A stretch of DNA of 64,000 nt from Actinomycetota bacterium (GTDB taxonomy: Bacteria; Actinomycetota; Actinomycetes; Nanopelagicales; Nanopelagicaceae). Both the position numbers and the translations under genes were made by a program. The notes below the pieces were generated by a model that was not told where the DNA came from, searched no databases, and saw nothing but the letters and a program-made list of their open reading frames with translations. The stretch is from positions 1 through 64,000 of the forward strand of contig WLOP01000005.1 in assembly GCA_009699205.1 (NCBI GenBank), in the 5' to 3' direction. Positions 1 through 64,000 of this stretch are shown here, one piece after another (the first letter of the stretch is position 1; each line of letters starts with the position of its first letter).

Positions 1-202
1 CTGGATCTACAAGGGTGAAGTTATTCATTCTCGTGCAGAGCGCGAAGCCGCAGCACTTGCTGCAGCACGTGCTCCAAAGAAAGATCAAGGACGTCGCACA
101 CCTCGCGCACCACGCGGTGAGGTCACAACATCTTCTGTCGATGCACGCGCAGCAGCTACTGCTGTAGTAGATGCACCAGCTGCTGAAGGGAGCGAGGCGT
201 AA
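1..202 (+). CDS. rpsC: 30S ribosomal protein S3, C-terminal fragment
   Basis: Only the 3' end lies in the window; reading starts at base 2 with WIYKGEV and runs to TAA at 200-202. WIYKGE is part of the conserved S3 C-terminal domain and is followed by an Ala/Arg-rich low-complexity tail, as in actinobacterial S3. S3 binds 16S rRNA in the 30S head near the mRNA entry channel. The stop codon abuts the rplP start, and rpsC-rplP-rpmC-rpsQ is the standard order. The N-terminal part is outside the window. Confidence 0.93.
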   Translation, partial: WIYKGEVIHSRAEREAAALAAARAPKKDQGRRTPRAPRGEVTTSSVDARAAATAVVDAPAAEGSEA

Positions 203-616
203 ATGTTAATTCCACGTCGCGTTAAGCACCGTAAGCAGCACCACCCATCTCGTAGCGGTGCTTCTAAGGGCGGAACTGCAGTTTCCTTTGGTGACTTCGG
301 TATCCAAGCTCTTGAGCCTGCATACGTAACAAACCGTCAGATTGAAGCAGCGCGTATTGCAATGACGCGTTACATCAAGCGTGGTGGAAAGGTGTGGATC
401 AATATTTATCCAGATCGTCCACTCACCAAGAAACCTGCCGAAACTCGCATGGGTTCGGGTAAGGGATCACCTGAATGGTGGATCGCAAACGTGAAGCCTG
501 GCCGCGTAATGTTCGAAATCTCGGGCGTTACCGAAGCTATTGCTAATGAAGCAATGCGCCTTGCTATTCACAAATTGCCGATGAAATGTCGAGTTGTGAA
601 ACGTGAGGAGGCGTAA
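203..616 (+). CDS. rplP: 50S ribosomal protein L16
   Basis: The 137-residue product has the family length. It starts [14 protein letters not shown] and carries the L16 signature [15 protein letters not shown] in the second half. L16 binds 23S rRNA near the A-site tRNA and the peptidyl-transferase centre. The start follows the rpsC stop directly, with GAGCGAGG just upstream as ribosome binding site. The stop overlaps the rpmC start by one base (TAATG), so the two are likely translationally coupled. Confidence 0.98.
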
Positions 617-831
617 TGGCTACTACATCTAACGAGGAGCTTCGCGCATTATCTGCCGAAGAACTCACCGGAAAACTTCGTGAATCTAAGGAAGAACTAT
701 TCAACCTTCGATTCCAGGCCGCAACAGGTCAACTCGAAAGCCATGGTCGCTTAGGCGCCGTCCGCAAAGAGATTGCTCGAATTTACACAGTTATCCGTGA
801 ACGCGAATTAGGAATTGGAGGTGCTGCATGA
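616..831 (+). CDS. rpmC: 50S ribosomal protein L29
   Basis: A 71-residue protein of two predicted helices with the L29 core [17 protein letters not shown] and the later RKEIARI motif. L29 sits at the polypeptide exit tunnel and contacts trigger factor and SRP. GAGGAGG lies just upstream of the ATG. It overlaps rplP by one base and rpsQ by four bases (ATGA), the usual tight packing in this operon. Confidence 0.97.
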
Positions 832-1112
832 GCCCGAACAATTCTTCTGCAACGAATGAAGAGCGTGGATTCCGTAAGACACGTGAAGGCATCGTTGTAA
901 GCGACAAGATGGATAAGACAGTAACCGTTGAGGTCATGGACCGTGTGAAGCACGGCATGTACAGCAAGGTTCTCTCACGTGCCCGTAAGTTGAAAGCCCA
1001 CGACGAGCTCAATGCTGCAGGCGTCGGCGATCGCGTAATGATCATGGAAACTCGACCACTATCGGCAACCAAGCGTTGGCGTGTAGTCGAGATCCTCGAG
1101 AAAGCTAAGTAG
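828..1112 (+). CDS. rpsQ: 30S ribosomal protein S17
   Basis: A 94-residue primary 16S rRNA-binding protein of the OB-fold S17 family. After an N-terminal extension of about 15 residues typical of actinobacteria, the sequence shows [16 protein letters not shown] and later [20 protein letters not shown], both diagnostic. The ATG overlaps the rpmC stop. An 18-base gap containing AGAGGG separates it from rplN. Confidence 0.97.
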
Positions 1113-1130
1113 AGGGTCGGTGGATAAGAA

Positions 1131-1499
1131 ATGATTCAGCAAGAATCGCGCCTTCGCGTAGCCGATAACACAGGAGCAAAAGAGCTCCTCTGTATTCGCG
1201 TTCTCGGTGGCTCCAAGCGTCGTTATGCCGGCATCGGAGACATCATCGTATGTTCAGTTAAGGATGCAATTCCTGGCGGACAAGTTAAGAAGGGTGAAGT
1301 CGTCAAGGCGGTCATCGTTCGTACAGTTAAGGAACGTCGTCGTCCAGATGGTTCCTACATTAAATTTGATGAGAATGCTGCAGTCATCTTGAAAGCTGAT
1401 GGCGAACCACGTGGCACTCGTATCTTCGGACCGGTTGCTCGCGAACTTCGCGACAAGCGCTTCATGAAGATTATCTCGCTTGCTCCGGAGGTGCTCTAA
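1131..1499 (+). CDS. rplN: 50S ribosomal protein L14
   Basis: A 122-residue protein starting [18 protein letters not shown], the near-invariant L14 N-terminus, and ending with the conserved [20 protein letters not shown]14 binds 23S rRNA and forms an intersubunit bridge with the 30S. It has the normal length and position between rpsQ and rplX. Three bases separate it from rplX, suggesting coupled translation. Confidence 0.98.
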
Positions 1500-1502
1500 C
1501 AC

Positions 1503-1814
1503 ATGGCAAAGATTAAGAAGGGCGACACAGTTTTGGTGATCGCTGGAAAAGATAAGGGAGTCACTGGAAAAGTGCTCGACCTTGATGCACGTCGCATCCT
1601 TGTTGAAGGTGTTAACCGCGTAAAGCGTCACACCCAAGAAACAACAGGCGACCGTGGAGTAAAGGTCGGCGGCATCATGACCGTTGAAGCTTCCATCGCA
1701 ATTTCAAATGTCATGCTCGTCGATGAGGACGGTAAGGCCACTCGCCTTGGCGCTCGCAAAGATGAAAACGGCAAGAACGTTCGCATTTCGCGTCGCACCG
1801 GAAAGGACATCTAA
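1503..1814 (+). CDS. rplX: 50S ribosomal protein L24
   Basis: A 103-residue KOW-domain protein. The N-terminal KOW segment reads [17 protein letters not shown], followed by [12 protein letters not shown], both typical of L24, an assembly initiator that binds the 5' domain of 23S rRNA. GGAGGTG ends just before the start, inside the rplN 3' end. The stop overlaps the rplE start by one base (TAATG). Confidence 0.98.
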
Positions 1815-2371
1815 TGTCTACCGCACAAGTTGTACGTCTTAAAGGACGTTACCGCAGCGAAATCGCTCCTGCGCTCAAAACTCAATTTGGGTACAAGAAC
1901 GTTATGCAGATTCCAACCCTGACCAAGATTGTGGTCAACATGGGTGTGGGTGAAGCAGCTCGTGACTCTAAGTTGATTGAAGGCGCAATTCGCGACCTCA
2001 CAACAATTACTGGTCAAAAGCCACAGGTCACCAAGTCACGCAAGTCAATCGCTCAATTTAAATTGCGCGAAAACATGCCAATTGGTGCACACGTCACTCT
2101 TCGCGGAGATCGTATGTGGGAGTTCGCAGATCGTCTTCTTTCGATCTCGCTTCCACGTATTCGCGACTTCCGTGGGCTTTCACCTAAGCAATTCGATGGC
2201 AAGGGCAACTACACATTTGGTCTTACAGAACAAGTGGTATTCCCAGAGATCGAACAAGACAAGATTGATCGTCCGCGCGGTATGGACATCACTTTCGTTA
2301 CCACTGCTACCAACGATGAAGAAGGTCGCGCGCTACTTAAGGCGCTTGGCTTTCCATTCAGGGAGAACTAA
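1814..2371 (+). CDS. rplE: 50S ribosomal protein L5
   Basis: A 185-residue protein that binds 5S rRNA and P-site tRNA in the central protuberance. Visible signatures are [11 protein letters not shown] near residue 40, the [18 protein letters not shown] segment, and [18 protein letters not shown] near the C-terminus. It follows rplX with a one-base overlap and is followed directly by the zinc-type rpsN. Confidence 0.98.
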
Positions 2372-2557
2372 ATGGCTAAAACATCGCTCAAGGTAAAAGC
2401 TGCCCGTAAGCCAAAGTTCAAGGTACGCGGTTACACACGTTGCCAGCGTTGCGGACGTCCGCATGCTGTCTATCAAAAATTTGGAATTTGCCGCATCTGC
2501 TTCCGAGAGATGGCACACGCTGGCGAACTTCCTGGCATCACGAAGGCATCTTGGTAA
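2372..2557 (+). CDS. rpsN: 30S ribosomal protein S14, zinc-binding type (S14Z)
   Basis: The 61-residue product is the short zinc form of S14. Four cysteines in two CxxC pairs (C24/C27 and C40/C43) form the zinc knuckle, and the ending [11 protein letters not shown] is characteristic. It helps assemble the 30S head. The start lies directly after the rplE stop, with AGGGAG upstream. S4 and L36 in this window are also zinc-type, and no zinc-free paralogue is seen here. Confidence 0.97.
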
Positions 2558-2630
2558 TTCACCCAACAACTACGAAACAGGTCCAGACAAATCGTCAGGA
2601 AACCGGTTCGAGAAAGGCCACAGGCCACGC

Positions 2631-3035
2631 ATGACAATGACAGATCCGATCGCAGACATGTTGACACGTCTGCGTAACGCGAACTCTGCCTATCACGACT
2701 CGGTTTCAATGCCGTCGTCATCGGTTAAGACGCGTATCGCAGGAATACTTCAACAGGAGGGTTTCATCGGCGGTTTCCGCGTAGATGCAAATCCAAATGG
2801 CGTTGGTAAAACGCTAGTCCTCGACCTTAAGTTCGGTCCGAACCGTGAACGTTCGATCGCCGGTCTTCGTCGCGTTAGCAAGCCAGGACTTCGCGTTTAC
2901 GCAAAGTCAACGGCGCTGCCAAAAGTTCTTGGCGGTTTGGGCGTTGCCATCATTTCAACTTCTTCTGGTTTGCTGACTGATAAGCAAGCCAACAAACAGG
3001 GCGTAGGCGGAGAAGTTCTCGCCTATGTTTGGTAA
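2631..3035 (+). CDS. rpsH: 30S ribosomal protein S8
   Basis: I take the ATG at 2631, giving a 134-residue protein that starts [20 protein letters not shown], the actinobacterial S8 N-terminus. A longer in-frame reading from 2463 overlaps rpsN and adds non-homologous sequence. The C-terminal [12 protein letters not shown] and GGEVLAYVW are S8 signatures. S8 binds the 16S central domain and in many bacteria represses the spc operon. A small GGCC-ACA-GGCC inverted repeat at 2616-2626 lies just before the start; whether it has a role is unknown. Confidence 0.96.
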
Positions 3036-3040
3036 TTGAT

Positions 3041-3580
3041 ATGTCACGTATCGGTCGTAGCCCAATTCAGATTCCTGCGGGAGTCGAAATTTCTATCAAT
3101 GGCCAAGCAGTTGCCGTTAAGGGACCCAAGGGTTCTCTTTCACGTGTGATCGCAGAGCCAATTCACGTTTCACAAGCTGATGGAGTAGTAACAGTTGCTC
3201 GTCCAAACGACGAGCGTCTTAGCCGTTCACTTCATGGTTTGTCTCGCACACTCGTTGCCAACATGGTCGAAGGCGTAACCAATGGTTACAGCAAGACCAT
3301 CGAAATCGTTGGTGTTGGTTACCGCGTTGCTGAGAAAGGCAAAGATCTTGAGTTTGCTCTTGGTTATAGCCACTCAGTTCCATTTCCAGCTCCTGAAGGA
3401 ATTACATTCAAAGTTGAGTCACCTACAAAGTTCTCAATTTCAGGAATCGATAAGCAACTCGTAGGCGAAGTTGCAGCGAAGATCAAGAAGTTACGTAAGG
3501 CCGATCCATACAAGGGTAAGGGCTTGCGTTTGTCAGGCGAAGTTGTTCGCCGTAAGCAAGGAAAGACGGGTAAGAAGTAA
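3041..3580 (+). CDS. rplF: 50S ribosomal protein L6
   Basis: The ATG at 3041 gives the family N-terminus [17 protein letters not shown] and 179 residues. An in-frame ATG at 3029 would overlap rpsH and add four non-conserved residues. The two L6 repeats are present, with the C-terminal signature [22 protein letters not shown]6 binds 23S rRNA near the factor-binding site. The stop overlaps the rplR start by one base. Confidence 0.97.
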
Positions 3581-3957
3581 TGGCTATCGGTGTAAAGGTC
3601 CGTAAAGGCTCGGCAACTAATGCCCGCGCCCGTCGTCATTTCCGCGTACGCAAGAAGGTCTCCGGAACTTCGTTGCGTCCACGTCTAGTTGTCTCCCGTT
3701 CATCTCGCCATCTATTTGTGCAGGTAATCGATGACACTCAAGGTCGCACAATTGCATCTGCATCCACTATGGAAGCCGATCTTCGTGTAGCTACTGGAGA
3801 TAAGAGCGCAAAGTCTCGTCAAGTTGGCGCCCTCATTGCTCAACGCGCAAAAGCCGCTGGCGTAAGTGCCGTTGTCTTTGATCGCGCTGGTAATAAGTAC
3901 CACGGTCGTATCGCAGCTCTTGCAGACAGTGCACGAGAGAACGGATTGGAGTTCTAA
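3580..3957 (+). CDS. rplR: 50S ribosomal protein L18
   Basis: A 125-residue 5S rRNA-binding protein. Diagnostic parts are [20 protein letters not shown] near residue 35 and the C-terminal [24 protein letters not shown]. The very basic N-terminal tail is normal for the family. It is coupled by one-base overlaps to rplF upstream and rpsE downstream (TAATG in both cases). Confidence 0.98.
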
Positions 3958-4574
3958 TGGCTGTTAATCCAACTCAGAATCGCGAAGGCGCAGATGCCCC
4001 TAAGGGTAATGATCGCCGCGAACGTCGTGAACGCCGCGATGATCGTCAACAAGAGAAGAGCCCATACATCGAGCGCGTGGTTTTCATTAACCGCGTATCT
4101 AAAGTTGTAAAGGGTGGACGTCGTTTCTCCTTCACCGCACTCGTCGTAGTCGGCGATGGCAATGGCACTGTTGGTATTGGTTATGGAAAGTCTAAGGAAG
4201 TTCCACAAGCAATTGCCAAGGCCGTTGAAGAAGCTAAGAAGTCATTCTTCAAAGTTCCACGTATTCAAGGAACTGTTCCTCACCCATCACAAGGTGAAAC
4301 AGCAGCTGGCGTAGTTCTTCTTCGCCCAGCAAGCCCTGGTACTGGAGTTATTGCTGGTGGTCCAGTCCGTGCAGTGCTTGAGTGCGCCGGTATCACCGAT
4401 GTACTTACAAAGTCTCTCGGTTCAAACAACGCAATCAACATGGTTCACGCCACTGTTGCAGCGTTGAAGCAACTCGAGTCTCCAGAAGCAATCGCAGCGC
4501 GTCGTGGACGTCCGCTTGAAGATGTCGCTCCTGCTGCAATTATCCGCGCTTCACAAATGACAGTTGGTGCGTAA
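3957..4574 (+). CDS. rpsE: 30S ribosomal protein S5
   Basis: A 205-residue protein with the S5 double-stranded-RNA-binding N-domain ([18 protein letters not shown] and [15 protein letters not shown]) and the C-terminal [13 protein letters not shown] with [14 protein letters not shown]. An N-terminal extension of about 35 charged residues is common in actinobacteria. S5 shapes the mRNA entry channel and decoding accuracy. It overlaps rplR and rpmD by one base each. Confidence 0.98.
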
Positions 4575-4756
4575 TGCCACGTTTGAAAGTAACCCAAATA
4601 CGTTCGAAAGTTGGCAGCAAGCCTGAACTTCGCGACACATTGCGTTCATTAGGTTTGAAGCGAATTAACGATGTCGTAGTACAAGAAGATCGTCCAGAAA
4701 TTCGTGGCATGGTTCACGCCGTTCGCCACTTGATCAAGGTTGAGGAGGTTGAATAA
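4574..4756 (+). CDS. rpmD: 50S ribosomal protein L30
   Basis: A 60-residue L30 with the pattern [29 protein letters not shown] and the ending HLIKVEE. L30 is a small 23S rRNA-binding protein. It overlaps the rpsE stop by one base (TAATG), and GAGGAGG at its own 3' end serves as ribosome binding site for rplO three bases downstream. Confidence 0.97.
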
Positions 4757-4758
4757 CG

Positions 4759-5199
4759 ATGACACTCAAAGTTCATCATCTTCGTCCAGCCCCAGGAGCT
4801 AAAACCACAAAGACCCGTAAGGGTCGCGGTGAAGCATCAAAGGGTAAGACCGCAGGTCGCGGTGGTAAGGGAACTCGTGCCCGTAACCAGGTTCGTGCAG
4901 GATTCGAAGGCGGACAGTTGCCTTTGGTTATGCGTTTGCCTAAGTTGCGTGGTTTCAAGAACCCTGAGCGCATCGAATATCAAGCAGTCAACGTTGCAAC
5001 AATTAATGCTCTTTATCCAAAGGGCGGCGATGTCACGGTTGAGGATCTAGTCAAGAAGGGCGCCGCACGTAGCAACCTTCCTGTCAAAATCCTAGGAAAT
5101 GGCGAAATTGCAGTTAAGGTCAGCGTTGCTGCTCATAAATTCTCAAGCTCAGCCATCGAAAAGATTGCTGCTGCCGGGGGATCAACAAAGACTTTGTAG
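4759..5199 (+). CDS. rplO: 50S ribosomal protein L15
   Basis: A 146-residue late-assembly protein of the large subunit. The Gly/Lys/Arg-rich N-terminal extension ([17 protein letters not shown]) penetrates the r[21 protein letters not shown] is the family signature. The ending [13 protein letters not shown] is also typical. It precedes secY, as in nearly all bacteria. Two overlapping inverted repeats start at its stop codon and are listed separately. Confidence 0.97.
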
Positions 5200-5227
5200 T
5201 CTTTCGTTTTAGTCGTGAAATGAAAGA
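5187..5227 (+). promoter_or_regulatory. Two mutually exclusive hairpins between rplO and secY
   Basis: AAAGAC at 5187-5192 can pair with GTCTTT at 5199-5204 around the rplO stop codon. The overlapping TCTTTC at 5200-5205 can instead pair with GAAAGA at 5222-5227, which runs into the secY ribosome binding site AGAGGGAG. Because they share bases, only one can form. This may tune secY translation or readthrough. The pairing is seen; the regulatory role is inference. Confidence 0.35.
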
Positions 5228-5239
5228 GGGAGAAGATCA

Positions 5240-6535
5240 GTGTTAAGTGCATTCGGTAAGGCTTTTAAGACTCCGGACCTTCGCAAGAAGATCTTCTTCA
5301 CTCTTTCTATCATGGCGCTCTTTCGATTTGGTTCAGTAGTTCCTACTCCTGGCGTTTCCTATAGCAACGTTCAAGAGTGCCTCAAGACCGTTCAATCAGG
5401 TGGCCTTTTTGGTCTGATTAACCTCTTCAGCGGTGGAGCACTTCTTCACCTTTCTGTTTTCGCTCTAGGAATCATGCCTTACATCACCAGCTCGATTATC
5501 GTTCAGTTGTTGACTGTAGTTATTCCTCGTTTTGAAACTCTGAAAAACGAAGGACAATCAGGCACTGCAAAGCTCACTCAATACACTCGTTATCTCACTA
5601 TTGGTTTAGCGGTTCTACAGTCCACTGGACTTATCGCAGTTGCTCGTACTCCGGGCCGTTTGATCTCAGGATGTTCGCTCGCAATTATTCCTGATACTTC
5701 ATGGCAGCGCATTGTTACGATGATTTTCGTAATGACCGCTGGAACATCGGTCATCATGTGGCTCGGAGAACTTATTACTGACCGCGGTGTTGGTAACGGT
5801 ATGTCAATTCTGATCTTTACATCCATCGCTGCTGGATTCCCTGGCAACTTGTGGAGCATCAAACTTCAAAAGGGACTTTTCGCATTCTGTTTCGTTCTCG
5901 CAGTGGGAGTTTTGGTTGTTGCAGCCGTAGTCTTTGTTGAACAAGCACAACGCCGTATTCCTGTGCAATATGCAAAGCGTCAAGTGGGACGTGCTAGCTA
6001 TGGCGGAACCAGTACCTATATTCCTATCAAGGTAAACCAGGCTGGCGTTATCCCAGTAATTTTCGCCTCCTCTTTGCTCTACATCCCATCCCTTGTAGTT
6101 AATTTCACGAACTCACAAGCACCTTGGGCTGTATGGATTAGCCGTAACTTTGTTAAGGGCGATCACCCTGTCTACATCGCTGCTTACGCTCTTATGATTA
6201 TTTTCTTCACTTACTTCTATGTTGCAATTACTTTCAATCCTGATGAAGTTGCAGATAACATGAAGAAATACGGTGGTTTTATTCCTGGTATTCGTGCAGG
6301 TCGACCAACCTCTGAATACTTGCAATATGTGCTCTCAAGAATTACCGCTCCAGGATCGCTTTACTTGGCTTTCGTAGCCATCATTCCGATTTTGGCTCTG
6401 ATTCTCTTCGGTGCAACGCAGAACTTCCCATTTGGTGGAACCGCTATTTTGATCGTCGTAGGCGTAGGTCTTGATACTGCTAAGCAGATTGAAAGCCAAC
6501 TACAGCAACGTTCATACGAGGGGTTCTTGCGCTAA
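5240..6535 (+). CDS. secY: Sec translocon channel subunit SecY
   Basis: A 431-residue integral membrane protein with about ten hydrophobic segments, the pore of the SecYEG protein export channel. Recognisable parts are FRFGSVVPTPGV after TM1, the plug-region GGALLHLSVFALGIMPYI, and the cytosolic loop QAQRRIPVQYAKR that contacts SecA or the ribosome. The start is GTG preceded by GAGGGAGAAG, matching a normal N-terminus. Its TAA overlaps the adk ATG by one base. Confidence 0.98.
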   Translation: MLSAFGKAFKTPDLRKKIFFTLSIMALFRFGSVVPTPGVSYSNVQECLKTVQSGGLFGLINLFSGGALLHLSVFALGIMPYITSSIIVQLLTVVIPRFETLKNEGQSGTAKLTQYTRYLTIGLAVLQSTGLIAVARTPGRLISGCSLAIIPDTSWQRIVTMIFVMTAGTSVIMWLGELITDRGVGNGMSILIFTSIAAGFPGNLWSIKLQKGLFAFCFVLAVGVLVVAAVVFVEQAQRRIPVQYAKRQVGRASYGGTSTYIPIKVNQAGVIPVIFASSLLYIPSLVVNFTNSQAPWAVWISRNFVKGDHPVYIAAYALMIIFFTYFYVAITFNPDEVADNMKKYGGFIPGIRAGRPTSEYLQYVLSRITAPGSLYLAFVAIIPILALILFGATQNFPFGGTAILIVVGVGLDTAKQIESQLQQRSYEGFLR

Positions 6536-7185
6536 TGCGTTTAGTCCTGGTTGGCCCACCAGGTGCTGGTAAAGGAACGCAAGCACAATTCCTAGCTTCG
6601 CATTTCGGTATTCCCCATATCTCTACAGGCGATATTTTCCGCGCCAATTTAAAAGAGGGAACACCTCTTGGCGTTGAAGCTAAGGGATTTATGGATCGCG
6701 GAGAACTTGTTCCAGATTCAGTGACAAATGAGATGGTTCGCGATCGTTTAACTCATGACGATGTAGTGAATGGCTTCTTACTCGATGGCTTTCCTCGCAA
6801 TGTTGTGCAGGCGCAAGTCTTGCGCGCCATGTTGGCCGAGAAGAAAAACCCGCTCAATGCTGTTTTAGAACTTTCAATTGAAAAATCTGAGATTATCGCC
6901 CGCCTCTCCGGACGACGTGTCTGCCGTAATTGTGGCAACACTGCACACCTACTCTTTGATCCACCGAGCGTTGATGGCGTATGCAACGGCTGCCAAGGTG
7001 AGTTATATCAACGTGAAGATGACAAAGAAGAAGTTGTGACGCGACGTTTAGAAGTGTACGAAGAGCAGACTGCGCCAATTGTTGATTTCTATCGATCCGA
7101 GGGTCTTCTAATAACTATTAGCGCTACCGGGTCGGTGGGAGATATCACCGAACGGGCGATAACCGCTCTCAGCCGAGTTCACTAA
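6535..7185 (+). CDS. adk: Adenylate kinase
   Basis: A 216-residue enzyme for AMP + ATP to 2 ADP. The P-loop GPPGAGKGT is at residues 7-15, and HISTGDIFR with LDGFPRN are the AMP-binding motifs. The LID domain is the long zinc-finger form, with CRNC and CNGC pairs near residues 130-155. It is coupled to secY by a one-base overlap and followed by map 11 bases later, the usual secY-adk-map order. Confidence 0.98.
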   Translation: MRLVLVGPPGAGKGTQAQFLASHFGIPHISTGDIFRANLKEGTPLGVEAKGFMDRGELVPDSVTNEMVRDRLTHDDVVNGFLLDGFPRNVVQAQVLRAMLAEKKNPLNAVLELSIEKSEIIARLSGRRVCRNCGNTAHLLFDPPSVDGVCNGCQGELYQREDDKEEVVTRRLEVYEEQTAPIVDFYRSEGLLITISATGSVGDITERAITALSRVH

Positions 7186-7196
7186 AAGCAGCGCAC

Positions 7197-8006
7197 ATGG
7201 CAATTCAGATAAAAACTCTTGAGCAGATGAAGATTATGCGCAAGGCAGGCTTGTTAGTGGGCCAGACTCTAGAACTCTTACGTGACTCCATAAAAGTAGG
7301 CATGCGCACAGATGCGCTAGACGCTATCGCCGCTGCAAGTATTAAACGCGGTGGGGGCACATCCAACTTCAAGGGTTATCACGGTTTCCCGGCAACAATT
7401 TGTGTCTCTATCAATGATGAAATCGTCCATGGAATTCCCGGCGATCGCGTCATTGAAGATGGCGATGTTGTATCAATTGATTGCGGAGCGATTATTGATG
7501 GCTGGCATGGTGATGCTGCAATTTCGATTGGCGTGGGAAACGTGGACCCTGCTGACCAGAAAATGATGGATGTCTGTGATGAATCTATGTGGCGCGGAAT
7601 TGCTGCAGGTGCCACAGGCGCGCGATTGAGCGACATCGGTCATGCAATTGAGGATTACATCAAATCTCAAGGCAAGTATGGAATTTTGCAAGAATATGGC
7701 GGCCACGGAATCGGTACAGAGATGCACCAAGAGCCACATGTACTCAATTTCGGGCGACGTGGATTTGGCCCAATACTTACCGAAGGTTTTGTTCTAGCGA
7801 TTGAACCAATGATCACCCGTGGCACGCATAAAACAAAGGTGATGGCTGATAATTGGACAGTAATATCAACCGATAATTCACGCGGTGCACACTTCGAGAA
7901 TTCTTACTGCTTACTTCCCGATGGGAAAGCTTTCGTGCTGACCGCCCCCGACGGTGGAAAAGAGCGACTAGGCGCACTAGGCGTAGAGATTTCTACCCTC
8001 CTCTAG
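7197..8006 (+). CDS. map: Methionine aminopeptidase, type I
   Basis: A 269-residue cytosolic metalloprotease that removes N-terminal methionine from nascent proteins. Metal ligands are recognisable in VSIDCGAIIDGWHGDAA (two Asp), GGHGIGTEMHQEPHVLNF (His) and FVLAIEPM (Glu). It has no N-terminal zinc-finger extension, so it is the short type I form. The expected next gene, infA, is displaced by two amino-sugar genes. Confidence 0.97.
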   Translation: MAIQIKTLEQMKIMRKAGLLVGQTLELLRDSIKVGMRTDALDAIAAASIKRGGGTSNFKGYHGFPATICVSINDEIVHGIPGDRVIEDGDVVSIDCGAIIDGWHGDAAISIGVGNVDPADQKMMDVCDESMWRGIAAGATGARLSDIGHAIEDYIKSQGKYGILQEYGGHGIGTEMHQEPHVLNFGRRGFGPILTEGFVLAIEPMITRGTHKTKVMADNWTVISTDNSRGAHFENSYCLLPDGKAFVLTAPDGGKERLGALGVEISTLL

Positions 8007-8023
8007 CATTTAACTCGCTACGG

Positions 8024-8029
8024 TAAGGT
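8024..8029 (+). promoter_or_regulatory. -10 box for the nag genes, leaderless configuration
   Basis: TAAGGT ends six bases before the ATG at 8036, and no Shine-Dalgarno element lies at proper distance. The same layout recurs at several other unlinked starts in this window. No convincing -35 element was found at 16-18 bases. It suggests the amino-sugar pair has its own transcription start inside the ribosomal gene cluster. Confidence 0.4.
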
Positions 8030-8035
8030 AAGCAC

Positions 8036-9073
8036 ATGTCCACTCAACTTGGCGTAATAATGCAATCTGAGATTGCAGAGATTCCAGAAGTTTTTCGCCG
8101 CCTCAAGGAGCAATCAGCGGCCATGGCTTCTGCGATTGCAAAACTGCCGCTCGCAGAAGTTGATTCTGTAATTTTAGTTGCCCGCGGTACCTCTGATAAT
8201 GCAGCGCTCTACCTTAAGTATTTAATTGAAACTAAAATTGGAATTCCTTGTGGCTTGGCTTCCCCTTCAGTTGTTTCAATTTATGGAACGAAGCTGCGAT
8301 TCAAGAAGGTTCTTGTTATTGCCTTAAGCCAGAGCGGCCAATCTCCGGACCTTGTGGGATATTGCAAAGCCGCGCGAGAAGGCGGAGCAACCGTTTTAGC
8401 CATGACCAACGATCCCGAGAGCCCGTTGGCGCTCTCTTCGAACTGTCATCTCTACCTTCACGCGGGTCCGGAAAAAGCAGTAGCTGCAACTAAGAGTTAC
8501 TCGGCCGAACTGCTTGTATCTAGGATTTTCGTTGCGACGTGGTCGGGTGAGTCGATTGATCTGGATTCAATCATTGAACAATCCGAAAAGGCGTTGGATT
8601 GCGCAGATCAGATTAAATTGATTGCTGAAGCCTTCGATTTTTCTCAAGGCATCACAACGATGGGTCGCGGATATGCATATAGCAATGCCCATGAAGCTGC
8701 GCTAAAAATCCAGGAGACTGTGAAAATTCCTGTGGCATCTTTCTCATCAGCCGATTATCTTCACGGTCCTATCTCTTCCTTGCACGCAAATTCTCGAGTG
8801 ATTTTCTTAGCTCCCTTTGGAATAGCGGAGTCAGCAATGGCTGCGACAGTGGAGCGAATTAGAGATATCACGAGCCACATATTCTGGATTGGTTCAGGAT
8901 TTTCGCGGCGTAGCTCTGAAATTTATTTGGGAGGCTCTACAACTCTTGCAGAGGCAGATGGTGTAATCGCAGATAGTTTGCTTCTTCAACTCTTCGCACT
9001 ATTTCTTGCTATCTCCTCTGGGCAAAATCCTGATGCACCCATTGGCTTGGCAAAAGTTACCAAGACTCTCTAA
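8036..9073 (+). CDS. SIS-domain glucosamine-6-phosphate deaminase (NagB-II type)
   Basis: A 345-residue protein with two SIS sugar-isomerase domains. The first contains VARGTSDNAA and LSQSGQSPDLV, the second TTMGRGYAYSNAHEAALKIQE and HGPISSL, like the isomerase half of GlmS without the glutaminase domain. Most likely it converts glucosamine-6-phosphate to fructose-6-phosphate and ammonia, since nagA follows five bases downstream. NagB-II and AgaS-like (galactosamine) enzymes cannot be separated by eye. Its place between map and infA is unusual. Confidence 0.82.
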   Translation: MSTQLGVIMQSEIAEIPEVFRRLKEQSAAMASAIAKLPLAEVDSVILVARGTSDNAALYLKYLIETKIGIPCGLASPSVVSIYGTKLRFKKVLVIALSQSGQSPDLVGYCKAAREGGATVLAMTNDPESPLALSSNCHLYLHAGPEKAVAATKSYSAELLVSRIFVATWSGESIDLDSIIEQSEKALDCADQIKLIAEAFDFSQGITTMGRGYAYSNAHEAALKIQETVKIPVASFSSADYLHGPISSLHANSRVIFLAPFGIAESAMAATVERIRDITSHIFWIGSGFSRRSSEIYLGGSTTLAEADGVIADSLLLQLFALFLAISSGQNPDAPIGLAKVTKTL

Positions 9074-9078
9074 GCGCT

Positions 9079-10011
9079 ATGACTCGCACTGTTCCGGCAT
9101 TCCTTGACCTTCAAGTGAATGGACACGGGGGCGTTGATCTTCTCTCTGCGACCACTACCGATGAAATTCGAACTCTAGGTCGTTCTCTCTGGTCCCAAGG
9201 CGTGCAAGGGTATTTACCGACTCTTATCACTGGACCGATAGAGCGCACACTTGAAGTGATGAAGTTGATCGAAGAGGTTCGCAGGTCCGGTGGCGATGAT
9301 GAGGCAGAAATAATCGGGATACATTTAGAAGGTCCCTTCTTGTCGCCCGAAAAACCAGGCACCCATCCATTAGATTTTCTTACGCTCCCTACTCCCGATC
9401 TCATGGGAAAGTACTTAGCCGCTGGGACGCTTGCAATGGTGACTCTTGCCCCAGAACTTCCAGGCGCACTCGATGCCATTAAGTTCTTAAATCAGATGGG
9501 CGTAGTTGTTTCACTCGGGCATTCCAATGCAACCAAAGAGCAGGCACATGCTGGATTTGATGCCGGTGCGAAAACAGTGACCCATATTTGGAATGCGATG
9601 AATAAAGATCGCAATAGCGGAATCGGCGCTGCGGCGCTAGAGCGCGAAGATGTAGTGATTTCGATGATTGTCGATGGCGTGCACCTTGATGATGAGCTTG
9701 TGAAATACACGATTGCTCGCGCCAAAGATCGATTCATTGTCACCAATGATGCGATTGTGGCTGCGGGATTGGGAGATGGAACCTTCCCATTTGGAAGTTT
9801 TGATATCACTGTGGCTAACGGTCGAGCGAGTAGATCCGATGGCACTTTATCTGGGGGAGTTGCATCCTTGAAGGACTCCTTGGCCCGGATGCTAGGCCTC
9901 GGCATCGATTTTGATTCTGCGATAGCGGCTATGACTTCGACCCCAGCCAACCTCATTGGACGACCAGAATTAGGGGTTTTGGGGCTAGGGCAGCGAACTA
10001 CAGAGGTGTAA
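9079..10011 (+). CDS. nagA: N-acetylglucosamine-6-phosphate deacetylase
   Basis: A 310-residue amidohydrolase, shorter than the usual 370-390. It starts almost directly at the barrel motif PAFLDLQVNGHGG, so most of the N-terminal beta-sandwich half is missing, and the C-terminus is also short. HLEGPF, SLGHSNAT and VTHIWNAM carry the metal and substrate ligands. The normal VTDA motif reads VTNDA, one residue longer around the catalytic Asp. With the upstream SIS deaminase it would convert GlcNAc-6-phosphate to fructose-6-phosphate. Confidence 0.88.
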   Translation: MTRTVPAFLDLQVNGHGGVDLLSATTTDEIRTLGRSLWSQGVQGYLPTLITGPIERTLEVMKLIEEVRRSGGDDEAEIIGIHLEGPFLSPEKPGTHPLDFLTLPTPDLMGKYLAAGTLAMVTLAPELPGALDAIKFLNQMGVVVSLGHSNATKEQAHAGFDAGAKTVTHIWNAMNKDRNSGIGAAALEREDVVISMIVDGVHLDDELVKYTIARAKDRFIVTNDAIVAAGLGDGTFPFGSFDITVANGRASRSDGTLSGGVASLKDSLARMLGLGIDFDSAIAAMTSTPANLIGRPELGVLGLGQRTTEV

Positions 10012-10071
10012 TTCCTCGTAAGAGGTGCTCGATTTCCCTTATACCCACGCTTGGCTTTAGACTCACCATTC

Positions 10072-10085
10072 GCTCCGTCAGGAGC
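10072..10085 (+). promoter_or_regulatory. Small hairpin in the infA upstream region
   Basis: The 104-base gap between nagA and infA holds GCTCC-GTCA-GGAGC, a 5-bp stem with a 4-base loop. Upstream, TAGACT at 10058-10063 resembles the -10 boxes used elsewhere in the window, but no good -35 is visible. The hairpin would lie in the infA leader if that promoter is real. Function is unproven. Confidence 0.3.
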
Positions 10086-10115
10086 ATCCACTCGTTATAG
10101 AAAAGTAGGTATCGC

Positions 10116-10337
10116 TTGGCCAAGAAAGATGGTGCTATCGAAATTGAGGGCACTGTTGCTGAAGCGCTACCTAACGCGATGTTTCGCGTGGAGTTAACCA
10201 ACGGACACAGAATTCTCGCGCACATTAGCGGGAAGATGCGAAAGAACTACATCCGCATCCTTCCAGCAGATCGTGTGATTGTAGAACTTAGTCCTTATGA
10301 CCTCACCCGAGGTCGAATTGTTTATCGCTACAAGTAA
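10116..10337 (+). CDS. infA: Translation initiation factor IF-1
   Basis: A 73-residue OB-fold protein with the canonical reading [26 protein letters not shown] and ending [14 protein letters not shown]-1 occupies the 30S A site during initiation. The only start that gives the conserved N-terminus is TTG at 10116; no ATG or GTG lies nearby in frame. The ribosome binding site is weak (AGTAGGT). A rare start on an essential initiation factor may keep expression low. Confidence 0.96.
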
Positions 10338-10387
10338 ATCTTGTTGCTTTAAATAATTTTTATGTTGTAAACGAAGGAGGGCAGCTC

Positions 10388-10501
10388 ATGAAGGTTAAGC
10401 CAAGCGTGAAGAAGATTTGCGATAAGTGCAAAGTTATTCGTCGTAAGGGTCGCGTCATGGTGATCTGTGACAACCTCCGTCACAAGCAACGTCAGGGATA
10501 A
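10388..10501 (+). CDS. rpmJ: 50S ribosomal protein L36, zinc-binding type
   Basis: A 37-residue protein that begins [17 protein letters not shown]. The zinc ribbon ligands C11, C14, C27 and H32 are all present, so it is the zinc-containing form. GAAGGAGGGC lies upstream as a strong ribosome binding site. L36 binds 23S rRNA near the base of the L7/L12 stalk. The position between infA and rpsM is standard. Confidence 0.97.
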
Positions 10502-10507
10502 GTAAGA

Positions 10508-10642
10508 AACTTCTTTTCTCCACCGCAAGGTGGTGTGAAAGTTGCAAGAACGCGTGGCGCAACTGTTGCGATAGCAGCAGACCCTTGGTCCGACAGGCCG
10601 AGGCCCATCACTAGATGGGGAGCGTTGCGAAGGACCTGTCGG
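10508..10642 (+). promoter_or_regulatory. Structured leader between rpmJ and rpsM, candidate r-protein control element
   Basis: The 161-base gap is rich in nested stems. CCACC-GCAA-GGTGG (10520-10533) has a GNRA loop and can be extended by AACTT/AAGTT (10508-10512 with 10539-10543). CCGACAGG at 10590-10597 pairs with CCTGTCGG at 10635-10642 and encloses CCCATC-ACTA-GATGGG (10604-10619). GGTCC at 10587-10591 could alternatively pair with GGACC at 10632-10636. S4 autoregulates this operon in other bacteria; a similar role here is inference. No close Shine-Dalgarno precedes the rpsM ATG. Confidence 0.55.
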
Positions 10643-10662
10643 CTGAATGAATGGTTGATTAC

Positions 10663-11040
10663 ATGGCACGTCTTGTTGGTGTCGATCTTCCGCGCGAAAA
10701 GCGCGTTGAGGTTGCACTTACCTATATCTTCGGAATGGGTTTAACTCGTTCTCAAAAAACATTGGCGGCAACTGGCATTAGCCCAGACACCCGCGTAAAA
10801 GATCTTCAAGAGCCAGAACTCGCAAAACTCCGTGAGTTCATTGAAGCTAACTTCAAGATCGAAGGCGATTTGCGACGTGAAGTCGCCGCCGATATTCGAC
10901 GCAAAGTCGAAATTCAAAGTTACCAAGGAATTCGTCACCGTAAGGGACTTCCTGTTCGCGGTCAACGCACACACACTAACGCGCGTACGCGTAAGGGTCC
11001 TCGTAAAGCAATTGCTGGTAAGAAGAAGGTGACTAAGTAA
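10663..11040 (+). CDS. rpsM: 30S ribosomal protein S13
   Basis: The 125-residue reading from the ATG at 10663 begins [21 protein letters not shown], the family start; an in-frame ATG at 10651 adds four unrelated residues. The C-terminal [21 protein letters not shown] is diagnostic. S13 lies in the 30S head, bridging to L5 and contacting P-site tRNA. Its TAA overlaps the rpsK ATG by one base. A folded leader precedes it. Confidence 0.97.
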
Positions 11041-11471
11041 TGGCCGCTCCTAAAGCTAAGACTGCTACGCCTGCAAAGGCTGCCGGCAAAGGCAAAGTTA
11101 AACTCCGCAAAAAGGAGAAGAAGAACATTGCTGTGGGACAGGCTCACATTAAGAGCACATTCAACAACACCATTATTTCTATCACTGACCCTACTGGCGC
11201 TGTAATTTCTTGGTCATCATCTGGCCAGGTTGGTTACAAGGGCTCACGTAAGTCAACTCCTTTTGCCGCACAACTTGCCGCAGAATCTGCTGCACGTCGC
11301 GCACAAGAGCATGGCTTAAAGAAAGTTGATGTCTTTGTTAAGGGTCCAGGTTCTGGACGCGAAACTGCAATTCGTTCATTGCAAGCAGCCGGTTTGGAAG
11401 TTGGTGCCATCTCTGATGTCACACCAGCTCCCCACAACGGATGTCGTCCACCGAAACCACGTCGAGTTTAA
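11040..11471 (+). CDS. rpsK: 30S ribosomal protein S11
   Basis: A 143-residue platform protein of the 30S. After a Lys/Ala-rich N-terminal extension typical of actinobacteria come [18 protein letters not shown] and the C-terminal [17 protein letters not shown], both near-invariant. It helps form the mRNA exit (anti-Shine-Dalgarno) region. One-base overlap with rpsM, 16-base gap with AGGAAGG before rpsD. Confidence 0.98.
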
Positions 11472-11487
11472 GGAAGGAAGAGAATAA

Positions 11488-12114
11488 ATGGCTCGTTATA
11501 CCGGAGCAGATTGCAAGCGCTGCCGTCGCGAAAAAGTAAAGCTCTTCCTTAAGGGCTCTAAGTGCGATGGACCAAAGTGTCCGATTGAATCTCGTCCATA
11601 TCCACCAGGGCAACATGGCCGTGGTCGATCCAAGGAATCTGAATACCTATTGCAGATGCGTGAAAAGCAAAAGTGCGCACGTATTTACGGTGTTCTAGAG
11701 AAGCAGTTCCGTGGATATTACGAAGAAGCAAACCGTCGCCAAGGTAAGACTGGTGAAAACTTGCTCGTGATCTTGGAAACCCGTCTCGATAACGTTGTGT
11801 TTCGTGCCGGCTTTGCAAAGAGTCGCGACATGGCGCGCCAATTGGTTCGCCACGGTCACTTCTTGGTCAATGGCAAGAAGGTAAACATTCCTTCATTCCG
11901 TGTCACTCCCATGGACATCATTGATGTCTTGCCGAAGTCACTGGATCTCACGCCATTTATCGTCGCAGGCGCCGAACTTGGCGAAAAGGCTGTACCGGCT
12001 TGGATGGAAGTTGTTGGAGCGCAGATGCGCGTCATCATCCACGGCGTACCAGCTCGTGCGGTAATCGATACCCAAGTTCAAGAACAGCTAATCGTTGAGC
12101 TTTACTCCAAGTAA
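11488..12114 (+). CDS. rpsD: 30S ribosomal protein S4, zinc-binding (C+) form
   Basis: A 208-residue 16S rRNA-binding assembly initiator. The N-terminal zinc site has four cysteines (C9, C12, C26, C31). The S4 RNA-binding domain includes [38 protein letters not shown]4 is the usual feedback repressor of the alpha operon. An 11-base duplication and an inverted repeat lie across its stop codon. Confidence 0.98.
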
Positions 12115-12134
12115 TTTACTTGTAATTTACTTGG
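12107..12134 (+). repeat. Tandem 11-base duplication and inverted repeat at the rpsD stop
   Basis: The 11-mer GTAATTTACTT occurs twice back to back (12111-12121 and 12122-12132), spanning the rpsD stop codon. CCAAGTAA (12107-12114) and TTACTTGG (12127-12134) form an 8-bp inverted repeat around it. The result looks like slippage duplication that created or kept a hairpin in the rpsD-rpoA gap. There is no T-run, so it is not a classical terminator. Confidence 0.55.
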
Positions 12135-12173
12135 ATTTGTTTTACAGAACTTAATAAAAGAGGAATCAAAGTA

Positions 12174-12195
12174 GGAAATCAAATAGTGGATTTCC
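12174..12195 (+). promoter_or_regulatory. Hairpin just upstream of the rpoA ribosome binding site
   Basis: GGAAATC (12174-12180) pairs with GATTTCC (12189-12195) over an 8-base loop. It ends ten bases before the rpoA Shine-Dalgarno GGAGGA at 12205-12210. The 102-base rpsD-rpoA gap is unusual in such a compact operon, so a control role is possible. No strong promoter was identified in the gap. Confidence 0.35.
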
Positions 12196-12216
12196 GTGAC
12201 CTATGGAGGATCAGCA

Positions 12217-13230
12217 GTGCTAATTGCACAACGTCCAACCCTCGTTGAAGAAGTAGTCAGTGAAAACCGTTCACGGTTCATTATCGAACCGCTGGAGCCA
12301 GGTTTTGGATACACCCTAGGCAACAGCATGCGCCGTACGCTGCTCTCCTCAATTCCAGGAGCAGCAGTTACCAGCATTCGCGTTGCAGGTGCACTGCACG
12401 AATTCACCACGCTTGAAGGCGTGAAAGAAGATCTGACAGATATCGTTCTTAACATCAAGAACTTGGTGCTCTCTTCAGATAATGACGAACCTAGCGTTAT
12501 CTATATCCGCAAGAGCGGTGCCGGAGTCGTCACAGGAGCAGACATTGCTGTTCCTACTGGCGTCGAAGTTCACAACCCTTCTATTCATCTGGCTACTCTC
12601 AACGAGAAGGCCAACCTTGAAATCGAGCTCACAGTTGAGCGCGGTCGTGGTTATGTGACTGCAGTTGCTAACAAGCAGGCAGGCGCTGAAATCGGACGCA
12701 TTCCAGTTGACTCAATCTATTCACCAGTTCTTAAGGTCACCTACAAGGTAGAAGCGACTCGCGTTGAACAGCGCACCGACTTCGACCGCCTTGTTGTTGA
12801 TGTAGAGACCAAGCCATCAATGAAGCCACGCGATGCTGTTGCATCAGCCGGTAAGACTCTCGTTGAACTCTTCGGTCTTGCTCGCGAACTCAACGTTGAT
12901 GCAGAAGGTATCGAAATGGGACCTTCCGTGATGGATGCAGCACTTGCAGCCGATCTCGCTCTTCCTATCGAAGATTTAGATCTCACAGTGCGCTCTTACA
13001 ACTGCTTGAAGCGTGAAGGCATTCATACTGTTGGCGAACTTGTCGGACGCAGCGAAGCTGATCTTCTCGACATTCGTAACTTTGGATCGAAGTCAATCGA
13101 TGAGGTCAAAGCTAAGTTGATCTCAATGGGAATGTCTCTTAAGGACAGCCCAGTCGGATTCGACCCAACGAAGCACCAAAATTACGACGTTAATCTTGAC
13201 GATGAATTCGTTGAGACAGAGCAGGCCTAG
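12217..13230 (+). CDS. rpoA: RNA polymerase alpha subunit
   Basis: The 337-residue reading starts at GTG 12217 ([14 protein letters not shown]), six bases after GGAGGA; an in-frame GTG at 12196 would add seven residues and swallow the ribosome binding site. The N-terminal domain has [24 protein letters not shown]; the C-terminal domain has [22 protein letters not shown] and [15 protein letters not shown]. It nucleates RNAP assembly and contacts activators and UP elements. It lies in the alpha operon before rplQ. Confidence 0.97.
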
Positions 13231-13242
13231 GAGATATAGAAA

Positions 13243-13707
13243 ATGCCAAAACCAAGTAAAGGTCCTCGTCTGGGCAGTGGCCCATCACACGAGCGCTTAC
13301 TCCTAGGAACACTTGCTGAACAGTTATTCGAGCACGGCAAGATTACGACAACAGAGGCTAAGGCCAAGCGCCTACGTCCTCTTGCTGAAAAGTTGATCAC
13401 CTTCGCAAAGAAGGGCGACCTTGCAGCACGTCGTGAAGTGATGACACGTATTTCTAATAAGAGCGTTGTTCATACTCTCTTTACTGAAATTGGTCCTCGC
13501 TTTGCTGAGCGCAATGGCGGTTACACCCGCATTACTAAAGTTGGCCCTCGCAAGGGCGATAACGCTCCTATGGCAGTCATCGAAGTTCTTACCGATGGCA
13601 TCACAGCTAAGAAGGCCACTGTCGATGAAGCGGTAAAGGTTACAAAGAAGGCTGCAGCTAAGAAGGCACCTGCCAAGAAAGCCGCAACCAAGAAAGCTGC
13701 CGAGTAA
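13243..13707 (+). CDS. rplQ: 50S ribosomal protein L17
   Basis: A 154-residue protein with the L17 signature [39 protein letters not shown]. The C-terminal tail of about 25 residues is almost only Lys and Ala ([12 protein letters not shown]), a common actinobacterial extension. L17 lines the exit tunnel. GGAGAT upstream of the ATG is the ribosome binding site. Confidence 0.97.
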
Positions 13708-13725
13708 CAACTCACCACAATTGCT

Positions 13726-14559
13726 ATGACTGAACCCACTCTCTTTCCCGAGAGTGGGTTTCGTCGTTTACGTCTTGATTTGGCTTATGACGGGACGAAT
13801 TTTTTTGGTTGGGCGAAACAACCCGAGCTTCGCACTGTGCAAGAAGAGATTGAGAAAGCCCTAAGCACAATCACTCGTGGCGCTATCGACACAGTTGTTG
13901 CCGGGCGCACTGATGCTGGAGTTCATGCCACCGGGCAAGTGATTCATGCAGATGTACCCGATATTTTTGCCCTTGAAGAAATTGCCTATAAATTGAACCG
14001 GATCCTCGATGAGGATTTGAGAGTTCTTGAAGTCACTACAGCACCGTTTGGCTTTCACGCGCGTTTTTCCGCCTTACGTCGCTACTACACCTACAAGATC
14101 TTGGATTCCAATAAACCGATATTGCCACTTCTTCGTTTTGATATTGCACCTTGGTATCGCCCGTTAGATATCGACGCCATGAACAAATCCAGCGAATATT
14201 TATTAGGCGAACATAACTTTGCGGCCTTTTGCAAATATCGTGAAGGAGCCACCACGATTCGTACCCTTGAACACTTCTCTTGGGAGCGAAATTCAGATGG
14301 CCTATTAGTAGCAGATGTGATCGCTGACGCGTTCTGTTATTCAATGGTTCGCAACCTCGTGGGGGCAGTTGCCTGCGTCGGAGACGGGCGGTTTCCTCCT
14401 TCTTGGGTCAAAGAAGTTCTTGAAAATCAGGTGCGGATTTCTGACAGCATGGTTTTCCCCGCTCGCGGTTTAACCTTTAAGCAGGTTGATTACCCTTCCG
14501 ATGATCAACTATTAACCCGCGCAGAAGCCACCATCGCTCGCAGAGGCGATGAAGATTAA
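13726..14559 (+). CDS. truA: tRNA pseudouridine(38-40) synthase
   Basis: A 277-residue enzyme that isomerises uridines 38-40 in the tRNA anticodon stem. The catalytic Asp lies in VVAGRTDAGVHATGQV, with RRYYTYKIL and AFCYSMVRNLVGA as further family motifs. It follows rplQ by 18 bases, as in many bacteria. No strong ribosome binding site is visible. The stop overlaps the next ATG by one base. Confidence 0.96.
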   Translation: MTEPTLFPESGFRRLRLDLAYDGTNFFGWAKQPELRTVQEEIEKALSTITRGAIDTVVAGRTDAGVHATGQVIHADVPDIFALEEIAYKLNRILDEDLRVLEVTTAPFGFHARFSALRRYYTYKILDSNKPILPLLRFDIAPWYRPLDIDAMNKSSEYLLGEHNFAAFCKYREGATTIRTLEHFSWERNSDGLLVADVIADAFCYSMVRNLVGAVACVGDGRFPPSWVKEVLENQVRISDSMVFPARGLTFKQVDYPSDDQLLTRAEATIARRGDED

Positions 14560-16160
14560 TGGGACATATAGATGTAAATGCAGTCGAGTACTCACTCTCT
14601 GATGGGCGGGTGCTTCTTAACGATGTGAATTTCCGAGTTGGTGACGGAGCCAAAGTAGCTCTTATCGGAGCTAATGGTTCGGGCAAGACGACGCTCATTC
14701 GAATGATTTGTGGAGATATTGACCCTGAATCCGGAACGATTTCAATCTCTGGTGGACTCGGAGTGATGCGTCAGTTCATTGGATCGGTAAGAGATGAATC
14801 AACGGTCAGGGATCTTTTGATTTCAGTTGCGCCAAAGAAAATTCGCGATGCTGCCGAAGCGGTTAAAAAGAGCGAAGAGCTAATGAATAGCCGCAATGAA
14901 GAGCGCGATCAGATGGCATATGCCCAAGCTCTCGCCGATTGGGGCGATGCGGGCGGTTACGATTTTGAAGTTATTTGGGATGTCTGTTGCACAGAGGCGT
15001 TAGGTAAATCTTTTGATTCAGTTTCTCATCGACTCGTTAACACCCTCTCTGGTGGCGAACAGAAGAAATTGGTCCTACGAGCTCTGTTGCAGGGCCCCGA
15101 AGAAGTTCTGTTGCTCGATGAGCCTGATAACTATTTAGATGTTCCTTCAAAACGTTGGCTCGAAGAAGTTATTACTCAGACAAAGAAAACAGTTTTATTT
15201 GTAAGTCATGATCGCGAACTTCTGGATAGAACCGCCAATCGAATTGTGACTTTAGAGCAAGGCGCCGCTGGAAATACTGCCTGGATACATGGTGGCAAGT
15301 TTTCAACCTGGCACGATGCTCGCAAAGCACGAAATGCGCGCTTTGCTGAATTGCTATTGCGCTGGGAACAAGAGCACGATCGCCTAAAAGAGTTAGTTCG
15401 TACCCTGCAATGGCAAGCAGCGAGTAGCCCAGATATGGCTTCAAAATATCGCGCAATGCAAACCCGCCTTCGCAAATTTGAAGAGTTAGGTGCACCAGAG
15501 GCACCGCCGATTGAACAAGATGTTCGAGTAGCCCTTCGTGGCGGCCGTACTGGACTTCGTGCGCTTACTTTTGAAAAACTTTCGCTGACTGGACTGACAG
15601 AGGCATTTGATTTTGAAATATTTTTCGGCGATCGCGTTGCGGTGCTCGGTAAGAATGGAACGGGCAAGTCCCATTTTCTTCGCATGATTTCAGGGGATGA
15701 AACCGTTAAATACTCCGGAAATTTCAAAGTGGGGGCAAGAGTTACACCCGGATATTTTGCTCAGACACATTCACATCCTGAGTTCCAATCGAAAACTCTG
15801 CTCGAACTGCTGTGGGAGAATTACTCTCTTCAACTCGGTCCAGCTAAGAGCGTTCTACGTAAGTATGAAATTCATGGTCAAGCTGAACAGAAATTCTCCT
15901 CACTCTCTGGTGGCCAACAAGCGCGATTCCAAGTTCTCTTACTTGAACTCTCAGGCTCGACACTTCTATTGTTAGATGAGCCAACAGATAACTTAGATTT
16001 AGCTAGCGCCGAGAGCCTCGAGAACGCTTTGGGCCAATATGAAGGCACGGTCGTTGCTGTGACCCACGATCGTTGGTTTACCCGTGGATTTACGCGATAT
16101 CTGATTTTTGGGGCAAATGGGCAGGTCTACGAGAGCCCCGAGCCTGTATTCGAGCACTAA
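14559..16160 (+). CDS. ABC-F family ATPase (translation factor type)
   Basis: A 533-residue soluble protein with two ABC domains and no membrane segment, the ABC-F layout. Walker A motifs are GANGSGKTT (about residue 36) and GKNGTGKSH (about residue 367); signature motifs are NTLSGGEQKKLVL and SSLSGGQQARFQV; Walker B regions read VLLLDEPDNYLD and LLLLDEPTDNLD. The charged inter-domain linker is where ABC-F proteins contact the P-site tRNA. A housekeeping role is more likely than antibiotic resistance, given the conserved neighbourhood. It overlaps truA by one base. Confidence 0.88.
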   Translation: MGHIDVNAVEYSLSDGRVLLNDVNFRVGDGAKVALIGANGSGKTTLIRMICGDIDPESGTISISGGLGVMRQFIGSVRDESTVRDLLISVAPKKIRDAAEAVKKSEELMNSRNEERDQMAYAQALADWGDAGGYDFEVIWDVCCTEALGKSFDSVSHRLVNTLSGGEQKKLVLRALLQGPEEVLLLDEPDNYLDVPSKRWLEEVITQTKKTVLFVSHDRELLDRTANRIVTLEQGAAGNTAWIHGGKFSTWHDARKARNARFAELLLRWEQEHDRLKELVRTLQWQAASSPDMASKYRAMQTRLRKFEELGAPEAPPIEQDVRVALRGGRTGLRALTFEKLSLTGLTEAFDFEIFFGDRVAVLGKNGTGKSHFLRMISGDETVKYSGNFKVGARVTPGYFAQTHSHPEFQSKTLLELLWENYSLQLGPAKSVLRKYEIHGQAEQKFSSLSGGQQARFQVLLLELSGSTLLLLDEPTDNLDLASAESLENALGQYEGTVVAVTHDRWFTRGFTRYLIFGANGQVYESPEPVFEH

Positions 16161-16183
16161 TTAAGAGCTCTCGACATCCTGTT

Positions 16184-16213
16184 TTGACGCTGTAGGCGCC
16201 TCAAAGGTACCCT
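16184..16213 (+). promoter_or_regulatory. Promoter of the rplM-rpsI operon
   Basis: TTGACG (16184-16189), an 18-base spacer and TACCCT (16208-16213) form a good primary-sigma promoter in the 117-base gap after the ABC-F gene. Transcription should start near 16220, giving a leader of about 58 bases before the GTG start of rplM. Confidence 0.7.
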
Positions 16214-16222
16214 TACGCTCCT

Positions 16223-16241
16223 GCGCCAGTAGGCGCGATTT
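16223..16241 (+). promoter_or_regulatory. Hairpin plus T-run in the rplM leader, candidate attenuator
   Basis: GCGCC (16223-16227), AGTA loop, GGCGC (16232-16236), then GATTTTT form a short GC stem followed by five T, right after the predicted transcription start. This resembles a small intrinsic terminator or a protein-binding leader. L13 leaders that control rplM-rpsI are known in other bacteria; equivalence here is inference. Confidence 0.5.
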
Positions 16242-16277
16242 TTAAGAAAAGTTCTCAGTAGAAGCGAGGGTAAGAGC

Positions 16278-16730
16278 GTGCGTACATATAGTCCGAAGCC
16301 TGGCGATGTAGTGCGAAAGTGGCATGTCATCGACGCGCAAGACGTTGTATTGGGTCGCCTTGCAACTCATGCTGCAGTTTTGTTACGCGGTAAGCACAAG
16401 CCAACCTTTGCTCCTCACATGGATATGGGCGACTTCGTTGTCATTATCAATGCAGAAAAAGTTGCACTCTCTGGCTCAAAGAGCACTCAGAAATATGCAC
16501 ATCAACACTCTGGTTTTCCAGGTGGTTTAACATCCACTGTTTATGGCGATCTCTTGGTTAAGTTCCCAACACGCGCCGTAGAAAAAGCAATTAAGGGAAT
16601 GTTGCCAAAGAACACTCTTGGTCGCGCAATGGCAACCAAGCTTAAAGTTTATGCAGGTCCAGAACATCCACATGCAGCACAAGCACCAACACCATATGTT
16701 TTCGAGCAAGTTTCGCAGATCGTTAAGTAG
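16278..16730 (+). CDS. rplM: 50S ribosomal protein L13
   Basis: A 150-residue early-assembly protein. [29 protein letters not shown] opens it, and the centre has [16 protein letters not shown] with [14 protein letters not shown], all standard. The start is GTG, preceded by GCGAGGG. Like E. coli L13 it pairs genetically with S9 (rpsI), which follows 13 bases later. It has its own promoter and a leader hairpin. Confidence 0.97.
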
Positions 16731-16743
16731 AGGATAAGAGCCA

Positions 16744-17235
16744 ATGATGTCTGAAAACACCGTAGTCAACGATTTAGAAGCGAACGAAGTTCCAACTTCT
16801 TACTCTTCATCGACACCTGCAGCAGCAACTAATCGCCCAGCGATTAAAGCTCCTGGCGGCGGCACTGGTCGTCGTAAAGAGGCAGTTGCTCGAGTCCGCT
16901 TAGTACCTGGCACAGGTCGTTGGGTTGTCAACGGAAAGACTCTTCCTGACTATTTCCCAAATAAAGTTCACCAACAATTAGTTTCCGAGCCATTCCGCAC
17001 CGTTGGTGCCGAAAATGGTTACGACGTTTTTGCTCGCATCGATGGTGGCGGAGTATCTGGTCAAGCCGGCGCACTACGCCTTGGCGTTGCTCGTGCTCTC
17101 AACCAAATTGATGAAGAAGCACATCGCCCAGCACTTAAGAAGGCTGGATTCCTTACACGTGATGCTCGTGTTATTGAGCGCAAGAAGTACGGTCTAAAGA
17201 AGGCTCGTAAGCGCTCGCAATACAGCAAGCGTTAA
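16744..17235 (+). CDS. rpsI: 30S ribosomal protein S9
   Basis: A 163-residue S9. An N-terminal extension of about 35 residues precedes the family core [26 protein letters not shown]. The basic C-terminal tail, ending in [17 protein letters not shown], reaches P-site tRNA. The start may be ATG 16744 or ATG 16747 (adjacent Met codons); AGAGGATAAGAG lies upstream. Confidence 0.97.
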
Positions 17236-17263
17236 TTCACATCCGCGATATTTAGCCGCGAAC

Positions 17264-18604
17264 ATGGCGCTCTTCGGCACCGATGGGATTCGTGGCTTAG
17301 CCAATCGTGAGCTCACGGCAGAACTTGCACTCGATGTTGCTGTTGCCGCCGCCCATATTCTCGTTGAATCATCGAGCAATAGAGACCATCGTCCCACTGC
17401 AATTGTTGGGCAGGACTCTCGCGCGTCAGGTGAATTTCTGGAAGCCGCAGTTGTTGCTGGGCTCACAAGTGCCGGCATTAATGTGTATCGCGTAGGGATT
17501 CTTCCGACTCCTGCAATTGCTCATTTAGTAGCTGAAAGCAAAGCCGATCTTGGCGTCATGATTAGCGCTTCACACAATCCGATGCCCGATAACGGAATCA
17601 AACTATTCTCACGTGGCGGCGGGAAACTTGCAGATTCAATCGAAGCTGCGATTGAAGCTCGTATTGGCGAGCCTTGGGAACGTCCCACTGGTCTAAATGT
17701 TGGTCGTGCTATTAACGATCAAAGTGCGATCGAGCGCTACCTAACACATCTGCTTGCATCGGTCACAACAAAACTTGATGGCCTAGTTGTAGTGGTTGAT
17801 TGCGCTAATGGCGCATCATCGCTCGTCGCACCTGAAGCGTTACGCAGAGCTGGCGCCACAGTAATTCCACTTTCTGACCAGCCAGATGGCTGGAACATTA
17901 ATGACAATTGCGGTTCGACCCACCTTGAAAACTTACGTAAGAAAGTAATAGAACTTGGTGCCGATTTAGGAATTGCGCACGATGGGGATGCAGACCGCTG
18001 CTTAGCAATTGATAGCACTGGCGCAGATATCGATGGTGATCAGATCTTGGCAATTCTTGCAATCGCTCTGAAGTCTCGTGGAGAACTCACAGGTAATACT
18101 GTGGTGGGTACAGTGATGAGCAATCTTGGTTTCATGAAAGCAATGCAAAGCGCCGATATCGAAGTCGTATCGACTCCGGTAGGCGATCGCTACGTACTTG
18201 AGAAGATGATTGAATCTGATTTTGCCTTAGGCGGCGAGCAATCAGGCCACATAATTATGAGGAGCCTTGCGAATACAGGTGATGGGATTCTTACCGCTCT
18301 TGCTCTGATTCAAGAAATCAAACGTTCTGGGAAAAGTGCGCATCAGTTAGCTAAAGTTATGAATCGCTTTCCTCAAGTGTTAATCAATGTTCCTAATGTT
18401 GCTAAAGAAAAACTCTCTGATTCGACAGTAATTTCCGCCGCAGTTTCGGCTGCCGAAAGTGAACTCGGTGACAGCGGTCGAGTTTTATTGCGGGCATCTG
18501 GCACCGAACCGCTTATAAGAGTGATGGTCGAAGCATCCAGTGATAGCGTGGCCTCAGAAATTGCAGATCGCCTAGCAGAGGTCGTTGCGCAGGAATTGGG
18601 GTAG
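17264..18604 (+). CDS. glmM: Phosphoglucosamine mutase
   Basis: A 446-residue enzyme converting glucosamine-6-phosphate to glucosamine-1-phosphate for UDP-GlcNAc and peptidoglycan. It starts MALFGTDGIRGLAN; the phosphoserine loop is SASHNPMPDNGIK, the metal loop DGDADRCL, and the sugar loop GGEQSGHII. It follows rpsI by 28 bases and precedes glmS by three, a normal actinobacterial order linking translation and cell-wall precursors. Confidence 0.97.
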   Translation: MALFGTDGIRGLANRELTAELALDVAVAAAHILVESSSNRDHRPTAIVGQDSRASGEFLEAAVVAGLTSAGINVYRVGILPTPAIAHLVAESKADLGVMISASHNPMPDNGIKLFSRGGGKLADSIEAAIEARIGEPWERPTGLNVGRAINDQSAIERYLTHLLASVTTKLDGLVVVVDCANGASSLVAPEALRRAGATVIPLSDQPDGWNINDNCGSTHLENLRKKVIELGADLGIAHDGDADRCLAIDSTGADIDGDQILAILAIALKSRGELTGNTVVGTVMSNLGFMKAMQSADIEVVSTPVGDRYVLEKMIESDFALGGEQSGHIIMRSLANTGDGILTALALIQEIKRSGKSAHQLAKVMNRFPQVLINVPNVAKEKLSDSTVISAAVSAAESELGDSGRVLLRASGTEPLIRVMVEASSDSVASEIADRLAEVVAQELG

Positions 18605-18607
18605 CTC

Positions 18608-20446
18608 GTGTGTGGGATTGTCGGATATACAGGTTCGCAATCTGCAATTGCACCGCTCATCGAAGGACTTCGTCGCTTGGAATATCGCGGCTATGACTCT
18701 GCAGGGATTGCACTTGGAACACCCGGAAAATTATTCGTGCAAAAACGTGCCGGAAAACTTTCGAACCTTGAAAGTGAACTGATTCAAACTCTCCCAAGTG
18801 CAACGAGCGGAATTGGACATACGCGCTGGGCAACCCACGGGGGACCCACTGACCGCAATGCCCATCCTCACCTTGATAACGAAGGCAAGCTCGCAGTAAT
18901 TCATAATGGGATTATCGAAAATTACACAGAGCTTCGTGCCATGCTCGAAGCTCGCGGACATAAATTTGAATCCGAAACGGATACAGAATCAGTCGCTCAT
19001 TTATTGAGCGACCTTCGCAAAACTTCTCACGGAGATCTTGCTGCTGCAATGCGCGAGGCTGTTAAATCATTACGAGGGTCTTTCACATTGGTTGCGATTC
19101 ATGCCGACCAACCAGAAGTTGTCGTTGGAGTCCGTAGAAATTCGCCACTAGTAGTCGGTCTCGGGGTAGGCGAAAATTTCATGGCATCTGATGTTGCTGC
19201 ATTTATCGACTACACCAAACGAGCGGTCGAACTTGGACAGAACGAAGTTGTAACCTTGACTCCAACTTCAGTCGAGATCACAGATTTAGATGGAAATGCC
19301 ATTACTCCACGCGAGTATTCAATTACATGGGATTCCAGCGCTGCACAAAAGGGCGGGTTCTCTCACTTCATGCTTAAGGAAATTTTTGAACAACCTAAAG
19401 CAGTCGCCGACACTCTTATCGGTCGCCTAAGCGGGAGCGGGGATATCGTTCTAGATGAACTGACATTAAGTGATAACGAAATTCGCGAGCTTAAGAAGAT
19501 TGTGGTTTTAGCCTGTGGCACTGCCTATCACGCCGGAATGATTGCCAAATATGCCATTGAGAAGTGGGCGAAGATTCCCGTTGAGGTTGAACTCGCAAGT
19601 GAATTTAGATATCGCGACCCGTTGATTGATAGCTCTACGTTGGTGATTGCCATATCCCAATCCGGTGAAACCATGGATACTTTGATGGCGCTTCGTCACG
19701 CAAAAGCTAACGGTGCACGTGTATTGGCTGTATGTAATACAAACAGCTCGACTATTCCACGTGAAGCCGATGCAGTTCTTTACACCCATGCAGGTCCAGA
19801 AATTGCAGTCGCATCTACCAAAGCTTTTCTCACGCAAGTAATTGCGGTTTACCTAATTGGACTACATTTGGCGCGAATCCGCGGGGTAATGGATAGATCA
19901 GAAGTTAAAGCAATCTTTGATGAACTCGGAGAACTTCCAGCAAAGATTGAACAGATTCTAGAAACTGTCGAACCTTTGCGGGCGCTCACGAGGAATTACA
20001 CCAATTCAACATCCGTACTTTTTCTCGGCAGAAATGTTGGTTTTCCTGTTGCTCTTGAAGGTGCACTCAAGTTGAAAGAACTGGCTTATATGCATGCCGA
20101 AGGTTTTGCAGGGGGCGAACTCAAGCATGGACCAATCGCACTGATTGAGTCAGGTACTCCAGTGATTGCGATCTTGCCCGCAGGCCACGAGCATGGATTA
20201 GATGAAAAGATGTTGAGCAATATTCAAGAAGTGAAAGCTCGCGGCGCACATGTCATTGTTATTGCGCAAGAAGGTGATGAGGTGCCTGGGGCAGAGCATG
20301 TAATTAGAATCCCAAAGAGTCTTCCGCTTTTGCAGCCCATCCTTGCAACTGTTCCACTTCAAGTTTTTGCCTACGAGATGGCGGTTGCTCGGGGCAATGA
20401 TGTAGATCAACCTAGAAACCTAGCTAAATCGGTGACCGTGGAATGA
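18608..20446 (+). CDS. glmS: Glutamine-fructose-6-phosphate aminotransferase (isomerizing)
   Basis: A 612-residue enzyme making glucosamine-6-phosphate from fructose-6-phosphate and glutamine. The start is GTG, followed at once by Cys2 (CGIVGYTG), the glutaminase nucleophile. Two SIS domains follow (VLACGTAYHAG and SQSGETMDT; later ELAYMHAEGFAGGELKHGP), and the end reads QPRNLAKSVTVE, all canonical. No ribozyme is evident before it; the gap to glmM is three bases. Four-base overlap with the next gene. Confidence 0.98.
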   Translation: MCGIVGYTGSQSAIAPLIEGLRRLEYRGYDSAGIALGTPGKLFVQKRAGKLSNLESELIQTLPSATSGIGHTRWATHGGPTDRNAHPHLDNEGKLAVIHNGIIENYTELRAMLEARGHKFESETDTESVAHLLSDLRKTSHGDLAAAMREAVKSLRGSFTLVAIHADQPEVVVGVRRNSPLVVGLGVGENFMASDVAAFIDYTKRAVELGQNEVVTLTPTSVEITDLDGNAITPREYSITWDSSAAQKGGFSHFMLKEIFEQPKAVADTLIGRLSGSGDIVLDELTLSDNEIRELKKIVVLACGTAYHAGMIAKYAIEKWAKIPVEVELASEFRYRDPLIDSSTLVIAISQSGETMDTLMALRHAKANGARVLAVCNTNSSTIPREADAVLYTHAGPEIAVASTKAFLTQVIAVYLIGLHLARIRGVMDRSEVKAIFDELGELPAKIEQILETVEPLRALTRNYTNSTSVLFLGRNVGFPVALEGALKLKELAYMHAEGFAGGELKHGPIALIESGTPVIAILPAGHEHGLDEKMLSNIQEVKARGAHVIVIAQEGDEVPGAEHVIRIPKSLPLLQPILATVPLQVFAYEMAVARGNDVDQPRNLAKSVTVE

Positions 20447-21108
20447 CTTTGGTCGCAATTCGTAGAAATCAGATGAAGAACGCACTTCGTGGTTCTACCA
20501 CTCTATTTTTCGGATTCATTCTCATTACGCAACAAGTGCTCATCAACGGACCGCTTATAGGTATTGATGCACGTATCGCTAACGCCCATCGACATAATTT
20601 CACTCCATGGATTGATTCAGTATTAATGAAAGTTGATAACTTGGGACTTCGAGGCTTGACTGCATCGATTCTCCTTATCGCAGCAACATATATTTCAAGG
20701 AAGTTTCAATCTTGGAGGCCGCTCAACCTTGCAATTCTCTCGTTGCTCGCACTCAACCTAGTGGTGGGGTTGTCAAAGTTGGCGATTGGCAGAACAAAGC
20801 CTCAACTCAATGTTGATTTAATCTATGCCGGCGGGCTTTCTTATCCCAGCGGGCATGCATCGAACGCACTTCTCACGTGGGGAATTTTGGCTTACTTGAT
20901 TTATCGGTATACACATCGCGAGGGCTATCACGGTCGCTTGCTTGCAGGAATAGTTGCCCTTATCACGACTAGCGTCTGTGCGGTATCCCTTTTCAGAAAT
21001 ACTCATTGGCTTTCCGACCTTTTAGGCGGATTGTTTATCGGTGGAGCACTTCTTGTACTTGTCGTTGCAATTGATCGATATTTTCCTTCTGAAAGTCAGC
21101 GCTCCTGA
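20443..21108 (+). CDS. PAP2-family membrane phosphatase
   Basis: A 221-residue membrane protein with several hydrophobic segments and the three PAP2 motifs: SKLAIGRTKP, YPSGHASN, and SLFRNTHWLSDLLGG with the catalytic His. Such enzymes dephosphorylate undecaprenyl pyrophosphate or phosphatidic lipids at the outer membrane face. Between glmS and alr, a role in recycling the peptidoglycan lipid carrier is attractive but inferred. The ATG overlaps the glmS stop; a second ATG at 20473 (MKNALRG) is a possible start. Confidence 0.85.
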   Translation: MTLVAIRRNQMKNALRGSTTLFFGFILITQQVLINGPLIGIDARIANAHRHNFTPWIDSVLMKVDNLGLRGLTASILLIAATYISRKFQSWRPLNLAILSLLALNLVVGLSKLAIGRTKPQLNVDLIYAGGLSYPSGHASNALLTWGILAYLIYRYTHREGYHGRLLAGIVALITTSVCAVSLFRNTHWLSDLLGGLFIGGALLVLVVAIDRYFPSESQRS

Positions 21109-21116
21109 CTTAGTAT
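21089..21116 (+). promoter_or_regulatory. Leaderless promoter for acpS-alr
   Basis: CTGAAA (21089-21094), a 16-base spacer and TAGTAT (21111-21116) are followed by six bases and the acpS ATG at 21123. Transcription would begin at or next to the start codon. No Shine-Dalgarno element is present between the -10 box and the ATG. Confidence 0.6.
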
Positions 21117-21122
21117 TACCCC

Positions 21123-21467
21123 ATGATCGAAGGTATCGGAATCGACGTTGTTGATATAGAAAGATTTGCTGAATCCCTTGAGCGGACTCCTTCCCTTGCT
21201 GATCGACTTTTTACATCAGCTGAAAAGTTACTACCGATTTCTTCACGGGCAGCGCGCTTTGCTGCCAAAGAGGCGCTAGCTAAAGCACTGAATGCAGGCA
21301 AGGGTTTACCTTGGCTCGATGCAGAAGTGATCAACGAAGAATCCGGAAAGCCTGCATTCCTTTTCCGAGGTGAGATTGCGGATTTAATTGATGGCGCGAA
21401 AGTTCACCTCACACTCTCACATGACGCAGGGATTGCTTCGGCGATGGTAATTGTGGAGCGTTTCTGA
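21123..21467 (+). CDS. acpS: Holo-[acyl-carrier-protein] synthase
   Basis: A 114-residue phosphopantetheinyl transferase that activates acyl carrier protein. [12 protein letters not shown] (first metal-binding Asp) and [12 protein letters not shown] (Glu/Lys) are the two family motifs, and [16 protein letters not shown] is the C-terminal one. The upstream sequence has no ribosome binding site but a -10 box at leaderless distance. It overlaps alr by one base. Confidence 0.95.
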
Positions 21468-22597
21468 TGTCTGAACGCGCGCAAGCGATAATCGACCTAT
21501 CGGCCATCGCGCACAATGTCCAACAATTAAAATTACGGGCAGGTGTTCCGCTTCTTGCAGTCGTTAAAGCCGACGCATACGGTCATGGATTAATTCCTGT
21601 CGCAGAGTGTGCAATTGCTGCAGGAGCGCAATGGCTCGGAGTTGCCTTACTTGAGGAGGCGCTCACTATTCGCAAAGCAACAATAGTTGCACCAATCATT
21701 GCTTGGTTAGTACCGCCAGGATCCGATTTCGCAGAGGCAATAAAGAACGATATAGATTTAGGTGTTGCATCGCTCCCAATCTTCCGCGAAGTAATTGCCG
21801 CGGGACAGTCACTCGATAAGCGACCAAGAATCCACATTGAAGTAGATACGGGAATGACACGTGGTGGGTTTTTGTATGAATGGGAAAACTTTCTACTTGA
21901 ACTTGCTCAAGAAAAAGAGAACGTCACCGTAGTTGGGCTCTTCTCACATTTTGCTCGAGCCGATGAGCCAGGTGAGAAGCAAAATGCCCAACAGCTCAAG
22001 AGATTTGTTGAGATGTCAGATGATCTCAACCGCATAGGAATCGAACCTCAGATTCATCACCTTTCCAATTCGGCTGCAACACTTGTTGATGCTTCTGCAC
22101 ATTTTGATTTAGTTCGTACCGGTATCGCCCTTTACGGGCTAACGCCCGATCTCACTCATTTAGGAACGTCGCAAGAACTTGGATTAAAGCCGGCAATGAC
22201 TTTGCGAGCGAAACTTCACATTGTGAAAGAGGTTTTAGCCGATACTTCTGTGGGTTATGGGGCAACAGCGCGCACACAGATAGATACAAAACTTGGAGTT
22301 GTTGCGATGGGTTACGCCGATGGAATTCCGAGAGTGGCAGAAGGCGCAGGGGTATTTATCCATGGCAAACGAGCTCCCATCTGCGGACGAGTATCTATGG
22401 ATCAATTCGTTGTTGATCTTGGACCGGATTCAACTGCGCAAGGCGGAGAGTGGGTCGTGATTTTTGGCCCAGGGGGCTCTGGCGAATACACGGCAGATGA
22501 TTGGGGAATCGCCAGTTCAAGTATAAATTACGAGATTGTGACGCGATTGGGAACTAGAGTGCCCCGCAGCTACACCCACATTAAGGAAGGAGAGTGA
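21467..22597 (+). CDS. alr: Alanine racemase
   Basis: A 376-residue PLP enzyme supplying D-alanine for peptidoglycan. The PLP lysine is in AVVKADAYGHG near residue 39; the catalytic tyrosine region is TSVGYGATART and the substrate loop has GRVSMDQFVVDLG. In related genomes tsaE often follows alr; here a transporter cassette intervenes. Its TGA overlaps the next ATG (ATGA-type coupling), after AAGGAAGGAG. Confidence 0.97.
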   Translation: MSERAQAIIDLSAIAHNVQQLKLRAGVPLLAVVKADAYGHGLIPVAECAIAAGAQWLGVALLEEALTIRKATIVAPIIAWLVPPGSDFAEAIKNDIDLGVASLPIFREVIAAGQSLDKRPRIHIEVDTGMTRGGFLYEWENFLLELAQEKENVTVVGLFSHFARADEPGEKQNAQQLKRFVEMSDDLNRIGIEPQIHHLSNSAATLVDASAHFDLVRTGIALYGLTPDLTHLGTSQELGLKPAMTLRAKLHIVKEVLADTSVGYGATARTQIDTKLGVVAMGYADGIPRVAEGAGVFIHGKRAPICGRVSMDQFVVDLGPDSTAQGGEWVVIFGPGGSGEYTADDWGIASSSINYEIVTRLGTRVPRSYTHIKEGE

Positions 22598-23361
22598 TGA
22601 GCACACCAGCTATGTTGAGTGTTCAGAAACTCTCCGTAGATTTTGGCGGACTCCACGCACTCAAAGATGTCTATCTCGAGCTCAACCATCACGAAGTTGT
22701 AGGAGTAATTGGACCAAATGGTGCAGGCAAGACAACTTTCTTTAACGCACTCTCTGGATTTGTTACCCCTACCGCAGGTACTTTTTCTTTGCACGGCGAA
22801 CCACATAAGTGGCCAAGACCGGATCAACTTACCTCTCTTGGGATTTCGCGAACATTGCAAGGCGTAGGACTTTTTCCTGATCTCACTGTTTTGGAAAATG
22901 TGATGGTTGGGGCACAGAAATTTGCTAAAACTGGGCTAATAAGTTCTGCTTTCGGATTTACAAATAAAGACGAGGAATTACTTCGCGAAAAAGCTCGTAT
23001 CGCTCTGGAACGTGTGTACGCGGGCGGACTTGCTAACCGACGTGCTGACACTCTTGCCTACCCGGACACCAAGAGAGTTGCAATTGCTCGCGCACTAGTG
23101 AGCGAACCTCAAATACTTTTACTTGACGAACCAGCAGGTGGCTTAGGTTCGCAAGATATAGCTTGGATGAACTCGCTCATTCATAATTTGAAGAGCACAT
23201 GCTCGATAATCTTGGTCGAACATCACATGGATGTTGTTATGTCAGTGTGTGATCGAATCTATGTTCTTAATTTCGGCGAAGTCATCTCATCGGGGCCATC
23301 TGACGTTGTGCGGCGAGATCCTGCTGTTATCGCTGCCTACTTAGGAGCGGAGGCGGTATGA
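22597..23361 (+). CDS. LIV-type ABC transporter ATP-binding protein, LivG-like
   Basis: A 254-residue ATPase of the branched-chain amino acid/amide transporter family. Walker A is GPNGAGKTT, the LivG-typical SGFVTPTAG follows, and Walker B is QILLLDEPAGGL; HHMDVVM and the C-terminal AAYLGAEA complete the pattern. The signature motif is degenerate (DTLAYPDTKRVAIAR instead of LSYGxQR), which is unusual. The ATG overlaps the alr stop; a GTG at 22594 is an alternative start. Substrate is not predictable from this subunit. Confidence 0.9.
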   Translation: MSTPAMLSVQKLSVDFGGLHALKDVYLELNHHEVVGVIGPNGAGKTTFFNALSGFVTPTAGTFSLHGEPHKWPRPDQLTSLGISRTLQGVGLFPDLTVLENVMVGAQKFAKTGLISSAFGFTNKDEELLREKARIALERVYAGGLANRRADTLAYPDTKRVAIARALVSEPQILLLDEPAGGLGSQDIAWMNSLIHNLKSTCSIILVEHHMDVVMSVCDRIYVLNFGEVISSGPSDVVRRDPAVIAAYLGAEAV

Positions 23362-24068
23362 CGCTCACCGTTAATAACCTCAGCGTTGACCACGGCGCAA
23401 TTCGAGCCCTTAACGAAATTTCTTTCACGGTTGCCCCGGGGCAGATTGCTGCGGTAATCGGAGCAAATGGTGCAGGCAAAACAACTTTGCTCCGCACTTT
23501 ATCTGGCTTAACCCATGCCACAACTGGGCAAGCGACATGGGAAGGGAAAGATATTTTAGGAAAGAAACCAGAGAATTTAGTGCGCTCTGGAATTGCGCAT
23601 GTTTCCGAAGGTAAATCTGTTATCGCTGAACTTTCAGTCAAGGATAATTTGGCACTGGGCGGTATTTGGCGCAAAGACAAAAAAGATGTGGCACTTGCTA
23701 CGCAAGAAGTTCTCGAACTATTCCCGCGGTTACAAGAGCGTTTGGGGCAAAGTGCGGACACGCTCTCTGGGGGCGAACGCCAGATGCTTGCCATTGCTCG
23801 CGCTCTTATTTCTCGCCCTGGATTATTGTTGTTGGATGAACCCTCTCTTGGGCTGGCTCCTTTAGTAGTTGCACAAATTTTCCAAACCTTGAGCCAATTG
23901 CGCGAAAGACTCGGCTTCACTCTAGTTCTTGTTGAACAGAATGCAATGAGCGCTCTGAAGATTGCCGACATTGGAATCATTATTAATTTAGGAAGATTGG
24001 TTGCCAGCGGAAAAGCTAGTGACCTGTCCAACGACCCTGCGCTGCGCGCAGCATATTTGGGGTATTAA
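23358..24068 (+). CDS. LIV-type ABC transporter ATP-binding protein, LivF-like
   Basis: A 236-residue ATPase, partner of the preceding LivG-like subunit. It shows Walker A GANGAGKTT, the LivF-typical HVSEGKSVIAELSVKDNL, an intact signature DTLSGGERQMLAIARAL and Walker B LLLLDEPSLGLAPLVV. Overlap with the upstream gene is four bases, and the livH-like gene starts directly after its stop. Confidence 0.92.
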   Translation: MTLTVNNLSVDHGAIRALNEISFTVAPGQIAAVIGANGAGKTTLLRTLSGLTHATTGQATWEGKDILGKKPENLVRSGIAHVSEGKSVIAELSVKDNLALGGIWRKDKKDVALATQEVLELFPRLQERLGQSADTLSGGERQMLAIARALISRPGLLLLDEPSLGLAPLVVAQIFQTLSQLRERLGFTLVLVEQNAMSALKIADIGIIINLGRLVASGKASDLSNDPALRAAYLGY

Positions 24069-24965
24069 ATGTTGGCATTCATCAGCACTCTCCTTATCGG
24101 CATCACCGTTGGTGCTATCTATTCGCTTATGGCTCTTTCTCTCGTTCTCGTCTGGCGATCAACTCGGGTCATCAACTTTGCCCAGGCAGGACAGGCAATT
24201 TTCTCTACCTATGTTGCCTATGAAGTAATTCAGCGAACGGGAAATTTCATACTTGGAATGGCGGCAGCTGTAGTAGTGGGCGCATTGTTAGGAGCACTTG
24301 TTGAAGTTCTGCTGATGCGCACCCTCTTCAAGCGTATTCATTCTGGTGCCGTTGCCGCAGTTGCTCCTGTTATCGCAACTTTAGGTTTGCTCGGTGTGAT
24401 TCGTGCTTCAGTTGGTTTAATTTGGGGCAACGACGGACATCGTTTCGATGCCCCCGTCTCAACTCAAGCATTTTCAATGGGAAACACGGTTATTCCATTT
24501 TCACGCTTCAATTTACTTGTAATTGCGACTGCGGCTCTTGTAATGATTGTCTTTACGGTCATTTTCCAAAAAACTAGCCTTGGGCTTTCTTTGCGTGCTT
24601 CTGCATTTGCGCCAGAAATCGCACGACTTTCGGGGATCAGAGTGGGATCAATTCGAACGATAGGTTGGGCCTTTGCGGGTGCCACGGGTGCAGTTGCTGG
24701 AGTGTTAATTTCACCCAACGATTCATTGACACCAAACTCTTTAGATTTGTTACTCATCTTCGGATTTGTTTCAGCAGTTATCGGCGGGCTAGATAGTTTA
24801 ATTGGGGCGGTAGTTGGAGGCTTGGTATTAGGGATTGGCAAGGCTTTAATCCTCGCTTATCTTGGATCATCACTTGATTATCCAACCGCATTCGTAGTTT
24901 TGGCTATCGTCTTAATTGTTAGACCGGGTGGAATATTTTCCATGAAGCGGGGGCGCAATGCTTAA
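24069..24965 (+). CDS. LIV-type ABC transporter permease, LivH-like
   Basis: A 298-residue membrane protein with about eight hydrophobic segments and the LivH N-terminal pattern TLLIGITVGAIYSLMALSLVLVWRSTRVINFAQ. The cytosolic EAA-like loop reads GLSLRASAFAPEIARLSGI. It forms the translocation path with the LivM-like subunit, which it overlaps by eight bases. Confidence 0.92.
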   Translation: MLAFISTLLIGITVGAIYSLMALSLVLVWRSTRVINFAQAGQAIFSTYVAYEVIQRTGNFILGMAAAVVVGALLGALVEVLLMRTLFKRIHSGAVAAVAPVIATLGLLGVIRASVGLIWGNDGHRFDAPVSTQAFSMGNTVIPFSRFNLLVIATAALVMIVFTVIFQKTSLGLSLRASAFAPEIARLSGIRVGSIRTIGWAFAGATGAVAGVLISPNDSLTPNSLDLLLIFGFVSAVIGGLDSLIGAVVGGLVLGIGKALILAYLGSSLDYPTAFVVLAIVLIVRPGGIFSMKRGRNA

Positions 24966-25971
24966 GAAGTTTTTTGCTAATGGTGTGCGTACCCGTTTTA
25001 TCGGGACAATTGCTTGTGGTTGGTTTCTATTATTAGCAGCCGACCGCGTCGATCCACTTCGCGTTTATCAAGGTGGGATTGTCGCTATTTATGTTATTGC
25101 CATTGCATCAGTTATTTTGCTGACTGGTTATTCGGGGCAAGTTTCACTTGGTCAAGGCGCGTTTATGGCAATCGGTGGATTTTCTGCAGCGCTCTCGAGC
25201 AAATATTGGCACCTACCGTTCTTCTTGACACTCATCGTCGCAGTTTTAGCAGGAGCGCTTGCAGGGGCACTTTTAGGTGGGGGCGCCGCGCGACTATCTG
25301 GCCCATATCTTGCAGGAATCACTTTGGCGTTAGCTATTGGTTTACCGAATCTCGCTAATCAATTCTCATTCCTTGGCGGCGAGCAAGGTTTAGATTATTC
25401 AGTGGGAGATCCTCCGCTTCGTTTCGGTATGGACTTCACCACAGATAAATGGTTTTTCTGGATTACAGGTTTAGCTGCGCTCATTACTTTATGGTGGACT
25501 CAGAATATTCTTATGAGCCGTTATGGCCGCACGTGGCGAGCGCTTCGCAGTAACCCAGCCGCAGCACAGTTGGCCGGGATCCATGTGGGGCGTGTGAAGG
25601 TTCTGGCTTTCACCTTGAGCGCCGGGCTGGCTGGGCTAGCCGGAGCCCTCTTATCCATGACCCTTTTTTACGCTTTACCCTCGGCTTTCCCGCTCAGCCT
25701 CTCATTTGCGTTAGTGACAGGGGCCGTTTTGGCTGGCGTAACCCACCTCTTAGGGAGCATGCTTGGGGCAATAGTTTTGGTCGCTATCCCTGCATATGCC
25801 GAACTTTTAGCTAACAAGCTAGGCGGAGCAGAGAGAGTGATTGCAAACTTACCGGGATTAATGATTAGCACGCTATTAATTCTTGCAGTTCTATTCACAC
25901 CGAATGGACCTGGAGAACAGTGGCGAACTTTCAAAGAAAAGAAAGGCAAGAAAGATCGGCAAACTCGGTAA
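24958..25971 (+). CDS. LIV-type ABC transporter permease, LivM-like
   Basis: A 337-residue multi-pass membrane protein. LLTGYSGQVSLGQGAFMAIGGFSAA is the LivM signature, and the coupling loop contains YGRTWRALRSNPAAAQLAGI. The C-terminal tail after the last segment is strongly basic (KEKKGKKDRQTR). It precedes the binding protein by 24 bases containing GGAAGGAAA. Confidence 0.92.
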   Translation: MLKKFFANGVRTRFIGTIACGWFLLLAADRVDPLRVYQGGIVAIYVIAIASVILLTGYSGQVSLGQGAFMAIGGFSAALSSKYWHLPFFLTLIVAVLAGALAGALLGGGAARLSGPYLAGITLALAIGLPNLANQFSFLGGEQGLDYSVGDPPLRFGMDFTTDKWFFWITGLAALITLWWTQNILMSRYGRTWRALRSNPAAAQLAGIHVGRVKVLAFTLSAGLAGLAGALLSMTLFYALPSAFPLSLSFALVTGAVLAGVTHLLGSMLGAIVLVAIPAYAELLANKLGGAERVIANLPGLMISTLLILAVLFTPNGPGEQWRTFKEKKGKKDRQTR

Positions 25972-25995
25972 CAAACCCTCGATGGAAGGAAATAC

Positions 25996-27318
25996 ATGAT
26001 CGGATCACACCGCAAGAAGCAGTTCATGCTCGCTTCTGCGGCGCTAGCAGTGAGCGGCCTCGCACTTTCGGCACTTCCTGCTCAAGCGCTTAATGTTCGC
26101 CAAGAAGTTGGCGTGACAGCCACCACAATCAAGCTCGGCATCACTGTTCCAGTAACTGGAATTGCTGCACCTGGTTACAACAAGGTAGCCCCAGCGATGA
26201 AGGCTTACTTTGATTACGTTAATGCCAATGGTGGCGTCTACGGCCGAAAGATCTCTCTCGTCGTTAAAGACGATGGGTATATCCCCACTCTTGCTGTCGC
26301 AAAGACAAAAGAACTCCTCTTGAAGGATAAAGTTTTTGCAGTTGTTGGTGCCCTAGGTACCGCAACTCATAAAGCAGTTTCACGTTCAGTCAACCTTGGA
26401 CGCCAGGGCATTCCTGATCTTTTCGTCAATACCGGATATAGCGGATTTGGCGTCAAGAAGGATTATCCAACAACATTTGCGCTGCTTCCTTCATACATCA
26501 TGGAAGCGAAGATTATGTCTTCCTATATTAAGGAAAACTTCTCTACTAAGAAGATAGGAATTATCGTTCAAGACGATGATTTCGGCGACGATGCGATTGC
26601 GGGATTTGGTCAAGCTGGGCTCACATTCGATTCAACAATTCCATACGCTTCAGGTTCACAGAGTGCGGCTAAAGCTGCTGAGTGGGTAACCAAGCTAAAG
26701 AAAGATGGCATCACCAACGGCGATGTCGTAATTCTCTTTGGCGTTACTACAGCCACTGCTGCCGCATTAGCTGTAGCGGGTGCCTATGGTTTCAAACCAC
26801 AATGGATTCTCGGATCTGTTGGTGGAGATGCAACCACGATTAAAGCCGCAACTGCAGTCCCTGCAGCAGTACTAAACGGCGCAATCGGAGCTTCTTTCTT
26901 GCCTGCACCTACTGATACCTCGGATGAGTACATTAAGTTCTTCCAGGGCATTAATACGACCTACAACCACGCTGTAACTTTTGACAACAACGTACTTGTT
27001 GGCATGAACTCAGCAATGATGATCGTTCAAGCACTTCGTGCAGCTGGACAAAATCCAACTCGCAAGGGGCTAATCACTGCTTTGGAAACTAAGGGATCAA
27101 CTTTCGCTAGCGCGGGACTTGCACCTCTTGGATATTCAGCAAAAAGCCATGTTGGCTACACCGGATACTGGTTTGGAAAGTACAACCTTGCCGGAGAACT
27201 TAAGCCAGTAGATAACGCATATGTCGTCTACACCACCGATTCCGGAACTGGTCAAGTTGTTAAGTCAACCTACAAGCGTCCAGCCCTACCAACGAACGGA
27301 TTACCAAGTAACTCATGA
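25996..27318 (+). CDS. LIV-type ABC transporter substrate-binding protein
   Basis: A 440-residue exported binding protein of the Leu/Ile/Val-BP (periplasmic binding fold type I) family. A Sec signal peptide spans about residues 1-32 (KKQFMLASAALAVSG, cleavage near AQA-LN). Mature motifs include IKLGITVPVTGIAAPG and FAVVGALGTATHKAV. No lipobox cysteine is present, which is odd in a Gram-positive, where such proteins are usually lipoproteins. Ligand unknown; amino acids, amides, urea or aromatic acids all occur in this family. Overlaps the next gene by four bases. Confidence 0.88.
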   Translation: MIGSHRKKQFMLASAALAVSGLALSALPAQALNVRQEVGVTATTIKLGITVPVTGIAAPGYNKVAPAMKAYFDYVNANGGVYGRKISLVVKDDGYIPTLAVAKTKELLLKDKVFAVVGALGTATHKAVSRSVNLGRQGIPDLFVNTGYSGFGVKKDYPTTFALLPSYIMEAKIMSSYIKENFSTKKIGIIVQDDDFGDDAIAGFGQAGLTFDSTIPYASGSQSAAKAAEWVTKLKKDGITNGDVVILFGVTTATAAALAVAGAYGFKPQWILGSVGGDATTIKAATAVPAAVLNGAIGASFLPAPTDTSDEYIKFFQGINTTYNHAVTFDNNVLVGMNSAMMIVQALRAAGQNPTRKGLITALETKGSTFASAGLAPLGYSAKSHVGYTGYWFGKYNLAGELKPVDNAYVVYTTDSGTGQVVKSTYKRPALPTNGLPSNS

Positions 27319-28967
27319 GCAAATTAACTAGCACTAAATCACGAGTCTTCTCGTTAATTGCAGCTGCATCGTTAGTTTCGATGACGCTTGTTTCTATTCC
27401 TTCAGCACATGCAGCTGACGCTGTCTGCGCAACTGTCCACTATGTTGAAACATGTAATGGTGCAACATCTGATGGTGCGAAGTACCAATCGATGGTTCCA
27501 GCAAACTTCAACGGAACTGTCTTTCTATATTCACACGGATATCGCTACCCAGTAGATATTCCTGCATCATTCCCAGCAGCAGCTGGTGGCGGCTATAAAG
27601 TTGCAAACTACATGTTTGCTCAAGTTGGCCCTAGCGCTGCCGTAGTTGGCTCTTTGCTCGCAAAGGGTTACGGAGTTGTTGGTTCAGGATTCTCTGTACA
27701 AGGCTGGAACGCGGATAAGGGCTTGGCAACTGATGCTGAACTCATTCCATTGTTCAAAGCCAAGTACACAAAAACAACGAAGGTTGTTGCTTGGGGAGAA
27801 TCCCTTGGTGGATTTATCACACAAGCTCTTGCTGAAAAATACCCAACACTCGTTGATGCAGTTGCACCAATGTGTATGGCAGCAGGATCTGTCGAAGCCG
27901 AACTCACAATGGCTGGCGATGCTCTCTGGGGCTTAAAGACATTCTTCGACCCAAGCATTGTTGGACATAGCTACAAGGCTGGCCTTGCAGGTTATGCCGA
28001 AGCTATGGGAGATATCGCAAAGATTCTGACAATCGCAAGCAAGATCCCAGCCGCAGTAGCAACTGATAAGTGGTTAGACACTTCAGGTGCTGCAGGTGTT
28101 GCACTTGCCGCAATCCCACCACGTTCAGCACTCTTGTTGGTTGGTCTTATGTCCGGTGTACCAACACAGAGCGCTCACTTCGATTCAACTACAGGTCCAG
28201 GACCAGTTGACTCCGCCGATTACTCGAAGTTCGCTCTTGCTGCTAGCCCAGCACTTGCAACTTTAGAGAACATCGCAGGAGCTGCAATCTTGGGCGTACT
28301 TGCAACATACGATGTTGAGTTGCAAGCAGGTGGAACAGTATTTGATAACTCAAAGACTGATTACGCATCCCGTATCACCAACGAAGCCGCATCATTTAAC
28401 TTAGCGCTCAGTGGAAACTCAGCGATAAAGGGAATGATGGGATTCTTGGCAACAGCTTCTGTGGCACCACGTTGGACTGCAGATGCTGCTTCAGTTGCAA
28501 AGATGCGTGCACTCGTATCCCACACTGGAACAATTAATGTTCCAACAATCGGCTTAGCTGCAACAGCAGATGCCACAACTCCTGCCGGTAACTTGCAGTG
28601 GTTGGCAGATCGCGCTGCTGAGCAATTAGCAGCGTCAAAAGTTGCTGCACAGGCTGAGTATGTAAAGACAGGAACATTCGTTTCTCCAAAGAGTAAATTC
28701 TTGGCGATCTGGAATGCCCCTGCTGCTAGTTACACGAAGTTCTCCGGCGCTACCCCAATAACATCTGGACCAGCAGCCAACGGAACAACTCACTGTAACT
28801 ACACCACTGCTCAATACATGGCCGTTGCAGTACTTGCTGCACAGGCTGCAACCACAGGAGCAATTCCAGTGGGAGGCGGCGTCAAGACCATCATCCGTAA
28901 GGCTGGTGGACTTGCCATCGATCCAAACTTCAGAGCACCACTACTGAAGTTCTATAACGAGCAATAA
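27315..28967 (+). CDS. Secreted alpha/beta hydrolase, substrate unknown
   Basis: A 550-residue protein with a signal peptide (VFSLIAAASLVSMTLV, cleavage near SAHA-AD, residue 33). It has an HG oxyanion-hole motif (YSHGYR, residues 72-77) and a nucleophile elbow GESLGG with Ser163. A candidate acid lies in TADATTP near residue 413 and a candidate His in GTTHCNY near residue 493; the late D-x-x-T-P pattern resembles TAP-like/S33 hydrolases. Start overlaps the binding-protein stop by four bases, so export and uptake are probably coupled. It may release the transporter's ligand from a larger molecule; that is inference. Confidence 0.72.
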   Translation: MSKLTSTKSRVFSLIAAASLVSMTLVSIPSAHAADAVCATVHYVETCNGATSDGAKYQSMVPANFNGTVFLYSHGYRYPVDIPASFPAAAGGGYKVANYMFAQVGPSAAVVGSLLAKGYGVVGSGFSVQGWNADKGLATDAELIPLFKAKYTKTTKVVAWGESLGGFITQALAEKYPTLVDAVAPMCMAAGSVEAELTMAGDALWGLKTFFDPSIVGHSYKAGLAGYAEAMGDIAKILTIASKIPAAVATDKWLDTSGAAGVALAAIPPRSALLLVGLMSGVPTQSAHFDSTTGPGPVDSADYSKFALAASPALATLENIAGAAILGVLATYDVELQAGGTVFDNSKTDYASRITNEAASFNLALSGNSAIKGMMGFLATASVAPRWTADAASVAKMRALVSHTGTINVPTIGLAATADATTPAGNLQWLADRAAEQLAASKVAAQAEYVKTGTFVSPKSKFLAIWNAPAASYTKFSGATPITSGPAANGTTHCNYTTAQYMAVAVLAAQAATTGAIPVGGGVKTIIRKAGGLAIDPNFRAPLLKFYNEQ

Positions 28968-28980
28968 AAGCAATTAAGTT

Positions 28981-29008
28981 AAAGGGGTCTGGGAAACCAG
29001 GCCCCTTT
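28981..29008 (+). terminator. Intrinsic terminator after the transporter/hydrolase cassette
   Basis: AAAGGGGTCTGG pairs with CCAGGCCCCTTT across a GAAA tetraloop: a 12-bp stem with one G-T pair, A-rich left foot and T-rich right foot, followed by ACTTAT. It lies 13 bases after the hydrolase stop and closes the cassette before tsaE. Confidence 0.85.
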
Positions 29009-29043
29009 ACTTATGCCCTGCCACCGATGCGAAAACTTTCGAC

Positions 29044-29049
29044 TAACCT
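29044..29049 (+). promoter_or_regulatory. -10 box for tsaE operon, leaderless configuration
   Basis: TAACCT ends seven bases before the ATG at 29057. No Shine-Dalgarno precedes that ATG. A clear -35 box was not found. It supports ATG 29057 over the upstream in-frame ATG at 29027, which would sit before the predicted start of transcription. Confidence 0.45.
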
Positions 29050-29056
29050 TGAATAT

Positions 29057-29497
29057 ATGGTGAAGATTCCAACCCCTGAGGAGATGTTCCAACTGGGGCA
29101 ATCAATTGGCGCCACACTTCACGCTGGCGATTTACTTTTACTCAATGGGGATCTTGGCGCAGGCAAGACTTTACTTACACAAGGAATTGCTTCAGCTTTG
29201 GGAATCACTGGAGTGACTTCACCCACCTTCGTTATTTCCAGAGTTCATCAAGGGCCGTTGCCCTTGATTCACGTCGATGCATACAGGCTACTTATCACCG
29301 AAAATCCCAATCTCTATCTTGATGATCTAGATCTTGATACCCAGCGCGAGAGCGCTGTGACTGTAGTTGAATGGGGCGGCAAAGAATCGGCTCGCCTATC
29401 AGAGGAGCGTTTGGAAATTCATATCGATCGTACAAACGACGAGCGCCTTGTCTCCTTCACAAAATTTGGTCCTCGCTGGGAGAGTTTTTCTCTATGA
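29057..29497 (+). CDS. tsaE: tRNA t6A biosynthesis ATPase TsaE
   Basis: A 146-residue P-loop protein. Walker A is GDLGAGKT near residue 35, followed by TQGIASALGI and VTSPTFVI; HVDAYRL and VVEWGGK are also diagnostic. TsaE supports the TsaB-TsaD complex making threonylcarbamoyl-adenosine 37 in ANN-decoding tRNAs. I chose ATG 29057 (MVKIPTPEEM) because it aligns with the family and fits a leaderless promoter. Overlaps tsaB by four bases. Confidence 0.93.
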   Translation: MVKIPTPEEMFQLGQSIGATLHAGDLLLLNGDLGAGKTLLTQGIASALGITGVTSPTFVISRVHQGPLPLIHVDAYRLLITENPNLYLDDLDLDTQRESAVTVVEWGGKESARLSEERLEIHIDRTNDERLVSFTKFGPRWESFSL

Positions 29498-30096
29498 CAA
29501 TTTCCTTAGCGATTGATACATCAACTTCGCGGACATCGGTTGCGATAGTTGATGACGGGGCGTTGCTTTGGCACGGATATCGCGATGGAGCAACCGCTCA
29601 TGGCGGCGCACTTTCAATATTGGTTTCACAAGCTTTAGCAGTGCAGTTAACGATTGACCGAGTCGTGGTTGGCATGGGCCCAGGACCTTTTACCGGGTTG
29701 CGTGTAGGAATAGCTTTTGCAATCACCTTTGGGCAAGCACGAGAAGTTCCCGTCTTCGGAGTTTGCTCACTCGATGCGATAGCGGCAACAGTGACCGAGC
29801 AGACTGATTTCATTATTGCCACCGATGCTCGGCGCAAAGAAATCTATTGGGCGCGCTATAGCAACGGTCTGCGAGTTGATGGACCTCACGTCGATGTTCC
29901 AAGTCTTCTCGATGATGAACGTCCGATTTATGGCGAGGGAGCAATCAAGTATGGACTTGCCAGCAGTGATGAAAATCAATTTCCTGATTTAGTCGCACTT
30001 GTTGAGATCAGCATGGATTCTGCGCGGAGAGTAAACGAAGCTATGTATCTTCGTCGCCCCGATGCACAACCAACAAGTGAGCGAAGCCCAGCATGA
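29494..30096 (+). CDS. tsaB: tRNA t6A biosynthesis protein TsaB
   Basis: A 200-residue ASKHA-fold protein that heterodimerises with TsaD. It starts MTISLAIDTSTSRTSVAIV and holds the motif GMGPGPFTGLRVGIAFA. The start at 29494 overlaps the tsaE stop. Longer in-frame readings reaching back to 29371 are not homologous. Overlaps rimI by four bases. Confidence 0.93.
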   Translation: MTISLAIDTSTSRTSVAIVDDGALLWHGYRDGATAHGGALSILVSQALAVQLTIDRVVVGMGPGPFTGLRVGIAFAITFGQAREVPVFGVCSLDAIAATVTEQTDFIIATDARRKEIYWARYSNGLRVDGPHVDVPSLLDDERPIYGEGAIKYGLASSDENQFPDLVALVEISMDSARRVNEAMYLRRPDAQPTSERSPA

Positions 30097-30548
30097 TCGA
30101 TTATCGCGATATGAACGCACTAGATGTACCTGTCGTGGCAAGTATGGAGCGTGCAATTTATCCAGATGCACCGTGGTCTGTTGGCCAATTCAAAGAGGAG
30201 ATGGCAGGGGTGCCGCGCAACCGTTATTACATTGTTGCCACCAACTCCAAATCCGAAATCGTTGGTTATGCCGGTGTTTTTGCTAGTGACGTAGGCGTTG
30301 CAGCCGATATACATACATTGACTGTCAGCCCCGATTACCGTAAACGAGGAATAGGCCGGGCAATGTTGAATCAGCTCATTGCTTGGGCGATTACGCGCCA
30401 ATCGACATCGATCTTCTTGGAGATGCGGGAAGACAATGCTGAAGCAAATCCCCTTTATCTTTCGGCAGGATTCGTGCCAATTTCACGCCGACCTGATTAT
30501 TACGGTACTGGCCTCCATGCAGTCGTAATGAAAAAGGACCTCGTATGA
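30093..30548 (+). CDS. rimI: Ribosomal protein S18-alanine N-acetyltransferase
   Basis: A 151-residue GNAT acetyltransferase. The acetyl-CoA loop is [15 protein letters not shown], and [20 protein letters not shown] is the conserved C-terminal motif of RimI. It acetylates the N-terminus of S18 in E. coli; the exact substrate here is inferred. It sits between tsaB and tsaD with four-base overlaps on both sides, a common arrangement. Confidence 0.9.
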
Positions 30549-31582
30549 AACACGAGCCCTTAGTCCTTGGCATTGAAACTTCTTGCGATGAAACCGCAAT
30601 TGGAATTGTCCGCGGCAGGACCTTGTTAGCCAACGTCATTGCATCTAGCGTGGAAGAACATGCAAGGTTTGGCGGCGTTGTTCCTGAGATTGCAAGTCGT
30701 GCGCACTTAGAAGCGATCTTGCCAACTCTGCTACAAGCACTCAGCGATGCGAATATTTCGATGAAGGATTTGGATGCCGTATCGGTAACTGCAGGTCCGG
30801 GATTAGTCGGCGCGCTTTTGGTCGGCGTCTCATCTGCGAGCGCACTTGCACTTGCGCTAGATAAACCGCTCTACGGAGTTAATCACCTGGCGGCACATGT
30901 CAGTGTTGATTTATTGACACATAACAAGGAACTCAAGCCAACAATCGCGCTCCTTGTGAGCGGAGGGCATTCATCGCTCCTGCAAGTAAACGACATCACA
31001 TCTTCCATCGTAAAACTCGGCGAAACGATGGATGATGCCGCCGGAGAAGCATTCGACAAAATTGCACGTGTCATGGGATTAGGTTTTCCGGGAGGACCCG
31101 CAATCGACCGACAAGCAGTTGATGGAAATCCTGCTGCAATTGATTTTCCACGTGGCCTCACGCAATCTAGCGATTGGTTGACACGTCCCTTTGATTTCTC
31201 ATTTTCAGGTTTGAAAACTGCCGTTGCTAGGTATCTTGAATCAACGCCTGATTATGCAAAGAGCGATGTTGCTGCTTCCTTTCAAGAGGCGATCGTTGAT
31301 GTCCTTTTGCTCAAAGCGGTGCGAGCTTGCAAAGAATCCGGCATCGACTCCCTTGTCATCGCCGGCGGGGTGGGTGCCAATTCGCGCCTTCGCGCCTTGG
31401 CTGCGCAGCGTTGCGCACGAGCGGAGATTGAGCTGGCAATCCCCAGCCCGGCGCTCTGCACAGATAATGGGGCGATGGTGGCCGCCCTTGGCTCACTTCT
31501 GCTCTCAGCGGGCGCAAGGCCTAGCCAAGTAGGCCTAGAAGCCGATTCCAGCCTTCCTGTAGAGGTTCTGAGCCTGTCCTAG
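30545..31582 (+). CDS. tsaD: tRNA threonylcarbamoyladenosine synthase subunit TsaD
   Basis: A 345-residue ASKHA-fold metal enzyme that transfers the threonylcarbamoyl group to A37. [14 protein letters not shown] opens it; the metal-binding HxxxH is [14 protein letters not shown] and [19 protein letters not shown] are further signatures. It completes the tsaE-tsaB-rimI-tsaD operon. About 150 bases of promoter region separate it from groES. Confidence 0.97.
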
Positions 31583-31611
31583 CTACTCCTGAAGAGGCTG
31601 CCTGCTTCAAA

Positions 31612-31640
31612 TTGACGCTTGGAATACCCGCCCATAGGCT
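31612..31640 (+). promoter_or_regulatory. groESL promoter
   Basis: TTGACG (31612-31617), a 17-base spacer and TAGGCT (31635-31640) make a strong housekeeping promoter. Transcription should start near 31647, inside the CIRCE-like operator that follows. The leader of about 87 bases ends with AAGAAGGAG before groES. Confidence 0.8.
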
Positions 31641-31645
31641 TGGCG

Positions 31646-31672
31646 TTAGCACTCAAGGTGTGAGTCTGCTAA
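31646..31672 (+). promoter_or_regulatory. CIRCE operator (HrcA-binding), right arm degenerate
   Basis: The left arm TTAGCACTC at 31646-31654 matches the CIRCE consensus exactly. After the standard 9-base spacer, the right arm GTCTGCTAA (31664-31672) matches seven of nine positions of GAGTGCTAA. It overlaps the predicted start of transcription, as expected for heat-shock repression by HrcA. Confidence 0.78.
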
Positions 31673-31733
31673 TTCGCATCTCTTGAGGAGAAGTACCACC
31701 TAAGCGTTCAATCACTTAAGAAGGAGTCAAAAC

Positions 31734-32030
31734 ATGGCCGTAGCCATTAAGCCACTAGAAGATCGCATCGTTGTAAAAGCTAATGAAGCTGAAACCACAA
31801 CTGCATCAGGTCTTGTCATTCCTGATACTGCAAAAGAGAAGCCACAAGAGGGCACTGTTATTGCCGTAGGTCCAGGTCGCTTCGATAGTGGCGAGCGCGT
31901 TCCTATGGATGTCAAAGTTGGAGACGTTGTTCTTTATAGCAAGTACGGCGGAACTGAAGTTAAGTACAACAACGAGGAGTACTTGGTTCTATCTGCCCGC
32001 GACATCCTTGCTGTGATTGAGAAGAAGTAA
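31734..32030 (+). CDS. groES: Co-chaperonin GroES
   Basis: A 98-residue heptameric lid of the GroEL chamber. [36 protein letters not shown] is the family N-terminus, including the mobile loop that docks on GroEL, and [16 protein letters not shown] the C-terminal part. AAGAAGGAG provides a strong ribosome binding site. groEL starts directly after the stop. Confidence 0.98.
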
Positions 32031-33665
<1,635 letters not shown>

Positions 33666-33676
33666 TTACATAAGTA

Positions 33677-33720
33677 AAACTAAAGCCCCGCCGATAAACT
33701 TCGGCGGGGCTTTAGTTTTT
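33677..33720 (+). terminator. Strong intrinsic terminator after groEL
   Basis: An uninterrupted 18-bp stem: left arm 33677-33694, loop TAAACT at 33695-33700, right arm 33701-33718. The GC core is CCCCGCCGA/TCGGCGGGG, with A-rich and T-rich feet so it can work in both directions. It separates groESL from the convergent whiB gene. Confidence 0.95.
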
Positions 33721-33873
33721 AGAATTGGTAGAGCGCCTGAGATTCAATAACAATTACATCTTCTGGGTCCGCTACAGCTCCATGCAGCATTTGATACGCA
33801 TTGCGGCGCCTTAGATTATTGATGAAGGTAAGTTTCCTGTGTTACCAAACTTGATTCCGTAGTTGCTGGTTTG
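33719..33873 (-). other. Gap between groEL and whiB with a coding-like remnant
   Basis: No complete gene is recognised. On the minus strand an open frame ends in TAA at 33719-33721 and reads MLHGAVADPEDVIVIES, 23 residues from an ATG at 33790. It extends upstream without a start (INNLRRRNAYQ) until a stop near 33836. The composition looks protein-like but no ribosome binding site precedes it. It could be the decayed end of a lost gene or chance. Confidence 0.25.
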
Positions 33874-34176
33874 TTAAGAGGCGTGTGAAATCGATGCGAC
33901 TGTCTTGCGATCCAAAATTGCAAGCCGTTCATCCTCGGTAAGACCGCCCCAGATTCCATAAGGCTCTTGCACGGAGAGAGCATGCTCGCGGCATTCTTGA
34001 ATGACAGGACAAGCTGCACACACTGCCTTCGCTGCATTTTCTCTGTTGCGCCGGCGAGGTCCACGCTCTCCATCGGGGTGAAAGAACATCTCCGTAGGTA
34101 ACTCTTGGCACGCGCCGGAGTATTGCCATTCCCAGAGATCGGCAATGGGCTTAGGTAGTCGGGATATTTCAGCCAT
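33874..34176 (-). CDS. WhiB-family iron-sulfur regulator, WhiB3/WhiD-like
   Basis: A 100-residue Wbl protein. Four cysteines for a [4Fe-4S] cluster are at C23, C53, C56 and C62 (pattern C...CxxC...C), followed by the sigma-factor-contacting turn GIWGGL. FFHPDGERG and HALSVQEPYGIWGGLTEDER match the WhiB3/WhiD subgroup best. Such proteins bind the primary sigma factor and respond to redox or nitric oxide. ATG 34176 is chosen because a -10 box ends six bases upstream; longer in-frame starts are less likely. Divergent from the MerR/B12 gene. Confidence 0.92.
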   Translation of the reverse strand: MAEISRLPKPIADLWEWQYSGACQELPTEMFFHPDGERGPRRRNRENAAKAVCAACPVIQECREHALSVQEPYGIWGGLTEDERLAILDRKTVASISHAS

Positions 34177-34182
34177 GGGGCA

Positions 34183-34211
34183 ACCATACAATCGCGCCAT
34201 AAGTTGTTCAA
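34183..34211 (-). promoter_or_regulatory. Leaderless promoter of whiB
   Basis: On the minus strand TTGAAC (34211-34206), a 17-base spacer and TATGGT (34188-34183) are followed by six bases (34182-34177) and ATG. This is a near-ideal promoter placing the transcription start on the start codon. No Shine-Dalgarno is present. Confidence 0.75.
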
Positions 34212-34286
34212 GTTCGACAGGCGCAATCCCATTTTGGGGGGTCATTTGGGGTGGTGTGAATTGCGTGAGAGCGCGAGGATAGGGTC

Positions 34287-35177
34287 GTGAATCAGTCCCT
34301 GAGCGTGGCAGCCCTTGCCCGCAGGCTAGGGATTGCCGCGGCCACTCTCCGAACGTGGGATCGTCGATATGGCTTGGGGCCGAGTGAACATCAGGCTGGA
34401 TGCCATAGACGTTATTCCCAGAGCGATGTAGCAAAGCTGACTTATATGCGTCGCTTAGTTGTCTCAGGTGTTGCTCCAGCAGATGCAGCGGTCAGAGCAA
34501 AAGAGCACGACGGTAGTGAAGCACCGGTCGATAAATTCCTGAAGAATAAATCCAGCGCTCAAGGGCGTGAAGAATTAGTCGCTTCTCTTTTTCGTGCAGC
34601 CCAAGGACTCGATAGCGTATTTTTGGAGAGCGCCTTAATAAAAGAGATTAAGAAATACGGTGCAATTTCTACATGGCATGAGGTTGTCGTCCCACTTCTT
34701 GTCCGCATAGGTGAAACATGGGAGCGGACTGAAGAAGGTGTTGAAGTAGAGCACGTGCTCTCTGAGATTCTCAAGCGAGTCTTTCATTCTGTAGAACCGA
34801 AAAAAGCTGAAAATTCACGGCCGGTCTTATTAGCGGCAATTGCCGAAGAGCAACACTCGTTGGCTCTCTACGCACTAAAAGCTGCCCTTGTCGAACGGGG
34901 GATTAGCGTTCAATTCTTAGGAGCTCGTACTCCACTGGAGGCAGTTGTCGGAATCGTTAAACGAATTGCGCCTCCAGCGGTATTCCTTTGGGCATGCATG
35001 CCAGAAAATGCAGATCCTCGATTTATTAACAATCTCCCCAAAGTTCGCCCAGCACCGCGAATCATTATTGGCGGCCCTGGGTGGAACCTCACTGAGTGCG
35101 AAGGGGCCATTTTCGCGCCTGATATAGCAAGCGCATGCGAGGAAATTACGCAGGCAGTCGGAGTCCAATACGCCCGA

Positions 35178-35180
<3 letters not shown>
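34287..35180 (+). CDS. MerR-family regulator with B12-binding photoreceptor domain, CarH-like
   Basis: A 297-residue protein. Residues about 5-75 are a MerR winged helix (LSVAALARRLGI, LRTWDRRYGLGPS). Residues about 95-170 form a helical bundle containing W145 and E155-H156, the W-x9-EH motif of CarH/LitR-type sensors. A Rossmann-like B12 domain follows, with E188-x-H190 as the expected lower cobalt ligand and IIIGGPGW near residue 260. CarH binds DNA with adenosylcobalamin in the dark and lets go in light. Spacing H156 to H190 (34) nearly equals that in Thermus CarH (H142 to H177). GTG start; GAGGAT ends six bases upstream. Confidence 0.83.
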
Positions 35181-37455
<2,275 letters not shown>

Positions 37456-37463
<8 letters not shown>

Positions 37464-39006
37464 GAAAAGTGGCGTACTTGTCGTCGATTTTGGTGCTCAG
37501 TACGCCCAATTGATTGCTCGTCGCGTACGCGAAGCTCGAGTATTTAGCGAAATTGTTCCTTCAACAATTAGCGCTGCACAAGTAACTGCAAAAAACCCTG
37601 AAGCTATTGTGCTTTCAGGTGGGCCATCGAGCGTTTACGCAGATGGCGCCCCACAATTTGATTCAGAGATTCTTAAACTAGGGATACCTGTTTTCGGAAT
37701 CTGTTACGGGTTTCAAGTAATGGCGGCGGCTCTCGATGGCGTTGTCACCCAAACGGGTAAATCAGAATTTGGGCGAACAGAGTTAACTGCAGCCAGTTCA
37801 TCCCGACTCTTTACAAACATTCCAGAAAATCAGTTGGTATGGATGAGCCATGGAGACGCAGTCACACAAGCTCCTGCTGGATTTTCCATTTGTGCTTCGA
37901 CGAAGGACACACCAGTGGCTGCATTTGAGAATGAGACTGGAGCGTTGGCGGGGGTTCAATTCCACCCAGAAGTTTTGCACTCTGAGCACGGGCAAGAGAT
38001 TCTTCGCCATTGGCTTATTGAAATTGCAGGGTGTCAGCCAACGTGGACAACTGGCAACATCACCGATGCCGAGGTTGAAAAAGTTCGCGCGCTAGTAGGC
38101 GATAAGAAAGTTATTTGCGGTTTGTCTGGCGGAGTTGATTCGGCCGTGGCTGCCGCGATTGTTCAACGCGCTGTCGGAAATCAGCTGACATGTGTATTCA
38201 TCGATCATGGGTTATTACGCGATGGCGAAGCCGAGCAAGTAGAGAATGATTTTGTCGCATCCACCGGAGTGGCGTTAAAAGTTGTAGATGTCCGCGGTAC
38301 CTTCCTTAAAGCCTTAGCTGGGATCTCCGACCCAGAAACGAAACGAAAGATTATCGGTCGCGAATTTATCCGAGCATTTGAGGCGGCAGCTCGTGAGGTT
38401 GCGTCGGGAGGCGATGTTGAATTTCTCGTCCAGGGAACTTTGTATCCTGATGTAGTTGAATCAGGCGGAGGCACAGGGACGGCAAATATTAAATCCCACC
38501 ACAACGTCGGCGGGCTGCCTGATGATTTGAAATTCTCGTTGATTGAACCGTTACGTACTCTTTTTAAAGATGAAGTACGCCTCGTTGGTCTCGAACTGGG
38601 ATTACCTGAGGAAATTGTGATGAGGCAACCATTTCCGGGCCCTGGGTTGGCCATTCGTATTATCGGAGAAGTGACGCAAGATCGCTTAAAAATCTTACGT
38701 CATGCCGACCGCATCGCTCGAGAAGAGCTCAGCGCCGCTGGGCAAGACCGCGTTATTTGGCAGTGTCCTGTGGTGCTCTTGGCCGATATTCGCAGCGTTG
38801 GAGTTCAAGGCGATGGCCGCACGTATGGACATCCAATCGTTCTGCGCCCAGTATCTAGCGAGGATGCAATGACCGCAGATTGGTCTCGCTTGCCTTACGA
38901 TTTGCTCGAGAAGATTTCGACACGAATCACCAACGAGGTCCGTGACGTTAATCGAGTTGTTTTGGATATCACCAGTAAGCCACCTGGAACCATCGAATGG
39001 GAGTAA
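37456..39006 (+). CDS. guaA: GMP synthase (glutamine-hydrolysing)
   Basis: A 516-residue enzyme converting XMP to GMP. The glutaminase domain has [22 protein letters not shown] and the nucleophile elbow FGICYGFQ; the ATP-pyrophosphatase domain has the P-loop [12 protein letters not shown], and the dimer domain ends with [13 protein letters not shown]. The start is taken as GTG 37456, overlapping the guaB3 stop by eight bases; a TTG at 37438 is less likely. End of a guaB-guaB3-guaA unit. Confidence 0.96.
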
Positions 39007-39008
39007 TT

Positions 39009-39656
39009 GTGAAACGTGGAATCTATATCGGGTTAGTCGTCTTGCTTGCAGGCTCACTTGTTTCTTGTGCTTCAAAAGAGACACCGGTTGCTCAGGCACC
39101 TGAAGCTTGTGCGACAACTAGCGCACTTGCCCATAGCGGGAAAGATGTTGCCGCTCCAACTGCGATTTTGACCGAGAAGATTTCGACTATCACTTTAAAA
39201 ACAAATTGTGGTGACATTGAAATATCTGTTGATCAAACAAATGCCCCAGTAACAGTCACAGCAATTACCGCCCTTGCAAGAGCTGGTTTTTATGACGCAT
39301 CCCTTTGCCATCGTCTGACTACGGCAGGGCTTTTTGTTTTGCAATGTGGAGATCCAACAGCAACTGGTGGCGGGCCATCATCGTTCACGTATAGAGACGA
39401 GAATCTTCCAGCTCAAATCGAAAACAATTACCCAGCAGGCACTGTTGCGATGGCAAACTCTGGCGCAAATACCAATGGCAGCCAGTTCTTCTTGGTCTAC
39501 AAGGACACAACGTTGGGCTCCAACTACACGATCTGGGGCAAGATCACTTCGGGCTTAGACGTTGTACAGAAGGTCGCAGCGGCTGGCGTAGTAGATGGTT
39601 CCGGGGACGGAACCCCAGCACTTACAGTCGCTATTGAAAGCGTCGTAGTTAAATAA
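39009..39656 (+). CDS. Cyclophilin-type peptidyl-prolyl isomerase lipoprotein
   Basis: A 215-residue exported protein. Signal IYIGLVVLLAGS ends in lipobox LVSC with C20 as lipid-attachment site. The cyclophilin domain shows CHRLTTAGLFVLQCGDP, AMANSGANTNGSQFFLVY and SNYTIWGKI; the catalytic Arg (HR) and Gln-Phe-Phe are kept. It likely folds secreted proteins at the outer membrane face. Start GTG 39009 is preferred to ATG 38997 because GGGAG lies five bases before it; it follows guaA by two bases. Confidence 0.88.
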   Translation: MKRGIYIGLVVLLAGSLVSCASKETPVAQAPEACATTSALAHSGKDVAAPTAILTEKISTITLKTNCGDIEISVDQTNAPVTVTAITALARAGFYDASLCHRLTTAGLFVLQCGDPTATGGGPSSFTYRDENLPAQIENNYPAGTVAMANSGANTNGSQFFLVYKDTTLGSNYTIWGKITSGLDVVQKVAAAGVVDGSGDGTPALTVAIESVVVK

Positions 39657-39660
39657 ATCG

Positions 39661-40383
39661 TTAGTTTGTATTGACGATTTTGAAAGCTTCGGCAATGCGA
39701 CCTTCGGCAAATCCGCCGAGAGTTGCATTGCGTTGACCCCAAGCACGAACCATATTCTCTAACTCTGGATTGTGTGCTGTCTGCGAAACATGTGAGTGCA
39801 ACGCCTTCATCTTGAGTTCGAAGGTTTCGGTGATATCAACGAAGTGATCAGGTGTTGCATGTCCCATCATCCACACTTCTTTTACGCGCCAAGGTAGATG
39901 TCCTTCTGCAGCTAGATCCAAAAATGCGAAGGGATTTCTTGCATCCGGGTATACCGCCTGGATTGCACCTTCACCTGCTGCAAGATGGTCTGGATGGCTC
40001 GCACCGATTCTGTCCCAATTTCTTTCCGGGCTTTGACAGAGTAAGCGATCAGGTTGAGCTATACGAATTGCACGCACTAAATCTTTTCGTAAACCTAGAG
40101 TTGGTTCGAGTGACCCATCGCGATAATTGAGGAAAGTTATATCTGTGACGCCAATTGCCGCTCCTGCTGCACGTTGTTCTCGCTGGCGAACTTCGGGCAT
40201 CTCTTCCACAGGGATTCCAGATTCTTCTCCACCTTGGTCTCCGTTTGTGCAGATGCAATACGAAACATGAATGCCTTTTTTGACCCATTGAGCGATAGTT
40301 CCTGATGCGCCGAAGTCAGAGTCATCGGGGTGAGCGTTAATAACAAGAACGCGTTTAATTTCACTATCGGCAATTGGTTCCAT
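39661..40383 (-). CDS. PIG-L family deacetylase (LmbE-like)
   Basis: A 240-residue zinc-dependent deacetylase. Metal-binding motifs are NAHPDDSDFGASG near residue 17 and SHPDHLAAG near residue 130. The family includes GlcNAc-inositol deacetylase MshB and mycothiol-S-conjugate amidase Mca of the mycothiol pathway, but this protein is shorter and a precise substrate cannot be assigned. GAGGA lies just upstream of its ATG. Convergent with the cyclophilin gene (four-base gap) and divergent from pcrA. Confidence 0.82.
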   Translation of the reverse strand: MEPIADSEIKRVLVINAHPDDSDFGASGTIAQWVKKGIHVSYCICTNGDQGGEESGIPVEEMPEVRQREQRAAGAAIGVTDITFLNYRDGSLEPTLGLRKDLVRAIRIAQPDRLLCQSPERNWDRIGASHPDHLAAGEGAIQAVYPDARNPFAFLDLAAEGHLPWRVKEVWMMGHATPDHFVDITETFELKMKALHSHVSQTAHNPELENMVRAWGQRNATLGGFAEGRIAEAFKIVNTN

Positions 40384-40415
40384 AGGAATTCCTCAATTTT
40401 CTTAAAATTTCTGTG

Positions 40416-40444
40416 CTGACCATGTCGCCGAAGCCTAATAGAAT
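40416..40444 (+). promoter_or_regulatory. Leaderless promoter of pcrA
   Basis: CTGACC (40416-40421), 17 bases and TAGAAT (40439-40444) are followed by seven bases and the ATG at 40452. The spacing is ideal and puts the start of transcription on the start codon. It argues against the longer in-frame reading from ATG 40413, which lies upstream of the promoter. Confidence 0.75.
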
Positions 40445-40451
40445 GTGGCCC

Positions 40452-42683
40452 ATGATGAGCGCTGATCCCTTACTCGAAGGGCTCAACCCTCAACAACAAG
40501 CGGCAGTGACTCATGCTGGCGGTCCACTTCTTGTGGTGGCTGGTGCAGGTTCGGGTAAAACCCGGGTATTAACGCGCCGTATCGCGTATCTCATGGCACG
40601 TCGGGGTGCTGCGCCCTATGAAATCTTGGCAATCACATTTACAAATAAAGCTGCTGGCGAAATGAAAGAACGAGTCGCAGAGCTAGTAGGTCCTATTGCC
40701 CGATCTATGTGGGTGTCAACTTTCCACTCTGCTTGCGTCCGAATCCTGAGGCAAGAAGGTGCGCGTCTTGGCTACGGCAATTCTTTCAGCATCTACGACC
40801 AGGCCGATAGTTTGCGGTTAATAACTATCGTGTGCAAGGAACTCAATCTAGACGCAAAGCGATATCCGGCCAGACAATTTCAATCAATGATCTCTAATGC
40901 GAAAAATGAATTACTTGGTCCATCGGATTACCTAAACGCCACTCAAAATCAATTCGAACAGGTAGTGGCCGAGGTGTATGCGGTTTATCAAAAGCGTTTG
41001 CAAAGCGCCAATGCTATGGATTTTGATGATTTGATTTTAAAGACTGTTGAAGTCTTGCAAAAGTTCCCTGAAAGCAAAGCAAGATTCCGCTCTCGCTTCC
41101 GCCATGTATTGGTGGACGAATACCAGGATACTAATCATGCCCAGTATCAATTAATCCGCGAGCTTGTGGGGACTGATGCCGAGGGTATTGCTCCCGCCGA
41201 ACTATGCGTTGTAGGCGATGCCGATCAGTCAATCTATGGATTTCGCGGTGCGACAATTCGAAACATTCTGCAATTCGAACTTGATTACCCTAAAGCTACC
41301 TCTGTTCTATTAGAACAAAACTACAGATCTACTCAAAATATCCTCAACGCTGCAAATGCTGTGATTACGCAAAATGAGAGCCGCAAAGAGAAGAACCTAT
41401 GGTCAGAGGCGGGTTCTGGTGCCCCACTTACTGGCTATGTTGCCGAGTCCGAGCATGATGAAGCGGAATTTGTTCGCGATGAAGTTCGCAAGCTCCAACG
41501 AGAAAATCTCTCACAGCCGGGGGATACCGCCATTTTTTACCGTACAAATGCTCAGTCTCGCGTTTTTGAAGAAGTTTTTATGCGAGCTGCCCTGCCGTAC
41601 AAAGTAGTTGGCGGTGTTCGCTTTTATGAACGCAAAGAAGTGAAAGATCTGCTCGCCTATTTACGTGTAGTCGTCAATCATAATGATGAGATATCTCTTC
41701 GCCGCATCATTAATGTTCCCAAGCGAGCTATAGGTGACAAAGCTCTCGACTACATCGACTCCTTTACTCAATCTGAGTACACATCTTTTTGGCAAGGTTT
41801 AAACCGCGCTAATGAAATTGCAGATATACCAAATCGAGCCGCCGCATCTATCCATGAATTTGTCACCATGATTTCAGCACTGCAAACCTTGGTCGAAGCA
41901 AAGGTCCGCCCTTCGGTGATTATTGAAGCGGTACTCGAGCAGTCGGGATTGTTGACGGAGCTCTCGGCAAGTACTGATCCGCAAGATGAAGTGCGGGTCG
42001 AAAACTTAAAAGAACTTGTGGCCGTTTCTTTGGAGTACGAAGAGAGACCCTTTGAATCCTTAGGTGAAGACGAAGAAATCTCACTTGCAGGTTTCCTTGA
42101 GCAAGTTTCACTAGTTGCCGACGCAGATCAAATTCCTGACGGTGAAGATCATGGTGGGGTTGTAACCCTTATGACTTTGCATACAGCCAAAGGCCTTGAA
42201 TTCCCCACAGTGTTTTTAGTGGGGCTAGAAGATGGGATTTTTCCTCACTCTCGAACTCTGGGAGAAGCTAAAGAGATTGAAGAGGAGCGACGTTTGGCCT
42301 ACGTTGGTTTAACTCGTGCCCAGCAGCGCCTCTTCCTCACACGTGCTGAATATCGTTCAACGTGGGGAGCTCCAAGTTATAACCCTGCATCGCGTTTCCT
42401 TGATGAAATCCCTGAAGAGTTAATTCAATGGCGCAATAAGAGCGCCACATCCTTTAAGCCAGCAGTTCGCCGAAATTTCTCTGGACCTCCACCCAAGGCA
42501 ACGGGTAAGAAGAGCGTTGCAATGGAGTTGGCCGTGGGAGAACGTGTGTCACATGACACATTCGGATTAGGGACGGTGGTTTCGCTCTCAGGTGAGGGCG
42601 ATCGCGCTGAGGCAACGATCAATTTTGGCACCTTTGGTGAGAAGAGATTGTTGCTGCGTTATGCACCCGTTGAGAAGCTCTAG
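40452..42683 (+). CDS. pcrA: UvrD/PcrA-type ATP-dependent DNA helicase
   Basis: A 743-residue superfamily 1A helicase. Walker A AGAGSGKT is at residues 30-37; Walker B VDEYQDTN, motif GDADQSIYGFRGA, and motif VTLMTLHTAKGLEFPTVFLVGLEDG follow, with YVGLTRAQQRL near the end. A C-terminal Tudor-like region (VGERVSHDTFGLGTVVSL) matches the RNAP-binding tail of PcrA. It acts in nucleotide excision repair and removal of stalled complexes. Start chosen from the promoter; ATG 40455 is equally possible. Confidence 0.95.
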   Translation: MMSADPLLEGLNPQQQAAVTHAGGPLLVVAGAGSGKTRVLTRRIAYLMARRGAAPYEILAITFTNKAAGEMKERVAELVGPIARSMWVSTFHSACVRILRQEGARLGYGNSFSIYDQADSLRLITIVCKELNLDAKRYPARQFQSMISNAKNELLGPSDYLNATQNQFEQVVAEVYAVYQKRLQSANAMDFDDLILKTVEVLQKFPESKARFRSRFRHVLVDEYQDTNHAQYQLIRELVGTDAEGIAPAELCVVGDADQSIYGFRGATIRNILQFELDYPKATSVLLEQNYRSTQNILNAANAVITQNESRKEKNLWSEAGSGAPLTGYVAESEHDEAEFVRDEVRKLQRENLSQPGDTAIFYRTNAQSRVFEEVFMRAALPYKVVGGVRFYERKEVKDLLAYLRVVVNHNDEISLRRIINVPKRAIGDKALDYIDSFTQSEYTSFWQGLNRANEIADIPNRAAASIHEFVTMISALQTLVEAKVRPSVIIEAVLEQSGLLTELSASTDPQDEVRVENLKELVAVSLEYEERPFESLGEDEEISLAGFLEQVSLVADADQIPDGEDHGGVVTLMTLHTAKGLEFPTVFLVGLEDGIFPHSRTLGEAKEIEEERRLAYVGLTRAQQRLFLTRAEYRSTWGAPSYNPASRFLDEIPEELIQWRNKSATSFKPAVRRNFSGPPPKATGKKSVAMELAVGERVSHDTFGLGTVVSLSGEGDRAEATINFGTFGEKRLLLRYAPVEKL

Positions 42684-42736
42684 GATTACACCCGTTCTCG
42701 CTTTTGAGCACCGTCCGATTATGAATGGAGTCCCAC

Positions 42737-43900
42737 GTGGATCTCTTTGAATATCAAGCTAGAGATCTCTTTGAAAAGCATGGCGTTCCAGTGCTAGCTG
42801 GCGCTGTTGCAACTACTGCGCAGGAAGCCGAAGCTGCTGCAGAGAAAATCGGTGGCAAAGTTGTCATCAAGGCGCAAGTCAAAGTTGGCGGACGCGGAAA
42901 AGCTGGTGGCGTGAAGTTAGCGCAGAACTCCAACGAGGCACGTGAAATAGCATCCAAAATTTTAGGTATGGATATTAAAGGTCATGTAGTTGGCAAAGTA
43001 ATGATTGCCCAAGCGGCCCCAATCGAAGCCGAATATTACTTAGCTATTCTTCTCGATCGCTCTAATCGAACCTTTCTAGTTATGGCATCGGTAGCCGGCG
43101 GTATGGATATCGAACAAGTAGCTCATGAAACTCCTGAGAAATTAGCGAAAGTTCCTGTTAACTCCAACCACGGAATATCACAATCAGAAGCTGTGAAAAT
43201 CATTCAGCAAGCTCAATTCCCTGCAGATATTGCAGAGCAAGTGGCAGAAGTCCTAGTTTTGATCTGGAATGTTTTCGTATCTGAAGATGCAACCCTTGTC
43301 GAAATTAACCCGCTCGTTAAAACCTCTGATGGCCGCATTATCGCTTTGGACGGAAAAGTGACCCTTGATGACAATGCAGGATTCCGTCATCCAGATCATG
43401 AATTACTTGTCGATCACTCAGCTACCAACCCACTCGAGGCGCTAGCCAAAGAGAAGGACCTCAACTACGTCAAACTCAATGGCGAAGTGGGAGTTATTGG
43501 CAACGGTGCAGGGCTTGTCATGAGCACGCTCGATGTTGTCGCTTATGCGGGTGAGAAATTCGGCGGAGTGAAACCCGCCAACTTCCTCGATATCGGAGGC
43601 GGAGCATCTGCTCAGGTAATGGCAGATGGGTTATCAATAATTCTTGGAGATCCTGATGTGAAGAGTGTCTTCGTCAATGTCTTCGGTGGAATCACAGCTT
43701 GTGATGCGGTCGCTAACGGCATTGTCCAAGCTTTAGAGATTCTCGGAGATAAAGCTTCAAAGCCTATTGTGGTGCGCCTCGATGGAAATAACGTCCTGGA
43801 AGGTCGAAGAATTCTCAATGAAGCTAATCACCCTTTGATTCAACAACTCGACACAATGGATGGCGCAGCAGCACGCGCCGCAGAATTGGCGGCAAAATAA
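42737..43900 (+). CDS. sucC: Succinyl-CoA synthetase beta subunit (ADP-forming)
   Basis: A 387-residue ATP-grasp subunit of the TCA-cycle enzyme. It begins [21 protein letters not shown] and shows [18 protein letters not shown] and [20 protein letters not shown] 42737 matches the family start and follows GGAG by six bases; ATG 42725 upstream is an alternative adding four residues. sucD follows with a one-base overlap. Confidence 0.96.
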
Positions 43901-44781
43901 TGTCAATCCTTATTAATAAAGCATCACGTGTCATCGTTCAAGGAATGACTGGCTCGGAAGGAACCAAACACACACGTCGAATGCTTGCCTCCGGCACAGT
44001 CATCGTTGGCGGTGTAACACCTGGAAAAGGCGGGCAAGTCGTTGATATAGACGGCCACCACCTACCAGTTTTTAATACCGTTGCCGAAGCAGTCGCTGCG
44101 ACTCAAGCAAATGTCTCTGTCGTTTTCGTTCCACCAAAATTTGCTAAAGCTGCCGTTGTCGATGCTATCGATGCTGCTCTTGCGCTTGTAGTTGTTATCA
44201 CCGAAGGAATTCCTGTTCACGATACTGCTGCATTCTTTGCATACGCCCAAAGCAAGGGAACCACTCGACTTCTTGGCCCTAACTGCCCTGGAATTATCAC
44301 TCCTGGCGAATCGAATGTCGGAATTATTCCAGCAGACATTACTGGTGCAGGCCCTATCGGATTGGTTTCCAAATCTGGAACTCTTACCTACCAGATGATG
44401 TACGAACTCCGAGATATCGGATTCACCACTGCTGTTGGTATTGGTGGAGATCCAATTATTGGAACAACACATATTGATTGTTTGCGTGCTTTCCAAGATG
44501 ATCCAATGACAGAAGCGATTGTCATGATTGGTGAAATCGGTGGCGATGCCGAAGAGCGAGCAGCAGCATTTATTAAAGAGTACGTAACTAAGCCCGTCGT
44601 TGGATATGTTGCAGGTTTTACTGCACCAGAAGGAAAAACAATGGGTCACGCAGGTGCAATAGTCTCTGGCTCCTCTGGAACTGCCAAAGGTAAAAAAGAT
44701 GCACTTGAAGCAGCTGGGGTCCAAGTGGGACAAACGCCAAGTGAAACCGCTCGCCTCATGCGCGCGCTGTTAAAGGGCTAA
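43900..44781 (+). CDS. sucD: Succinyl-CoA synthetase alpha subunit
   Basis: A 293-residue CoA-binding partner of Suc[16 protein letters not shown] and [10 protein letters not shown] form the CoA site, and [17 protein letters not shown] carries the phospho-histidine. [13 protein letters not shown] is also conserved. One-base overlap with sucC ensures balanced synthesis. The following DUF6350-purN-purH order is typical of actinobacteria. Confidence 0.97.
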
Positions 44782-44786
44782 CTCGT

Positions 44787-45881
44787 ATGTTCCAACGCAC
44801 CCTCTGGGTTTCGTTGACACAAGTTTTTCGCAGCATTGCACTAGTACTACTTCCTACTTCATTTCTTGCCTTACTAGCGTGGGCGACAGCAGGAAGCAGT
44901 AGTGCAAATACCTCAGATCCAATGCGCGCTGCGCTGTGGATTTGGCTCGGCGCTCACCACATTCCCTTTCATGTGGAGCTACCGCCTGCTGGCCAGAGTG
45001 GATTGATGACCTATCTGCCAATTGGAGCGTTACTCCTACCATTTTTTGCGATTAGAAGTAGTTTTTCTCGAGTTACTGATGAAATTGAAGTGGGCGAGCA
45101 CGCCCTGCCTCCTGCACGAATAATCTTTTCAACTTTATATGCAGGTATAGCAACACTTCTTGCATGGGTATCGAGCACAAATGGAGTCCAACCAATCATC
45201 TACTTTGTCCCAGTCGTGACTGGGATTGGAGCATGGCTGGTCACTTCGACGGTGCGACCACGTTCTCGTCGACGACTAAATGAATCAACTGAAATTGCCA
45301 AACGCGTGATAGCCCTTGGAATGGGATTTGCTTCACTTGCACTTGGAATCTCACTTTTTAGTAATTTGTCAGCAGTTCAAAATTTAGCAACGGTTTTGCA
45401 ACCCGGATTCTTAGGGGGAATTCTGCTCTTCCTCATCAATCTTGCTTATCTTCCTAACGCCATCGTCGCTACATTGGCATATTTTGCTGGTCCAGGTTTT
45501 GCTGTGGGAGCCCACACTTTAGTTTCACCATGGAGTTACAGCGCAGATCAAATTCCAGCACTTCCAATTCTTGGAGCAATGCCAGCATCGCGTCATCCAC
45601 TTGTACTAATTTGCTCCATTCTTTTTGTTGCTATGGGCGCAGTTCTCTACAACTGGACCATCTCACAGGATTCACGGACTTTGGTCGGTAGCTACTTACG
45701 CATTCTTTTCATGGTCGCAGGCATTTCACTTCTTGCGAGTGGAAGCTTGTTAACTCCCGCGATGTCTGCCGTCGGAGTGAGCGTCTGGAAATTGACTTTA
45801 GCTATTGGCCTGGAACTTGGAGTCGGAATTGTTCTTGCGATGGGCCTTCCTCGACTTCTCGCACTTGGAGGCAAGAGATGA
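44787..45881 (+). CDS. DUF6350-like integral membrane protein
   Basis: A 364-residue protein with roughly nine or ten hydrophobic segments and little soluble sequence. The N-terminal pattern (WIWLGAHHIPFHV and LMTYLPIGALLLPFFAIRSS) and its place between sucD and purN match an uncharacterised actinobacterial membrane family. Function is unknown. It starts five bases after sucD and overlaps purN by four bases, so it is probably co-transcribed with both. Confidence 0.7.
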   Translation: MFQRTLWVSLTQVFRSIALVLLPTSFLALLAWATAGSSSANTSDPMRAALWIWLGAHHIPFHVELPPAGQSGLMTYLPIGALLLPFFAIRSSFSRVTDEIEVGEHALPPARIIFSTLYAGIATLLAWVSSTNGVQPIIYFVPVVTGIGAWLVTSTVRPRSRRRLNESTEIAKRVIALGMGFASLALGISLFSNLSAVQNLATVLQPGFLGGILLFLINLAYLPNAIVATLAYFAGPGFAVGAHTLVSPWSYSADQIPALPILGAMPASRHPLVLICSILFVAMGAVLYNWTISQDSRTLVGSYLRILFMVAGISLLASGSLLTPAMSAVGVSVWKLTLAIGLELGVGIVLAMGLPRLLALGGKR

Positions 45882-46453
45882 AGCCGAAACTAGTCCTCCT
45901 TGCATCTGGCGCAGGAACTTTGGTGCAAGCCATTATCGATGCGGTTGCGCAAGAGAAATTGGAAGCCTCGATTTCCTTGGTTCTGTCGGATCAACCTGCA
46001 TCACAAGTGATTTCTCGCGCGCAAGAAGCCCACATCCCATCTCTCGTTATTCCCATGCAGAAAGATCGCACCAAATGGGATGCCGAAATTTTCATAGCGG
46101 TAGAGAAGTGTTCGCCCGATCTCGTTGTTTCTGCAGGTTTTATGCGGGTACTAGCACCAGCTTTTGTCGAAAGGTTCAGGACCATCAATGCGCATCCAGC
46201 TTTGCTTCCGAAATTCCGCGGGGCATGGGCAATAAGTGAAACTCTAGAATCTGGTGAATCTGTGGGCGGCACCACGATTCATTGGGTTGATGCCGGAGTT
46301 GATACAGGAGAAATTATCGCTCAGCGCGAGGTTGCTATCCTTGATGATGACGATGCAAATTCGCTTCACGAGCGCATTAAGATTGTCGAGCGGGTTCTCA
46401 TCGTTGAGACAATTAGAGATATTTTGCCAACCTTAAGGACGCCTGATGAGTGA
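45878..46453 (+). CDS. purN: Phosphoribosylglycinamide formyltransferase
   Basis: A 191-residue enzyme that formylates GAR using 10-formyl-THF in purine synthesis. [15 protein letters not shown] is the nucleotide-binding start, [13 protein letters not shown] holds the catalytic Asn/His, and [12 protein letters not shown] the catalytic Asp. Four-base overlap with the membrane gene, eight-base overlap with purH, which uses the same cofactor. Confidence 0.95.
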
Positions 46454-47993
46454 TCGTAAAGTTATTCGCAGAGCCCTCGTCAGTGTTTACGACAAGAGCG
46501 GCCTTGTTGAACTTGGCCAAAACTTGCAAGGCGCGGGTGTAGAGATTTTATCTACAGGCTCTACGGCTAAAACTTTGCAATCTGCAGGAATTGCTGTCAC
46601 CGAGGTAAGTTCGTATACCGGGTTTCCTGAAATCATGGGTGGCCGTGTTAAGACGTTACATCCGCGGATTCACTCGGGGATTTTGGCAGACCAAGATAAT
46701 CCTGAACACCTCGATGCCATTGCTCAATTAGATATTGCGCCTTTTGACTTGGTAGTTATCAACCTGTATCCATTTGCGCAAACTATTGCCTCTGGTGCCG
46801 ATTTTTCAGAGTGCATCGAACAAATCGATATAGGCGGCCCATCCATGCTCCGAGGCGCCGCCAAGAATCATGGCTCTGTCGCGGTGATTAGTGAGCCTTC
46901 CCAATATGAGCAGTTAACACAAGCGTTAAAATCTGGGGGATTTACCCTTGCCGAACGTCGCAAATTAGCCCTTGAGGTTTTTCGTACAACCGCAGAATAC
47001 GATTTAGCAATAGCTACATGGCTTCAAACTTTTGACGGCGAAGTTTTACCCGAATGGTTTGGACGTATTTGGCACCGCCAAGAGATTTTGCGTTACGGCG
47101 AAAATCCTCACCAAATGGGCGCAAGCTACTCCGAGGGTGCAACTACATCGGGGTTGATGGGAGCCAAACAACTCCACGGTAAAGAGATGTCATTTAACAA
47201 CTACACAGATGCCGATGCTGCTTGGCGCGCAGCTTTGGATCACGCAGAACCTTGCGTGGCAATTATTAAACATGCCAACCCTTGTGGGATTGCTATTGGC
47301 CAAAGTATTAGCCAGGCATACTCAAAGGCACATGAGTGCGATCCAATTTCTGCGTTCGGCGGAGTAGTCGCTGCAAATCGCGAAGTCACAGAAGAGATGG
47401 CGCAAGCTCTCTCACAAATTTTCACTGAAGTGGTAGTAGCCCCAAGTTACGAAGCTGCCGCTATTGCGATACTTAGCAAGAAGCCGTCGATCAGAATTCT
47501 TACGGTGATTGAATCTAAGGACGAGACGTGGGAAATGCGTCCCGTATCCGGCGGCGTTCTTCTTCAAGACGTTGATCGAATCGATGCACCGGGGGATTCA
47601 TCTTCACAATGGAAACAAGTCAGCGGAAGTGAAGTTTCCGCTGATGTACGTAAAGATTTAGATTTTGCCTGGCGAGCAGTTCGAGCCGTAAAGAGCAACG
47701 CAATTCTTCTGGCTCATGACGGAGCTTCAGTGGGCGTGGGTATGGGTCAAGTAAATAGAGTTGATTCTGCGCGTCTTGCGATTTCTCGCGCAGGCGAGCG
47801 GGCTGCAGGCAGCGTCGCGGCAAGTGATGCTTTCTTCCCCTTCGCAGATGGTCTTCAGATCCTGATTGACGCAGGCGTCGTTGCTGTAGTTCAGCCGGGC
47901 GCAAGCGTGCGTGATGAGGAAGTAATTGCAGCTGCGCAAGCGGCCGGCATTGCGATGTTCTTTACCGGAGTCCGACATTTCTCCCATGCGTAA
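46446..47993 (+). CDS. purH: AICAR transformylase / IMP cyclohydrolase
   Basis: A 515-residue bifunctional enzyme for the last two steps to IMP. The N-terminal MGS-like cyclohydrolase domain shows [13 protein letters not shown] and [14 protein letters not shown]. The transformylase domain has [18 protein letters not shown] and the end [12 protein letters not shown]. It overlaps purN by eight bases and is followed by the folD promoter. Confidence 0.97.
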
Positions 47994-48000
47994 GCCCCAT

Positions 48001-48006
48001 TAGTAT
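48001..48006 (+). promoter_or_regulatory. -10 box of folD, leaderless configuration
   Basis: TAGTAT ends six bases before the folD ATG at 48013 and lies seven bases after the purH stop. The box and following TAC are identical to those before acpS (21111-21119). The -35 region is poor. Confidence 0.5.
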
Positions 48007-48012
48007 TACATC

Positions 48013-48852
48013 ATGAGCGCTCAACTATTAGATGGCAAAGCGCTCGCCTCAAAAATCAAAGGCGAACTAGCCCAACAGGTGAAGCAACTTGCAACTCAAG
48101 GAGTTGTGCCGGGTCTGGGCACAATATTGGTGGGAAGTGATCCCGGCTCTCTTTCCTACGTTTCTGGAAAACATCGAGATTGCCAAGAAGTTGGCGCGAA
48201 ATCAATTCGAATTGACCTTCCAGAAAGTGCAACCGAAAGAGATGTACTAACTGCCATTGCAGATCTTAATAATTCCAATGAGTGCACGGGGTATATCGTT
48301 CAATTACCATTGCCTGGCGGAATTAACTCTCAGAAAGTTCTTGAAGCAATTGATCCAGATAAAGATGCAGATGGTTTGCATCCACTCAACCTCGGTCGTC
48401 TTGTTGCCGGACAAGATGGTCCACTTCCTTGCACTCCTCGAGGAATTGTCGAACTTCTTCGTCATTACAACGTCGTAATCGATGGCGCAGAGATTACAGT
48501 TATTGGACGAGGTATTACCGTGGGACGTCCACTCGGGTTATTGCTCACACGCAAAAGCGAAAATGCGACCGTGACATTGACACATACAGGAACTAAGGAT
48601 TTGGCAGTTCATACCAGGAACGCTGACATTGTTATAGCCGCCATCGGTAAAGCGCATTTTCTGACAGCCGCAATGATTAAAGAAGGTGCCGCTGTGATCG
48701 ATGTGGGGATTTCTCGCACCGATGCAGGTCTGTTGGGAGATGTCCACCCTGATGTGATGCAGAGGGCAGCATATGTTGCGCCAATGCCAGGTGGAGTGGG
48801 ACCGATGACACGAGCAATGCTGCTTAAGAATGTTGTCGAAGCATGTCTATAA
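48013..48852 (+). CDS. folD: Methylene-THF dehydrogenase / methenyl-THF cyclohydrolase
   Basis: A 279-residue bifunctional enzyme that provides 10-formyl-THF, the cofactor of purN and purH just upstream. [13 protein letters not shown] holds the substrate Tyr and catalytic Lys, [12 protein letters not shown] and [13 protein letters not shown] are signatures, and [13 protein letters not shown] is the NADP site. It overlaps the next small gene by ten bases. Confidence 0.96.
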
Positions 48853-49070
48853 CCCTTCGTTCTTTTGGAGTCGCTGGATATATTTCTATCTTTCTTGGTG
48901 TGGCAGTAGGGCTCGTGGGATTCGTGCGAACTGCATCACTTTTAATCGCAGTAGGGACAGCTGGGGTGGCACTTTCTCGCGCAACTACGGGCAAAGTCGA
49001 GCGTTACCTGCCTTTAGCGATAGCGCTAGCACTGGCGCTGCTGGCTTTAGCACTTCCGCACGGACGGTAG
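48843..49070 (+). CDS. Small DUF3017-like membrane protein
   Basis: A 75-residue protein that is almost entirely hydrophobic, with two or three predicted membrane segments ([16 protein letters not shown] and [16 protein letters not shown]). Its position between folD and mdh and its size match the actinobacterial DUF3017 family, whose function is unknown. The ATG overlaps folD by ten bases. Confidence 0.7.
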
Positions 49071-49072
49071 AG

Positions 49073-49092
49073 TTATCTTGATGTCAAGACAA
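49073..49092 (+). promoter_or_regulatory. Palindromic operator upstream of mdh-icd
   Basis: Two 9-base arms (49073-49081 and 49084-49092) are reverse complements except at one position and flank a TG centre; the core is TCTTGA-TG-TCAAGA. It lies just after a possible -10 box TAGAGT (49068-49073) and so would cover the start of transcription, a classic repressor site. The regulator is unknown. Confidence 0.6.
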
Positions 49093-49121
49093 TTTCGAGA
49101 CTAGAAAAGAAGGCGATGGAT

Positions 49122-50072
49122 ATGGGAAGCAAAGTAAGCGTGATAGGCGCAGGATTCTATGGTTCTACAACCGCGATGCGTTTGGCGGAGTACAACATTT
49201 TTGAAACAGTTGTTCTGACCGACATCGTTGAAGGCAAACCCGAGGGCCTAGCTCTGGACATGAATCAATCACGTTCCATCGAAGGCTTTGAAACAAAGAT
49301 TGTTGGAGCAACAACCACCGCTGATGGCGCAGGCTATGAAGCGACCGCTAATTCAGATGTTGTAGTGATTACCGCCGGACTTCCACGTAAACCTGGAATG
49401 AGCCGCATGGATCTTATTGGTGTTAACGCCGGCATTGTTCGTGGTGTTGCCGAAAATATTGCAAAGCACAGTCCCAACGCAGTAATCATCGTGGTTTCAA
49501 ATCCACTCGATGAAATGACAGCCCTTGCCCAGCTTGCAACAGGGTTCCCACGTCATCGAGTAATGGGTCAAGCAGGAATGCTTGATACAGCTCGCTTTAC
49601 AAATTTTGTTGCAGAAAAACTTGGCGTGCCAGTGGGATCGGTAAATACACTCACTCTTGGTTCCCATGGTGACACGATGGTTCCAGTTCCAAGTCGTTGC
49701 ACCGTAAATGGAGCCCCGCTCACAGATAAACTTTCTGCGGCAGAAATAGATGAGCTTGTTACACGAACACGTAACGGTGGCGCTGAAGTTGTCGCCCTTC
49801 TTAAGACCGGCTCGGCATATTACGCACCTTCAGCTGCAGCTGCGCGAATGGCAAAAGCGGTAATTGAGGATTCAGGCGAAGTGATGCCCGTCTGTGCATG
49901 GGTTGATGGCGAATATGGAATTTCTGGAGTTTACCTTGGAGTAGAAGCTCAAATTGGTCGGACCGGAATCAAGAAAGTAGTTGAAACAGATCTTTCTGCA
50001 ACAGAGTTAGCAGAACTTAAAGTCGCTGCCGAAGCAGTGCGCACAAAACAAGCCGACGTCCAGAGCCTTTAA
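49122..50072 (+). CDS. mdh: Malate dehydrogenase (LDH-like type)
   Basis: A 316-residue NAD-dependent enzyme. The Rossmann motif is [12 protein letters not shown]; catalytic residues lie in [18 protein letters not shown] (Asp/Arg) and [10 protein letters not shown] (His). ATG 49122 is preferred over 49116, since GAAGG is then eight bases upstream rather than two. Genes of this LDH-like group are easily confused with lactate dehydrogenase, but the icd neighbour supports malate. Confidence 0.92.
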
Positions 50073-50085
50073 GAGCGGAGCGAAA

Positions 50086-51300
50086 ATGAACAAGATTAAA
50101 GTTGTAGGTACTGTTGTCGAACTAGATGGCGATGAGATGACGCGAATCATCTGGCAGTTCATTAAAGAGCAGCTGATCTTGCCTTATCTAGACATCAATC
50201 TTGACTACTACGACCTTGGCATTGAAAATCGCGATGCAACTAACGATCAGGTCACTATCGACTCGGCCCATGCAATTCAAAAGCACGGGGTAGGCGTTAA
50301 GTGCGCGACCATTACTCCCGATGAAGCTCGTGTAGAAGAATTCGGCCTAAAGAAGATGTGGAAATCTCCCAACGGAACAGTCCGCAACATCCTCGGCGGA
50401 GTAATTTTCCGGGAACCAATCATTATCAGCAACGTTCCTCGGCTAGTTCCTCATTGGACTAAGCCAATCGTTATTGGTCGACATGCATTTGGCGATCAAT
50501 ACCGCGCGACGGACTTCACTGTGCCTGGTGCCGGAACTTTAACCATGACCTTTGTGCCAGAAGATGGTTCAAAGCCCATGGAATTTGAAGTTTATAAATT
50601 CGAAGGTTCAGGAATCGCGATGGGCATGTATAACGTAGATGAATCTATCCGCGACTTTGCACGTGCTTCATTGAACTACGGAATCTTGCGAAAGTACCCA
50701 GTATTTCTCTCTACCAAGAACACAATTCTTAAGGCTTACGATGGACGCTTTAAAGATATCTTCCAGGAGGTATTTGAAAGTGAGTTCAAAGAGCAATTCG
50801 ATAAGTTGGGTATCACTTACGAGCACAGACTAATTGATGACATGGTGGCTACAGCCCTTCGCTGGGAAGGTGGCTATGTGTGGGCCTGTAAGAATTACGA
50901 CGGCGATGTTCAGTCAGATACCGTTGCGCAGGGATACGGATCACTTGGTCTTATGACAAGTGTGCTCATGAGCCCAGATGGAAAAACTGTCGAAGCTGAG
51001 GCAGCTCACGGCACCGTCACTCGTCACTATCGCAATCATCAACAAGGCAAGCCAACTTCTACCAATCCGATTGCTTCCATCTTCGCTTGGACTCAAGGCT
51101 TACAGCACCGAGCAAAACTGGATAACACTCCAGAGCTTGCAAAGTTCGCCTCAACTCTAGAGCGAGTCTGTATCGAAACTGTCGAATCAGGAAAGATGAC
51201 TAAAGACCTTGCGATTTTGATCTCACCTGATAGCCCGTGGCAGACAACGCAAGAATTCTTGGCATCAATTGATGAGAACCTTCAGAAAGCTATGGCATAG
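50086..51300 (+). CDS. icd: NADP-dependent isocitrate dehydrogenase (homodimeric, eukaryote-like)
   Basis: A 404-residue enzyme of the type shared with eukaryotic IDH1/2: [17 protein letters not shown] near the start, [19 protein letters not shown] (substrate Ser/Asn/Arg), and [11 protein letters not shown] near the end. It forms 2-oxoglutarate and NADPH. It follows mdh by 13 bases and is closed by a bidirectional terminator. Confidence 0.96.
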
Positions 51301-51312
51301 CGTTTTCCCAAT

Positions 51313-51345
51313 AAAAAACCCTCCAGAATATCTGGAGGGTTTTTT
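51313..51345. terminator. Bidirectional terminator between icd and the ABC ATPase gene
   Basis: A perfect 15-bp stem (51313-51327 with 51331-51345) with loop ATA. The core is CCCTCCAGA/TCTGGAGGG with six A on one side and six T on the other, so both strands have a T-run. It serves icd on plus and the convergent ABC gene on minus. Confidence 0.95.
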
Positions 51346-51357
51346 AATTATTTATAT

Positions 51358-52440
51358 TTACTTGATGCACTCTCCGGTTGTTGAATCAAAGAGGTGGATC
51401 GCAGCGGGATTAACCGTTACGGTGATTGTTGAACCAGGCTGTGGTGGATTCTTTGGATCCCAACGCACAATTACTTGGGCTCCTTCATCTGAAGCATTTG
51501 CGAAATTCACAGCAGCATCAGCGGGCTTTCCGTAGACGAATGCATCTGCGCCAAGCTCTTCGACAACTTCAACGAGAACGTGGAAGCCGGCGGTGGATGG
51601 CGTAAAGGATTCTGGGCGCACACCGACAGTGACTGTGGCTCCAACGCCCGAAGGAACTGCAATTTCGAGATCTCCAAGCTTTGCCTTGCCCCCAGAAACA
51701 GGTGCTATGAGCAAGTTCATTGCAGGAGAGCCGATAAAGCCAGCAACGAATGCATTAGCTGGGTTATCGTAAAGATTGCGAGGTGTATCTACCTGCTGCA
51801 AAATGCCATCCTTCAACACAGCAACACGGTCGCCCATAGTCATAGCTTCAACTTGGTCGTGAGTTACATAAACAGTGGTGATTCCAAGGCGACGTTGTAG
51901 CGCAGCTATCTGCGTACGAGTTGCAACACGCAATTTTGCGTCGAGGTTAGAGAGCGGTTCATCCATAAGGAAGACCTGTGGTTCGCGAACAATGGCGCGA
52001 CCCATAGCAACGCGCTGACGTTGACCGCCGGATAGTGCTTTTGGTTTACGTTCTAGATATGGCTCAAGGTCGAGCAACTTGGCAGCTTCAAGGACGCGAC
52101 GATCGCGCTCCTCTTTTGGCTTGCCAGCAATTTTTAGTGCGAAGCCCATATTTTCGGCAACTGTCATATGTGGGTAGAGCGCATATGACTGGAAGACCAT
52201 CGCAATGTCACGATCTTTTGGCGCAATATTTGTTACATCGCGCTCTCCGATGAAGATACGTCCATTGTCGATCTCTTCGAGCCCTGCGAGCATTCGCAGC
52301 GACGTAGATTTACCGCAACCTGATGGCCCGACGAGAACAAGAAATTCTCCATCGTTTACTATGAGGTCTAATTTATCTACAGCAGGTGCAGTAGTCCCTG
52401 GATAGATTCGTGAAGCCTTATCGAATACAACTGATGCCAT
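51358..52440 (-). CDS. Carbohydrate ABC transporter ATP-binding protein (UgpC/MsmK/MsiK-like)
   Basis: A 360-residue ATPase. Walker A is GPSGCGKSTS, the Q-loop VFQSYALYPHMTV, signature ALSGGQRQRVAMGRA and Walker B QVFLMDEPLSNLDA; a C-terminal regulatory OB domain follows (VGVRPESF). No permease or binding protein lies nearby. In actinobacteria such a lone ATPase (MsiK) often energises several sugar transporters. ATG 52440 follows AAGGAG by nine bases. Confidence 0.92.
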   Translation of the reverse strand: MASVVFDKASRIYPGTTAPAVDKLDLIVNDGEFLVLVGPSGCGKSTSLRMLAGLEEIDNGRIFIGERDVTNIAPKDRDIAMVFQSYALYPHMTVAENMGFALKIAGKPKEERDRRVLEAAKLLDLEPYLERKPKALSGGQRQRVAMGRAIVREPQVFLMDEPLSNLDAKLRVATRTQIAALQRRLGITTVYVTHDQVEAMTMGDRVAVLKDGILQQVDTPRNLYDNPANAFVAGFIGSPAMNLLIAPVSGGKAKLGDLEIAVPSGVGATVTVGVRPESFTPSTAGFHVLVEVVEELGADAFVYGKPADAAVNFANASDEGAQVIVRWDPKNPPQPGSTITVTVNPAAIHLFDSTTGECIK

Positions 52441-52597
52441 GTGAAACAACTCCTTCTCCGGGCAGGTACGTGCCCGACGATCCGTTGGATGAAGGTCACC
52501 TAGGAGAAATCCCCTAAGTGCTGTGGCAGGAGGTTACGCCATGGCGCGCAGATTAGGAAGTGGCTCACGCAATTTCCCTCTCCGATAGCCTTACTCC
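52441..52597. promoter_or_regulatory. Divergent control region between the sugar ATPase and CNNM genes
   Basis: This 157-base gap must hold promoters for both directions. CGGGCA (52459-52464) and TGCCCG (52471-52476) form a hairpin just before the ATPase ribosome binding site. TAGCCT at 52586-52591 ends six bases before the CNNM ATG at 52598, the leaderless pattern. No clear -35 elements could be fixed. Confidence 0.45.
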
Positions 52598-53905
52598 ATG
52601 AACCCCGACCCGGCCACCGGATCTATCCACACGCTACTTCTGGACATTGGCGTAGTCGTAGCTCTGATTCTCTTAGCCGCCCTTTTTGTCGCTGCCGAAA
52701 TTGCTCTCATCTCGTTACGTGAAAGCCAGGTTCGCCAGATGGCGACGCGGGGTCGTCGTGGTGCGCGCGTTGCCGCCCTTTCGACCAATCCCAATCGCTT
52801 TCTTGCCGCTGCCCAAGTAGGTGTAACGGTCTGCGGATTCTTATCGGCCGCCTTAGGCGCTGAACGCATTGGAAAATATGTTGAACCTTGGTTGGAAAAT
52901 TTAGGGTTCTCGCGAGGGTGGAGTAACAACCTCTCGCTGATCGGGCTCACGCTAGTGATCGCCTATTTTTCTCTGGTCTTCGGAGAGTTAGTGCCAAAGC
53001 GTCTTGCGCTTTTCAGAACTGAAGAAATTGCTCTTGCTGCTGCTCCGATTATTGACCTACTAGCGATGGCATTTAGACCAATCATCTGGTTACTTTCTCA
53101 TTCAACGAACTTTATCGTGAGGCTATTTGGCGTTGACCCACATGAGCAACGTTCACAAATGTCAGAAGAAGAACTCTTGGATTTGGTGAGTGGCCATGCC
53201 GCCCTTACCGATGAAGAACGAGACATCGTTGAAGAGGTTTTCAACGCTAGCGAACGTCAAGTGCACGAAGTAATGGTGCCTCGCACGGAGGTTGATTTTC
53301 TCGACGGATCTCTCACTGTCGGCAAAGCAATAGCGCTCGCAGTTGATCGCGCGCACTCACGTTACCCAGTGGTGCGTGGTTCAAGTGATGAAGTAATTGG
53401 CTTTATCCATGTTCGTGATTTGCTCGATACTTCGCTCTCAGGTAACGGTGGAAAAATTCAAGAATTGGTGCGTCCCATGATGTTCTTGCCAGGCACTAAA
53501 GGGGTCTTGCCAGCGCTCACCGAGATGCGTAACCAACGCCAACACTTGGCCATTGTTCTGGATGAATATGGTGGCACCGATGGAATTATTACTATGGAAG
53601 ATCTTGTGGAATGTTTAATCGGAGATATTCGCGATGAGTACGACTCGCATGAGGAAGAAGTTTCTCAAGAAATGCGCACAGGGGATTTTGAAGTAGATGG
53701 GCTGATCTCCATTGAAGATTTAGAAGAAGAAACCGCTCTGCAAATTCCCGAAGGCCCCTATGAAACCGCAAGTGGATTTGTGATGCATTCTCTGGGGCGC
53801 ATCCCTCATGTAAATGACGTTCTCTCGGTCAATGGAGCACGAATTACCGTCCTATCTATGGAAGGCAAGCGGGCAGGTCGTTTATTGATCTCGCGCCCGG
53901 TCTAG
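52598..53905 (+). CDS. CNNM/CorC-family transporter-associated protein
   Basis: A 435-residue protein with an N-terminal DUF21/CNNM membrane domain (segments near residues 8-30, 65-85, 110-130 and 140-160; [17 protein letters not shown]). It continues with two CBS domains ([14 protein letters not shown], then [18 protein letters not shown]) and a C-terminal CorC_HlyC domain ([17 protein letters not shown]). Older annotations say hemolysin; related proteins export Mg2+ or other divalent cations. No sign of toxin function. Confidence 0.9.
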
Positions 53906-53924
53906 ACATGCGAGAATCAGCGCT

Positions 53925-54923
53925 ATGACACGTAAGAGAGTCCTCTCTGGGATTCAGCCCACCCATGATTCATTTCACCTTGGGAACTACCTCGGCGCAG
54001 TCAAACAATGGGTTGAATTACAAAAAGAGCACGATGCATTTTATTGCGTTGTTGATTTGCACGCTCTTACCGTTGAAACCGACCCTGCTCTATTACGTAA
54101 GCGCACCTTAGTTTCAGCAGCGCAGTTAATCGCTCTTGGTGTGGATCCCGATAAGTGCACACTATTTTTGCAATCACACATTGCCGAGCACAATCAATTG
54201 GGTTGGATCATGGAATGCCTCACCGGATTCGGCGAAGCTAGCCGCATGACTCAGTTCAAAGATAAATCTCAAAAAAGTGGAAGCGACCGGACCGTGGTCG
54301 GACTCTTCACATACCCCATGCTTCAAGCTGCCGACATTTTGCTTTATCAGGCAGATCTAGTTCCTGTCGGAGAAGATCAACGTCAACATATTGAATTGAC
54401 TCGAGATTTAGCAGGGCGTTTTAACTCACGTTATGGTGCGACTTTTCAAATTCCTGAGGCATACATCATGAAAGCTGGTGCCAAGATCAACGATCTCCAG
54501 GACCCAACATCCAAGATGAGTAAATCTGCAGCATCGATGCAAGGTGTCATTGAGATTATGGATAGCCCTGAAATTAACGCAAAGAAGATTAAGTCTTCGA
54601 TGACAGATACCGGACGCGAAGTGCGTTTCGATGAAAAAGAAAAACCTGGAATAAGTAACTTGCTAACTATTCATTCTTCGCTATCTGGCCGAAGTATTTC
54701 GGAGCTAGAAAATGAGTTCGAAGGCAAAGGCTATGGAGATTTCAAGAGTGCGGTCGCAGAAGTAGTCGTTGACTACCTAGCCCCGATCCGCACTCGAACC
54801 CTTGAATTATTAGCCGATGAGAGCGCTCTTGTGGAGATTCTTCGCGTCGGCGCTGCAAAAGCGCGGGTCGTTGCATCAGAAACTTTGGTTAAAACATATA
54901 AAAACTTAGGGATTGTCACCTGA
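53925..54923 (+). CDS. trpS: Tryptophanyl-tRNA synthetase
   Basis: A 332-residue class I synthetase. The HIGH-like motif is in [18 protein letters not shown] and the KMSKS motif is SKMSKS near residue 205. [19 protein letters not shown] is also conserved. It starts 19 bases after the CNNM gene, with GAGAAT seven bases upstream of the ATG and no ribosome binding site, possibly another leaderless start. Confidence 0.96.
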
Positions 54924-54971
54924 ATCCATAAAGGCAAGGTTTAGGGTTTGGCCAAAGTCAGCAATTGGGTA

Positions 54972-55000
54972 TTGGGTTTTATTTACCAAACTACTACTCT
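54972..55000 (+). promoter_or_regulatory. Promoter of the BMP lipoprotein gene
   Basis: TTGGGT (54972-54977), a 17-base spacer and TACTCT (54995-55000) lie in the 145-base gap after trpS. Transcription should begin near 55007, giving a leader of about 62 bases with a Shine-Dalgarno, unlike the leaderless genes. Confidence 0.65.
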
Positions 55001-55025
55001 AAGTCCACACATCAACCCTGAGTAA

Positions 55026-55045
55026 GTGATCCACCGATGGGTCAC
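55026..55045 (+). promoter_or_regulatory. Hairpin in the BMP gene leader
   Basis: GTGATCCA (55026-55033) pairs with TGGGTCAC (55038-55045) over a CCGA loop: eight pairs including one G-T. It ends 14 bases before the GGGAGG ribosome binding site. It may stabilise the abundant binding-protein transcript or control it; no known riboswitch core was recognised. Confidence 0.45.
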
Positions 55046-55068
55046 ACTGAGGATTTCTGGGAGGAAAA

Positions 55069-56130
55069 TTGAAGAAGTCGAAACTTATTTCGCTTTTTGC
55101 AGTTCTAGGAATTACTGCGGCAACTCTTACTGGCTGCGCAAGTTCATCGAGCACAGCAACTAAGGCTTGTTTAGCACTTGATACTGGTGGCGTTGACGAC
55201 AAGTCATTTAACGCATCAGCATGGGCCGGAGCACAAGCTGCTGCGGTTGAAGGAAAAGTAGAAGTTAAGTATTTAGCTGCAACATCAGATGCTGACTATG
55301 CACCAAACATCAAGAAACTTGTTGATGAGAAGTGTTCTGTCATTATCGGCGTTGGATTCCTTATCAACGGTGCAATCGTTGAGGCAGCAAAAGCTAATCC
55401 TGATACTAAGTTCGCAATCGTTGACCAAGATGGCCAAGATCACGGCCCAGCCGGAGATCAGTATCCAGGTACAGCGCTTGCTAACCTCAAGGGAATTCAA
55501 TTCTCGACAGATCAGGCAGCGTTCCAAGCTGGATACCTTTCAGCTGGATATTCAACATCAGGCGTAGTTGCAACTTATGGCGGCCTTAACATTCCACCTG
55601 TCACAATTTACATGGATGGATTTGCTAAGGGTGTCGCTTATTACAACACGACAAAGAGCAAGAGCGTAAAAGTTCTTGGATGGGATACCGCTAAGAAAGA
55701 CGGAACATTCGTAGGTGGATTCTCTGATCAGGCTAAAGCTCTTCAGATCTCTAAGAACTTCGAACAACAGGGTGCAGATGTAATCTTCCCAGTTGCCGGT
55801 GGTCTTGGTGGAGCTACTGCAGGAAACTCACAGACAAGCATGAAGTCTGTAACTATCTGGGTAGATACCGATGGTGCAGTTGCTGCTCCTCAGTACCTTG
55901 ATGTTCTTTTGACTTCAGTCATGAAGGGCGTTGGCACTTCAGTGACAGCTGTCATCAATGACGTAGATGCTGGTAACTTCACAGCAGATTCATACCTTGG
56001 AACTCTTGCCAATGGTGGAACTTTACTCGCGGGGTATAACGACTTCTCGACTAAGGTTTCTGCAGAATTACAGGCAGAAGTTACAAAAATCGGCGAAGAT
56101 ATCAAAGCAGGCACACTTACTGTTGGATAA
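55069..56130 (+). CDS. BMP-family nucleoside-binding lipoprotein
   Basis: A 353-residue binding protein of the BMP/PnrA family. The signal peptide ends in lipobox LTGC with C23. LDTGGVDDKSFNASAWAG is the hallmark, and FQAGYLSAGYSTSG and ADVIFPVAGGLGGAT line the nucleoside site. The start is TTG, after GGGAGG. It delivers purine or other nucleosides to the ABC transporter that follows; a terminator lies between, so the lipoprotein can be made in excess. Confidence 0.93.
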   Translation: MKKSKLISLFAVLGITAATLTGCASSSSTATKACLALDTGGVDDKSFNASAWAGAQAAAVEGKVEVKYLAATSDADYAPNIKKLVDEKCSVIIGVGFLINGAIVEAAKANPDTKFAIVDQDGQDHGPAGDQYPGTALANLKGIQFSTDQAAFQAGYLSAGYSTSGVVATYGGLNIPPVTIYMDGFAKGVAYYNTTKSKSVKVLGWDTAKKDGTFVGGFSDQAKALQISKNFEQQGADVIFPVAGGLGGATAGNSQTSMKSVTIWVDTDGAVAAPQYLDVLLTSVMKGVGTSVTAVINDVDAGNFTADSYLGTLANGGTLLAGYNDFSTKVSAELQAEVTKIGEDIKAGTLTVG

Positions 56131-56147
56131 CTAGTCAGATACTAAGG

Positions 56148-56185
56148 CTGGGCGGGAACGAGAAATCGTTCCCGCCCAGTTTTTT
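56148..56185 (+). terminator. Intrinsic terminator after the BMP gene
   Basis: CTGGGCGGGAACGA (56148-56161), GAAA loop, TCGTTCCCGCCCAG (56166-56179), then six T. A perfect 14-bp stem. It separates the binding-protein message from the transporter operon, which has its own promoter just downstream. Confidence 0.95.
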
Positions 56186-56197
56186 ATGCCGATTGCT

Positions 56198-56226
56198 TTG
56201 TAACCTGCTGCAATAACTAGTAGATT
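56198..56226 (+). promoter_or_regulatory. Leaderless promoter of the nucleoside transporter operon
   Basis: TTGTAA (56198-56203), 17 bases and TAGATT (56221-56226) are followed by six bases and the ATG at 56233. It drives the ATPase, two permeases, cdd, deoA and add, which are joined by overlaps. Confidence 0.75.
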
Positions 56227-56232
56227 TCCAAT

Positions 56233-57750
56233 ATGTCTTTAGAGCTCAAAGGTATTACCAAGAGTTTTGGTTCCTTGGTAGCCAACGACGGGATTGACTT
56301 AGCAGTTGGTGATGGCGAAATTCATGCAATTCTTGGCGAAAATGGTGCAGGCAAATCTACTCTGATGAATATTGTTTATGGATTACTTTCACCAGATTCC
56401 GGGACGATAAGCGTCGATGGAAAACTTCTTGAAATTAAATCCCCAAGTGATGCTCTTGCCGCCGGTATTGGAATGGTTCATCAGCATTTCATGCTCGTCC
56501 CAGTATTTACAGTTGCGGAGAACATTGTTTTAGGTCATGAAAAATCCAATCGCTTAGGTTTGCTAGAACTTGAAACTGCCCGTATAGAGATTGAAAGAGT
56601 TTCTAAAGAATTCAATTTTGATGTAGATCCCGATGCCATCGTGGAAACTTTGCCAGTGGGCATTCAGCAGAGAGTAGAGATAATCAGAGCGTTAATTTAT
56701 GACGCTAAAGTTCTTATTCTTGACGAACCAACGGCGGTGCTGACGCCTCAAGAAACCGACGAACTCTTACGTAATATGAAGAAACTTCGAGATAAAGGGA
56801 CATCAATAGTTTTCATCACCCATAAACTTCGAGAAGTTCAAGAAGCCGCTGACAAGATTACAGTTATCCGCCGTGGAAAAGTTGTTGGAACTGCGCTTCC
56901 AACTGCCACACAAGAGGAGCTCGCATCTCTTATGGTGGGCAGGCCAATTTCGCTTGAAGTTGAAAAGGGTCCAGCCAAATTTGGCGCTCCGATTTTGAAG
57001 GTATCTAAACTCAATGTATTCGACACGACAGGGCGACGCTTAGTAAAAGATGTTTCATTTGAAGTCAAAGCGGGTGAAATTCTTGCAGTTGCTGGAGTAC
57101 AAGGTAATGGTCAGAGCGAATTGGCCGAAGCGCTCATAGGTTTGCAACATCATGTAACAGGGGAGATCTTTCTAGACGGTACCCATATCAAACCTGGAGG
57201 CGTTCGCGAGGCTTTACGTGCTGGGATGGCTTTTGTTCCCGAATCTCGCGAATTAGATGGCCTTATCGCATCGTTTACTATTGCCGAAAATTTGATCCTC
57301 GATCTCCATGATCTGCCACCTTTTGCGAAAGGTATCTCGCTGGATCCCAAGATAGTTGCAGACCAAGCAGAAATTCGCGTCAAAGAGTTTGATGTGCGCG
57401 CACAAAGCGTTCAAGATCATGCTTCATCTCTATCGGGGGGCAATAAGCAGAAAGTCGTATTAGCTCGTGAGCTATCTCGTCCCGTGAAGATTCTCGTCGC
57501 ATCGCAACCTACTCGTGGCTTGGATGTAGGTTCTATCGAATTCGTACATGAACGAATCATTGCTGAAAGGGATTCCGGCCGCGCCGTCTTGCTTTTCAGT
57601 ACTGAATTGGATGAAGTAGTTTCACTAGCAGATCGAATAGCAGTTATGTTTAGTGGTGAAATAATCGCAATCGTCCCTGCAGATACTTCGCGAGAAAAAT
57701 TGGGTCTCCTTATGGCGGGCATAAATAACGAAAATGCGAAGAGTGCCTAA
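56233..57750 (+). CDS. Nucleoside ABC transporter ATP-binding protein (two ABC domains)
   Basis: A 505-residue protein of the RbsA/NupO/YufO type. Domain 1 has Walker A GENGAGKST and Walker B VLILDEPTAVLTPQE; its signature is degenerate (ETLPVGIQQRVEI). Domain 2 has a degenerate Walker A GVQGNGQSE but a good signature SLSGGNKQKVVLAREL. This asymmetry is normal in the family. It energises nucleoside import with the two permeases that follow directly. Confidence 0.93.
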   Translation: MSLELKGITKSFGSLVANDGIDLAVGDGEIHAILGENGAGKSTLMNIVYGLLSPDSGTISVDGKLLEIKSPSDALAAGIGMVHQHFMLVPVFTVAENIVLGHEKSNRLGLLELETARIEIERVSKEFNFDVDPDAIVETLPVGIQQRVEIIRALIYDAKVLILDEPTAVLTPQETDELLRNMKKLRDKGTSIVFITHKLREVQEAADKITVIRRGKVVGTALPTATQEELASLMVGRPISLEVEKGPAKFGAPILKVSKLNVFDTTGRRLVKDVSFEVKAGEILAVAGVQGNGQSELAEALIGLQHHVTGEIFLDGTHIKPGGVREALRAGMAFVPESRELDGLIASFTIAENLILDLHDLPPFAKGISLDPKIVADQAEIRVKEFDVRAQSVQDHASSLSGGNKQKVVLARELSRPVKILVASQPTRGLDVGSIEFVHERIIAERDSGRAVLLFSTELDEVVSLADRIAVMFSGEIIAIVPADTSREKLGLLMAGINNENAKSA

Positions 57751-58929
57751 ATGAAAATTAAAAGTTTTGCCAAGAACGTGGGGCGCAGCGCCAAACTGCC
57801 ACTACTAGCCTTTATCTCTGCCCTCTTTGTCAGTAGCTTCTTTATTGCTTTATCTGACCCCGAGGTACTCAAACTCAAAAGTTCGCCATTGAGAATGCTG
57901 GCAAAAGGCGTAACTGCCGCGGCTCGAGCGTATGCGGCGCTTTTCCAAGGCTCAGTCTTCGACATCAACTTAGCTGTTGCGGGCTCTCCGCTTTCCGGTT
58001 TCTATCCACTTTCAGAGACAATGGTTTCGGCTGCTCCACTCATATTGACGGGGTTGTCAGTCGCGCTAGCTTTCCGCGCTGGTTTATTTAATATTGGAGC
58101 TCAGGGACAATTTATATTTGGAGCAGTTGGCGCATCTCTTGTTGGGTTTAAAGCAACTTTACCTATTGGAATCCATGTGATTGCGGCAATTGTTACTGCA
58201 ATGGTATTTGCTGGACTATGGGGAGGGTTTGTTGGTTTCCTCAAAGCTAAAACGGGTGCGCACGAAGTTATTGTCACCATCATGCTCAATTACGTTGCAG
58301 TGTATTTCCTGTATTGGCTCCTAAGCACCACCACTTTCTTAAGGAAAGGCCGCCAAGATCCTATTTCGCCGCCCGTGAAAGAAACCGCAAGGTTGCCTCA
58401 TCTTTTTGGAGATAACTTACGTGCCAATTTTGGTTTTGTTATTGCCCTGGCTGCAGCAGCCCTTATCTGGTGGCTCCTCAATAGAACTATTTGGGGCTTT
58501 AGATTTAGGGCAGTGGGCGCCAACTCTGCGGCCGCCCGTACCGCAGGAATTTCGGTTGCAACTGTTACAACCCTAACGATGTTTATCGCTGGAGCTTTAG
58601 CTGGGCTCGGTGGAGCAGTGCAAGTAATGGGTTCGGAGTTTTCTCTGACTGCTGGAGTAGGTGGCAGCTTTGGTTTTGATGCAATCACGGTAGCTCTACT
58701 TGGACGCGCTAACCCCATCGGCACAGTATTTGCAGCGATTTTATTCGGTGCGCTTCGAGCGGGCGGATTAACAATGCAAGCCAGCACTAATACTCCGATT
58801 GATTTAGTGTTGATAATTCAAGCGCTAGTAGTCCTCTTTATCGCTGCTCCAGCCCTTGTTAAGAAAATTTATCGTGTAAAGGAACTTCAAACCGGATCCG
58901 ATGTTGTTTCGAAAGGATGGAACGGCTGA
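57751..58929 (+). CDS. Nucleoside ABC transporter permease 1
   Basis: A 392-residue permease of the branched-chain/ribose superfamily (NupP-like) with about ten hydrophobic segments. PLILTGLSVALAFRAGLFNIGAQGQFIFGAVGA and the coupling loop FRAVGANSAAARTAGIS are diagnostic. It starts directly after the ATPase stop and overlaps the second permease by one base. Confidence 0.92.
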   Translation: MKIKSFAKNVGRSAKLPLLAFISALFVSSFFIALSDPEVLKLKSSPLRMLAKGVTAAARAYAALFQGSVFDINLAVAGSPLSGFYPLSETMVSAAPLILTGLSVALAFRAGLFNIGAQGQFIFGAVGASLVGFKATLPIGIHVIAAIVTAMVFAGLWGGFVGFLKAKTGAHEVIVTIMLNYVAVYFLYWLLSTTTFLRKGRQDPISPPVKETARLPHLFGDNLRANFGFVIALAAAALIWWLLNRTIWGFRFRAVGANSAAARTAGISVATVTTLTMFIAGALAGLGGAVQVMGSEFSLTAGVGGSFGFDAITVALLGRANPIGTVFAAILFGALRAGGLTMQASTNTPIDLVLIIQALVVLFIAAPALVKKIYRVKELQTGSDVVSKGWNG

Positions 58930-60203
58930 TGACTACCCTTGAGAAGAAAACCTTATCAGCCCCCGAACTTCGTAGGCGTCGTGGAATCCTTACAATGTTT
59001 GCGCTAGCTATCTGCGAATTTCTATTTTTCGTTCTAATTCCTAAACAGAATGACGTAGTCAAATTCGGATTTGTCATGGACAAAGAGTGGGTAGCTGTTC
59101 ATGAATGGTCTATTAACTCGAAGGTCGGCTCAACGATTTTCGCCTCAATTTCCCTAGTGGCCGTAATATTAGCTTTCATCCAATTCCGTAGAGCCAAGAC
59201 AATTAGGATTCCTAGTTCTATTTTCGCTTCATCGCTATTGATGTCCTTCTTATGTTGGGCTGCAAGTGGCAAGTTCATTCCTTTCACTGGCCTGCTTCAA
59301 GGTGGGTTGCTACTTAGCGTTCCACTTATTTTCGGCGCAATGGCTGGTGTTCTCTGTGAACGTTCTGGTGTCATCAATATTGCTATCGAAGGTCAACTCT
59401 TAGCTGGAGCCTTCGCATCTGGAGTAGTGGCCAGTTTGACTCAGCAAACATGGGTTGGGTTGCTGGTAGCTCCATTTGCGGGTGCATTGATTTCGGTTCT
59501 GCTCGCAACCTTTGCAATCAAGTACGGAATTGATCAAGTGATTCTTGGATTTGTTCTCAACGTATTAGTGATTGGTCTGACAGGATTTCTCTACAAGAGA
59601 CTTTTGATTCCTTATCAATCAACGTGGAATTCTGGACCGATCTTCTCACCAATCAAGATTCCGGTATTGGCAGATTTGCCAATACTAGGTCCCATCTTTT
59701 TTCATCAAACAATCATCGTTTATTTGATGTATGTAATTGTGGCAACTATTCATGTTGCCCTCTTCCGTTCACGTTGGGGTCTTCGCGTGAGGGCAGCCGG
59801 TGAGCATCCAACGGCCGCAGAGAGCGTTGGTATCAACGTCAACCGTATTCGCTTTCGCAATGTCATTATCGCTGGAGCTGTCGCAGGCATTGGCGGGGCT
59901 TATTTCACACTTGGTGCTGTCGGATCGTTTGGCAAAGAGATGACCGCAGGCAAAGGTTTTATTGCTCTGGCCGCTTTAATCTTTGGCCGATGGAGCCCAC
60001 TTGGTGCAGTGGGAGCTGCCTTAATCTTTGGGTTCGCAGATAACTTACAAGGCGTTCTTTCGATTACAGGTACACCTATTCCAAGCGAATTTATGTTGAT
60101 GGCGCCATATGTGGCAACAATCATCGCTGTATCGGGATTCGTAGGTCGCGTACGAGCGCCTGCGGCAGATGGAATTCCCTACAAGCGCGAAAGTAGTTTG
60201 TAA
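58929..60203 (+). CDS. Nucleoside ABC transporter permease 2
   Basis: A 424-residue NupQ-like permease. An N-terminal segment of about 120 residues with three extra hydrophobic stretches precedes the conserved FGAMAGVLCERSGVINIAIEGQLLAGAF. The coupling loop is LRVRAAGEHPTAAESVGINV. I take ATG 58929, which overlaps the previous stop as TGATG; ATG 58917 is possible but sits on the ribosome binding site. One-base overlap with cdd. Confidence 0.92.
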   Translation: MTTLEKKTLSAPELRRRRGILTMFALAICEFLFFVLIPKQNDVVKFGFVMDKEWVAVHEWSINSKVGSTIFASISLVAVILAFIQFRRAKTIRIPSSIFASSLLMSFLCWAASGKFIPFTGLLQGGLLLSVPLIFGAMAGVLCERSGVINIAIEGQLLAGAFASGVVASLTQQTWVGLLVAPFAGALISVLLATFAIKYGIDQVILGFVLNVLVIGLTGFLYKRLLIPYQSTWNSGPIFSPIKIPVLADLPILGPIFFHQTIIVYLMYVIVATIHVALFRSRWGLRVRAAGEHPTAAESVGINVNRIRFRNVIIAGAVAGIGGAYFTLGAVGSFGKEMTAGKGFIALAALIFGRWSPLGAVGAALIFGFADNLQGVLSITGTPIPSEFMLMAPYVATIIAVSGFVGRVRAPAADGIPYKRESSL

Positions 60204-60601
60204 TGGAGATTGATTGGAAGCAGTTGCAGATTGAAGCCGTATCTGCAATGAAAAGTGCATATGCTCCTTATTCGAAGTTTCCAGTTGGGGCAGCTGCATT
60301 GGTGAGCGACGGGCGAATTATTTCTGGTTGCAACGTTGAAAATGCAAGTTATGGCTTAACTCTCTGCGCAGAGTGTGGACTTGTTTCATCTCTTATCGCA
60401 ACTGGGGGTGGAAGACTTGTCGCCTTTCTTTGCGTAGATCTTGCAGAGAACTTTTTGATGCCGTGTGGTCGCTGTCGTCAACTTCTTCATGAACATGGCG
60501 GTGCAACCTTGCAGCTCATGACAGATAGCGGCATTAAACCGCTCTCTGAGTTGCTTCCATGGGCATTTGGTCCGGATGAATTGGCTAATCGCCTTGGTTG
60601 A
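60203..60601 (+). CDS. cdd: Cytidine deaminase
   Basis: A 132-residue zinc enzyme that turns (deoxy)cytidine into (deoxy)uridine. Zinc ligands and the catalytic Glu lie in LCAECGL and PCGRCRQLL; YSKFPVGAAALVSDG and GCNVENASYGLTLCAE are signatures. It overlaps the permease stop by one base (TAATG) and deoA by several bases. Confidence 0.96.
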   Translation: MEIDWKQLQIEAVSAMKSAYAPYSKFPVGAAALVSDGRIISGCNVENASYGLTLCAECGLVSSLIATGGGRLVAFLCVDLAENFLMPCGRCRQLLHEHGGATLQLMTDSGIKPLSELLPWAFGPDELANRLG

Positions 60602-61883
60602 ACCATTTGCAGCTGTTGAAGTTATCGCCGCTAAGAGAGACAGGAACGAACTTTCCAACGAAATGATTGATTGGGTGGTTTCTGCCTACACTCGAGGCGT
60701 TGTAGCAGATGAGCAAATGTCCGCTCTTCTTATGGCAATTCTCCTTAACGGAATGAATACACGCGAAATTTCCCGTTGGACTAATGCCATGATCAATAGT
60801 GGCGATCGCATGAATTGGTCGGCTGTAGATCGTCCTACCACTGATAAGCATTCCACTGGAGGAGTGGGTGACAAGATCACTCTTCCACTTGCTCCATTAG
60901 TGGCCGCATGCGGGGGCGCCGTTCCGCAATTATCCGGGCGTGGCCTTGGCCATACCGGTGGAACGCTAGATAAATTAGAATCAATCCCAGGATGGCGCGC
61001 AGAACTTTCAAACGAAGAGATGCTTCATGTTTTACAGAGTTGTGGCGCAGTTATTTGTGCGGCAACGGCAGGCCTAGCACCAGCAGATAAGAAGCTATAT
61101 GCCCTGCGCGATGTCACTGCAACGGTAGAAGCAATTCCGCTCATCGCCTCATCAATCATGAGTAAAAAAATTGCCGAAGGAACTTCAGTTCTTATACTTG
61201 ATGTTAAAACTGGCAACGGCGCTTTTATGAGCGATCCTGCGCGTGCATCCGAGTTAGCTCGCACGATGGTGGCCCTTGGAACAGATGCAGGAGTGAAAAC
61301 TCGTGCACTTGTCACAGCGATGGATGTTCCCCTTGGACTCACAGTGGGAAATGCGCTAGAGGTACGCGAATCTGTAGAAGTTCTCGCAGGCGGAGGACCA
61401 GAAGATGTTCGCGAGCTCACAATACTTCTGGCTCGCGAGATGTTATCTGCGGCAGATATTCACGGAAAAGATCCTGCTGATGCACTTAAAGATGGAAGTG
61501 CTATGGATCATTGGCGACAAATGATTCGCGCGCAAGGCGGAGATCCAGATGCAACTTTGCCAGTTGCTAAAGAAACCCTTGAAGTTCGTGCAATAGATAG
61601 CGGAACAATGACAACGATGAACGCCCTCAAAGTTGGTGTTGCTTCATGGCGCCTTGGCGCTGGTCGTTCGCGCCAAGGGGAGAAGGTACAAGCAGGAGCT
61701 GGAATCGAAATTCACGCTAAACCTGGCGCTCTGATTAAATCTGGAGACCTCTTATTTACGCTTCACACAGATGAAGGTGCCCGCTTTAATCGGGCTCTAG
61801 AATCACTTGATGGTGCGGTTACCATTTCCGAAGGTGGGCTCGTAGATCGCCTGCCCTTAGTTCTTGAACGGATTGAAGCATGA
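60576..61883 (+). CDS. deoA: Thymidine phosphorylase
   Basis: A 435-residue enzyme splitting thymidine/deoxyuridine into base and deoxyribose-1-phosphate. [20 protein letters not shown] opens the fold, and [22 protein letters not shown] is the phosphate-binding signature. The start is uncertain: ATG 60576 overlaps cdd by 26 bases; TTG 60594 gives a more typical N-terminus with an 8-base overlap. It overlaps add by four bases. Confidence 0.95.
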
Positions 61884-62977
61884 GTAATTTACTCAAGAAG
61901 CCCAGCCAGGATCAGATCAAGCGTCTGCCCAAAGCTTTATTGCACGATCACTTAGATGGTGGCTTACGCCCACAAACGATTATTGATATCGCACAAGAGA
62001 TCGGATATTCATCTCTGCCGACTTCCGAAGCGAAAGCGTTAGGGGATTGGTTTCGCGAATCATGTGATTCTGGTTCTCTCGTTCGCTATTTAGAAACTTT
62101 CGAACATACGATTGCCGTGATGCAAAGGCGCGAAGATATTGTTCGTGTCGCTCGCGAATGCGCGATTGATTTAGCACGTGATGGAGTTGTTTACGCAGAA
62201 GTTCGCGGAGCTCCAGAATTATTCACGCTGAAAGGTTTAACCATGTCAGAAGTTGTTGAGGCGACTCTTGAAGGATATCGATTAGGAGAAGCTGATGCTA
62301 AGGCTGAAGGGTTCTTCATTAAGGTAACCTCACTACTTTGCGGGATGCGCCAGAATAAACTTTCGCAAGAAGTTGCAGAGCTAGTGGTGAAATATCGCGA
62401 TCAAGGCGTTGTTGGCTTTGATATTGCAGGCCCAGAAGATGGTTTCCCACCAAGTGATCAACTCGAAACTTTTGAATACCTTCGCCAAGAGAATGCGCAC
62501 TTCACCATTCACGCCGGTGAAGCTTATGGCCTGCCATCTATCTGGGAAGCAATCCAACTATGTGGAGCAGAGCGTTTAGGGCATGGAGTAAGGATCATTG
62601 ACGACATCGACCTATCTGGACCTTCACCGAAATTGGGAAGGTTGGCTTCTTACATTCGTGATCGGCGCGTACCCCTTGAAATGTGTCCCACATCTAATTT
62701 ACAAACTGGCGCAGCTAAGACCATCAAGGAACATCCAATCGGCAAATTAGCAAAGTTAAGGTTTCGTATCACAGTAAATACAGATAACAGGCTGATGAGC
62801 CAAACATCAATGAGCCACGAGATGCAAGAGTTGGTAAACGCCTTTGACTGGAACTTCTTAGATCTTCAAAGAGTGACAGTCAACGCACTCAAGAGCGCTT
62901 TTATCCCTTTCGAAGAGCGTCTAGCTCTGATTGAAGAGATGGTTAAACCAGCGTATTTGGCTATCTCCGCTGAGTAA
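61880..62977 (+). CDS. add: Adenosine deaminase
   Basis: A 365-residue zinc enzyme converting (deoxy)adenosine to (deoxy)inosine. Metal ligands are in [31 protein letters not shown] and [11 protein letters not shown]; the last one has the Asp-Asn form usual in actinobacteria. It is the final gene of the uptake-and-degradation operon. Its stop directly abuts the stop of the convergent gene with no spacer. Confidence 0.96.
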
Positions 62978-63820
62978 TTAAACCCCGATTGTGTGCCAGA
63001 CAGTTTTGGCTTCAAGAAATGCACTGATCCTGGCGACTGATTGCTTATCGGAGAAGGCAAAGATTCTCTTGAGGTTATCTGCCCCAGCTTCTCGTAATTG
63101 GGCCTGATTTTTCTTCGCGATCCCTGAAATATCCATGGCATCAACATCCATATGAGATGCCATCCATGGCGATAGCTCATCTTTGAGACCAGTGAGAATG
63201 TTGCATACCCCCGCAGGCAAATCACTCGTAGCGAGTACTTCCGAGAATGTAATTGCAGTGAGTGGTGCACTTTGGCTTGCGACGAGCACAGCTGTATTTC
63301 CCGAAAGCATTACTGGGGCTAGAGAATTGACAAGCCCGAGCAAAGATTGCTTTTCTGGTGCAAAGATGCCGACTACACCGACTGGTTCAGGAATTGTAAA
63401 GTTGAAATAAGGACCGGAGACCGGGTTTGTTGCCCCAAAGACCGATGCAATTTTGTCTGCCCATCCGGCATGCCAGACCCAACTATCGATTGCCTGTTCA
63501 ACTTCTGCTTTTGCTTTAGTTGGTGTCAATTTTTCAACGGCGCAGATTTCATCAACGAATTGAGAGGCGCGCCCTTCCAGCATCTCGGCAATGCGATAGA
63601 GGATTTGACCGCGGTTATATGCAGTTGCTTTTGCCCATCCACTTTGCGCAGCGCGCGCAGCGGTCACCGCGTCACGAAGGTCTTTGCGAGAGGCTTGCGC
63701 AGGATTCGCGAGGAAATTTCCAGCAGATGTAATTTCGTAGACACGACCAGACTCTGATCGCGGAAATTGACCGTTGATAAAGAGTTTATAAGTTTTGCGA
63801 ACATCGATGCGATTACTCAT
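62978..63820 (-). CDS. Short aldehyde-dehydrogenase-like protein, probably catalytically inactive
   Basis: A 280-residue protein with only the N-terminal NAD-binding part of the ALDH fold. EPVGVVGIFAPEKQSLLGLVNSLAPVMLSGNTAVL aligns with the usual motif, but the catalytic Asn of PWN is replaced (P155-E156-K157). The NAD-binding Lys of LKPSE is lost (LVASQ at 179-183), and the domain with the catalytic Cys is missing. It follows a true ALDH gene with an eight-base overlap, so it may be a non-catalytic partner. Alternatively it is decaying; the frame is fully open. Confidence 0.75.
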   Translation of the reverse strand: MSNRIDVRKTYKLFINGQFPRSESGRVYEITSAGNFLANPAQASRKDLRDAVTAARAAQSGWAKATAYNRGQILYRIAEMLEGRASQFVDEICAVEKLTPTKAKAEVEQAIDSWVWHAGWADKIASVFGATNPVSGPYFNFTIPEPVGVVGIFAPEKQSLLGLVNSLAPVMLSGNTAVLVASQSAPLTAITFSEVLATSDLPAGVCNILTGLKDELSPWMASHMDVDAMDISGIAKKNQAQLREAGADNLKRIFAFSDKQSVARISAFLEAKTVWHTIGV

Positions 63821-64000
63821 GGTCGCCCCCCTTGATGTAACTTCCTAAGCCATGTCGACCGCCTTCGCGACCCCACCCAGATTCCTTGTAGCCGCCAAAT
63901 GGACTGGCAGGGTCAAATTTATTAAAAGTATTTGCCCAAATAACGCCTGCTTTTAATTGATTACTGGCCCAGAGTGTGCGAGAACCTTTCTCGCTCCAAA
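63813..64000 (-). CDS. Aldehyde dehydrogenase family protein, C-terminal fragment
   Basis: Only the last 62 codons are inside the window. LKAGVIWANTFNKFDPASPFGGYKESG and WGREGGRHGL are the standard C-terminal ALDH motifs; the protein ends SYIKGGDHE. In several actinobacteria two ALDH genes follow deoC in nucleoside clusters and would oxidise the acetaldehyde released from deoxyribose-5-phosphate. That context is inference since deoC is not visible. Confidence 0.88.
   Translation of the reverse strand, partial: WSEKGSRTLWASNQLKAGVIWANTFNKFDPASPFGGYKESGWGREGGRHGLGSYIKGGDHE

Follow-up and report, generated by a model that had tools for sequence, protein, structure and literature searches.

The 64,000-nucleotide stretch of DNA under analysis (the window) carries on its forward strand a gene (merR, 34287..35180) with a GTG start that encodes a LitR/CarH-type MerR regulator of 297 amino acids with a B12-binding domain. 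Divergent from it, on the reverse strand, lies a whiB3/whiD orthologue (33874..34176, approximately 100 amino acids), which is its predicted target. The product of this gene has a Wbl domain and matches WhiB3 best among PDB entries (4.7e-32, versus 2.3e-13 for WhiB1) and the gene is located between groEL and guaB, all features expected of whiB3. The conserved neighbor guaB (35221..36351, forward strand), 40 bp downstream of merR, encodes a 376-amino acid IMPDH without CBS domains, unlike the guaB homologue at L033, which has them. The order groES-groEL-whiB(-)-merR-guaB-guaB3-guaA recurs in nearly every one of 80 Nanopelagicales loci and, in varied form, in other Actinomycetes, and the merR/whiB3 pairing is retained in most of the family. 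The isolates IMCC25003 and IMCC26103 also have the locus in their genomes. Mycobacterial whiB3 and Streptomyces whiD are the same Wbl orthologue, and their loci share the groEL-whiB3-guaB neighborhood, with other genes in the position of merR.

The regulator joins a MerR winged-helix DNA-binding domain (amino acids 6-67; 34302..34487, forward strand) to a helical cap (amino acids 92-167; 34560..34787, forward strand) and a cobalamin-binding Rossmann domain (amino acids 175-294; 34809..35168, forward strand). Pfam models matched the winged helix (MerR_1, 6-67; 2.7e-12), the cap (B12-binding_2, 100-166; 2.1e-6) and, slightly below the family cut-off, the Rossmann domain (B12-binding, 180-269; 4.6e-7). 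CarH of Thermus thermophilus (TtCarH) aligned with the protein over its full length in phmmer (2.2e-19). An AlphaFold model computed from 45 family sequences had a mean pLDDT of 90.8 and retrieved full-length TtCarH as the top match in Foldseek. When superposed with VIA-align, the model gave a Z score of 18.6 at 2.5 Å to TtCarH (5c8d), 19.1 to CtMerR and 20.9 to photocobilin 8j2x. The class I LitR/CarH architecture (MerR winged helix-turn-helix, four-helix cap and Rossmann cobalamin domain) is, hence, present in the regulator. Pfam, phmmer, AlphaFold and structural alignment all bear out the description in an earlier note of a winged helix joined to a helical bundle, and the superposition on CarH that the note had proposed revealed a shared fold.

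The residues predicted to line the cobalamin pocket are W145 (34719-34721) and E155-H156 (34749-34754) in the cap and E188-Q-H190 (34848-34856) in the Rossmann domain, exactly where the earlier note had placed a W-x9-EH and an E-x-H motif. W145, E155, H156, E188 and H190 are invariant in the 45-sequence family alignment, which argues against a chance motif, and the equivalents of W145, E155, H156 and H190 in TtCarH are W131, E141, H142 and H177. The ligand spacing of the Thermus protein, which the note had also claimed, is reproduced in the motifs but not to the residue, since 34 residues separate H156 from H190 and 35 separate H142 from H177. The reported replacement of Gly by Ala in ExHxxG is real (A193), at a position that varies (A, L, V, P or I) across the whole family. 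Because Streptomyces LitR also lacks this glycine, the substitution is a family trait common to a light-responsive relative rather than a local oddity. W235 occupies the position of the Ser in the SxL motif, so that both W235 and A193 stand where small residues would be expected near the nucleotide tail; a GG pair follows at residues 262-263. E146 replaces H132, the TtCarH residue that adjoins W131 and serves as the second axial cobalt ligand in the light state, and His never occupies this position in the family. Light-responsive cobalamin domains carry the SignatureFinder signature GxxW, EH, GxxH and GxxxP (PMC11796333). The regulator has GxxW (G142-W145), EH (E155-H156) and GxxxP (G212-P216); the GxxH element is disrupted by E187 in place of Gly, and in most relatives a Gly sits one residue earlier. 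The changes near the nucleotide tail (G to A, S to W) could be read as the mark of a protein that, like CarA or class II LitR, no longer binds B12. We consider this very unlikely, for H190, E188, W145 and E155-H156 never vary within the order and Streptomyces LitR has the same kind of substitutions. Rather, the fold, the conserved pocket, the AdoCbl-related genes of the genome and the nesting with Streptomyces LitR lend good support to a B12-binding regulator of the LitR/CarH type, and we infer from these features that the protein binds AdoCbl.

The intergenic region between the divergent genes contains a candidate operator that overlaps the whiB3 promoter. A -10 element for whiB3 (TATGGT, 34183..34188, reverse strand) lies six bases before the ATG, suggesting a leaderless whiB3 transcript; among relatives this distance is the most frequent one, seen in roughly half of the measured cases. 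On sequence grounds, whiB3 probably starts at 34176 and has a leaderless mRNA; the mechanically called whiB reading frame (33874-34434) is too long, because the promoter and operator lie inside it. A longer whiB reading frame starting at 34245 would run across the promoter. A conserved promoter/operator element, TTGAACAACTTATGGCGCGATTGTA (34187..34211, reverse strand), comprises the -35 (TTGAAC, 34211-34206) and a 17-bp spacer. Its consensus, TTGAACAACyTATGnnnCGrTTGTA, is found in the whiB3-merR gap of 75 of 78 loci. As the element spans the -35 and the spacer, a protein bound to it would cover the whiB3 promoter. The putative operator proper, CGCGCCATAAGTTGTTCAA (34193..34211, forward strand), has two half-sites, GCCA and TTCA, arranged head to tail at a distance of 11 bp. 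In CarH operators, 11-bp repeats with TnnACA follow one another in tandem (PMC9304148); the complement of this half-site, TGTnnA, occurs within CGCGCCATAAGTTGTTCAA. Of the two half-sites in our candidate only one holds the full TnnACA core (TGAACA), and the same approach applied as a check to the Thermus crtB-carH gap returned three TnnACA sites at 11-bp spacing. Furthermore, 29 loci have a second copy of the element 26-27 bp towards merR (CGcKyCAnAnSTTGTTCA) that has no -10 part, and this exposes the binding unit (two head-to-tail half-sites 11 bp apart) free of promoter constraint. An ACAAC-N10-GTTGT dyad was considered as the operator core and rejected, because the second copies do not have the ACAA arm. 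We interpret the element at 34187-34211 as the candidate operator of the merR product; one or other of the operator copies would presumably control merR itself.

The distribution of the element across genomes follows that of the regulator. Allowing three mismatches at most, we found it exactly once per genome in all 15 family genomes with merR and in none of the 10 without the gene, and the copy at 34187-34211 was the sole match of this quality in the source genome. A search of the family genomes for further regulon sites with the longer element pattern recovered none beyond the whiB3 site; the exact core pattern, CGNNNCRNNNNTTGTTCA, had scattered matches in most genomes and in the source genome matched the whiB3 site only. 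Four genomes (G005, G012, G014 and G018) have kept whiB3 without merR, and in them the element is gone; all belong to one genus and, therefore, should not be counted as four independent losses. In G005, a TTGACA -35 persists together with the -10 region, AACyTATG is lost, and whiB3 has come to face guaB directly. Among other Actinomycetes, the element is recognizable at the two loci where merR faces whiB3 (L032 and L033) and absent from three loci (L030, L034 and L035) with homologues that have no whiB3 found alongside. The overlap with the whiB3 promoter, and the partial conservation that sigma factor binding imposes on promoters, would also fit an element owned by another regulator, such as WhiB3 itself or a sigma factor, with only an indirect link to merR. 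This explanation is unlikely, given that the spacer bases are conserved beyond promoter needs, that second copies occur 26-27 bp away without a -10, and that the element is absent both where merR was lost but whiB3 kept and where merR is not beside whiB3. The evidence points instead to the divergent gene, and we predict from the sequence that whiB3 is the target of the regulator. Neither a whiB3 orthologue nor merR was found in the family genomes G002, G003, G004, G006, G021 and G023, which suggests joint loss. At L053 (4700-5010), the whiB3-merR operator is missing and the whiB3 match is 44% over a short part, possibly a decaying pair.

With the NCBIfam CarH model (NF052513), whose cut-off is 400 bits, the regulator scored 104.5 bits. 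In the phylogenetic tree, whose rooting is unsure owing to long outgroup branches, a 44-row query clade took in Streptomyces sequences and split from TtCarH with support of 100/100. Judged by these sequence comparisons, the regulator belongs with the actinobacterial LitR clade and lacks several defining features of Thermus CarH. The CarH-like label that the earlier note had given it holds, then, in the sense of a B12-binding LitR/CarH type and fails in the strict Thermus sense (no His132, altered GxxH and SxL, a low model score and no carotenoid genes nearby). The Thermus protein shares with it the fold, the W-x9-EH and E-x-H motifs and, if the putative operator is the binding site, the 11-bp half-site spacing and the TnnACA core in one half-site, but the two are only 26-28% identical, the query does not have H132, GxxH, ExHxxG or SxL, and neighborhood and clade differ. 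A classical CarH orthologue that controls carotenoid synthesis in response to light would account for the common fold and main pocket residues and for the phytoene synthase in the genome; however, the low CarH score, the unmatched H132, GxxH and SxL features and the position outside the TtCarH clade make it highly improbable, as does the lack of an adjacent crt gene, with the sole operator match of the genome at whiB3/merR and phytoene synthase on another contig.

The nearest characterized relative is, instead, Streptomyces LitR; the S. coelicolor protein is reported to sense light through coenzyme B12 and to promote transcription of litS (PMC12705666). We equated the Streptomyces sequences of the tree with LitR from gene order and not from accession: the homologue is divergent from an ECF sigma gene and itself precedes a lycopene cyclase gene and further genes of crt type. 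The Streptomyces homologues carry W-E, EH, ExHxxP, WSQ and GPGW in common with the query. LitR of the litRS-crt cluster is, thus, like our regulator in its MerR, cap and Rossmann domains, in the W-E, EH and GPGW motifs, in an ExH without the Gly and a Trp at the SxL Ser, in a gene divergent from a regulatory gene, and in clade; it differs in sequence (33-36% identity) and in its partners, the ECF sigma factor LitS and crt genes rather than WhiB3. The whiB3-merR element was not found in the Streptomyces litR intergenic region. CtMerR (8jbs/8jbt) and the photocobilins (8j2w-8j2y) also share the fold, the Trp and the EH motif, and have no His at the H132 position, but CtMerR sits in another clade and the photocobilins have a bilin-binding globin domain and no MerR domain. 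CtMerR and the photocobilins are light responsive despite having no H132-type His, which is Arg in CtMerR (PMC11796333).

We propose, and consider likely, that the protein is a MerR regulator of the LitR type that depends on AdoCbl, has the divergent whiB3 gene as its dedicated target and leaves the DNA once the adenosyl group is lost. AdoCbl would sit between the cap and the Rossmann fold, with H190 as the lower cobalt ligand and W145, E155 and H156 surrounding the adenosyl group. The AdoCbl-loaded protein would oligomerize and bind the tandem 11-bp half-sites over the whiB3 -35 and spacer, blocking RNA polymerase at the promoter. Adenosyl loss, whether by light or because AdoCbl is scarce, would then release the DNA and allow whiB3 to be expressed. 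We favor repression as the sign of control, since the promoter that the operator overlaps has a spacer of normal length (17 bp) and spacers of 19-20 bp are usual where MerR proteins activate. Streptomyces LitR differs in this respect, as it is described as promoting transcription.

The signal could be AdoCbl supply, light or both. The source genome encodes a PduO-type adenosyltransferase, MetH and a class II ribonucleotide reductase and, thus, AdoCbl should be in the cell; methylmalonyl-CoA mutase, sought as another AdoCbl user, was absent from this genome. A cobalamin riboswitch match at G000:C1:133169-133342 was below threshold (25.3 versus 31.5 bits). The genome also has rhodopsin, phytoene synthase and photolyase genes, and light is a plausible trigger by homology with the characterized relatives. 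The H132A variant of TtCarH stays mostly tetrameric after illumination, its light-driven disassembly largely blocked (PMC10442372). Without H132, light release would require another route in our regulator, as in CtMerR with its Arg. Two genomes, G015 (3 contigs, 100% complete) and G017, keep merR, the pocket residues and the operator with no rhodopsin or photolyase detected in either, and this weakens the case for light as the only signal. These observations leave room for a regulator that responds to AdoCbl supply or to redox state, in which the AdoCbl level sets whiB3 expression and the photosensitivity of the Co-C bond is incidental. The presence of homologues in deep Baikal assemblies, the use of AdoCbl by the class II ribonucleotide reductase and the response of the WhiB3 Fe-S cluster to oxygen and NO (PMC4255298) are all in its favor. 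Yet the relatives nest with the experimentally light-responsive Streptomyces LitR, other homologues adjoin photolyase or carotenoid genes, and W145-E155-H156, the adenosyl cage of light sensors, is invariant. A sensor that ignores light is, on balance, a serious contender that falls somewhat short of probable. Rhodopsin and merR co-occurred in 9 family genomes, with 6 having merR only, 3 rhodopsin only and 7 neither, an association too weak to be used as an argument.

Nanopelagicales are among the most abundant bacteria in lakes. A broader scenario, which we offer tentatively and with more doubt than confidence, is that streamlined freshwater actinobacteria have a B12 sensor that lacks the bis-His switch, is of common stock with Streptomyces LitR and has whiB3 as its sole target; this sensor would couple light and AdoCbl status to a redox regulon, and the carotenoid control by LitR would be a later recruitment. 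The proposed control of whiB3 would extend the targets of LitR/CarH proteins beyond carotenoid synthesis and photolyase, provide WhiB3 with an upstream input and suggest that Streptomyces LitR derives from an older whiB3-linked regulator. Our literature search found no paper that mentions CarH and WhiB together, and neither a light RNA-seq paper on freshwater actinobacteria nor a heliorhodopsin paper mentions the regulator. With one operator per genome, the circuit would be simple and testable.

Further homologues adjoin crtI-crtB or photolyase genes, the latter also in G042. A distinct CarH-like MerR-B12 protein (28% identity) is encoded next to a fasciclin gene in G006 (L038, 6236-7129), which does not have the whiB3-linked one. 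The photolyase-adjacent homologue in a 9.2-Mb actinobacterial genome (G054; L040, 5740-7140) appears to be split over two frames, one for the HTH and one for the B12 domain, by either a real frameshift or a sequencing error. In G052 (L035, 4889-6349), a TudS-DUF1722 (RudS-like) gene adjoins the crt-linked homologue.
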